Source: an uncultured Agathobaculum sp. (GTDB lineage: Bacteria; Bacillota; Clostridia; Oscillospirales; Butyricicoccaceae). Taken from it: DNA of 34,936 bases. A program made the position numbers and the translations under genes. Below the pieces are notes generated by a model. That model saw only the letters and a program-made list of their open reading frames with translations, was not told the DNA's origin and did no database searches. Below are positions 1 to 34,936 of the stretch, in pieces (position 1 is the stretch's first letter; each line of letters starts with the position of its first letter). The DNA lies in the NCBI GenBank assembly GCA_944384725.1, contig CALWUJ010000019.1, positions 1 to 34,936 on the forward strand, written 5' to 3'.

Positions 1-59
1 ACCTGCTGGTCAACGTGGTCGGCCATACCGACCTTTGCCTGTGCAAGCGTTACGGGCAT
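1..59 (-). CDS. Phage major capsid protein, N-terminal fragment (runs off the window edge)
   Basis: Only the first 19 codons are present, translating as MPVTLAQAKVGMADHVDQQ. This matches, from memory, the opening of a common family of phage major capsid proteins that begin (A/P)VTLAQAK-G---DKVDQ. The ATG at 57-59 has a GGAAG Shine-Dalgarno about seven bases upstream. The gene follows the scaffold gene on the same strand with a gap of about 20 bp, the usual scaffold-then-capsid order. The longer open frame across 10-264 is out of phase with this start and is a shadow. Confidence 0.7.
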   Translation of the reverse strand, partial: MPVTLAQAKVGMADHVDQQ

Positions 60-80
60 TTGTCATCTTCCTTTCTTGTT

Positions 81-701
81 TCAAACGTTGTAGTGTTCCG
101 CGATCGCGCTTCCCAGATCGACCGCCGTGTTGGGTTTTCCGCCTGCGGCGGGGGTATATGCAGAGCCGCCAGCTGCACTCTTGCCGGAATTTGCGCCAGC
201 CGCACCCTTGCCAGAATCTGCGCCATTCTGCTGACCGGCAGCCGAATCGTCCTCGAACAGCCATGCCTTGTCTTTCTTGAGGCCCTCTACCTGCGCGTCC
301 AGACCGGTGACCTTGCCGTCCTTGTCGATCTTGATCTCGTCCATATTGAGCGCCGCACGGGTCAGCTGCGGATCACGGGCGCGGGCGCGAGTCAGCGCAA
401 GATCGATCGCAGCCGCCTTGCGGATATTCGCAGTGTCGGTATCGTACTTGGTCTGGAGATCCTTCAGGTCATCTTCCAGCTTTTTCGGATCCTTACCGTC
501 CCACGCCTTGGCCGTCTCGCGCAGGCCCTTGATTGTGTTGTTCGCGGTGTCCAGCTCCTGCTGCTTGGCATCCACATCGGCCTTCGGCACATATGCGCCG
601 CCGGCAGCGTTGACCACCTTGAAGCCCGCCTTTTGGACCGCATCGGAGAACTGCTCCCACGTCAGCGCGCCGGCTTCAAAGAGTGCTTTCAAAAACTCCA
701 T
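81..701 (-). CDS. Phage GP20-family scaffolding / minor structural protein
   Basis: This 206-residue protein resembles the Phage_GP20 family, whose members act as scaffolds during prohead assembly. The N-terminus starts MEFLKALFEAGALTW, the middle (residues about 40-95) is a charged, heptad-rich segment likely to form a coiled coil, and the tail (about 145-190) is a low-complexity Ala/Gly/Ser region, all typical of the family. The start at 701 is chosen over one ten codons upstream because AAAGGA lies at the right distance before it. It is followed by the capsid gene and preceded by a structured RNA and terminator. The product is probably removed or cleaved during assembly (family knowledge). 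Confidence is high for the family and moderate for the exact role. Confidence 0.85.
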   Translation of the reverse strand: MEFLKALFEAGALTWEQFSDAVQKAGFKVVNAAGGAYVPKADVDAKQQELDTANNTIKGLRETAKAWDGKDPKKLEDDLKDLQTKYDTDTANIRKAAAIDLALTRARARDPQLTRAALNMDEIKIDKDGKVTGLDAQVEGLKKDKAWLFEDDSAAGQQNGADSGKGAAGANSGKSAAGGSAYTPAAGGKPNTAVDLGSAIAEHYNV

Positions 702-732
702 TTTGTCACGTCCTTTCTTGATTTTTGGCATG

Positions 733-766
733 AAAAAACCACCTTGACGTTCGTCTTGGTGGTTTT
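733..766 (-). terminator. Rho-independent-type terminator before the scaffold gene
   Basis: AAAACCACC (735-743) and GGTGGTTTT (758-766) form a 9-bp stem, followed on the minus strand by a run of six T. It lies between the structured RNA element and the scaffold gene, about 30 bp before the scaffold start, so it could end or attenuate transcription started at the promoter at 926-954. Confidence 0.65.
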
Positions 767-790
767 ATCGTTTTGTTTTTGCATGACAAA

Positions 791-919
791 GGCGCTCCGT
801 TACCGAAGCGCCCTCATCTGGATGACTGGTATTTTGGCGGGTGTGCCCCTTCCCGCATTTCTTTTGACCCAAAGGGTGCGTAGCAGCACAATCTCTACTT
901 CAAAATACCACTTATCTGT
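791..919 (-). ncRNA. Structured RNA element upstream of the GP20 scaffold gene
   Basis: On the minus strand a 10-bp outer stem (901-910 pairs with 827-836, core GGUAUUUUG/CAAAAUACC) closes a multibranch fold. Inside are GUGC/GCAC (886-889 with 876-879), ACCC-UUU-GGGU (867-877) and GCGGG/CCCGC (852-856 with 837-841). GUAG and CUAC segments interleave with the GUGC/GCAC stem as an H-type pseudoknot would. A separate GGCGCU/AGCGCC hairpin follows (791-812). The element has its own promoter (926-954) and is followed by a terminator (733-766), so a transcript of roughly 180 nt is plausible. From memory, motifs named GP20-a and GP20-b were predicted computationally near this phage gene family; I cannot test a match. 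Confidence 0.6.
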
Positions 920-925
920 ATGAGT

Positions 926-954
926 ATTATAGCACGATTATTCGTTTTTGTAAA
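926..954 (-). promoter_or_regulatory. Strong sigma-A promoter inside the phage head operon
   Basis: The minus strand reads TTTACA (954-949), exactly 17 bp, then TATAAT (931-926), with TG one base before the -10 (extended -10). Transcription would start near 919, just inside the structured RNA element. The promoter overlaps the last codons of the MuF gene. Confidence 0.75.
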
Positions 955-1897
955 GTAACTCGCTCTTTTCTGCAAGTTTCCGCAAGTTTTTATCCCTGAT
1001 CCGGTAGAACGTCATAATCGAATTCTTTCGCCCTGCATCATCGATATCGAGCGCCAGCCGGGTGACCACATTCAGGTTGGTATCCGGCAGATGCTTCACC
1101 ATGAAAACAGTTCCCTCGTGCTTTTCGTCAACCAGTACCATATCAGGATTGAGGGCACAATCGGCTCCATACTGTTCAAACAGCTCTACATCTTCCGGGT
1201 GACGCTGGCGAATATGCTCCAGACGCTCATCCATGATGATTAGTTCTTTGGTTTGCAGCTTACCGAATCGCTTTTCCAGATACTCCGTGTTCAACTCACC
1301 CAGCGAACGGCAGGCCGGTTGCGTCTTTTCCACAGCCGCTCCCCCATTCCTTTGCTTACCGTTCCCCATTATAGCAGATTCTGTCGATTTTTCAACCGAC
1401 TCACCTGCTACATACTTCTCGTACCAGTCCTCGTAAGTCATGCCCTGGTCGACGTACTCGGTCTTGCCGGTTTCCGGGTTACGGGCTGCCCGCTGGCCGC
1501 CCGCGTCAAACTCGGTCACCGGCACGGTCGTGCAGCGGCATCGCGGATGGATTGGCGGATAGCTGACGCCGGTCTCGCGTGCGGAAACCGGAAACGTCTT
1601 GCCGTCCAGCGCCCCGCACACCGCGCAGGTCTTGAGATCGAGTGAAGCGTCAAACTGGTATTCGCTGACGCCAGTCTCTTTGTAGCCCTTTGCCGTTGCT
1701 TCAGCGGCCGCATGCGCACTCTCGGTGTGAATCAGCGTCGCCGCCCGGCTTTCGGACACGCCCATGCGCTCGGCGAACTGCTTGGTCGTGCGCTGCAGTG
1801 GGTCGCCCCGGACAAAGGAGCGGGACAGGGCCGTCTCCAGTTCGCGCAGCAGCTTGTCCTTGTCTGCCCAGATGCGGCTGGAAAAATCGCTGTCCAA
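938..1897 (-). CDS. MuF-type minor head protein with C-terminal toxin-like domain, 5'-truncated
   Basis: The remaining 319 residues begin in the middle of a phage Mu gpF / SPP1 gp7 head morphogenesis domain. Residues about 5-60 match the FS-RIW-DKDKL...RGD region, and the zinc-ribbon-like signature is CAVC (91-94) plus HPRCRC (117-122). After a linker (about 130-210) comes a separate domain (about 215-319) with DERLEHIRQRHPED, resembling the phage-encoded Barnase/EndoU/Colicin/RelE-like (PBECR) nuclease domains fused to MuF proteins in temperate phages. No ATG or Shine-Dalgarno precedes the frame; 1897 is the first possible start (TTG), and the frame is closed by a stop at 1937-1939. The usual N-terminal region of MuF is missing, so this is probably a remnant rather than a working head protein. 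Confidence 0.75.
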   Translation of the reverse strand: MDSDFSSRIWADKDKLLRELETALSRSFVRGDPLQRTTKQFAERMGVSESRAATLIHTESAHAAAEATAKGYKETGVSEYQFDASLDLKTCAVCGALDGKTFPVSARETGVSYPPIHPRCRCTTVPVTEFDAGGQRAARNPETGKTEYVDQGMTYEDWYEKYVAGESVEKSTESAIMGNGKQRNGGAAVEKTQPACRSLGELNTEYLEKRFGKLQTKELIIMDERLEHIRQRHPEDVELFEQYGADCALNPDMVLVDEKHEGTVFMVKHLPDTNLNVVTRLALDIDDAGRKNSIMTFYRIRDKNLRKLAEKSELLYKNE

Positions 1898-1900
1898 CCA

Positions 1901-2101
1901 ATGAATTTCACAATTCTTGATGAGGCTGTTATGATATCAGCATTAACCCGGTATATTGAATTTTGCGAATCTTGCCTTAAATTACCTAATAATCAAACTC
2001 AATCATCGTTTATCGCAGGGGATATTGATATTTCTAAACGGCTCCTGAATCACTTTCGCGAAGACTATCTGTTGCAAGGTGGAAACCTTAACGACCTTTG
2101 A
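1901..2101 (+). CDS. Small unrecognised phage-region ORF, probably a 3' remnant
   Basis: The frame encodes 66 residues starting MNFTILDEAVMISALTRY, rich in acidic and hydrophobic residues, with base and codon use that looks coding and is more AT-rich than the MuF gene beside it. I do not recognise the family. There is no Shine-Dalgarno before the ATG at 1901 because the upstream bases belong to the MuF gene on the other strand, so the true 5' part was probably lost at the junction near 1900. It converges on the minus-strand gene at 2088-2321 and overlaps it by 14 bp. It may be untranslated now. Confidence 0.35.
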   Translation: MNFTILDEAVMISALTRYIEFCESCLKLPNNQTQSSFIAGDIDISKRLLNHFREDYLLQGGNLNDL

Positions 2102-2321
2102 CCGCGGCCATTGCGGCTTTTCTTCGTGATAAATATTGTTTGGCTGACATCTTATTGCATCTGTCAATGGCCTTAGATAAACCAACAGCATTACATTTAA
2201 AACCGTCTAAACTAACAGTGACCTCTGGTTGCCGCTCTTGTGCTGGAAACATAAGGGCGGCAATTTCTTTTGCGTCTCCTTCGATGATGATGTTTTTGAT
2301 TATAATTTTCACTTTCTTCAT
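2088..2321 (-). CDS. Small hypothetical phage protein, coupled to the HTH gene
   Basis: The frame encodes 77 residues beginning MKKVKIIIKNIIIEGD. An apparent strand-rich N-terminus (IIIKNIIIEG) is followed by a basic C-terminus (SRRKAAMAAVKGR). The ATG overlaps the stop of the upstream HTH gene by four bases (ATGA, 2318-2321), so it is probably translated by coupling. I do not recognise a family. Its position directly after a Cro-like gene in the early leftward transcript fits an early phage accessory protein. Confidence 0.5.
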   Translation of the reverse strand: MKKVKIIIKNIIIEGDAKEIAALMFPAQERQPEVTVSLDGFKCNAVGLSKAIDRCNKMSAKQYLSRRKAAMAAVKGR

Positions 2322-2548
2322 CTCCCTTCTTCTTCCGTAGTTGCGAACAGATCCCCGACTTCAATTCCCGGAAAGAACGCTCGTTGAATCTTGATAGCTT
2401 CATCAAGATATAGCGGTGACTTCCCGGAGAGCTTGCGCGCAAGCGTGTCTCGATTCATGTTCAAATCGCATGACATGCTTTTGATGGTAATCTGATTGCG
2501 CGCCATTTCAGCTCTGAGATTTTTATATACAACACCGCTTTGCGTCAT
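2318..2548 (-). CDS. Cro-like / DUF739-type phage HTH protein
   Basis: This 76-residue protein contains an XRE-like helix-turn-helix of the small phage type: YKNLRAEMARN, then IKSMSCDLNMNRDTLARKLSG, then LDEAIKIQRAFFPG. It resembles the DUF739 group of early phage regulators. The start at 2548 has GGGGTGA eight bases before the ATG. It is transcribed divergently from the XRE gene at 2691, with operator-like repeats between them, so it is likely the Cro-side or early regulator of the lysis-lysogeny switch. Which of the two genes acts as repressor cannot be told from sequence. Confidence 0.7.
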   Translation of the reverse strand: MTQSGVVYKNLRAEMARNQITIKSMSCDLNMNRDTLARKLSGKSPLYLDEAIKIQRAFFPGIEVGDLFATTEEEGR

Positions 2549-2564
2549 TTTATCACCCCATTTC

Positions 2565-2666
2565 GTGCAATGCGTTATTATGGCTATATGTTATCACGCA
2601 ATGCGTGTATTGTCAATACAAAAACTTAAATTAAATCTTGCAATGCGTGAAATTGCGTGATATAGT
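2565..2666. promoter_or_regulatory. Divergent lysogeny-control region with repeated operators
   Basis: Rightward promoter: TTGCAA (2638-2643), 17 bp, TATAGT (2661-2666), with TG before the -10. Leftward promoter on the minus strand: TTGACA (2609-2614), 17 bp, TAACAT. Variants of a GCAATGCGTGA sequence recur: CGTGCAATGCG (about 2565), the palindrome CACGCAATGCGTG (about 2595), TTGCAATGCGTGA (about 2638) and a half copy TTGCGTGA (about 2653). Copies sit in the spacers of both promoters, which is where a repressor would block RNA polymerase. Confidence 0.65.
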
Positions 2667-2690
2667 TAAGTCAAAGGAAGGAGGGTCACC

Positions 2691-3143
2691 ATGGATTTCT
2701 ATTTGACACTTCAAGAAATAATGAAGCAAAAAGGTTTGACTATACCGGAAGTAGCACGATCCTGTGGGCTTACAGATTCTACTGTAAGGAGCATAATTGA
2801 CCGAAAGCAGAAGAAGATCGCATTAAATATTGCTTTCAAACTCAGTCATGGGCTTGGGGTTAGCCTTGAGCGACTTAATGGCGAGCAGGTTGACGCGACT
2901 CCGATACAGGATTTTGGCATCCTACTTAACAACGCAGAAAAAGAATTCATAAAAAAATACCGCACTCTCGATGAGTACGGTAAAGCAGCTGTGGATTCGA
3001 TTTTAAATATAGAATATAAGCGTTGCGCTGAGCAAGCAGATTCGCCCCGCCCGATGGTCATGGCGGCAGCTCGCAACGGCGCTGTCAGTCAGATTGAAGA
3101 GATTCACCCGGACGAACTTCCCGACAACACACCGCTTCCATAA
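2691..3143 (+). CDS. XRE-family phage transcriptional regulator
   Basis: This 150-residue protein has an N-terminal XRE helix-turn-helix (about residues 5-62: LQEIMKQKGLTIPEVARSCG...LTDSTVRSIIDRK) and a C-terminal helical segment with EKEFIKKYRTLDEYGKAAVDSIL, common in prophage repressors of Clostridia. The start is supported by AAGGAGGG seven bases before the ATG. The promoter at 2638-2666 overlaps operator-like repeats, suggesting self-regulation. Its 3' end overlaps the ImmA/IrrE gene tail-to-tail by 59 bp. This is the likely lysogeny repressor, with ImmA as the candidate protease that removes it, although the pair are on opposite strands here. Confidence 0.8.
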   Translation: MDFYLTLQEIMKQKGLTIPEVARSCGLTDSTVRSIIDRKQKKIALNIAFKLSHGLGVSLERLNGEQVDATPIQDFGILLNNAEKEFIKKYRTLDEYGKAAVDSILNIEYKRCAEQADSPRPMVMAAARNGAVSQIEEIHPDELPDNTPLP

Positions 3144-3720
3144 ACGGCATGAATCGCTGATATAGTTTGCGTTCTAATAGCGACGATAAAAACTTATTCC
3201 TGTCATGCAGGGTTTTCATTCTTTCTGCTCGGAATCGCGCGGCTTGCTTTGAAATACGACATGCCGCCGCAATTTCATCTGCGGTATGTAGATCAAGCCC
3301 CCACAATACGCAGGCAGGCGCCAATAAGCGGGCGGCAAATTGATTGGCCGCAGTCTCCTGCGGGCTATCTCCCGGGGAAGGTTCACGGTTTTTTGTCGTG
3401 ATACTTCCCGGCGCAACATGCCCAAGGACAATATGCCCTAACTCATGCGCAATCGTAAAACGGATTCTTTCCGGTGAGCATGCTTCACTGTACAGGATGA
3501 CTGGCTCTTCCCCAGCGTAAAACGTAAGGCCGTCCGTCTGTACAGTAAGCGCAGTTAGATTTCTTTTCTGTATCAGCGCTTTTGCATCCTTATACGATAC
3601 TATACGAACGCCGAGCTGATCGCGGATTATATTCAGATTGACCGGCAAACGGTCTATACCGCAATCCAAAAGTATTTTCCACGCCGCATCTCTTGCGTTT
3701 TGATAATCTTTGTAGCTCAC
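3085..3720 (-). CDS. ImmA/IrrE family metallopeptidase
   Basis: This 211-residue protein carries the zinc peptidase motif HELGHIVLGH (HExxH) and a downstream ETAANQFAARLLAP segment typical of ImmA/IrrE (COG2856) enzymes. In ICEBs1 and many prophages such enzymes cut the XRE repressor to induce the element. The GTG at 3718-3720 is chosen as the start because GGAGGTG lies seven bases upstream and the residues after it (SYKDYQNARDAAWKILLDCG) match the usual family start. An upstream extension to 3888 runs through hairpins and is unlikely. The gene is convergent with the XRE repressor gene and overlaps it by 59 bp. Confidence 0.9.
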   Translation of the reverse strand: MSYKDYQNARDAAWKILLDCGIDRLPVNLNIIRDQLGVRIVSYKDAKALIQKRNLTALTVQTDGLTFYAGEEPVILYSEACSPERIRFTIAHELGHIVLGHVAPGSITTKNREPSPGDSPQETAANQFAARLLAPACVLWGLDLHTADEIAAACRISKQAARFRAERMKTLHDRNKFLSSLLERKLYQRFMPFMEAVCCREVRPGESLQSD

Positions 3721-3817
3721 AAATAAACACCTCCACAAAAATTGTAGAGATGCATTGTGCGCTTTGTCTGCAAGTAAATGTTGGTAATTATAGCCTTGGT
3801 ATAATGCGGCTGCTACA

Positions 3818-3856
3818 ATAAAAATCCCGCCCCGGTGCTGCAACACCAGAGCGGGA
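3818..3856 (-). terminator. Hairpin with T-tail between the integrase and immA
   Basis: TCCCGC (3825-3830) pairs with GCGGGA (3851-3856), and GGTG with CACC inside. On the minus strand the stem is followed by ATTTTTATT. It would stop leftward transcription before the ImmA/IrrE gene, perhaps insulating it from readthrough. Confidence 0.5.
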
Positions 3857-3859
3857 CAT

Positions 3860-3906
3860 GGGGTACTGATAAACTTGACTCGTTCCATCAGTACCCCTAT
3901 TTTACC
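3860..3906 (+). terminator. 11-bp perfect inverted repeat upstream of the integrase
   Basis: GGGGTACTGAT (3860-3870) is perfectly complementary to ATCAGTACCCC (3887-3897), with a 16-base loop and a following TATTTTACC tract. It lies 43 bp before the integrase start and could act as a terminator or attenuator that keeps the integrase silent in the lysogen, or as a protein-binding palindrome. Confidence 0.45.
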
Positions 3907-3939
3907 ACACTTTTTTACGGTAAGAAAGGGGTTATTTTT

Positions 3940-5103
3940 ATGACCAGTTTTGTCCGCAAGCGCGGAAAGACATGGAGCTACTACTTTGAGATCGAACTCA
4001 ACGGCAAGCGCCGCCAGATCAGCAAGGGTGGCTTTGCCAAAAAGTCCGACGCGAAAAGCGCGATGGCCGAAGCCATCGTGGACTATGAACAGCGCAACTT
4101 CTTAAATATCTCTAAGGTAAAACTCGACCGCTTCTTCGAGGACTGGCTGGAGAACACCGTGCGCCCGCTGCGATCGCGCACCACCTACCTGCGCTATCAG
4201 TCACTCTACGACATCTATATCCGCCCAGAAATCGGCGGCGAACTGCTGACCGCTATTACGCCGATCAAGGTCGATCGGACCGTTCGGAACGTGCGCGCCG
4301 CCGGGCGGTCGGAAACAACGGTGCAGCATGTGTACGGCCTGCTGCGGCAGGTGCTGCACCGCGCCGCCCAGCTCCGCCTGATCCGCGACAACCCGTGCGA
4401 GTACATTGACCGTCCCAAGCGCGCCAAGAGCACGACCGAGGTACTGACCGAGCCGGAAATCCTTGCGGTGGTGAATACCCTTGATCTGCACAATGCCAGC
4501 GACTACATATTCTATGTTGGCTTTCTGTTCGCGCTCGAGACCGGCTGCCGCCGCGGCGAGATGTGCGGTCTTGAATGGTCGGACATCAACTGGGAGACAC
4601 GCACGATCTCGATCGAACGCGCACTGACCTACGTCAACGGCCACGTGTACATCGGTGAACCGAAAACCGAGGACTCAGTGCGCACGCTTGAACTCTCCCC
4701 CACGTTGATAACGCTCCTGCGCTCATTTCGTGCGTGGCAGGCAGAGGAACGTCTTAAGCTCGGACCATACCGCAAGCACAATGTGTTCGACGGTCTGGAA
4801 TATGACTTCGTGTTCAGTTGGCCGGCTGGTAACTACGTACATCCGCTCTGGTGGACCAAGCGCACGCCGGTGGTCATGCGCCGCGCAGGTATTGACAAGC
4901 ATATCCGCCTGCACGACCTGCGCCACACCAGCGCGACGCTACTCATCCAGCAGGGCATCGACCTCAAAACCGTGCAGAACCGGCTCGGCCACACCGACCC
5001 ATCAATGATTATGCAGCGGTACGGCCATGTGACCAAAACCATGGCCAGCCGTGCGGTCACCGAGCTGGAAGACGCGATCTACGGCGGGCGCAAAATACAA
5101 TAA
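3940..5103 (+). CDS. int: Tyrosine site-specific integrase (phage type)
   Basis: This 387-residue tyrosine recombinase has three parts. Residues about 1-50 form an arm-binding N-terminal domain (FVRKRGKTWSYYFEIELNGKR), about 55-165 a SAM-like core-binding domain, and about 185-375 the catalytic domain. The catalytic residues visible are Arg in TGCRRGEMCGL, His-x-x-Arg in LHDLRHTSA, a His in LGHTDPSM and the nucleophile Tyr in MQRYGHVT. The start at 3940 has AAAGGGG seven bases upstream. A possible extended -10 (TGGTATAAT, 3797-3805) lies upstream, but with a poor -35. The gene ends about 185 bp before the rnpB attachment remnant, the usual integrase-att arrangement. It appears intact. Confidence 0.95.
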   Translation: MTSFVRKRGKTWSYYFEIELNGKRRQISKGGFAKKSDAKSAMAEAIVDYEQRNFLNISKVKLDRFFEDWLENTVRPLRSRTTYLRYQSLYDIYIRPEIGGELLTAITPIKVDRTVRNVRAAGRSETTVQHVYGLLRQVLHRAAQLRLIRDNPCEYIDRPKRAKSTTEVLTEPEILAVVNTLDLHNASDYIFYVGFLFALETGCRRGEMCGLEWSDINWETRTISIERALTYVNGHVYIGEPKTEDSVRTLELSPTLITLLRSFRAWQAEERLKLGPYRKHNVFDGLEYDFVFSWPAGNYVHPLWWTKRTPVVMRRAGIDKHIRLHDLRHTSATLLIQQGIDLKTVQNRLGHTDPSMIMQRYGHVTKTMASRAVTELEDAIYGGRKIQ

Positions 5104-5118
5104 GGAACACCGCCCGTT

Positions 5119-5172
5119 TTTGTCAGTAAATTTGTCAGTGTTTTTTCACAAAACAAAGATTTTACTGACAAA
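5119..5172. repeat. TTTGTCAGT repeats, candidate integrase arm sites
   Basis: TTTGTCAGTAAA (5119-5130) is perfectly inverted as TTTACTGACAAA (5161-5172), with a third TTTGTCAGT directly after the first (5131-5139). They sit between the integrase stop and the attachment site, where arm-type sites for tyrosine integrases commonly lie. Confidence 0.5.
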
Positions 5173-5189
5173 TCGCAAAAAACAATATG

Positions 5190-5262
5190 ATACAATATGG
5201 TACATTATTTTGCTCTAAAGCGTAGAAAATCATTTTGTTTTTGCACTTTATATACAATATGG
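5190..5262 (+). repeat. ATACAATATGG direct repeats near the attachment site
   Basis: ATACAATATGG occurs at 5190-5200 and 5252-5262, 62 bp apart, and a shorter ACAATATG sits at 5182-5189. The surrounding DNA is AT-rich. The repeats are candidates for integrase or excisionase binding. Confidence 0.4.
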
Positions 5263-5288
5263 AACTATATGCAATTTGCGGTATCGAA

Positions 5289-5322
5289 GACAGAACCCGG
5301 CTTACGCACCAGTCATACCACA
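5289..5322 (+). ncRNA. rnpB: 3' end of the RNase P RNA gene (rnpB fragment) at the prophage attachment site
   Basis: GACAGAACCCGGCTTA (5289-5304) is the highly conserved 3' segment of bacterial type A RNase P RNA, including the P4 strand ACAGAA. It is followed by CGCACCAGTCATACCAC, which would be the 3' strand of helix P1. The sequence before 5289 is AT-rich phage DNA and does not look like rnpB; the rest of the gene is absent. A terminator follows immediately. This is best explained as the right attachment site: the phage inserted into the 3' end of rnpB and left this duplicate here, while the repaired gene should lie beyond the left end of the prophage. Confidence 0.75.
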
Positions 5323-5351
5323 AAAAAGGCGCTCATTTGAGCGCCTTTTTC
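5322..5351. terminator. Bidirectional terminator shared by rnpB and rpoD
   Basis: GGCGCTC (5328-5334), loop ATTT, GAGCGCC (5339-5345). The stem is flanked by six A on the left and five T on the right, so it works in both directions. It ends 10 bp after the rpoD stop on the minus strand and directly follows the rnpB 3' end on the plus strand. Confidence 0.85.
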
Positions 5352-5360
5352 TATTTCTCG

Positions 5361-6593
5361 TTAATTAAGGAAATCCTTGAGTTTCTTCGAGCGGGACGGA
5401 TGACGCAGCTTACGCAGCGCCTTTGCCTCGATCTGGCGAATGCGCTCGCGCGTAACGTTGAACTCCTTGCCGACCTCCTCGAGGGTACGGGTATGGCCGT
5501 CCTCAATGCCGAATCGCAGGCGCAGCACCTTTTCCTCACGCGGTGTCAGCGTCTTGAGCACTTCGACCAGCTGCTCCTTGAGCAACATGAAGGACGCCGC
5601 CTCTGCCGGTTCGGGCGCATCGTCATCCGGGATAAAGTCACCGAGGTGGGAATCCTCCTCCTCACCGATCGGAGTTTCCAGCGACACCGGTTCCTGCGCA
5701 ATCTTGAGGATATCACGCACGCGGTCAACCGGCATGCTCATTTCCTTGGCGATCTCCTCCGGACTGGGGTCATGACCCAGTTCCTGCAGCAGCTGGCGCG
5801 AAACACGGATAACCTTGTTGATCGTCTCTACCATGTGTACCGGAATGCGGATGGTACGCGCCTGATCGGCAATCGCACGCGTAATCGCCTGACGAATCCA
5901 CCAGGTCGCATAAGTCGAGAACTTGAAGCCCTTGGTCGAGTCGAATTTCTCAACCGCCTTGATCAGACCGAGGTTGCCCTCCTGAATCAAATCAAGGAAC
6001 AGCATGCCGCGGCCGACATAACGCTTGGCGATCGAAACGACCAGACGCAGGTTTGCTTCCGCCAGACGCTTTTTCGCCTTTTCACCGATTTTTACATCTC
6101 GATCCAGCAGGACGCGCTCATCAGCGGGGATAGCGTCGCCTTCCGCTGCAATGCGGGCTTCCGCCTCGTTGCCCTTCTGCATCTGCTCGGCCAGCGTCAC
6201 TTCTTCCTCGGGAGAAAGCAGATCGACCTTGCCGATCTCCTTGAGATACATGCGAACCGGATCGTCGATCGCAAAGGTTTCCGCCATAGCAGAGGTGTCA
6301 ATCAGCTCCTCTTCCGGAACCTCCTCCACATTATCCGGCTCAAACACCTCGCCATCATCGTCACCCAGCGCCTTTTCCAGCACGCCTTCGGTTTCGATCT
6401 CCACGCCCATGGTTTCGAGCGTTTCATACAGCTTATCAATATCGTCGCTTTCCATATCCAGCTGGCTCAGTGCATCCGCGATCTCCTTGAGCGTCAGCCG
6501 TCCATTCTTTTTGCCAAGCGCCAGCAGATCTCTGAGTACCTGCTGCTGGTCCACTGCATGCTCCGGTACGTTTGCCTTGCCCGTTGTCGTCAT
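5361..6593 (-). CDS. rpoD: Primary sigma factor SigA (RpoD)
   Basis: This 410-residue housekeeping sigma factor directs RNA polymerase to TTGACA/TATAAT promoters, many of which are visible in this window. Region 1.1 is acidic (about 1-105). Region 1.2 begins [11 protein letters not shown]. Region 2 carries [23 protein letters not shown] and the -10-recognition helix with [13 protein letters not shown]. Region 3 follows RIPVHM, and region 4.2 has TLEEVG...[18 protein letters not shown]. The start at 6593 has GGGAGGA seven bases upstream, and the ATG overlaps the dnaG stop by four bases (ATGA), so the two are translationally coupled as in the classic macromolecular-synthesis operon. Length is normal for Clostridia. 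Confidence 0.98.
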
Positions 6594-8356
6594 ATCGTTT
6601 GTCCTCCCGCGTTTTGTTTTTTTATTCGTCCAAAGGTCAGCAGCGGATCCTCTCCTGCTTCGGTAATCGTACCGTCTCTGACGCGCTGCATTCGTATCGT
6701 GTTTATGTATTCCTGCATTTCCTGCCGGTGTTCGCCGGGCGGGATGCCCTGATCGAGAATCGCAGAGAGCAAGCTCATTTCATTGCTTTCCAGCCAACCC
6801 TCAAACGACAGGATATCCACCATCTGCCCTTCCCGGTCGAGCGTGAGCACACGCTCATATATCTTACGCAGCACAGACGCAGAAAACCACGCCGGCGGCA
6901 ATTCTTTTTCCAATCCCGCTGCCAGTTTCTGATCGTAGAACAGCAGCCGCAATATATTTTCTTCCGCCTTGGCGGATTTGACATCCGCATAGGCAAGCGT
7001 GCGGTCCTTGGGCTGCGCCATGCCGACCGGCGAGCGAATCTCGCGCCGCTCGGCGGTTCGCTGCCGCTTGCGGCGGATGTTCAGCTCGCGCCGCACCTCA
7101 ACATTCATGGCTTCGGCGGTCACGCCTGCCATTTTGGCTGCGCGTCCCGCATATACCTCGCGCTCAATACCGCTTTCAATGCCGGCGAGCATACGCGCTG
7201 CATCCCGCAGGAACAACACGCGCGCTTCGTCATCCTCCAGATCGTATTTCGCTGCGATTTGCTCCAGCCGGTAAGCGTTGTGATCCTCGCTTCGTTCAAT
7301 GAGCGCACGGAAGGCATCCGCCCCCTTGGCCTTGATGAACTCATCCGGGTCTTTCGCGCCCGGAATTTTAAGCACCTTGACCTGCAAATCGCATTTTTTC
7401 AAAATATCGATGGCGCGCTGCGCTGCCGCCTGTCCCGCGCCGTCCGCATCATAGGAGATCACAATGCGTTCGGTGTGCCGTGCAATGATGCGCGCCTGCT
7501 CCTCGGTCAGCGAAGTGCCGAGCGAGGCCACCGCACAGTCAAATCCGGCCTGATGCAGCGCAATCACGTCCATATAACCTTCTGCAAGGATGAAATACCC
7601 GTTTTTCGTGGTCTTGGACAGGTTGAGCGCAAACAGATTGCGGCTTTTGTGGAAAATCGGCGTTTCAGGCGAGTTCAGATACTTTGGTTTGGAATCATCC
7701 AGCACACGCCCGCCGAACGCGATTACATTCCCGCGCACATCAATGATGGGAAACATCACGCGCCCGCGGAAGCGGTCGTACACGCGCCCCTTTTCGCTGC
7801 GGCTGAGCAGCCCTGCGTCCAGCATTTCCTCCCGCGTATAGCCTTTGGCGGTCATTGCGTCGAGCAATGCATGGAACGAGTCCGGTGCGTAGCCCAGCCC
7901 AAAGCGGTTCATGGTGCGCCGGTGCAAGCCGCGCCCGAGGAAATACTGCTGCGCCGCGCGGTTCTCCGGCTGCCACAGCGTGTCGTAATAAAACCGCGCC
8001 GCGTCTTTGCACAGCGCATACAGGCGTTCGCGGCGGCGCGCTGCCTGCCGGTCGGCCGCGTCCTGCTCCGGCACCTGCATACCCGCACGCGCTGCCAGAT
8101 AGCGCACCGCATCGGGAAATTCCAGCCCTTCGGCTTTCATGGTGAAAGTAATCACCCCGCCGCCCGCGCCGCAGCCGAAGCAGTGGAAAATCTGCTTATC
8201 GGGCGAAACCGAAAAGGACGGCGTTTTTTCATTATGGAAGGGGCACAGGCCGAAATAGTTTGCGCCGCTCTTTTTCAGCTGAACATATTGCGAAACAACA
8301 TCCACAATATCGTTCCGTGCGGATAATTCATCCAGAAAAACGCGGTCAAACGCCAT
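6590..8356 (-). CDS. dnaG: DNA primase DnaG
   Basis: This 588-residue primase makes the RNA primers for lagging-strand synthesis at the fork. The N-terminal zinc-binding domain has the CHC2 ligands C38, H41, C59 and C62 (CPFH...CFGC). The catalytic core includes the conserved [11 protein letters not shown] segment, and the TOPRIM fold has EGYMD (259-263) and DADGAGQ (303-309). The C-terminal part (about 430-588) is the DnaB helicase-binding region and is less conserved. AAAGGAGGTG precedes the ATG at good spacing. The gene overlaps rpoD by four bases and follows dgt after 33 bp, all in one leftward transcript. Confidence 0.98.
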
Positions 8357-8389
8357 TCGCCCACCTCCTTTGTAGGATAGCCGGATTTT

Positions 8390-9391
8390 TTATCCTTCAA
8401 TCTTATTCCAGCTTTTCGGAATAAATAATTTTTTGTAAACCGAGATTGAGTACCGGTCGGTCATGCACGCGATATAATCGCACACGACACGCTCAAGCGA
8501 TTCGCCGTGTGTCATCAGCACAAAATAATCCCCCGGCAGTTCATCCGGATGCGCCACAAAATATTCATACAGACCGCGCAGCATGGTCTTTGCACGCATT
8601 TCTTCGCGCTGGGCCTCTGCGCCATGATACACATGGGCAAACATAAACTTGCGCAGCTCCATCATATCATCATGCACCTGCTGATCCATGCCGATCTCCT
8701 GATGTGCCATACCGTATTCAATCATTGCCGTGACCATGGTATCAATGCGCTTGCCGTGGCTGTCGCCCAGACGACGGCGCAAATACTGCGGAATGTCTGT
8801 ACTTTTGATGACGCCGCCGCGCATCGCGTCGTCAATATCATGGTTGATATAGGCAATGCGGTCGGCATAGTGGATAATACGTCCCTCAGGCGTGTCCGCT
8901 TTTTTCGTGCCCGTGTGGCAAACAATACCATCCCGCACTTCCTGCGTCAAATTCAGATCTTCAATCAAATCGACCATACGCAGGCTTTGCTCGTTATGCC
9001 GGAAACCAAACGGACACACCTCTGCAAGCGCCCGCTCGCCCGCATGGCCGAACGGCGTATGCCCCAGATCATGTCCGAGCGCAATCGCTTCGGTCAAATC
9101 TTCATTCAGCCGCAGCGCACGCGCAACCGTGCGCGCAATCTGCGATACCTCTAATGTATGCGTCAGACGGGCACGATAGTGGTCGCCCTCTGGCGAAATA
9201 AATACCTGCGTTTTGTGGCTCAGCCGCCGAAACGCTTTGGAGTGAATAATACGGTCGCGGTCGCGTTGAAAGCAGGTACGATAGGCGCACGGCTCCATCC
9301 CGCGCTGCCGTCCCTGCGACTCATCCGCAAAGGTTGCCCACGGCGCAAGCGTCAGGTGCTCCCGCTGCTCCTGCTGTTCCCGGATCGTCAT
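8390..9391 (-). CDS. dgt: dGTPase-like HD phosphohydrolase
   Basis: This 333-residue HD-domain protein of the deoxyguanosinetriphosphate triphosphohydrolase family would split dNTPs to deoxynucleoside and triphosphate. Metal ligands are visible as H78 (RLTHTLEV), H107-D108 in GHDLGHTPFGHAGE, and a later Asp in HYADRIAYINHD. The N-terminal DRDRIIHSKAFRRLSHKTQVF segment is diagnostic. AGGAGGTG precedes the start. The family is commonly next to dnaG and rpoD in Firmicutes, as here, linking dNTP turnover with replication priming. Which nucleotide it prefers cannot be read from sequence. Confidence 0.93.
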   Translation of the reverse strand: MTIREQQEQREHLTLAPWATFADESQGRQRGMEPCAYRTCFQRDRDRIIHSKAFRRLSHKTQVFISPEGDHYRARLTHTLEVSQIARTVARALRLNEDLTEAIALGHDLGHTPFGHAGERALAEVCPFGFRHNEQSLRMVDLIEDLNLTQEVRDGIVCHTGTKKADTPEGRIIHYADRIAYINHDIDDAMRGGVIKSTDIPQYLRRRLGDSHGKRIDTMVTAMIEYGMAHQEIGMDQQVHDDMMELRKFMFAHVYHGAEAQREEMRAKTMLRGLYEYFVAHPDELPGDYFVLMTHGESLERVVCDYIACMTDRYSISVYKKLFIPKSWNKIEG

Positions 9392-9492
9392 ACAGTACGC
9401 ACCTCCTGCTTTTTGCCATCAAAAAATTCGTCTATTTGATTTATACCGACTCCATCGCCAAAATCCTTTTTTTCAGGGCAATTTTTTTCACT

Positions 9493-10128
9493 TTATTTTA
9501 CGCGCCTTCCCATAAAGCGCGTCTCCATCACCTCAGCATACACCTGCCCGGCGGTTGCCTCGGCCAGCGCCGCATTGAGTTGTTGTTCCCCACCTGCCGG
9601 TAAAGTTACCGTCAGCGTCACATCTGCGCCGAAATCGGTCTGTTCGACAGCGCAATCGTGATCGGGCAGCAGATGCAGCACCATTTCGTACAAATTATAG
9701 GGGCACGCAATCAGCGCAACCGAAAACAGGCTCATGCGCTGCACGCCCGCCGCAGCCACGGCGATCTGCGCGCCCTTGGTATAAGCGCGCACCAGCCCGC
9801 CGGTGCCGAGCAGCACGCCGCCGAAATAGCGCGTCACCACGCAAAGGCAGTTTTCCAACTGTTCGTGCCGCAGCACCTCCAAAATGGGCATACCGGCAGT
9901 GCCCTGTGGCTCGCCATCGTCCGAATAACGCATCACATTGCCCTCACGCAGGATATAGGCATAGCAGTTATGCGTTGCATCCCAATAGGTTTCGCGCATT
10001 TCCTTGATGCGCGAAACCGCTTCCTCCGCCGTCTCCACACGCCACAGCCGTCCGGTGAACTTGGAGCGTTTTTCTTCAAATTTATCCTCGCCATACGCGG
10101 CAAAGGGTACAAAATAGTCCTTTTCCAT
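9493..10128 (-). CDS. yigZ: YigZ / IMPACT family protein (UPF0029)
   Basis: This 211-residue protein has an N-terminal UPF0029 domain with the signature SKFTG, WDATHNCYAY, SDDGEPQGTAGMP and VVTRYFGGVLLGTGGLVRAY (about residues 20-120), then a smaller C-terminal ferredoxin-like domain. The family is related to eukaryotic IMPACT, a translation regulator; the bacterial role is unsettled and proteolysis or ribosome-linked functions have been proposed. It lies 36 bp after hflX and about 100 bp before dgt. GGGGAT precedes the ATG. The 101-bp gap to dgt holds no clear promoter. Confidence 0.93.
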   Translation of the reverse strand: MEKDYFVPFAAYGEDKFEEKRSKFTGRLWRVETAEEAVSRIKEMRETYWDATHNCYAYILREGNVMRYSDDGEPQGTAGMPILEVLRHEQLENCLCVVTRYFGGVLLGTGGLVRAYTKGAQIAVAAAGVQRMSLFSVALIACPYNLYEMVLHLLPDHDCAVEQTDFGADVTLTVTLPAGGEQQLNAALAEATAGQVYAEVMETRFMGRRVK

Positions 10129-10164
10129 TGCGTATCCCCGTTTTAATGCGCCTTCGTCTGCGCG

Positions 10165-11451
10165 TTATTCCTCAACCAGATAGTCCGCCACACGACCGTA
10201 AGTCTTATCGTCCACAATCGCTTCGACCAGCGTGCCTTCCGCAGCATAGTCAGTCGCCTCGATCTGCGCTTCCCGGTGCAGCATGTCGAGCACTGCGCCA
10301 TCCGCATATGGAATCAGCAGCTTGACGCGGTGCTTTCCTCGTCCGAGCGCGTGCTCAATGGCTGCGAGCAGTGCATCCACGCCTTCGCCGGTCTTTGCCG
10401 AAATGGCAACGCCCTCATCCGGCCGGAAGTACGGAATGACCTCCGGATCGCATTTGTCCGCCTTGTTGTAAACCATCAGGCGCGGGATTTCCTGCGCGCC
10501 CAGCTGCGCGATAACTCCCTCGACCGTCTCGGCCTGCATGCGCCAATCCTCGTCCGACACATCGACGACGTGCAGCAGCAAATCGGCATACGCCAGTTCC
10601 TCCAGCGTTGCCTTGAACGCACTGACCAGATGGTGCGGCAGCTTACGGATAAAGCCAACCGTGTCGCTCAGCAGGATTTCCTGCGTATCCGAAATACGCT
10701 TTTTGCGCGTGGTCGGGTCAAGCGTATCGAACAGACGGTCGTTCGCTTCGATGCCTGCGCCGGTCAGCTGGTTAAGCAGTGTGGACTTGCCCGCATTGGT
10801 ATAGCCCACGATAGCAACCATAGGCATCTCGGTTTTTTTGCGCTGGCGGCGCTGCACCGCGCGCACCTGCCGCACCTGCTCCAGTTCGGCTTTCAATTTA
10901 TCAATACGTTTACGGATGTGACGGCGGTCGGTTTCCAGCTGGGTTTCACCCGGGCCGCGCGTACCGATCGGACTTTTGCCGCCGCCCGCCGTCTGGCGCA
11001 CCAAATGCGTCCACATACCGGCAAGTCGCGGCAGGATATACTGGTACTGCGCCAGTTCGACCTGCAATTTGCCCTCACCCGTGCGGGCACGCTGGGCAAA
11101 AATATCCAAAATCAGCGCCGATCGGTCAAGCACGGTGCATTTGGTCAGCTCCTCGAGGTTACGCGTCTGCGACGGCGACAGCTCATTGTCGAACAGCACC
11201 AGCGTGGCCTCGTTCGCCTCAGCCAATTGCCGCACCTCTTCCGCCTTGCCCTCGCCAATGAACGTGCGCGCGTCCGGCGCGGGACGGCGCTGTAAGGTCA
11301 TCGCCACCGCCTCTGCGCCCGCCGTCTCAGCCAGCGCGCGCAATTCGTCCATCGTGCGCTCGTCCGCATCCTGCTGCGCAGTGAAGGACGGGCAGCTCAG
11401 CCCAACCAACACCGCGCGCTCTGCCTGCATTTTGTTTTCCAGTTCGGTCAT
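10165..11451 (-). CDS. hflX: Ribosome-associated GTPase HflX
   Basis: This 428-residue GTPase binds the 50S subunit and rescues or splits stalled ribosomes under stress (family knowledge). The N-terminal HflX domain carries FIGEGKAEE and FDNELSPSQTRNLEE, followed by a coiled-coil stretch (about 175-205). The G domain has GYTNAGKST (216-224, P-loop), DTVG (263-266) and NKAD (329-332). A glycine-rich linker, SPIGTRGPGETQLE, is typical. GGGGAGG precedes the ATG. It heads the hflX-yigZ-dgt-dnaG-rpoD leftward series. A GCCCGC/GCGGGC hairpin (11481-11498) lies just upstream. Confidence 0.97.
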   Translation of the reverse strand: MTELENKMQAERAVLVGLSCPSFTAQQDADERTMDELRALAETAGAEAVAMTLQRRPAPDARTFIGEGKAEEVRQLAEANEATLVLFDNELSPSQTRNLEELTKCTVLDRSALILDIFAQRARTGEGKLQVELAQYQYILPRLAGMWTHLVRQTAGGGKSPIGTRGPGETQLETDRRHIRKRIDKLKAELEQVRQVRAVQRRQRKKTEMPMVAIVGYTNAGKSTLLNQLTGAGIEANDRLFDTLDPTTRKKRISDTQEILLSDTVGFIRKLPHHLVSAFKATLEELAYADLLLHVVDVSDEDWRMQAETVEGVIAQLGAQEIPRLMVYNKADKCDPEVIPYFRPDEGVAISAKTGEGVDALLAAIEHALGRGKHRVKLLIPYADGAVLDMLHREAQIEATDYAAEGTLVEAIVDDKTYGRVADYLVEE

Positions 11452-11510
11452 TGTTTGGTTTCCTCCCCTCTCTGGGGCATGCCCGCATGTGTGCGGGCGG
11501 ATTTGAAAAC

Positions 11511-11558
11511 AGAAAAGCCACCGAAACGCGCTTCGTCAGCAACCGTTTCGATGGCTTT
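11511..11558 (-). terminator. rpmE terminator
   Basis: AAAGCCACCGAAACG (11514-11528) pairs with CGTTTCGATGGCTTT (11544-11558) with one mismatch, giving a long stem that ends on the minus strand in GGCTTTTCTGTTTTC. It starts four bases after the rpmE stop and separates rpmE from hflX. Confidence 0.8.
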
Positions 11559-11561
11559 CTC

Positions 11562-11765
11562 TTACTTGTCCAGATTGAAACGCTTCTTGAAGCGATCAAC
11601 ACGTCCGCCGGTGTCTACCAGCTTCTGCTTGCCCGTGAAGAAGGGGTGGCACTTGGAGCAAACGTCAACGACGATATTCTCCTTAGTGGAGCCGGTCTCA
11701 ATGACATTGCCGCAGGCACAGCGGATCGTGGTCTGCTTGTACTCGGGATGGATGCCCTGTTTCAT
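11562..11765 (-). CDS. rpmE: 50S ribosomal protein L31 (zinc-binding form)
   Basis: This 67-residue bL31 protein has all four zinc ligands (C16, C18, C36, C39: RCACG and VCSKCHPF), so it is the zinc-containing 'C+' paralogue, not the zinc-free form made under zinc limitation. The family core KQGIHPEYK and the tail [11 protein letters not shown] are intact. AGAGGTG precedes the ATG. It has its own promoter (11822-11850) and terminator and looks monocistronic. Confidence 0.98.
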
Positions 11766-11821
11766 GTTGTTTCACCTCTTTCCACGGGAAATCACAAAAT
11801 TTCTCTTGCAGTCGTAAGGAT

Positions 11822-11850
11822 ATGATACCATACAACGCGACAAAATGCAA
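11822..11850 (-). promoter_or_regulatory. rpmE promoter
   Basis: The minus strand has TTGCAT (11850-11845), 17 bp, then TATCAT (11827-11822), with TGG before the -10 (extended -10). It lies about 57 bp before the rpmE start. Confidence 0.7.
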
Positions 11851-11853
11851 GCA

Positions 11854-12312
11854 TTATTTTTCATATACCAATTTTTCTTCCGTCCAGTCCTTGAGCACCG
11901 GAATCATGGACGCTGCCAGCGCCTTTGCGCCCGCCAGATCATGCAGCAGATAATTGCCGCACTCGATGCGGCTCGCGCCGGGAATCTCGCCCTCGTAAGC
12001 CGAGACAAAGTCCATCGTCTCGCGCACGAGTTCAATCGCATCCGCTGGCGCCAGGTCGCGCACGAGGAAGTAAAAGCCGGTCTGGCAGCCCATCGGGCCG
12101 CAGTAAATGATATGATCGGCAAAACGCGAGTTGCGCGCATAGGTCGCGAACAGATGCTCGAACGTATGCCCCGCCGCAGGCTGGATGTAGGTGCCTGCAT
12201 TGGGGTAAACCATGCGAATGTCATAGGTTGTCACGTCCCCATCAATGCGGGAGGTGTACATACCCGGCTTTAATTTATCATGATTGACTTCAAAACTTGC
12301 AATGCGTTTCAT
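11854..12312 (-). CDS. luxS: S-ribosylhomocysteine lyase LuxS (AI-2 synthase)
   Basis: This 152-residue enzyme splits S-ribosylhomocysteine into homocysteine and DPD, the precursor of the autoinducer AI-2, within the activated methyl cycle. Metal ligands are H49 and H53 in HTFEH and C118 in ECGN; the catalytic C76 lies in CGPMGCQTGF. Length and motifs are normal and the gene looks intact. The ATG overlaps the stop of the upstream MATE gene by four bases (ATGA), so translation is coupled. No other methyl-cycle gene is nearby. Confidence 0.97.
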   Translation of the reverse strand: MKRIASFEVNHDKLKPGMYTSRIDGDVTTYDIRMVYPNAGTYIQPAAGHTFEHLFATYARNSRFADHIIYCGPMGCQTGFYFLVRDLAPADAIELVRETMDFVSAYEGEIPGASRIECGNYLLHDLAGAKALAASMIPVLKDWTEEKLVYEK

Positions 12313-13697
12313 GTGTTTTTCTCCTTTTCAACACCGATATATCGCAGTTCCGTACAATATTCACGCCACAACAGCACATAAGAAATGAAAAATGCAGCAA
12401 CTTCCGCAATCGGGAAAGAATACCAGATGGCATCCAGTCCCTTCCACTGTCCCAGCAGCCATGCGGCCGGCAAAATGATGACCAGCTGGCGGCAGACCGA
12501 TACGATCAAGCTGTTCATGCCACGGGCTGTCGCTTGGAACAGCGTCGAATTGATAATGCCGAACGCGGCGCCGATGAAGGACAGACTGATAATTCTGAGC
12601 GCCGGAACGCCCACTGCAATCATTTCCTGCAATGCTGCTTCATCCGTGCGGTCAACAAACATCATGAGCATCTGCTCCGCGAAGAGCTGGAACAGAATCA
12701 GGCCAATCACCATGATGACTACTGCCGCAGTCAACGTGATTTTATACGCACCAAACAGGCGTTTTTTGTTGCGTGCGCCGTAGTTGTAGCCCATAACCGG
12801 CAGCGCGCCTTGGTTCAAACCAAACACCGGCATGAATACGAAGGTTTGCAGCTTGAAATATACCGCCAGCACGTTGACCGCTGTTTGCGAAAAACCGATC
12901 AGAATGGCGTTCATCCCCGCCGTCATGACGGATACCACGCTCTGCATCACAATGCCGGGCAAGCCAACGCGGTAAATATCCTTGACAGTTTGGAGGCGCC
13001 ACTTAAATTCCCGCATCTTCACCTGCAAAATCTTCTGATGGACAAAAACGCCCCACAAGCCGATCAGCATGCCGAAGATCTGTCCGATGACGGTAGCCAG
13101 CGCCGCACCTTGCACGCCCATTTCAGGGAACGGGCCGATGCCGAAGATCATCAGCGGGTCCAGAATAATATTGATGATCGCACCCGCCAATCCCTGACAC
13201 ATCGGGATAATCATGTTACCGGTCGACTGCTGCAGCTTTTCACACATCATGGAAACCATGACGAAAATGCTCAGACCGACCGCAATGTGCGAATATTGGA
13301 TCGCCTGCACAGTGACATCCTCCACCGCACCGAATGCGCGAACGAATACCCCGGACAGACCAAAGCCCAGCACCAAAAATACGATGCCGCCGATCACAGC
13401 GAGCGCGATGCCGTGCTCTGCCGCTGAGTTTGCATGCAGACGGCGTTTTTCACCCAAACGGCGCGCAATCAGCGAGTTTACACCCACGCCGGTGCCGACG
13501 CCGATCGCTACGACCAGCGTTTGCAGCGGAAACACCAGCGAAACCGCCGCCAGTGCGCTCTGCGAATACTGTGCAACGAAAATGCTGTCCACAATGTTGT
13601 ACAGTGCGTTGATGATCATCGAGATCATCGCCGGCAGCGCCATGGAAAAAATCAGCGGTCCCATGCGCGCCGTGCCCATTTTGTTTTGTTCTTCCAA
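12309..13697 (-). CDS. MATE family multidrug/metabolite exporter
   Basis: This 462-residue inner-membrane protein is predicted to have about 12 transmembrane helices and two MatE halves, with MGPLIFSMALPAMISMI and NALYNIVDSIFVAQY at the N-terminus and MGYNYGARNKKR in the second half. MATE proteins export cationic compounds or metabolites using Na+ or H+ gradients; the substrate is unknown. The start appears to be a TTG at 13695-13697 with GGGGGA seven bases upstream. A G+C-rich hairpin lies in the leader. It is coupled to luxS through an ATGA overlap. Confidence 0.9.
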   Translation of the reverse strand: MEEQNKMGTARMGPLIFSMALPAMISMIINALYNIVDSIFVAQYSQSALAAVSLVFPLQTLVVAIGVGTGVGVNSLIARRLGEKRRLHANSAAEHGIALAVIGGIVFLVLGFGLSGVFVRAFGAVEDVTVQAIQYSHIAVGLSIFVMVSMMCEKLQQSTGNMIIPMCQGLAGAIINIILDPLMIFGIGPFPEMGVQGAALATVIGQIFGMLIGLWGVFVHQKILQVKMREFKWRLQTVKDIYRVGLPGIVMQSVVSVMTAGMNAILIGFSQTAVNVLAVYFKLQTFVFMPVFGLNQGALPVMGYNYGARNKKRLFGAYKITLTAAVVIMVIGLILFQLFAEQMLMMFVDRTDEAALQEMIAVGVPALRIISLSFIGAAFGIINSTLFQATARGMNSLIVSVCRQLVIILPAAWLLGQWKGLDAIWYSFPIAEVAAFFISYVLLWREYCTELRYIGVEKEKNT

Positions 13698-13808
13698 AAT
13701 TCATTCCCCCTGACCAAAACGAAGCCGCACCGGAACTTGTCCGGCGCAGCCATCTTTTTATCTCTTAATATAGTGTACGGGATATAATTCGAGATTGCAA
13801 GCCCTTTC

Positions 13809-14465
13809 TTACAGTTTTCCGCGCAATTCGTCATACGACTGCTCAACTATAAAATCACTGACCGAACGCAGTTCGTTTTCTCCCGCCGCATAGGCAGGCT
13901 CCACCATACCGCAAACGCGGAACCCTGCGCGTTTGGCTGTGGCGCATGCATAGGGCGCATCTTCAAACACGATGCACTCGGCAGGCAAAAGCCCCATTTT
14001 TTCCGCACTCTTCAAATAAATATCCGGCTGATACTTGGAAATGCCCACATCCTCGATGGTCAGCATAAAGTCAAAATACCCCATCATATTCCGGTCACGC
14101 AGCGCCTTTTCCGCATGGCGGCGCGCTGTCAGCGTCGCAATCGCCATTTTTACGCCACGGCGGCGCAGCTCATCCAAAAACGGGAGCACACCGTCCTTGG
14201 GTTTGGCGATGGTTTCATAGCGTGTGGTAATCAGTCTGTCCATGCCCTCCATCAGCCCGGGCGCACCACCGGGCAGCTCAGGATACCGGTCGGCAAAATA
14301 CTGCGCAACCTGCGGCTGCGAAAATCCTTCACAGGCCGCATATTCCTCGTCCGTAATCGTCAGCCCGAATCCCGCCAGATACCCCTGCGTCAGCCGCTTC
14401 CACACCGGCATAGAATCGAGCAACGTGCCGTCCATATCAAAAATCGCGCCCTTAAATTCGTGCAT
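13809..14465 (-). CDS. HAD-superfamily hydrolase, beta-phosphoglucomutase-like
   Basis: This 218-residue HAD subfamily IA protein has the nucleophile motif DMDGTLLDS (D10 and D12), a helical cap domain (about 15-85), motif II in AIATLTARRHAEKAL and motif IV in VFEDAPYACATAKRAG. Such enzymes are cytosolic sugar-phosphate phosphatases or mutases; the cap does not let me name the substrate. GGGAGGA precedes the ATG. It lies 23 bp after the CLC gene and is probably co-transcribed with it. Confidence 0.9.
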   Translation of the reverse strand: MHEFKGAIFDMDGTLLDSMPVWKRLTQGYLAGFGLTITDEEYAACEGFSQPQVAQYFADRYPELPGGAPGLMEGMDRLITTRYETIAKPKDGVLPFLDELRRRGVKMAIATLTARRHAEKALRDRNMMGYFDFMLTIEDVGISKYQPDIYLKSAEKMGLLPAECIVFEDAPYACATAKRAGFRVCGMVEPAYAAGENELRSVSDFIVEQSYDELRGKL

Positions 14466-14488
14466 GTTTTTTCCTCCCGGAAGCCATA

Positions 14489-15784
14489 TTATTTGGTCTT
14501 GCGGTCGATAAACTGCGGCCGCATTTTGGAATACAGAATCTTTTGCTCACTATACAGTCCATAATACCCGCTGAGCATATAGGAAACCGCGATCACCAGC
14601 GCAAACAGTGCAAGGCTCTGTCCACCGAACAGTTCAAACGCCAGCAGGATGGAAGTCAGCGGCGAATTGGTCACGCCGCAGAACACCGCCGTCATGCCGA
14701 GTCCCGCTGCAAAAGAGGGCGCAAGCCCGAAAAAGCCGCCGTAAGCCGCGCCGAACGTCGCCCCGATGAACAACACCGGCACAATCTCGCCACCCTTATA
14801 GCCTACACCGATGGTAACAGCAGTAAGCACTAATTTAATAAAAAATGCGGCATAGCTTGCTTCGCCCGCAACCGCACGCTCAATGACCTCCATACCTGCG
14901 CCGTTATAGTCACGTGTGCCGAGCAGCAAAGAAACCAGAACAACCGCCAAGCCACCTGCCGCGATGCATAAGTACTGATTGGGGATGTACTTTTTGAAAA
15001 GGTGGCCGATTCGGTGGAACACGATGCAAATCACCGCGCTCAACACAGCGCAGACCACGCCAAACAGCACCAGCTTGGCAAGCAGCAGAGGTTCTGCCTG
15101 CGGCGGTACATCGGACAGTGCAAATGTAGTCGTTTCCCCGCCCAGCGACAGCGCCACCTGATGCGCGATGACCGACGCGAGCACACAGGGAAACAGCGCC
15201 GCATAGTACATCACGCCCACGCTGATGACCTCCATCGCGAACACGCTCGCTGCAAGCGGCGTGCCGAACAGCGCAGCAAAACCCGCCGCCATGCCGCACA
15301 TCGTGATCGTACGGCTGTCCCTATCATCCAGCCGCATCCAGTGTCCGATGTTTCCGGAAATCGCGCCGCCGAGCTGAATGGCTGCACCCTCACGGCCCGC
15401 CGAACCGCCGCACAGATGCGTCAAAATCGAGGTGACAAAAATACTCGGCGCCAGCCGCAGCCGCACCGGATGATTTTCCCGCACCGAAGTCAAAATGAAA
15501 TTTGTTCCGCGCTCGAGCGGCATATCCGCCCGCTTGTACCAAAAAGCAATAAACACGCCCGCAAACGGCAGCAGATACAGCAGCCATCCCTGTTCCGCGC
15601 GCGTCTCCCCTGCCCATTCGAGCGCCAGATGAAACGCTGCGCCCACTGCGCCAACCACCAGACCGATGACCACCGCAAACACACACCATCGCAAAAACAC
15701 GCCGCCGCTGCGCCGCACACGATAGCCCAACCCGTGCAGCATGCGAACCGCTGTACCCGTAAAATTCCGTCTTTCACGATCCAT
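14489..15784 (-). CDS. CLC-type anion channel/antiporter, fluoride-type features
   Basis: This 431-residue membrane protein of the CLC family has about ten or more hydrophobic segments. Signature regions are GGSAGREGAAIQLGGAI, AAGFAALFGTPLAASVFAMEV and GYKGGEIVPVLFIGATFG. The GREG form, with no canonical GSGIP and with GGEIVP, is closer to the CLC-F fluoride/proton antiporter branch than to classical CLC chloride exchangers, but this is a motif judgement only. The start at 15784 is preferred over 15790 because AAAGGGG lies seven bases before it. The guaB terminator lies just upstream and no separate promoter is obvious. No fluoride riboswitch consensus was seen upstream. Confidence 0.88.
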   Translation of the reverse strand: MDRERRNFTGTAVRMLHGLGYRVRRSGGVFLRWCVFAVVIGLVVGAVGAAFHLALEWAGETRAEQGWLLYLLPFAGVFIAFWYKRADMPLERGTNFILTSVRENHPVRLRLAPSIFVTSILTHLCGGSAGREGAAIQLGGAISGNIGHWMRLDDRDSRTITMCGMAAGFAALFGTPLAASVFAMEVISVGVMYYAALFPCVLASVIAHQVALSLGGETTTFALSDVPPQAEPLLLAKLVLFGVVCAVLSAVICIVFHRIGHLFKKYIPNQYLCIAAGGLAVVLVSLLLGTRDYNGAGMEVIERAVAGEASYAAFFIKLVLTAVTIGVGYKGGEIVPVLFIGATFGAAYGGFFGLAPSFAAGLGMTAVFCGVTNSPLTSILLAFELFGGQSLALFALVIAVSYMLSGYYGLYSEQKILYSKMRPQFIDRKTK

Positions 15785-15803
15785 ATCCATTCCCCTTTCC
15801 GAC

Positions 15804-15836
15804 AAGAATTGCCCCGCAGTTGATCTACGGGGCAAT
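15804..15836 (-). terminator. guaB terminator
   Basis: TTGCCCCG (15809-15816) and CGGGGCAA (15828-15835) form a perfect 8-bp stem with an 11-base loop, extended by A-T pairs. The minus-strand tail is only moderately T-rich (ATTCTTG), so some readthrough into the CLC gene is plausible. Confidence 0.65.
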
Positions 15837-15856
15837 CTTTTCAGATGCAGCTTTGC

Positions 15857-17362
15857 TTACTTGCTGGTGGTGGAAGTCTCCTTGAGCAGCACGTCGTGCG
15901 CGCCGCCCTCGACGATCGAAGTCGCAGACACCAGCGTGATCTTTGCCTTCTTCTGGAACTCCGGAATGGAGAGCGAGCCACAGTTGCACATGGTCGAACG
16001 AACCTTGCTGAGCGTCAGGCCAAGGTTATCCTTGAGCGAACCGGCATACGGCACATAGGAATCAACGCCCTCTTCAAAGGACAGCTTTTTGTCGCCGCCC
16101 ATATCATAACGCTGCCAGTTGCGTGCACGGGACGAACCTTCGCCCCAGTATTCCTTCATATAGCTGCCGTTGATATTGACCTTATTGGTCGGGGATTCAT
16201 CAAAACGGGAGAAATAGCGGCCGAGCATCAGGAAATCCGCGCCCATTGCCAGCGCCAGCGTGCAGTGATAGTCATGCACGATGCCGCCGTCCGAGCAGAT
16301 CGGCACATACACGCCGGTTTCGAGATAATACTCGTCACGCGCTGCGGCAACTTCGATCAGCGCAGTTGCCTGACCGCGGCCGATGCCCTTCTGCTCACGG
16401 GTGATGCAGATCGAACCGCCGCCGATACCGACCTTGACGAAGTCCGCACCTGCGTCTGCGAGGAAACGGAAGCCCTCACGGTCAACGACGTTGCCCGCGC
16501 CAACCTTGACCGAGTCACCGTAGTTCTCGCGAACCCACGCGAGCGTGCGGCTCTGCCACTCGGAGAAGCCCTCGGAAGAGTCGATGCACAGCACGTCCGC
16601 GCCTGCTTCCACCAGCGCCGGAACGCGCTCGGCATAGTCGCGGGTATTGATGCCTGCGCCGACCACATAGCGCTTGTGCTCGTCGAGCAACTCCAGCGAG
16701 TTGGCCTTGTGGCTGTCATAGTCCTTGCGGAACACCATATAAACCAGATGCTGCTCATCGTCTACGAGCGGCAGCGAGTTGAGCTTGTGATCCCAGATGA
16801 TGTCGTTTGCCACCTTGAGGGTGGTGTCCGGCGGTGCGGTGACCAGCTTATCAAACGGCGTCATGAATTCGGATACCGGCACGTTGCGCTCCATACGGGA
16901 AACGCGGTAATCGCGGCTGGTGACAATGCCAAGCAGACGGCCGTTTGCCGTGCCATCGTCCGTGACCGCCATGGTGGAGTGACCGGTCTTTGCCTTGAGT
17001 TCCAATACGTCCGCCAGCGTCTGCTCCGGACGCAAGTTGGAGTCGGAAACGATAAAGCCCGCCTTGTAGCTCTTGACGCGCGCTACCATCGCCGCTTCGC
17101 TTTCAATGGTCTGCGAACCGTAAATAAAGGAGATGCCGCCCTCCTGAGCCAGTGCAATTGCCATGCGGTCGTCCGAAACCGCCTGCATGATGGCGGAAAC
17201 CATCGGAATATTGGCATACAGCGCGGATTGCTCTCCCTTGCGGTACTTGACAATCGGAGTGCGCAGGCTGACATTCGCCGGAATGCACTCCGCAGAGGAA
17301 TACCCCGGCACAAGCAGATATTCGTTGAACGTATGCGAAGGTTCACTGAAATAATATGCCAT
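15857..17362 (-). CDS. guaB: Inosine-5'-monophosphate dehydrogenase
   Basis: This 501-residue enzyme oxidises IMP to XMP with NAD+, the committed step to GMP. The TIM-barrel core has the catalytic loop [13 protein letters not shown] with Cys319, the phosphate-binding [12 protein letters not shown] region and a mobile flap ([13 protein letters not shown]). Two CBS domains (about 100-220) interrupt the barrel, so it is IMPDH and not GMP reductase. The start at 17362 has AAAGGAG before the ATG; an in-frame start seven codons upstream is less likely. A sigma-A promoter lies at 17414-17442. The variant loop and length fit the form common in Clostridia. Confidence 0.93.
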
Positions 17363-17413
17363 AAAGTTTCTCCTTTTCTTCATTCCTGTTTTCCGGATTC
17401 GATGATGCCTTTT

Positions 17414-17442
17414 ATTATATCCTTTTTACCGGACAAAGTAAA
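17414..17442 (-). promoter_or_regulatory. guaB promoter
   Basis: The minus strand has TTTACT (17442-17437), 17 bp, then TATAAT (17419-17414). The leader to the guaB ATG is about 45 nt, too short for a purine riboswitch. Confidence 0.65.
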
Positions 17443-17495
17443 GCGAACATGTGACAGATTTTGCGTTTATTTGCCAACTTCCCGTTATGCAAACC

Positions 17496-17538
17496 GCAAA
17501 AAGAAAGAACCGCAGCTTGCCTGGCAAACCGCGGTTCT
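17496..17538 (-). terminator. Second terminator-like hairpin between addA and guaB
   Basis: AGAACCGC (17506-17513) pairs with GCGGTTCT (17531-17538), with an inner TTGCC/GGCAA stem. On the minus strand it is followed by TTCTTTTTG. Together with the hairpin at 17572-17622 it occupies most of the 324-bp gap between addA and guaB; nothing coding was found there. Confidence 0.6.
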
Positions 17539-17571
17539 CTCTTTTGGAAATGAGGAATGAATGTTATGGGC

Positions 17572-17622
17572 AAAAAACAGGAGCGGGATCGCCCGGCGCA
17601 TCGCCGGTACCCCTTGTTTTTT
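17572..17622 (-). terminator. addA terminator
   Basis: AAAAAACA (17572-17579) pairs with TGTTTTTT (17615-17622) around a G+C-rich inner stem with CCGGCG/CGCCGG. The run of T on both sides makes it usable in either direction. It lies about 65 bp after the addA stop. Confidence 0.6.
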
Positions 17623-17686
17623 CCGCTTACAGGGTAGCATTTTACCCTTGCGCTGTCAACCGTCCACCCGCGTTTTTAACGCAATC

Positions 17687-20600
17687 TTAACTCCCCTCCA
17701 CCGTCCAGCTCAGGCCGTTATGGAAGAAATACAATACACATCGGCAAACCGGCCGCGCAAAAATCTCCCGCACCGCCAGCATATAGGCCTGCATCTGGGC
17801 GCGGTACTGCTCCGCGCGGGCAGCAATACCGTTTTCCGTCACCCGGTCGGTTTTGAAATCCAAAATCACAAAGCCTTCCGGCGTATCGATCAGGCAGTCG
17901 ATGACGCCTTGCAGCAACACTTTTTCCTCCGGCGCCTGTTCTGCCACCGGAAAATACTGCACCGCCGGCACAAGCACCGAGAACTTAAACTCCCGCCGCA
18001 CCGGATGCTCCGCCATCAGGCCACGGTACAAATCAGACGCAAAAAACCGTTCGATCTTGTGCGGGTCGATTGCCGCCGCCTGCTCGGGAGAAAGCAAGCA
18101 GGCCTCTTCCAGCCGCTGCCGTTCACGCTCCACGCCTCCGGGCGCGGCAGCAGCGTCAAAATCACAGAACTGCATGAACAAATGGTGCGCCGTACCCACC
18201 TCCGCCGGGGTCAGGCGGCGCTGTCCCTGCTCGAACAGCGGTGCGCGCAGTTTGACCTCACGGCGGGGCGGCGGGGTCTGCTCGGCGGCCTCGTCGGCGC
18301 GGTAACCCCGTCCCAACCCGGTCGCCGTCAGCTTGCTGGGCAGCTCGGACAGGAATGCATTGGGATACTGCAAATACGGCTGCACCGTGTAGCCCTGCGT
18401 ATCCTGCTCAGCAAAGCGCAGCACTTCAGGCAGCGCCGCTTCGGTGATTTCATCCGGACGGAGCACCCGCAGGAGGAATGCGTCGCAGTCCGTGCCATGC
18501 TCGGGTACATCCAGCGCATACGCTTCCCGCAATGCACGCGACGCAGGATGCCGCAGCAACGGCGCGACGATCCACGCAAGCGGCGCGCGCACCGCGCCCA
18601 TGGCATACTGCGGCAACTCGTCGAGCGTTGCCCACTGTGCCCACTTTTGCAGCGATTTTTCCAGCGTCCCGCTTGCCGCGGTGATAATCAGCTTTTCCCG
18701 CGCGCGCGTCAGCGCAACGTACAGCACGCGCAGTTCTTCGCTGACCATCTCCCGCCGCTGCTGCACCGCAACTGCCGTTCGCTCGATCGTATCATATTGA
18801 ATGCCGCGCTCCAAATCACGGCACTTCGAGCCAAAACCCAGCTCTTTGTCCACCAATACCGGTTCGCGCAGGTCGATCTCATTGAACTGGCTGGCGCAGC
18901 CCGCGACAATTACCACAGGGAATTCCAAGCCCTTGGACTTATGGATGGACAGGATGCGCACCGCGCCGCCCGTCGTCTCTGCGCCAACCGTCTGGAAGTC
19001 CTCTCCTGTTTCCTGCATGCCCCGCAGCAAGCGCACAAAGGCAAACACACCGCGGTAGCCCTGCGATTCAAAGGCACGCGCCCGCTCGAGAAAGGCGAGC
19101 AGATTGCTTTGCCGCTGCGCGCCGTTCGGCAGCGCACCATACAGGCCGAGCGCCCCCGTCCGGTCGTAAATCTCCCACAACAGGCGATATACCGGCTGGT
19201 CGCACGCAAAGGTGCGCAAATCGTCCAGCTGCTGCAAAAATAATTCCACCTTGTCAAACTGTCCGCGAGACGCAATCAACGCATCATAAAAACTGATGCT
19301 GCGGTCAGTCAGGCGGATGTCGGCCAGCTCCTGCTCGGAAAAGCCGAACAGGGGCGAGCGCAGCACGCCGATCAAATCAACGTCCTGCCGGGGGTTGTCG
19401 ATGACGCTGAGCAGCGATACCATCGTGCCGACCTCAGCCGTGCCCAGCAACCCGCCGCGCTCCTCCGCACTGGCGGTCAGGCCGACCTGTTCCAGCGCCG
19501 CGATAAACGCCTGCGCGCGTGGCTTGGGCGAGCGCAGTAAAATGACGATATCGCCCGGCGTGACCGGACGCAGGGCACCCGTCTCCTTGTCATAAACCGG
19601 GAATGCTTCATCCAGCAGCGCACGGATGCGGGAAGCGACCAAACGCGCTTCCAGCGACGTTTTATCCGGCGCGTCCTCATCCTCGCCCAGTCCCGCCGCG
19701 TCCAGCAGCAAAACCTCGCTCTTATAGCGCGCATGCCCGGCATCGGGATAATCCATACCGAGGTGCAGCGCTTCGCGGTCGGTATAGACAAGGTCGCCTA
19801 CGGTTTCCCCCATAACCGCCGAAAACAGATAGTTGCAGGCATCGAGCACCGCCGCGCGCGAACGGAAGTTCTGCCCCAGCACCACGCGACGCGGTGCATC
19901 GTCCTGCACTTCGTCTACATCGGCAAAGGCACGGTATTTTTGCAGGAAAATGGACGGATCGGCCAGTCGGAAGCCGTAAATGCTTTGCTTGACGTCACCG
20001 ACCAGAAACAAATTGCGCTCTCCCTGCGACAACGCACGGAAAATCGCGTCCTGCACCGCGTTGGTGTCCTGATATTCGTCCACCGCGATCTCGGCATACT
20101 GCTCGCTTAGCGTGCGCGCGAGCGTTGAAGGCTGTCCCCCGTCGTACAGCAAGCGCACGGCGAAATGCTCCAAATCATTAAAGTCTGCCGCGTTGCGCGC
20201 ACGCTTAGCATCGGAAAACGCCTGTTCAAAGGCGTTCACCATGTCGATCAGCGCAGAGAGTGCGGGCGCGGTGAGCGCGCGGTCATAAGCGGCTTCCTGC
20301 GCTGTGACCGTCAGCCACTTTTCCCGGATGGTTTTGGCGACCGTTTTCCACTCCTCGCGCATTGCCTTGATCTCTTCGAGAAACGCCTTATCCTCGAATT
20401 TGCGCGCGGCTTTCAGGCGGTCAAATGTGATCGACTGCGCCGCCTCGACGCAGGAATTCCAGTCACCGCCGTGCAGCGCATCCAGCAAGCGCTCGGCTTG
20501 ATTCAGGTCGCTCGTCAGCGCGGGCAGATAGGTGTCATAGAGTTCATCAATGCCAGTCACGGCATCCACTGCCATATGCAGGAAGGCCGCGCCGTGCTCA

Positions 20601-21256
20601 GCGGCGGCACGTGCCTGTGCCAGCAGCACTGCCGCGTGCGGCGTGTCCATGTTGTCTGCATGCAGCCCCTCCCGCACAGTTTCGAGAAACGCACGCGGAT
20701 CGGGATGCGCCTGAATCTTTTCGTATGTGCTCAAAATCACGTCGCCCAGCTTTTTGTCATCCCGCCCTGCGGTCAACAGGTCGCACAGCGCGAAAAAGCC
20801 CGCGTCGCCGCGCTCATAAGCTGCATCCAGCACCTCTTCCAGCACCTCGGCGCGCAAAATCTTACCTTCCTGCGCATCCATCAGCCGGAAATCCGGCGCG
20901 ATACCGAGCGCCGCAGCCTGTTCGCGGGCCAGCGACAGGCACAGCGCATGCACGGTCGTGATTTTCGCGCGGTGCACCAGAAACAACTGCCGCCGCAGAC
21001 GCGTATCCTGCGGGTCACGCGCAGCCGCCTGTGCCAGTGCCGCGCCGATACGTTCCCGCATTTCGGCGGCGGCAGCATTGGTGAAGGTCACGAGCAGCAG
21101 GCGGTCGATATCCACCGGATCATGCGGGTCGGTCAGGCGGGTGAGCACCCGCTCGACCAGAACGGCAGTCTTACCCGAACCCGCCGCCGCCGAGACAAGC
21201 AATGTGCCGCCCCGGTTTTGGATTGCGGTTTGTTGGTCTTTTGTCCACTGCGGCAT
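17687..21256 (-). CDS. addA: AddAB helicase/nuclease, AddA subunit
   Basis: This 1189-residue UvrD-family helicase with a C-terminal nuclease is part of the AddAB complex that resects double-strand breaks for recombination. Walker A is SAAAGSGKT (22-30). Helicase motifs include DEYQDTNAVQ, FLVGDVKQSIYGFR, GQNFRS, SIHKSKGLEFPVV and VALTRAREKL. The C-terminal RecB-type nuclease has GVIDCLIDTPEG and DFKTD near the end. The ATG at 21256 is preferred over the GTG three codons earlier because AGGAGG lies correctly before it. It starts one base after the addB stop, so addB-addA form one transcriptional unit. Confidence 0.97.
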   Translation of the reverse strand: MPQWTKDQQTAIQNRGGTLLVSAAAGSGKTAVLVERVLTRLTDPHDPVDIDRLLLVTFTNAAAAEMRERIGAALAQAAARDPQDTRLRRQLFLVHRAKITTVHALCLSLAREQAAALGIAPDFRLMDAQEGKILRAEVLEEVLDAAYERGDAGFFALCDLLTAGRDDKKLGDVILSTYEKIQAHPDPRAFLETVREGLHADNMDTPHAAVLLAQARAAAEHGAAFLHMAVDAVTGIDELYDTYLPALTSDLNQAERLLDALHGGDWNSCVEAAQSITFDRLKAARKFEDKAFLEEIKAMREEWKTVAKTIREKWLTVTAQEAAYDRALTAPALSALIDMVNAFEQAFSDAKRARNAADFNDLEHFAVRLLYDGGQPSTLARTLSEQYAEIAVDEYQDTNAVQDAIFRALSQGERNLFLVGDVKQSIYGFRLADPSIFLQKYRAFADVDEVQDDAPRRVVLGQNFRSRAAVLDACNYLFSAVMGETVGDLVYTDREALHLGMDYPDAGHARYKSEVLLLDAAGLGEDEDAPDKTSLEARLVASRIRALLDEAFPVYDKETGALRPVTPGDIVILLRSPKPRAQAFIAALEQVGLTASAEERGGLLGTAEVGTMVSLLSVIDNPRQDVDLIGVLRSPLFGFSEQELADIRLTDRSISFYDALIASRGQFDKVELFLQQLDDLRTFACDQPVYRLLWEIYDRTGALGLYGALPNGAQRQSNLLAFLERARAFESQGYRGVFAFVRLLRGMQETGEDFQTVGAETTGGAVRILSIHKSKGLEFPVVIVAGCASQFNEIDLREPVLVDKELGFGSKCRDLERGIQYDTIERTAVAVQQRREMVSEELRVLYVALTRAREKLIITAASGTLEKSLQKWAQWATLDELPQYAMGAVRAPLAWIVAPLLRHPASRALREAYALDVPEHGTDCDAFLLRVLRPDEITEAALPEVLRFAEQDTQGYTVQPYLQYPNAFLSELPSKLTATGLGRGYRADEAAEQTPPPRREVKLRAPLFEQGQRRLTPAEVGTAHHLFMQFCDFDAAAAPGGVERERQRLEEACLLSPEQAAAIDPHKIERFFASDLYRGLMAEHPVRREFKFSVLVPAVQYFPVAEQAPEEKVLLQGVIDCLIDTPEGFVILDFKTDRVTENGIAARAEQYRAQMQAYMLAVREIFARPVCRCVLYFFHNGLSWTVEGS

Positions 21257-21257
21257 A

Positions 21258-24200
21258 TCACTCACCTCCTGTTTGCTGCCAGAATTCTTCGTCTGTCAGG
21301 TGTTTCAAAAAGCGCGCCTTGTCCCCTGCCGTCTCGTCAAATCGGCAGGCTGCGCGGAATTCGCACCAGTCGCAATAGCTCGACTGTTTATCCTTTTTGC
21401 ACGGGTCGGCGGTTACGCTGCCCGCGCGCAGTTCTTTGCCCATTTCGAGCAGCTTTTTGTGCGTATATCGCGCGAGCCGCCCAAATTTCTCCAGGTCGGC
21501 CACCGCGCTTTTTGCCGCAAGCGTCGGCACGTCCTCGCCCTTTTTCACCTTGACCGACACGGGCAAAAACCGCCCGTCACCTTCCAGCCCGTGCTCCATC
21601 GCGTCGAGCAACTCCATGTCGTCACTCAACAAGCCGCTGCGGCGCAGCGCCTTGTCGCGCAAGGCACGCAAGGTATCTTCGTCCGTGTCGCGCGCGGCAT
21701 CCGGCAGCGCATCGCGCACCGGCACATACAGCACGCCCGCCGGTACGATCTCGTTGAGCTCTGCTTCCAGCCGCGCGCGGTAGCGCTCCAGTCCTTCCTG
21801 CTGCAAGGCATACAGATAAATGACCAGCTGCATGTTCAGCCCATACCAAATATCCGACAGCGAGAACGATTTTTTGCCGCTCTTATAATCCATTACGCGC
21901 AGGTACAGCCGCCCGTTTTTAATATAGCCATCCACGCGATCCACCTTGCCGGACAGGGACACATCACCCTCCGCATCCTCGCAAGTGACGGGCGGCAAAT
22001 CGCCCCCGCGTGAAAAATCCACTTCATAATCGATGGGTTCAAAGTCAGACACGCGCAGCTCTTCCAGCACGTTTTCCAAAATCTGCTCCGCTGTGCGGGC
22101 CAGTCGCCCGAACAAATAGCGGAAGCGTGCCGTACGGGTTTCCAGTCCACCCAGCTCCTCGCGCACATACTGCCGCACCACCGCGCGGCACACGCGCCGG
22201 ACGGTTGTTTCATCGGCGGCTGCCGCGCCTCCCTCCGCTTTGCCTAGTTCGGCAAGCGCATGTTCGAGCACATAATGCAGAAAAGTACCGGTTTCCAGCG
22301 CATCGAACCGCGCTACTTTACGCGGCTTGGCCTTGAGGCCGTACTGCATAAAAAACGCAAAGCGGCAGGAATAAAAGGTGTCCACCCGCGACGCAGTCAA
22401 ATTCAAATGCTTACCATATAACCCCTCGATGGTGTGCAGGTTTTCCAGCGGACCACGCCCGCGCCGCTGCGCCGATGCACGGTGCACCCGCTCGTCATCC
22501 TGATAAAAGTCATAGGCTGCGCGCACTGCTGGCGAACGGTCGCCCGACAAGTAAGCACACGCCAGTTCGACTGCCGGACGTTCCGCCTGCAAGCGGTCGT
22601 GCACCGACTGCGCCTGATACGCGTCCAGCGGCACACCGGGCAGCAAACTGCGCACCGTGCCGATAAAATAAGAAGGTCGTGTTTCACCTCCCGAGGCATC
22701 CGCTGTGTGATACGATAACAGCAATTCGTCCGACGGACACGCTAACGCGCGGTACAGTGTTTCCTGTTCCATGAGCAGGCGCTCCGCACCATAGGCTTTG
22801 AGTTCCACGCCCAACGCGTCCAGCTTATCCCGATCCATATCGCTCAGCAGCGAAGCAGACGCCGTTGTTTTGGGAATCAGTCCGTCGTTGACACCGAGCA
22901 GAATCACATATTTGACGGTTTTACCGCACACACGCTCAATATTGCCACAGGTGACGCGATCAAGCGAAACCGGAATCGAACCAACGTCATATTCTCCCAG
23001 CACCAGCCGGAACAGCTGCGCGAACCGCTCGGCGGTGAGCATGGTTTCGCCGCACACCCATGCAAACTGCTCCATAGCCGAAACCAAGATCTCCCACAGC
23101 TGCCGATATTCGTCCGCCAGCTGCAACCGCCCTGCCTGTTCGTGGGCAGCGGCACGATCGGCCATGCGCTGCGGTGCGTCCACCGCGAGCAAGAAATCAT
23201 ACAGCGCACGCACGCAGTCGGCGGCAGGATTTTCGCCTTTCAAACGCTCGCGCAAGTCAGTAAACGGCGCAATCGCCCGCGCGCGCAATGCATTCAGTTC
23301 AGACAGTACGACGCGCACATGTTCATCCATGGGCAAACCGTAGCCGTCCGGATGCTCGGTCCAGTCGCGCTCCCATGCGCTGCCGCGGATGTTCCATGTC
23401 AGCACATAGTTTTCCAACCGGTCCACCTCGTCACGCGTCAGGCTGGTCAGCCCGGTTTTGAGACAACTGAACATCTCCTCATATCGAAATCCTATGCGTA
23501 CCGCCTCGAGCGCACCCATCACAAGCGCCATCGGCGGACGGGAAAGCAGGTCAGGCTTTTCCGCCAGAAATACCGGCACGTCATACCGTGCCATCGCCAT
23601 GGACAAGGCCGCACTGTACGGCTCAATATCCCGCGCGGCGACCACGAAATCCCGGTAGCGCGCGCCTTCATCTCGCACTTTGCGGCGGATATAGGCCGCT
23701 GCGTGCTCGCACTCGTCAAAGGGCGAGGCCGCTGCATACAGGCGCACGCCCTCGCTTGCCTGTTCGTGCACACCGCGCACCGGCAACAGGCTTTCCGATT
23801 CCACAGCAGCCAATCCCGCCGGACGGGACAATTGGCTGGCGCCCAGTTCGATCCGCTCCACCCGTTGATTATGCCGCTTTGCCATGCGGGTCAGCGTTTT
23901 GACCGTCTTGCAGCCAGTCACAAAAATTTCCGGCTGCGACAGATCGCAGGTGACTGCCGCCGACAGCGGCACGCCCGCCGCCAGCATGGCTTCCACCACA
24001 GCTAATTCCTGCACGGTAAAGCCAAGGAACCCATCCAGATAGACCTGCGCGCCCGCGAGCACATGGCTTTCGGGCAAGCGGTCGCGCAGGTGAGTCAAGC
24101 GGTCGCGCGAGTCGGGCAGCGACTGCTCGCAAAGGCGCTCATACGCGGTCAACAGCTGTGCCAAATCGGACAGTTTGGCGGAAAGCGCCGCGTCCTCGCT

Positions 24201-24626
24201 CTCCTGTGCCGCATCGAACAGCATTTCCGGCGAAACCGCACAGGTTTTGCACTCATCCACCAGCCGCAATGTCTCACACAGCAGCTCTGGCTTGTCTGCC
24301 AGACCGCTCCAAACAGAAAGACCGCCCTGCACACGGCGCGCCGCTTCCTGCAAGGTCAAAAGCTGTCCCGCAGGAGTCAGCATCTGCTGCGCCAGCCCGC
24401 CAACCTCGGCAAAAACACGGTCTGCCAGACGCGAGAATGTCAGCACCTCGGCTGTGCGCGCGCCATGGTTTTCAGTGGCCTCAGCCAGCCGACGCTCCAT
24501 TTGATGTGAGTTCAGTTCCGGAACCAGAAGAATCTGTTTCCCCTCACTCTTTCGGCAGGCTTCTGCAATCTCTTGCAGAATCGCCGTTGTTTTGCCGCTT
24601 GCCGCGCGGCCCGTCCAAATGCGCAT
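21258..24626 (-). CDS. addB: AddAB helicase/nuclease, AddB subunit
   Basis: This 1122-residue protein has an intact P-loop (GRAASGKT, 6-13), but as in other AddB proteins the helicase part is mostly inactive and used to scan for Chi. The C-terminal nuclease domain has VDRVDGYIK and DYKSGKKSFSLSD. Cysteines for the 4Fe-4S staple are visible in YSCRFAFF and YCDWCEFRAAC near the end. The start at 24626 has AAAGGAG eight bases before the ATG; an extension ten codons upstream lacks a ribosome site. It is divergent from the tRNA operon, whose promoter is about 80 bp away. Confidence 0.95.
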   Translation of the reverse strand: MRIWTGRAASGKTTAILQEIAEACRKSEGKQILLVPELNSHQMERRLAEATENHGARTAEVLTFSRLADRVFAEVGGLAQQMLTPAGQLLTLQEAARRVQGGLSVWSGLADKPELLCETLRLVDECKTCAVSPEMLFDAAQESEDAALSAKLSDLAQLLTAYERLCEQSLPDSRDRLTHLRDRLPESHVLAGAQVYLDGFLGFTVQELAVVEAMLAAGVPLSAAVTCDLSQPEIFVTGCKTVKTLTRMAKRHNQRVERIELGASQLSRPAGLAAVESESLLPVRGVHEQASEGVRLYAAASPFDECEHAAAYIRRKVRDEGARYRDFVVAARDIEPYSAALSMAMARYDVPVFLAEKPDLLSRPPMALVMGALEAVRIGFRYEEMFSCLKTGLTSLTRDEVDRLENYVLTWNIRGSAWERDWTEHPDGYGLPMDEHVRVVLSELNALRARAIAPFTDLRERLKGENPAADCVRALYDFLLAVDAPQRMADRAAAHEQAGRLQLADEYRQLWEILVSAMEQFAWVCGETMLTAERFAQLFRLVLGEYDVGSIPVSLDRVTCGNIERVCGKTVKYVILLGVNDGLIPKTTASASLLSDMDRDKLDALGVELKAYGAERLLMEQETLYRALACPSDELLLSYHTADASGGETRPSYFIGTVRSLLPGVPLDAYQAQSVHDRLQAERPAVELACAYLSGDRSPAVRAAYDFYQDDERVHRASAQRRGRGPLENLHTIEGLYGKHLNLTASRVDTFYSCRFAFFMQYGLKAKPRKVARFDALETGTFLHYVLEHALAELGKAEGGAAAADETTVRRVCRAVVRQYVREELGGLETRTARFRYLFGRLARTAEQILENVLEELRVSDFEPIDYEVDFSRGGDLPPVTCEDAEGDVSLSGKVDRVDGYIKNGRLYLRVMDYKSGKKSFSLSDIWYGLNMQLVIYLYALQQEGLERYRARLEAELNEIVPAGVLYVPVRDALPDAARDTDEDTLRALRDKALRRSGLLSDDMELLDAMEHGLEGDGRFLPVSVKVKKGEDVPTLAAKSAVADLEKFGRLARYTHKKLLEMGKELRAGSVTADPCKKDKQSSYCDWCEFRAACRFDETAGDKARFLKHLTDEEFWQQTGGE

Positions 24627-24707
24627 GGTGCACGCTCCTTTCGCTTCGTCTATCATACCATGCTCTCACCCCTTCCGCAAGAAAATGAAAAAATGCAAAA
24701 TTTATGG

Positions 24708-24736
24708 TTGACATTTCGATTATTTTCGACTATACT
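24708..24736 (+). promoter_or_regulatory. tRNA operon promoter
   Basis: TTGACA (24708-24713), 17 bp, TATACT (24731-24736), starting transcription about 12 bp before tRNA-Phe. Confidence 0.85.
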
Positions 24737-24754
24737 AAATCTCGTGCTGTGAAT

Positions 24755-24830
24755 GCCTCTGTAGCTCAGTCGGTAGAGCAGGGGACTGAAAATCCCCGTG
24801 TCGGTGGTTCGATTCCGCCCGGAGGCACCA
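24755..24830 (+). tRNA. tRNA-Phe (GAA)
   Basis: A 76-nt cloverleaf with acceptor GCCTCTG/CGGAGGC, the D-arm GTAGCTCAGTCGGTAGAGC, anticodon stem GGGGA/TCCCC with anticodon GAA at 24788-24790, the T-loop GGTTCGATTCC and an encoded CCA end. Confidence 0.97.
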
Positions 24831-24837
24831 TAAATAT

Positions 24838-24913
24838 GCGGCTGTAGCTCATCTGGTAGAGCGCCACCTTGCCAAGGTGGAGGTAGCGAGTTCGAGCCTC
24901 GTCAGCCGCTCCA
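24838..24913 (+). tRNA. tRNA-Gly (GCC)
   Basis: A 76-nt cloverleaf with acceptor GCGGCTG/CAGCCGC, anticodon stem CCACC/GGTGG with anticodon GCC at 24871-24873, T-arm GAGTTCGAGCCTC and encoded CCA. It is seven bases after tRNA-Phe and shares its promoter and terminator. Confidence 0.97.
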
Positions 24914-24953
24914 AAAAGAAAACGCCTGTCATAGACGGGCGTTTTCTTTTTGG
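24914..24953 (+). terminator. tRNA operon terminator
   Basis: AAAAAGAAAACGCC pairs with GGGCGTTTTCTTTTT, a long stem ending in a T-run directly after tRNA-Gly. Confidence 0.85.
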
Positions 24954-24964
24954 TAATGGATACA

Positions 24965-25083
24965 AGGCTCGAAAGGGCGTTAAACAAAACAGCCCGGTGG
25001 GCTGTTTTGTAGCCCGTGTGATTAGGCCGACTGCCCCAGTCGGCCGGAGCCTCACAAAATCCGACCTCGACGGGCGGATTTTG
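24965..25083. repeat. Array of perfect hairpins downstream of the tRNA genes
   Basis: Three perfect hairpins follow each other: ACAAAACAGCCC/GGGCTGTTTTGT with a 3-base loop (24984-25010), GGCCGACTG/CAGTCGGCC with loop CCC (25025-25045), and CAAAATCCG/CGGATTTTG (25055-25083). AGGCTC (24965-24970) and GAGCCT (25047-25052) could close an outer stem around the first two. No gene is apparent; the open frames here are by-products of the symmetry. It may be an extragenic repeat element or a structured RNA. Confidence 0.6.
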
Positions 25084-25126
25084 CGTCCCGCAATGGGCAT
25101 CTGTTTTGCTTTCCTCTCCTTCCCGC

Positions 25127-25155
25127 TTGCTCACACATACACCCTATGGTATACT
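25127..25155 (+). promoter_or_regulatory. tcdA promoter
   Basis: TTGCTC (25127-25132), 17 bp, TATACT (25150-25155), with TGG before the -10. Confidence 0.6.
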
Positions 25156-25185
25156 CTTTTCATACCAAATAGAGAGGTTTTCAAC

Positions 25186-25902
25186 ATGCTGCATGAATTT
25201 TCCCGCGAAGAACTGCTGCTCGGTACAGATGCGCTGCAAAAACTGGCTTCTTCGCACGTCGCGGTGTTCGGCATCGGCGGCGTCGGCTCGTTTGCGTGCG
25301 AGGCTTTGGCTCGCGCCGGTGTCGGAGAACTGACCCTGATCGACAACGACACCGTTTCCCTGACCAACCGAAACCGTCAACTGATCGCACTTGCTTCCAC
25401 CACCGGACAAGCCAAGGTGGAAGTTATGCGCGAACGCATTGCCGACATCAATCCGCGCTGCACGGTGCACGCGCTGCAAGAATTCTATACGCCGGACAGC
25501 ACGCTCGACCTGTCGCAGTTTGACTATGTGATCGACGCCATTGACACGGTCACCGCAAAGCTGCACTTAATCACCGAATGCGACCGTCTGGGCGTGCCGC
25601 TCATCTGCTCGATGGGCACCGGCAACAAACTCGACCCGACCCGCTTTGAAGTCGCGGATATTTATAAAACCTCGGTCTGTCCGCTTGCGCGCGTGATCCG
25701 GCTGGAATGTAAAAAGCGCCGCATCCGCCGACTCAAGGTAGTTTACTCCAAAGAAGAGCCGCGCACGCCCCTGCCCTCGGACGAGCAAAAAGGCACCGCA
25801 GGCCGCGCCGTGCCGGGCAGCGTATCCTTCGTGCCGCCGGTTGCCGGCATGATCCTCGCGGGAGAGGTCATCAAAGCATTAACTGCCGACGCGCAGCCCT
25901 GA
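25186..25902 (+). CDS. tcdA: tRNA threonylcarbamoyladenosine dehydratase (TcdA, E1-like)
   Basis: This 238-residue ThiF/E1-like ATP-dependent enzyme cyclises t6A37 in tRNAs to ct6A. The N-terminus SREELLLGTDALQKL leads into the nucleotide-binding GIGGVGSFACEALARAGV (29-46) and then DNDTVSLTNRNRQL. DYVIDAIDTVTAKL and CSMGTGNKLDPTRF are also diagnostic, and a C-terminal SVSFVPPVAGMILAGEV segment completes the fold. The start has AGAGAGG eight bases before the ATG. It lies upstream of tsaE and tsaB, which make the t6A substrate. It is somewhat shorter than the E. coli enzyme at its C-terminus, as is usual in Firmicutes. Confidence 0.92.
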   Translation: MLHEFSREELLLGTDALQKLASSHVAVFGIGGVGSFACEALARAGVGELTLIDNDTVSLTNRNRQLIALASTTGQAKVEVMRERIADINPRCTVHALQEFYTPDSTLDLSQFDYVIDAIDTVTAKLHLITECDRLGVPLICSMGTGNKLDPTRFEVADIYKTSVCPLARVIRLECKKRRIRRLKVVYSKEEPRTPLPSDEQKGTAGRAVPGSVSFVPPVAGMILAGEVIKALTADAQP

Positions 25903-25911
25903 GTGCACACC

Positions 25912-25940
25912 TTGCTATTTGTTCGCTTCCGTGATATGAT
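25912..25940 (+). promoter_or_regulatory. tsaE-tsaB-upp promoter
   Basis: TTGCTA (25912-25917), 17 bp, TATGAT (25935-25940), with TGA before the -10; 32 bp before the tsaE start. Confidence 0.6.
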
Positions 25941-25971
25941 AAAGCCAGAATTCACAAGAAAAGGTGTTCAA

Positions 25972-26397
25972 ATGGAATATATCACCCACTCGCCCGAGGA
26001 AACCGAAGCCTTGGGCGCAGAATATGCCGCGTCGCTGCGGCCGGGCGACGTGGTCGCCTTCTCCGGCGATCTCGGCGCAGGCAAAACCGCATTCACCCGC
26101 GGCGTGCTGCGCGGCCTTGGCTATCAAGGACGGGTCACCAGCCCAACCTTTGCCATCGCCAATGAGTACGATACGCCTAGCGGCCGTGTAGCGCATTTTG
26201 ACCTGTACCGCATTCTGGACAGCGAAGCGCTGTTTGAAATCGGATTTGAAGAATATCTGGACGGCAGCCGCATCGTTTTGATCGAATGGAGCGAAAACGC
26301 GTCGGATATCCTGCCGCCGCAATACAAAACCGTCCACATTGCATATGGTGACGCGCCTGATGACCGATGCATCACCACCGGGGAGGTGTGCGCATGA
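25972..26397 (+). CDS. tsaE: tRNA t6A synthesis ATPase TsaE
   Basis: This 141-residue P-loop ATPase is needed by the TsaBDE complex that attaches threonylcarbamoyl to A37 of ANN-decoding tRNAs. The Walker A motif is GDLGAGKT (32-39), followed by the conserved VTSPTFAIANEY and FDLYRI segments and a Trp in LIEWSE. The start at 25972 has AAAGGTG five bases upstream; the open frame before it is not needed. It overlaps tsaB by four bases (ATGA), indicating coupling. tsaD is not in the window. Confidence 0.95.
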   Translation: MEYITHSPEETEALGAEYAASLRPGDVVAFSGDLGAGKTAFTRGVLRGLGYQGRVTSPTFAIANEYDTPSGRVAHFDLYRILDSEALFEIGFEEYLDGSRIVLIEWSENASDILPPQYKTVHIAYGDAPDDRCITTGEVCA

Positions 26398-27107
26398 AAA
26401 TTCTTGCACTGGAGTCCTCCGCTGTCAGCGCTTCGGTCGCGCTGACCGAGGACGAAAAATTGATCGCACAATCCTTTCAAAACTGCGGTCTGACCCATTC
26501 GCGTACTTTGCTGCCGATGGCGGAAAGCCTGCTGCAAAACTGCGGCATCGCCCTGAACGAAGTCGATGCCATTGCCGTGGCGCACGGACCAGGTTCGTTC
26601 ACCGGCGTGCGCATCGGTGTGGCGACAGTTAAAGGGTTGGCGCTTGGTACGGACAAGCCCTGTATCGGCGTATCCACACTCGAAGCGATGGCATACGGCG
26701 CACACGCGCTCTCAGGGCGCCTGTGCTGCGTGATGGACGCACGCGCAGGGCAGGTTTACAACGTGCTGTTTGCCGTGGAAAACGGCCAGCCAAAACGCCT
26801 GTGCGAGGATCGTGCTGTCAAACTGACCGACCTTGCGGAAGAAATCGGCGATACAGCGTATTTTCTGGTTGGAGACGGGGCCGAACTATGTTATAATACC
26901 CTTAGGGAACAATGTACCGGCCTGCGCCTCGCACCGCCCGAGCTGCGTTATCCCACCGGCTACGGTGTTGCTGCCGCTGCCCTGCCGTTATTACAGGCAG
27001 GTAAAACCTGCTCTCCCCAAGAGCTGGATGCTTTTTACCTGCGCCGTCCGCAGGCCGAACGCGAACGTATGAAACGGCTTTCCGGCGATGCATCGAATCT
27101 ACATTAA
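26394..27107 (+). CDS. tsaB: tRNA t6A synthesis protein TsaB
   Basis: This 237-residue ASKHA-fold protein, a paralogue of TsaD without the metal site, stabilises TsaD in t6A synthesis. It begins with the family signature MKILALESSAVSASVAL and has AVAHGPGSFTGVRIGVATVKGLA near residues 60-85 and VMDARAGQVYN near 115. GGGGAGGTG precedes the start. It is coupled to tsaE by an ATGA overlap and is followed after 15 bp by upp. The C-terminal extension ending in YLRRPQAERER is typical of Firmicutes. Confidence 0.95.
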   Translation: MKILALESSAVSASVALTEDEKLIAQSFQNCGLTHSRTLLPMAESLLQNCGIALNEVDAIAVAHGPGSFTGVRIGVATVKGLALGTDKPCIGVSTLEAMAYGAHALSGRLCCVMDARAGQVYNVLFAVENGQPKRLCEDRAVKLTDLAEEIGDTAYFLVGDGAELCYNTLREQCTGLRLAPPELRYPTGYGVAAAALPLLQAGKTCSPQELDAFYLRRPQAERERMKRLSGDASNLH

Positions 27108-27752
<645 letters not shown>

Positions 27753-27765
27753 ATCAATTCGTATC

Positions 27766-27797
27766 AAAACGGTGCGGCGTCACGCTGCACCGTTTTT
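27766..27797 (+). terminator. upp terminator
   Basis: AAAACGGTGC (27766-27775) pairs with GCACCGTTTT (27787-27796), followed by T. It lies 14 bp after the upp stop and 15 bp before the next gene. Confidence 0.75.
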
Positions 27798-27811
27798 ACA
27801 GGAGCAATCTA

Positions 27812-28405
27812 ATGGAATTACAGCATTACGAAATGGAATCCGAGCGTCTGCGTTTTCGCCGCTTGCGGGCGGATGACTTTTCCCTTGTCGCCCCGATTCT
27901 GCAAGATGCGGAAACCATGTACGCATGGGAGCATGGCTTTTCCTACGAAGAAGTGGTCGACTGGATCGCAGACATGCTGCGCCGCTATCATGAGGATGGA
28001 TGCGGATATTTGGCCGGTCTCGACCCTGAAACTGACGAGCTGATCGCATTGGCCGGACCGCTAACCGAGCGTCTTGACGCAGAGACCACTGCAATCGGGA
28101 TTGGCTATATTGTGCGGCGGGATTTATGGGGACAAGGCTATGGCGTCGAATGCGCCCGTGCATCCCTTAAATTTGCATTTGAAAAACTGGATGCGCCGCG
28201 CGCACTTGCCTTGATCCGTCCGGACAATATCTCATCGCTGCATGTTGCAGCGGCCTGCGGTATGAAGCCGATCGGGCAGCTCACCAAGCATTATCACGGG
28301 AAAGATTTGCCGCATGTTGTGTGCGCAATCGAACGTGATGCGTTTTTCGCCAAACCCGACGAAGAACCTGATCAGACAAACGAAACCGAAGAAACAACCG
28401 AATAA
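27812..28405 (+). CDS. GNAT-family N-acetyltransferase (RimJ/RimL-like)
   Basis: This 197-residue acetyltransferase begins with the RimJ/RimL-type pattern ESERLRFRRLRADDF. The acetyl-CoA-binding motif A lies around IGYIVRRDLWGQGYGVECARASLKFAF, and ALIRPDNISSLHVAAACGMKPIG forms motif B. The substrate (a protein N-terminus, antibiotic or metabolite) is not predictable. The last 20 residues are acidic and low-complexity (EEPDQTNETEETTE). AGGAG precedes the ATG at eight bases. It may be fed by readthrough from upp. Confidence 0.9.
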   Translation: MELQHYEMESERLRFRRLRADDFSLVAPILQDAETMYAWEHGFSYEEVVDWIADMLRRYHEDGCGYLAGLDPETDELIALAGPLTERLDAETTAIGIGYIVRRDLWGQGYGVECARASLKFAFEKLDAPRALALIRPDNISSLHVAAACGMKPIGQLTKHYHGKDLPHVVCAIERDAFFAKPDEEPDQTNETEETTE

Positions 28406-28420
28406 TCCGTTTGCAATCAA

Positions 28421-28457
28421 AAAACAGCAGCCGATTCATCCATCGGCTGCTGTTTTG
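28421..28457. terminator. Bidirectional terminator between the GNAT gene and greA
   Basis: AAAACAGCAGCCGA (28421-28434) and TCGGCTGCTGTTTT (28443-28456) form a perfect 14-bp stem with an 8-base loop. It serves the converging GNAT (+) and greA (-) genes. Confidence 0.85.
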
Positions 28458-28460
28458 TAT

Positions 28461-28958
28461 TTACAGGATAGAACCTGTTCCATCGTCTGCCTGTTTGCAG
28501 ATCGAACGGATCACCACAGTATAGCTGTCCCCGTCCTCGGTGGTCACCGAAACACGGTCTCCCTGCTTTTTTCCCAGCACCGCTTTGCCCAGCGGCGCTT
28601 CGCGGCTGATGCGTCCCTGCAGCGGATCGCAGCGTACCGTTGTGACCACCTGTATCGTCTCGGTTTCCTCGTCTTCCTCGAAGTACAGTTCCACTTTATC
28701 GAACAAGCCAACCTCGTCTGCTGCGGCTTTGTCTTCAATCACACGCGCCGACTTGATCATGCGCTCCAGATACCGGATGCGGCTGCGGTTGCGGTTCTGC
28801 GCCTGCTTAGCCGCCTTATACTCGAAATTTTCGCTCAAGTCACCGAATGCCCGCGTACGTTTGACCTCTTCGATCAGTTCGGGCATCAATTCCAACTTGC
28901 GGTGATCGAGTTCTTTCTGCATCATCGCAATATCCTGCGCGGTCAATTCATCATGCAC
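28461..28958 (-). CDS. greA: Transcript cleavage factor GreA
   Basis: This 165-residue factor inserts its N-terminal coiled coil into the secondary channel of RNA polymerase to rescue backtracked complexes. The coiled coil (about residues 10-75) has the catalytic tip acids in RAFGDLSENFEY, and the C-terminal FKBP-like domain follows from about 85 (VELYFEEDEETETIQVV, SREAPLGKAVLGKKQGD). The start is a GTG at 28956-28958 with AAAGGAGG eight bases upstream; the longer open frame crosses the nrdG terminator. It is somewhat acidic around residues 88-95, otherwise normal. Confidence 0.92.
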   Translation of the reverse strand: MHDELTAQDIAMMQKELDHRKLELMPELIEEVKRTRAFGDLSENFEYKAAKQAQNRNRSRIRYLERMIKSARVIEDKAAADEVGLFDKVELYFEEDEETETIQVVTTVRCDPLQGRISREAPLGKAVLGKKQGDRVSVTTEDGDSYTVVIRSICKQADDGTGSIL

Positions 28959-28993
28959 GGGATATTCCTCCTTTCCTTTGCTTCCAAAAGCAG

Positions 28994-29020
28994 AAAAAAG
29001 GCCGCTTTGCAGCAGCCTTT
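28994..29020 (-). terminator. nrdD-nrdG operon terminator
   Basis: AAAGGCCGC (28997-29005) pairs with GCAGCCTTT (29012-29020) with one wobble, followed on the minus strand by TTTTTTCTG. It is 15 bp after the nrdG stop. Confidence 0.75.
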
Positions 29021-29035
29021 CCGTTCTAATGTATC

Positions 29036-29545
29036 TTATCGGTACTGCTCTGCCCATACGGGCGCATTTGCCTCTAACGAAGCCGGTACATCCAGCACAC
29101 GCTGGTTTGCGCTGCCCCGGAAACGCAGTTCCAGATTGCGCTCTGCTTCGATAAACGGCCCATCCACCAACAGATCCAACTGTCCCAGCAGCTTTTTCAC
29201 AAACGGATCGGGCAACTCCAGCAGCTGCTCAAACGTATAGCCGGAATACGCCATCAGGTGCTTACCCTTTGCCTTGAGTGCCACCGCCAGTTCATACAAC
29301 GGCTGCGGCTGACAAAACGGCTCGCCGCCCGAAAAGGTCACCCCCTTGACCAATGGATTGCGGCACATATCGCGCAGCAGCGTGTCCAAATCCATCTCCT
29401 TGCCGCCCGCAAAGTCATGCGTCTGCGGGTTATGGCAGCCGGGACAATGATGCGGACAGCCTTGTGTGAACAGCGTATAACGGAAGCCGGGGCCGTCCAC
29501 AATGGACTCCCCGACCGTACCCGCGATGCGTATGGTACCTTCCAT
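29036..29545 (-). CDS. nrdG: Anaerobic ribonucleotide reductase activase NrdG
   Basis: This 169-residue radical SAM enzyme reduces S-adenosylmethionine to put the glycyl radical on the anaerobic reductase. The 4Fe-4S ligands are C30, C34 and C37 (GCPHHCPGCHNP), followed by the SAM-binding TFSGGEPFCQP. The ATG overlaps the stop of the small radical-domain gene by one base (TGATG); a GTG just upstream (29548) has slightly better spacing to GAGGAG and is an alternative start. It ends the nrdD operon. Its substrate glycine here appears to lie in the small neighbouring protein, not in NrdD. Confidence 0.95.
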   Translation of the reverse strand: MEGTIRIAGTVGESIVDGPGFRYTLFTQGCPHHCPGCHNPQTHDFAGGKEMDLDTLLRDMCRNPLVKGVTFSGGEPFCQPQPLYELAVALKAKGKHLMAYSGYTFEQLLELPDPFVKKLLGQLDLLVDGPFIEAERNLELRFRGSANQRVLDVPASLEANAPVWAEQYR

Positions 29546-29730
29546 CACGCAGTATGCTCCTCTTCCATCGAGCAACAAGACACCGTGTGCTTCACACGAT
29601 CATGCTCCTCTGCACGCTTGGCATTATTGAAACGGTCCAGCGTACCAACCAGATAACCCGTAATACGGCGGATGCGCTCAAAGCCGACGCCCTCGCCAAT
29701 CAACTGCTCCTGCATTTCCTTTTTCTCCAT
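29545..29730 (-). CDS. Stand-alone glycyl-radical domain of the anaerobic ribonucleotide reductase
   Basis: This 61-residue protein carries FERIRRITGYLVGT followed by RFNNAKRAEEHDRVKH. That lines up with the C-terminal glycyl-radical region of full-length NrdD (E. coli RRVCGYLGSPDARPFNAGK...RRVKH), making Gly25 the predicted radical site. The gene has its own AAAGGAAG ribosome site and starts 19 bp after the nrdD stop, so it is a real separate cistron, not a simple frameshift. It sits between nrdD and nrdG with a one-base overlap to nrdG. The last residues (SCCSMEEEHTA) add a CC pair. Related tiny proteins are sometimes annotated as anaerobic reductase in Clostridia; I know of no functional study. 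Confidence 0.8.
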   Translation of the reverse strand: MEKKEMQEQLIGEGVGFERIRRITGYLVGTLDRFNNAKRAEEHDRVKHTVSCCSMEEEHTA

Positions 29731-29749
29731 GATGATAACGCTTCCTTTC

Positions 29750-32083
29750 TTAATCCTTGACAACCTGCAACGTGTTGGGCAGACGGTCGGCTTCCTCTGC
29801 GGGATCGCCGTGATAGCCCAGCGTCATACTATTCAAATGCTTATAAAGACCCATCTTTTGCAGCTTGGAGAGCGGCACACCCTCACCTTCATGCCGTCCG
29901 CAGCGCGGGCAGGTCTCTCCGATGATGCCGGTGTACCCACAAACCGGATCGCGGTCGATCGGGTGATTGATTGCACCATAACCGATTCCGGCTTCCTTCA
30001 TCGCACGAACGACTGCCTCAAACGCTTCCAGATTCTGCGTCGGGTCGCCGTCCAGCTCAATATAGCTGATGTGTCCGCCGTTGGTCAATTCATGATACGG
30101 CGCTTCACGCATGATCTTGTCAAACGCGGAGATCGGATAATACACCGGAACATGGAATGAGTTGGTATAATAGTCTCGGTCGGTCACGCCTTCAATGCGT
30201 CCGTATTTTTCCCGGTCGATCTTGACAAAGCGGCCGGACAGTCCCTCTGCCGGAGTCGCAATCAGCGAGAAATTCAGGCCGTATTTTTCACTCGCCTGAT
30301 CCATACGCTCCCGCATATGTCCCACGATTTCCAAACCAAGGTTCTGCGCTTCTTCGCTTTCGCCGTGATGCTTACCGATCAGCGCCTTGAGCGTCTCCGC
30401 AAGACCGATAAAGCCCAGCGTCAGCGTGCCATGCTTGAGCACATCGCCCACCGGATCATCCGGGCCGAGCTTGTCCGAATCGATCCAGACACCCTCGCCC
30501 ATCAGGAAGGGATAGTTGCGCACCTTCTTGGCTGACTGAATGCGGAAACGTGCCAACAGCTGCTCAATGACCAAATCAATTTTACGATCCAAATCCTCAA
30601 AGAACCAATCCAGATCGCCATGGCTGCGGATAGCGATACGCGGCAAATTGATCGAAGTAAACGACAGGTTGCCGCGGCCGTTAACGATTTCACGGGTCGG
30701 ATCAAAGTGGTTACCAATGACGCGCGTACGGCATCCCATATAGGCGCATTCGGTTTCCGGATGCCCGGGCTTGTAATACTGCTTGTTGAACGGAGCATCC
30801 AGGAAAGAGAAGTTGGGGAACATACGCTTAGCCGACACACGGCAGGCCAGCTTGAACAGATCGTAGTTCGGCTCCCCTTCGTTATAGTTGACGCCCTCTT
30901 TGACCTTGAAAATGTGAATCGGGAAAATCGGCGTTTCCCCATTGCCCAGACCAGCCTCGGTTGCGAGCAAAAGCTGCTCGATCACCAGCCGGCCTTCGGG
31001 TGAAGTATCCGTACCATAGTTAAGCGAGGAGAACGGAATCTGCGCACCCGCACGCGAATGCATGGTGTTCAGGTTATGTACCAATGCCTCCATCGCCTGA
31101 TAGGCGCTCTTGCGCGTCTCCTTATCCGCATATTTGCGGGCAAAGCGCAGACATTTCTCAACCGACTGCTCGTCCAGCGTTTCACCAAGCGCCGCTGCCA
31201 TCGCCTCGTCATAACCATTGTCGCCGGCAAGGCACGCCCATTTCCCGGTCTCCTGCTCGACACGCTCAGTCAGCGCCTGTGCGTCGACCTCGTTATTTTC
31301 ATCCGCGCCGAACACCTCAAGCGCTTTGGCTAGATTGCTGCGGAACAGCTTGCGGAAGGTCTTGCGGATGCCGGGCGCCATCGAATAGTCGAAATTCGGC
31401 ACCGACTGGCCGCCGTGCTGATCGTTTTGATTGGACTGGATGGCGATGCAAGCCAGCGCCGCATACGAACGAATGTCATTCGGTTCGCGCAGGAAGCCGT
31501 GTCCGGTGGAAAAACCGCCATCAAACAGCTTGAGCAAGTCAATCTGGCAGCAGGTCGTCGTCAGCGTCAGAAAATCCAAATCGTGAATATGGATATCCCC
31601 TTCCCGATGCGCCGTCGCATGCGCCGGATCGAGGATAAACATTTCGTAAAACTGCTTTGCGCCCTCCGAGCCATACTTGAGCATAGTGCCCATCGCCGTA
31701 TCGCCGTCAATGTTCGCGTTTTCGCGTTTTACGTCGTTTTCCAGCGAGGACTGAAAGGTCAGATCCTCATACACCTTCATCAGTTTGGTGTTCATTTCGC
31801 GCGCACGGGTACGCTCGTTTCGATACAGGATATACTTCTTTGCCGTGCGGGCATGTCCGCTTTCGATCAAAACCTTTTCTACTGTATCTTGTATCTGCTC
31901 CACCGTAGGGATCTGCTCTCCCACATCGGCTTCGAGCATCTTTTCCACTTGCTCAGCCAGACCGCGCGCCATCTCGAAATCCTGCCCGCCGGAGGCTTGC
32001 GCCGCCCGGAAAATCGCATTGGCAATCTTGTCAATCTCAAAGGGGGCCTTTCGTCCGTCGCGTTTGAGAATCTGCTGAATCAT
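29750..32083 (-). CDS. nrdD: Anaerobic (class III) ribonucleoside-triphosphate reductase NrdD, lacking the glycyl-radical tail
   Basis: This 777-residue protein is the catalytic part of the oxygen-sensitive reductase that makes dNTPs from NTPs. An ATP-cone occupies about residues 1-95 (ILKRDGRKAPFEIDKI...ARTAKKYILYRNER), followed by the ten-stranded barrel with SNQNDQHGGQSVPNFDYSM and MHSRAGAQIPFSSLNYG. A zinc-ribbon-like segment (DPVCGYTG...CPRCGRHEG, C715, C725, C728) is near the end, with Asp where the first Cys of the usual CxxC stands. Instead of RRVCGYL the protein ends in a different 49-residue tail with LGYHGDPAEEADRLPN. The start at 32083 places the ATP-cone correctly. NrdR-like boxes and DnaA boxes lie upstream. 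Confidence 0.93.
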   Translation of the reverse strand: MIQQILKRDGRKAPFEIDKIANAIFRAAQASGGQDFEMARGLAEQVEKMLEADVGEQIPTVEQIQDTVEKVLIESGHARTAKKYILYRNERTRAREMNTKLMKVYEDLTFQSSLENDVKRENANIDGDTAMGTMLKYGSEGAKQFYEMFILDPAHATAHREGDIHIHDLDFLTLTTTCCQIDLLKLFDGGFSTGHGFLREPNDIRSYAALACIAIQSNQNDQHGGQSVPNFDYSMAPGIRKTFRKLFRSNLAKALEVFGADENNEVDAQALTERVEQETGKWACLAGDNGYDEAMAAALGETLDEQSVEKCLRFARKYADKETRKSAYQAMEALVHNLNTMHSRAGAQIPFSSLNYGTDTSPEGRLVIEQLLLATEAGLGNGETPIFPIHIFKVKEGVNYNEGEPNYDLFKLACRVSAKRMFPNFSFLDAPFNKQYYKPGHPETECAYMGCRTRVIGNHFDPTREIVNGRGNLSFTSINLPRIAIRSHGDLDWFFEDLDRKIDLVIEQLLARFRIQSAKKVRNYPFLMGEGVWIDSDKLGPDDPVGDVLKHGTLTLGFIGLAETLKALIGKHHGESEEAQNLGLEIVGHMRERMDQASEKYGLNFSLIATPAEGLSGRFVKIDREKYGRIEGVTDRDYYTNSFHVPVYYPISAFDKIMREAPYHELTNGGHISYIELDGDPTQNLEAFEAVVRAMKEAGIGYGAINHPIDRDPVCGYTGIIGETCPRCGRHEGEGVPLSKLQKMGLYKHLNSMTLGYHGDPAEEADRLPNTLQVVKD

Positions 32084-32157
32084 AAGTCCGTTTCCCTCTC
32101 TCATACAAAAACCGCCTTGCGGCGATCACAAAATTTCGTAGATTGTTCTCAATTTTC

Positions 32158-32213
32158 GCACCATATCTTGTGCCTGTGCTATATATTTTACCGCTCCCGC
32201 AACGGCATGTCAA
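32158..32213 (-). promoter_or_regulatory. nrdD promoter overlapped by two NrdR-like boxes
   Basis: The minus strand has TTGACA (32213-32208), 17 bp, TAAAAT (32190-32185). Two sequences close to the NrdR consensus ACACTATATATTGTG lie on the plus strand: GTGCTATATATTTTA (32176-32190), which covers the -10, and GCACCATATCTTGTG (32158-32172), just downstream. NrdR represses reductase genes when dATP is high (family knowledge). The 18-bp centre spacing is shorter than the roughly 31 bp usually seen. Confidence 0.65.
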
Positions 32214-32294
32214 GGGGAATCAGGCTTTTTGGAAGAATTGTAGTAATCTCAATATTTTTCTTGTTGGTTTCTCTGAAATTTTGTTTTTTTCTAC

Positions 32295-32377
32295 TGTGGA
32301 CAATGTGGAAAAGGCTTTGTGGATAACAGATTGCCTGTGGAAAAGCCTGTGTCTATCCTGTTGACAGCTGTGGAAAA
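32295..32377 (-). promoter_or_regulatory. Cluster of five DnaA boxes upstream of nrdD
   Basis: On the minus strand five sequences fit the DnaA box TTWTNCACA or differ by one base, all in the same direction: TTTTCCACA (32377-32369), TTTTCCACA (32344-32336), TTATCCACA (32326-32318, perfect), TTTTCCACA (32312-32304) and TTGTCCACA (32303-32295). The last two are directly adjacent. An AT-rich stretch (about 32225-32294) follows toward nrdD. Such a density is not expected by chance in this GC-rich genome. Confidence 0.8.
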
Positions 32378-32403
32378 CGTACTATGGCTTATCTTGACCA
32401 CAA

Positions 32404-32419
32404 TACAAGATATAGTGTG
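32404..32419. promoter_or_regulatory. Distal NrdR-like box
   Basis: The minus strand reads CACACTATATCTTGT, a near-perfect match to the NrdR consensus. It lies about 230 bp upstream of the predicted nrdD transcription start, beyond the DnaA boxes. Confidence 0.5.
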
Positions 32420-32455
32420 TCAGCTTCCGGCCTCCCGACGCTCCGCGCTGCTGGA

Positions 32456-32486
32456 AACAAAAAGGCCACAGCATTGCTGCGGCCTT
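32456..32486 (-). terminator. P-II/DUF1538 operon terminator
   Basis: AAGGCCACAGC (32462-32472) pairs with GCTGCGGCCTT (32476-32486) with one mismatch and a 3-base loop, followed on the minus strand by a T-run. It is about 32 bp after the P-II gene stop. Confidence 0.8.
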
Positions 32487-32517
32487 CCTGCTCTACTGTT
32501 ACCCGTTTGCTATCCGC

Positions 32518-33222
32518 TCAGTCCGCCAAACCGATTGCACTCGACAGCGGAACCGAAAGCACAAGTCCATGACTGCGTGTGTTCATGCCGACCGCTTTCA
32601 TCAGTGCGGTCATCACTTCCTGCCGCTCCTCGCTGCGCACAATCAAGAACACGATTTCCTTTTCCGCCTGTATCTCGATGCCAAAAAATCGTTTCACTTC
32701 GTCCTCTGCGATGCCGCGCGCAGCAATCACCGTTCCTCCCCGTGCGCCTGCCTTGCGTGCCGCATCCATGGCCACGTTGGTATAGCCCCGCTCCATGACA
32801 ACAACAACTGCATCTAAACCACAGGCCCGCTCTGACTTGCTCATGCTCTCCGCCCCCTCACTTTCCACTTCCATTTGCGTCAACAGTCGATGCCACCGCA
32901 CACCGATCCCGTTGATCGGAACGGTAAAGGCAATTCCCTTGCCTGGATAACGCATTTGCAAACCATGCCCCAACCTATCCAGCAGCAAACGCGCGCGCTC
33001 CTGATCGGTCAAACAGAGGACGATTGCCTTTGCTGTTTCACCTATGCCCAGCAAATCCAGCATTTCTGTCTTTGCTGTTCCGTGTGCCATACAGACAAAA
33101 TCCACGAGCACATGGGTATCCCGATACAGGCGAAGCACCTTCTCGCTCTGCGGCACATCGACCACAGATACCAGCAGCTCCACCGCACTGCGCGCCGCCA
33201 TCTGGGGCTGATACTCACTCAT
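32518..33222 (-). CDS. Tandem P-II-like regulatory protein
   Basis: This 234-residue protein consists of two P-II (GlnB-like) ferredoxin folds. The first (about 12-115) is degenerate (SAVELLVSVVDVPQSEKVL...FTVPINGIG). The second (about 135-234) is closer to the family (DAVVVVMERGYTNVAMDAARKAGARGGTVIAARG...VLSVPLSSAIG). P-II proteins sense ATP/ADP, 2-oxoglutarate or other ligands and bind transporters. GAGGAGG precedes the ATG, and the gene overlaps the DUF1538 gene by 8 bp, so it most likely regulates that membrane protein. No uridylylation Tyr was identified with confidence. Confidence 0.85.
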   Translation of the reverse strand: MSEYQPQMAARSAVELLVSVVDVPQSEKVLRLYRDTHVLVDFVCMAHGTAKTEMLDLLGIGETAKAIVLCLTDQERARLLLDRLGHGLQMRYPGKGIAFTVPINGIGVRWHRLLTQMEVESEGAESMSKSERACGLDAVVVVMERGYTNVAMDAARKAGARGGTVIAARGIAEDEVKRFFGIEIQAEKEIVFLIVRSEERQEVMTALMKAVGMNTRSHGLVLSVPLSSAIGLAD

Positions 33223-34744
33223 GACGGTCCTCCTCTTCCAAAACGATGATTTCTTCCTCTTCCTGCACAGCGGACTGCACTGTATCACCCATCCTGCGTG
33301 CTTTCCGCTGATACAGCAAGCCGAGGATCTGTATGGTCAGCAATGGCGTCATTGCAACCATTGCGACAATGCCGAAAGCATCTGTAAGCACATTGCCGCC
33401 CAATGCCTCGCACGCACCCATCGCAAACGGCAAAAGGAATGTGGACGTCATCGGACCGGACGCAACGCCGCCGGAGTCGAACGCAATACCAGTAAAAATT
33501 GGGGGCACGAAAAACGTGAGCCCCAGCGCCAACAGATAGCCGGGAATGACCATCCAATAGATGGAAATCCCTGTCAGTACACGCAACATGGAAAGCCCAA
33601 CCGAGCATGCCACGCCAATCGACAGGCTATGCATCATGGCACGCTGTGAAACACCGCCGTTGGTAATATTCTCTACCTGACGGTTCAGTACATGCACAGC
33701 CGGTTCCGCTGTGACCAAGAAATATCCGATCAGCATGCCAAGCGGCACCAAAAGCCAGCTATGCCCGCTCTGCGCCAATTGCTCTCCCAAAAAGTGACCA
33801 ACCGGCATAAAGCCAACGTTCACACCGGTCAGAAACAACGAAAGGCCCAAAAAGGTATATCCGAAGCCAATCCCGATTTTTTTCAACTGCATCCGATGAA
33901 AGCGCCGAAACACCAACTGGAAAACTGCGCAGAACAGAATGATCGGAAGCAGGGCGGATAAAACCTCCTGCACATACTCTGGCAGATTGTGGGCAAACAG
34001 CATTGCCACCTGCTTAGTATCCTCCACCTCCGGCACAGTAACGGCAGTGTAACCCGGATCGCCGCCTTTATAAAATATGCCGAGCAGCAGTACGGCTAAA
34101 ATCGGACCGATGCTGCACAGGGCTACCAAACCAAAGCTGTCATCCTGCGCGTCCCGGTCGCCTCGAATGGAGGCAAGGCCAATACCCAACGCCATAATAA
34201 ACGGCACGGTGATTGGCCCGGTTGTCACACCGCCGGAATCAAACGCCACCGCGACAAATTCATTGGGCACAAACGCAGATAAAACCAAAACGCCAATGTA
34301 AAACAAAATCAGCAAGCTTGCCAATCGAATTTTGAACAGGGTGCGCAGCATTGCCAGTACAAAAAACAGGCCTACACCAACAGCAACCGTCCAGATCAAT
34401 ACCGCATTCGGAATTGACGGAACCTGACCTGCCAAAACCTGCAAATCGGGTTCTGCGATAGTAATCAAGATACCGATAATAAATGTAATGCCAACAATGG
34501 AAAGCAGATTTTTGGTGCGCGGCAATTGCGCGCCGATCCCCTCTCCCATCGGTGTCATAGAAACGTCGGTACCGAGCGAGAAGAACGCCATCCCAACGAT
34601 CAACAACACTGCACCAACCAGATACAACACCAACGTTCCAACAGGCATGGGCGTAATGGTGATACTTAGCAGCAGGACAATTAACGTAATCGGCAAAACA
34701 GACGATAACGCCTCAATACTTTTTTCCTTTAAAATCTTATTCAT
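33215..34744 (-). CDS. DUF1538 integral membrane protein (duplicated transporter-like)
   Basis: This 509-residue membrane protein has about 12-14 hydrophobic segments arranged as two homologous halves. FDSGGVTTGPITVPFIMALG in the first half matches FDSGGVASGPMTSTFLLPFA in the second, and SMTPMGEGIGAQL matches GFMPVGHFLGEQL. This is the DUF1538 family, whose substrate is unknown; the inverted or tandem repeat with a Gly-rich hairpin suggests a transporter. The cytosolic tail is very acidic (QEEEEIIVLEEEDRHE). AAGGGG precedes the ATG. A TATAAT with a TGG extension (34779-34774, minus) is a possible -10. It overlaps the P-II gene by 8 bp. Confidence 0.88.
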   Translation of the reverse strand: MNKILKEKSIEALSSVLPITLIVLLLSITITPMPVGTLVLYLVGAVLLIVGMAFFSLGTDVSMTPMGEGIGAQLPRTKNLLSIVGITFIIGILITIAEPDLQVLAGQVPSIPNAVLIWTVAVGVGLFFVLAMLRTLFKIRLASLLILFYIGVLVLSAFVPNEFVAVAFDSGGVTTGPITVPFIMALGIGLASIRGDRDAQDDSFGLVALCSIGPILAVLLLGIFYKGGDPGYTAVTVPEVEDTKQVAMLFAHNLPEYVQEVLSALLPIILFCAVFQLVFRRFHRMQLKKIGIGFGYTFLGLSLFLTGVNVGFMPVGHFLGEQLAQSGHSWLLVPLGMLIGYFLVTAEPAVHVLNRQVENITNGGVSQRAMMHSLSIGVACSVGLSMLRVLTGISIYWMVIPGYLLALGLTFFVPPIFTGIAFDSGGVASGPMTSTFLLPFAMGACEALGGNVLTDAFGIVAMVAMTPLLTIQILGLLYQRKARRMGDTVQSAVQEEEEIIVLEEEDRHE

Positions 34745-34773
34745 TGCATTTCCCCTTAAGCTGAAACTGATTT

Positions 34774-34782
34774 ATTATACCA
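34774..34782 (-). promoter_or_regulatory. Possible extended -10 of the DUF1538 operon
   Basis: The minus strand reads TGGTATAAT, 30 bp before the DUF1538 start. No good -35 lies at the right distance, so this depends on the extended -10. Readthrough from the 5S terminator is an alternative source of transcription. Confidence 0.45.
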
Positions 34783-34822
34783 TACAAAACAGCCGATTTA
34801 GGGAAATACACGGAATCTTAAC

Positions 34823-34857
34823 AAAAAATGAACGCCGGTTCAAAGGAACCGGCGTTC
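34823..34857 (-). terminator. rRNA operon terminator after 5S
   Basis: GAACGCCGGTTC (34830-34841) and GAACCGGCGTTC (34846-34857) form a perfect 12-bp stem with a 4-base loop, followed on the minus strand by TTTTTTG. Confidence 0.85.
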
Positions 34858-34861
34858 TAAT

Positions 34862-34936
34862 GTGCGCGTCGAGTTATCTTCCCGGGCCGTCGCCAGCCAA
34901 GTATTGTCACCGTAAACGAGCTTAACTACTGTGTTC
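34862..34936 (-). rRNA. rrf: 5S ribosomal RNA, 3' part (cut by the window edge)
   Basis: The minus strand starts GAACACAGTAGTTAAGCTC and continues through GGTGACAATACTTGGCTGG to CCCGGGAAGATAACTCG, the conserved second half of bacterial 5S rRNA. The first 40 or so nucleotides lie outside the window. The exact 3' end is estimated from the spacing to the terminator stem. Confidence 0.88.

Follow-up and report, generated by a model that had tools for sequence, protein, structure and literature searches.

A predicted three-gene class III ribonucleotide reductase with its glycyl-radical domain on a separate 61-residue protein

The stretch of DNA analysed (the window) comprises 34,936 nucleotides from an uncultured Agathobaculum sp. 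and carries three consecutive genes of a class III ribonucleotide reductase (RNR) on its minus strand: nrdD, a small cistron and nrdG (Table 1). The nrdD coding sequence runs from an ATG at 32083 to a stop at 29750, and the ATG of the small open reading frame (ORF), at 29730, is found 19 nt past this stop in another frame. The first-pass annotation had assigned the small cistron a ribosome site of its own and had placed nrdG directly after it; both observations hold, with AAAGGAAG located upstream of the small ATG and the nrdG start at 29545 coinciding with the last base of the small-ORF stop (a one-base overlap). A consensus scan of the region listed no terminator-like hairpin between nrdD and the small cistron, and one inside the latter (29600-29582). 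The TTWTCCACA sites of Table 1 are taken by us to be DnaA-box-like, and the further site among them is presumably NrdR-box-like.

Table 1. Features of the nrdD locus (window coordinates)
Feature	Position	Strand	Basis
Four TTWTCCACA sites and one further box-like site	32304..32418	-	sequence
Promoter-like TTGACA-17-TAAAAT upstream of nrdD	32185..32213	-	consensus match; 5 found in region vs 3.3 expected
nrdD, class III RNR large protein, 777 aa; ATP-cone (residues 4-92) and barrel, without glycyl-radical loop	29750..32083	-	profile matches and alignment
Cys178 codon; P. copri counterpart Cys171, on the first barrel strand	31550..31552	-	alignment; Cys in 50/50 relatives
Cys451 codon; P. copri counterpart, the thiyl Cys416	30731..30733	-	alignment; Cys in 50/50 relatives
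Zinc segment D712..C715...C725PRC728GR; Asp replaces first Cys	29894..29950	-	alignment
NrdD tail, 47 residues after C728GR, and stop; dN/dS 0.065 over 36 codons	29750..29893	-	alignment
AAAGGAAG, likely ribosome-binding site of small cistron	29741..29748	-	sequence
Small cistron for a free-standing glycyl-radical domain of NrdD type, 61 aa	29545..29730	-	profile and alignment
Gly25 codon; P. copri NrdD counterpart, the radical Gly711 (residue count)	29656..29658	-	alignment
nrdG, radical-SAM activase, 169 aa	29036..29545	-	TIGR02491, 134.7 bits vs cut-off 126.1
Terminator-like hairpin after nrdG	28995..29022	-	consensus match; 5 found vs 4.3 expected

The large protein matched the catalytic-barrel profiles PF13597 and TIGR02487 with scores of 592.8 and 647.8 bits, the PF13597 match covering positions 1-531 of 562. 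Neither R..GY nor R followed by one to three residues and GY was found anywhere in its 777 amino acids. The matches and the missing motif bear out the initial description of an NrdD which has an ATP-cone, barrel and zinc segment and ends without a radical motif. The barrel profile, the active-site cysteine pair, the formate-type asparagine and an adjacent NrdG activase are all as expected of a class III enzyme; the C-terminal glycyl-radical loop expected on the same chain is instead found in the next cistron. Asn122, Asn124, Cys178, Cys451, Asn472 (which aligns with Asn435 of the P. copri enzyme) and Glu613 are identical in 50 of 50 relatives, split and fused. The Asp that replaces the first zinc Cys had been singled out as a special feature, but it is present in 50/50 relatives in alignment A2 and in all 21 sequences of alignment A4, seven of them fused, and is therefore not tied to the split.

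The small ORF matched positions 533-562 of PF13597 (31.1 bits, cut-off 26.2); this coverage is complementary to that of NrdD, which counts for the split reading. When aligned to the structurally known NrdD of P. copri, residues 17-48 of the small protein fall on the C-terminus of that enzyme and Gly25 on its Gly711, in agreement with the earlier identification of this cistron as the radical region of NrdD. Gly25 is invariant in 18 aligned rows and a dN/dS of 0.042 was obtained over 39 codons of the radical core; the small gene is under purifying selection. PF01228 (Gly_radical, the C-terminus of pyruvate formate-lyase, PFL) was not listed for the small protein at E values up to 1.

Structure prediction was performed on a single read-through chain of a close relative (L075), whose NrdD and small gene share a reading frame; its natural stop was read as Gln. 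With alignment A4, in which all 21 radical loops occupy one column, a sound NrdD fold was obtained (best PDB match 8p23), with pLDDT of about 38-47 at residues 810-829, where the glycine loop is placed without confidence. The model from alignment A2 had pLDDT <50 for residues 748-855, the alignment being faulty in that the radical loop of row 1 stands apart from the fused ones.

The NrdD tail had been described as new and as a possible docking site for the small protein. The window's genus and its sister genera share its conserved motif, but this is not a trait of split NrdDs at large, as other split lineages have different tails in its place; given these other tails and the low confidence in both models, a docking role is unsupported. 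None of 4000 column shuffles matched the tails as well as did the small proteins' GEGVGFERIRRITG (input of 24 and 48 distinct segments after pattern filtering, and so a subset of loci), but once the GEGV part was removed 181 of the 4000 equalled it. Because the match falls away in this manner, descent of the tail from a decayed radical-loop copy was rejected, and only a shared GEGV linker is supported.

Conservation of the split gene order, proposed as a check in the first-pass annotation, was evident across genomes. The split pair was identified in 23 of 25 genomes of the genus, the window's included, and at 63 of the 80 named loci. An nrdG gene is located within 1 kb downstream of the radical ORF in 23/23 genus cases and for 52 of the 64 named radical ORFs; for five of the 12 lacking it within this distance the sequence ends. 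An ordinary fused nrdD broken by a sequencing or assembly frameshift would account for the different frame of the window's small ORF, but this has negligible probability, since the split recurs in many genomes with three frame relations (offsets 0, 1 and 2 in 25, 25 and 14 of the 64 named ORFs) and since both the conserved extra NrdD tail and the small protein's own N-terminus are absent from the fused NrdDs compared.

It is also highly improbable that a programmed frameshift, read-through or bypass joins both parts in one chain. Many loci have only a short gap between NrdD and the radical ORF (median 38 nt), and the two share a frame in 25 of the 64 cases, as such joining might require, but the 64 ORFs are spread over all three offsets, offsets 0, 1 and 2 are all found inside one genus, and the intervening stop in the contiguous in-frame cases (n=14) is TAA in some and TAG in others. 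In addition, 64/64 radical ORFs have a start with a purine-rich site, though the start had been chosen for that site.

A second full-length nrdD had been named as a finding that would speak against the proposal. None was found in the window's genome, which contains one NrdD and is 78% complete, so that another RNR may have escaped the assembly; however, of the 25 genus genomes 15 have a second, full-length NrdD and 6 a class I/II-like RNR, and most such cells may thus not depend on the split enzyme. The second NrdD weakens the sole-enzyme argument within the genus, but the split itself is not overturned. In Massiliimalia timonensis (G061) five profiles (PF13597, PF02867, PF00317, TIGR02505 and TIGR02504) detected no RNR other than the split NrdD, and four of the five (not PF00317) gave the same result in the metagenome-assembled genomes G065, G066, G074 and G075. 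The additional NrdDs of the genus, and the separate radical proteins which accompany fused NrdD elsewhere, would fit a small protein that acts as a GrcA/YfiD-like spare for another, full-length NrdD, the split NrdD being a non-catalytic or regulatory paralogue. This is improbable, given that the split NrdD retains the catalytic residues checked, that several genomes have it as their only RNR found and that the small gene is located between nrdD and nrdG.

Free NrdD-type radical proteins, possible spare parts, were observed in genomes with a fused NrdD; these are 86-97 aa in length and have an extra N-terminal part, and one of the free radical proteins is that of R. flavefaciens. In one family (f59) a loop-less NrdD adjoins a radical protein of this longer type. 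No common neighbour of the free radical proteins emerged, with a Crp/Fnr-like gene at 4/34 loci and rubrerythrin at 1/34.

The comparisons point to a class III RNR which is very probably encoded by three genes: nrdD, an obligate, separate 61-aa glycyl-radical subunit, and nrdG. The supply of the radical domain in trans, as originally suggested, is favoured by a conserved and selected gene with its own start, by the catalytic residues kept in NrdD and by the genomes without another RNR. NrdG would generate the radical on Gly25, probably with the small protein seated in the barrel, and the loop of the small protein would insert at the position of the fused enzyme's own loop. The radical would then pass from Gly25 to Cys451 and the subsequent chemistry would proceed as in fused NrdD, with formate the likely reductant, given the alignment of Asn472 with its P. 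copri counterpart. The radical glycine is a weak point of glycyl radical enzymes, since oxygen breaks the chain there. More speculatively, a separate part of ~7 kDa may therefore allow the cell to renew just the damaged piece, and an advantage of the separate radical part in oxygen repair is plausible.

In the order, split and fused states are similarly frequent: 52 of 118 genomes have only separate loops and 63 have a fused loop. On a tree of 103 rows, mostly gathered with the small protein as query and rich in split forms, with support values of the quick kind, the split/fused state changes eight times, four of these changes being forced by starred branches; seven rows without a nearby radical ORF, of another, distant NrdD kind, served as outgroup. 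A single origin of the split was rejected on this tree (AU test, P =0.00044), which cannot separate gain of the split from its loss. A serious possibility, of somewhat less than even weight, is that the two-piece enzyme works but that its fission arose by chance and became fixed neutrally, bringing no benefit and having no role in repair. The tails differ among split lineages, and other RNRs, such as NrdJa/NrdJb (PMC9669993, PMC4520616), are divided with no oxygen-repair gain known. Against neutrality stand the several recurrences or reversions of the state and its near parity with the fused one, though recurrence alone is no proof of benefit. It is conceivable, if on balance doubtful, that an exchangeable radical part is used more widely by the class III RNRs of gut anaerobes, as an obligate subunit, made separately and renewed after oxygen damage, in one broad set and as a spare for fused NrdD in others, the f59 arrangement appearing as if a spare had become the sole subunit.

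On the reading of an obligate radical subunit, an enzyme of DNA-precursor synthesis carries its radical glycine on a tiny separate protein in many lineages, and an essential enzyme of many gut anaerobes may work with a replaceable radical part. In a large set of gut bacteria it would be a mistake to regard such NrdDs as truncated or to dismiss the 61-aa gene as meaningless. The split NrdD would also offer a natural two-piece system in which to measure radical installation, docking and exchange.

No published description of a separate NrdD radical protein was found in the literature searched. The fused class III NrdDs of P. copri (8p23), T4 (1h7a) and T. maritima (4coi) share with the window's system a like fold, the catalytic cysteines, the zinc segment, the radical loop sequence and NrdG, and that of P. 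copri also has the ATP-cone; they differ in that the window's radical loop is carried by a separate 61-aa protein and a new tail takes its place in NrdD. In phages, nrdD in more than one ORF is reported for six cases in the available text of PMC3653736 and for 95/104 genomes in that of PMC12363816, where the pieces are parted by insertions commonly encoding endonucleases or intein domains; unlike the splits described in that part of the latter source, the window's genes are 19 nt apart and the cut isolates one functional domain. The split class II NrdJa/NrdJb of Pseudomonas is likewise an RNR chain in two proteins with a separate C-terminal domain (PMC9669993 and PMC4520616, as far as their available sections describe it), but class II uses B12 and no glycyl radical, whereas in the window the radical-bearing residue itself is separated. 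A further likeness is to the PFL spare parts GrcA/YfiD and T4 Y06I, in which, according to the accessible part of PMC8683613, a small glycyl-radical protein docks in a larger enzyme and is activated by the activase, as proposed here; the same part of that source gives these two as the only validated glycyl-radical spare parts and treats those for other enzymes as speculation. In contrast to GrcA/YfiD, the window's small protein matches NrdD (PF13597) and not the PFL C-terminus (PF01228), is 61 aa in length as against about 14 kDa, is encoded beside nrdD and nrdG, and has as its target an NrdD without a radical loop of its own, for which it would be obligate.

The first-pass annotation had placed the radical loop of NrdD in the cistron that follows it, and all three genes were confirmed as described there. 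The NrdD chain was found to stop 47 residues past the CGR of the zinc segment without a radical loop, and RxxGY was absent throughout the 777-aa chain, so that no such motif lies elsewhere in the large protein. The 61-aa small ORF lies between nrdD and nrdG, and nrdG starts at the final base of its stop codon. Pfam model NRDD was covered by NrdD at positions 1-531 and by the small ORF at 533-562, while the NCBIfam matches of the small ORF were to the C-terminal ends only of three NrdD models. In a search against solved structures, small-ORF residues 17-48 matched Prevotella copri NrdD (E 5.6e-8), which by residue count places Gly25 at P. copri Gly711, the radical glycine according to the available text of PMC11226230. 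By alignment, the P. copri counterparts of Cys178, Cys451, Asn472 and Glu613 in the window's NrdD are Cys171, Cys416, Asn435 and Glu581. These four residues, as well as Asn122 and Asn124 (the NxN flap in the accessible part of PMC11226230), were identical in 50/50 relatives, both split and fused (radical loop in the same chain); among the features checked, the glycine loop is thus the sole one absent from the large protein.

Coordinates of features in the window and in compared loci (L numbers)
Feature	Location	Strand	Remark
Small ORF start	ATG 29730	-	preceded by AAAGGAAG
Small-protein C-terminus	window 29545-29600		
Region upstream of nrdD	window 32304-32418		
Free radical protein, R. flavefaciens FD-1	L127:2605-2870		
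Crp/Fnr-like regulator, same locus	L127:1838-2548	-	Crp HTH score just below cut-off
Rubrerythrin gene, same locus	L127:2891-3487	+	
NrdD frame, Fibrobacter MAG	L086:2713-4966		

An artefact as the origin of the split was ruled out by the reading frames and by low dN/dS: offsets of 0, 1 and 2 between NrdD and the small ORF were all seen inside one genus (25, 25 and 14, respectively, across 64 named radical ORFs), and dN/dS was 0.042 for the small-protein core (39 codons, 21 genus sequences) and 0.065 for the NrdD tail (36 codons, 22 sequences).

The small protein was searched against 60 genomes, the window's own included, and a match was obtained in 45; genus matches lay nearly all within short open frames, while families outside the genus had open frames of 774-852 aa as well. 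Conservation of the split gene order was borne out, the pair being present in 23 of 25 genus genomes by Pfam NRDD search (it was not found in G017 and G024) and a separate radical ORF lying downstream of the NrdD ORF in 63 of the best 80 of 585 named loci, a set enriched in split forms as it was collected with the small protein as query. Seven of these 80 loci had a fused NrdD; at another 10 the available DNA contained the radical ORF but no NrdD. The 63 split loci included Butyricicoccus, Massiliimalia timonensis, Scatolibacter rhodanostii, Lachnospiraceae, Erysipelotrichaceae and other Bacilli, as well as MAGs titled Fibrobacter and Desulfovibrio. Genome counts at phylum and order level are less biased. 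A radical-loop match was found in 166 of 398 genomes of the phylum; in at least 21 of these, among the matches listed, the sole one lay in an open frame no longer than 188 aa. Matches were found in 119 of 295 genomes of the order with a model blind to the genus's distant second NrdD; 118 were classified, by frame length and match start alone and not by an adjoining NrdD, as short separate frames only (44), fused only (40), longer separate protein plus fused (20), longer protein only (8), short frame plus fused (3) or without clear class (3). Subdoligranulum variabile TSDC17.2 is split (782 + 54 aa, stop to stop) and NrdD of Acetoanaerobium noterae is fused.

Split and fused forms were intermixed on a tree built from 103 NrdD barrels, tail excluded, with 8 changes, 4 of them forced by starred branches; the fused NrdD of Clostridium sporosphaeroides was placed among split forms. 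A single group of all 71 split forms was rejected (P = 0.00044). Either the split arose repeatedly or some genes re-fused; both fit the tree.

The first-pass annotation had also singled out an Asp at the first zinc Cys position. As this Asp was found in every row of two alignments (50/50 and 21/21), 7 fused rows included, it is a trait of this NrdD subfamily and is not special to split NrdD. The tail GEGVPLxKLQKLGLYKHLNSxTLGYHGDPAEEADR is kept within the genus and looser in sister genera; other split lineages have shorter tails, e.g. GExVSxEKLxELRKKYPNMP or GEGVSVERVKNASL. A GEGV-type segment is common to the NrdD tail and the small-protein N-terminus, from which a linker may have been duplicated at the gene split; evidence for likeness past GEGV is weak. 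The small-protein C-terminus of the window and same-genus loci carries Cys-Cys-Ser or similar and a final [TS]A (VSCCSMEEEHTA), an ending also seen in some sister genera and absent from most other lineages.

A single chain was modelled from L075, a relative with both genes in frame, with the stop read as Gln (mean pLDDT 75.9, pTM 0.71). Foldseek matched this model to 8p23_B (E 3.9e-47, rmsd 9.9 across the whole chain), which confirms a predicted class III fold. Within this read-through chain pLDDT was below 50 in the tail (749-791), 66-79 in the blocks ahead of the loop (790-809), 47 and 38 in the glycine blocks (810-829) and about 71 in block 830-839.

As to whether the split NrdD is the working enzyme, neither a further NrdD nor a class I/II RNR was found in the window's genome (78% complete), but across the genus 15/25 genomes carry a second, full-length NrdD from a different subfamily and 6/25 a class I/II-like match. 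Split NrdD stood alone only in G000, G008 and G009, each 76-81% complete. The case is stronger outside the genus. Split NrdD is present in the draft genome of the named strain M. timonensis (G061), with no match to PF02867, PF00317, TIGR02505 or TIGR02504, and four MAGs (G065, G066, G074 and G075, completeness not given) hold the split pair with no match to PF02867, TIGR02505 or TIGR02504. In contrast, G017, without NrdD, carries a class II enzyme. A class I/II match accompanies the split pair in G060, G062 and G067, and a fused NrdD accompanies the split one in G063, G069 and G077.

Free NrdD-type radical proteins were also observed in R. flavefaciens FD-1, L112, L114, L136, L156 and further loci, with a conserved additional N-terminal part (VxVxGG.LSxxEIxAYI...DGDxVDLxY) that lies outside all Pfam and NCBIfam models. 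In the order survey, 20 of the 28 genomes holding this longer type had a fused match too, and these proteins may serve class III RNR as spare parts. The FD-1 gene lies between the divergently oriented gene of a Crp/Fnr-like regulator and that of a rubrerythrin; across 34 loci such neighbours numbered 4 and 1, respectively. In family f59 (L150, L164, L165, L166) NrdD frames of 757-766 aa, with a short tail and no radical loop, are followed by a longer-type radical protein and then nrdG, which is a second form of the split. The radical gene adjoins nrdG in L149, L151 and L152, with no NrdD seen within the stretch. A third kind of free radical protein, mostly in 86-98 aa frames, occurs in other Clostridia (L157-L163); its loop resembles RITGYLSKVxNFNDAKKAEL, and at several of these loci there is also a fused NrdD with a frame of about 680-730 aa. 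Short radical ORFs numbered two or three in L099 and in genomes G531, G492, G474 and G535, those of L099 (51 and 70 aa when counted between stops) lying behind one NrdD. Congeners G012 (L032/L168) and G019 (L167) have an extra radical loop outside the nrd operon (GYLVGDLDRFNNAKRAE), which in G019 forms the last part of a 492-aa open frame, besides a split pair and a full-length NrdD. Small ORFs follow nrdD in Eggerthella phage EL753P1 (L200, OP172808.1), one with a radical-loop-like stretch (GYLTGSADRWNDAKKAELRDRVKH), and a faecal record labelled Bacteriophage sp. (L202, MT838827.1) has a longer-type radical ORF. The tabulated Fibrobacter frame lacks the zinc segment, which is present in its close relative L085. 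The region upstream of the window's nrdD holds 4 of the window's 6 DnaA-box-like sites (0.54 expected window-wide) and an NrdR-box-like palindrome, the pattern of which was derived from the window itself, so that its count carries no weight.

In the literature covered, with most subscription papers outside its scope and sources available in part, no account was found of a bacterial NrdD with a separate radical-domain protein or of a class III RNR spare part; phage nrdD splits appear in the accessible text of PMC3653736 and PMC12363816, and that of PMC8683613 leaves open spare parts for further glycyl radical enzymes. Each part here is recognisable as a class III RNR part, but the radical-bearing residue is on a separate conserved protein. 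Gene order, anatomy, selection and conservation are what the sequences themselves show. It is established, also in the available portions of PMC4390871 and PMC11226230, that the glycyl radical is made by NrdG and passed from glycine to a thiyl cysteine, and that the chain is cut at the radical glycine by oxygen. It is possible that the split is neutral; repair by replacing the small protein is a reasonable putative benefit. The small protein would dock into NrdD like the fused enzyme's own loop and, by analogy, would be activated while in complex with NrdD, as YfiD is activated in complex with cleaved PFL (PMC8683613, accessible text).
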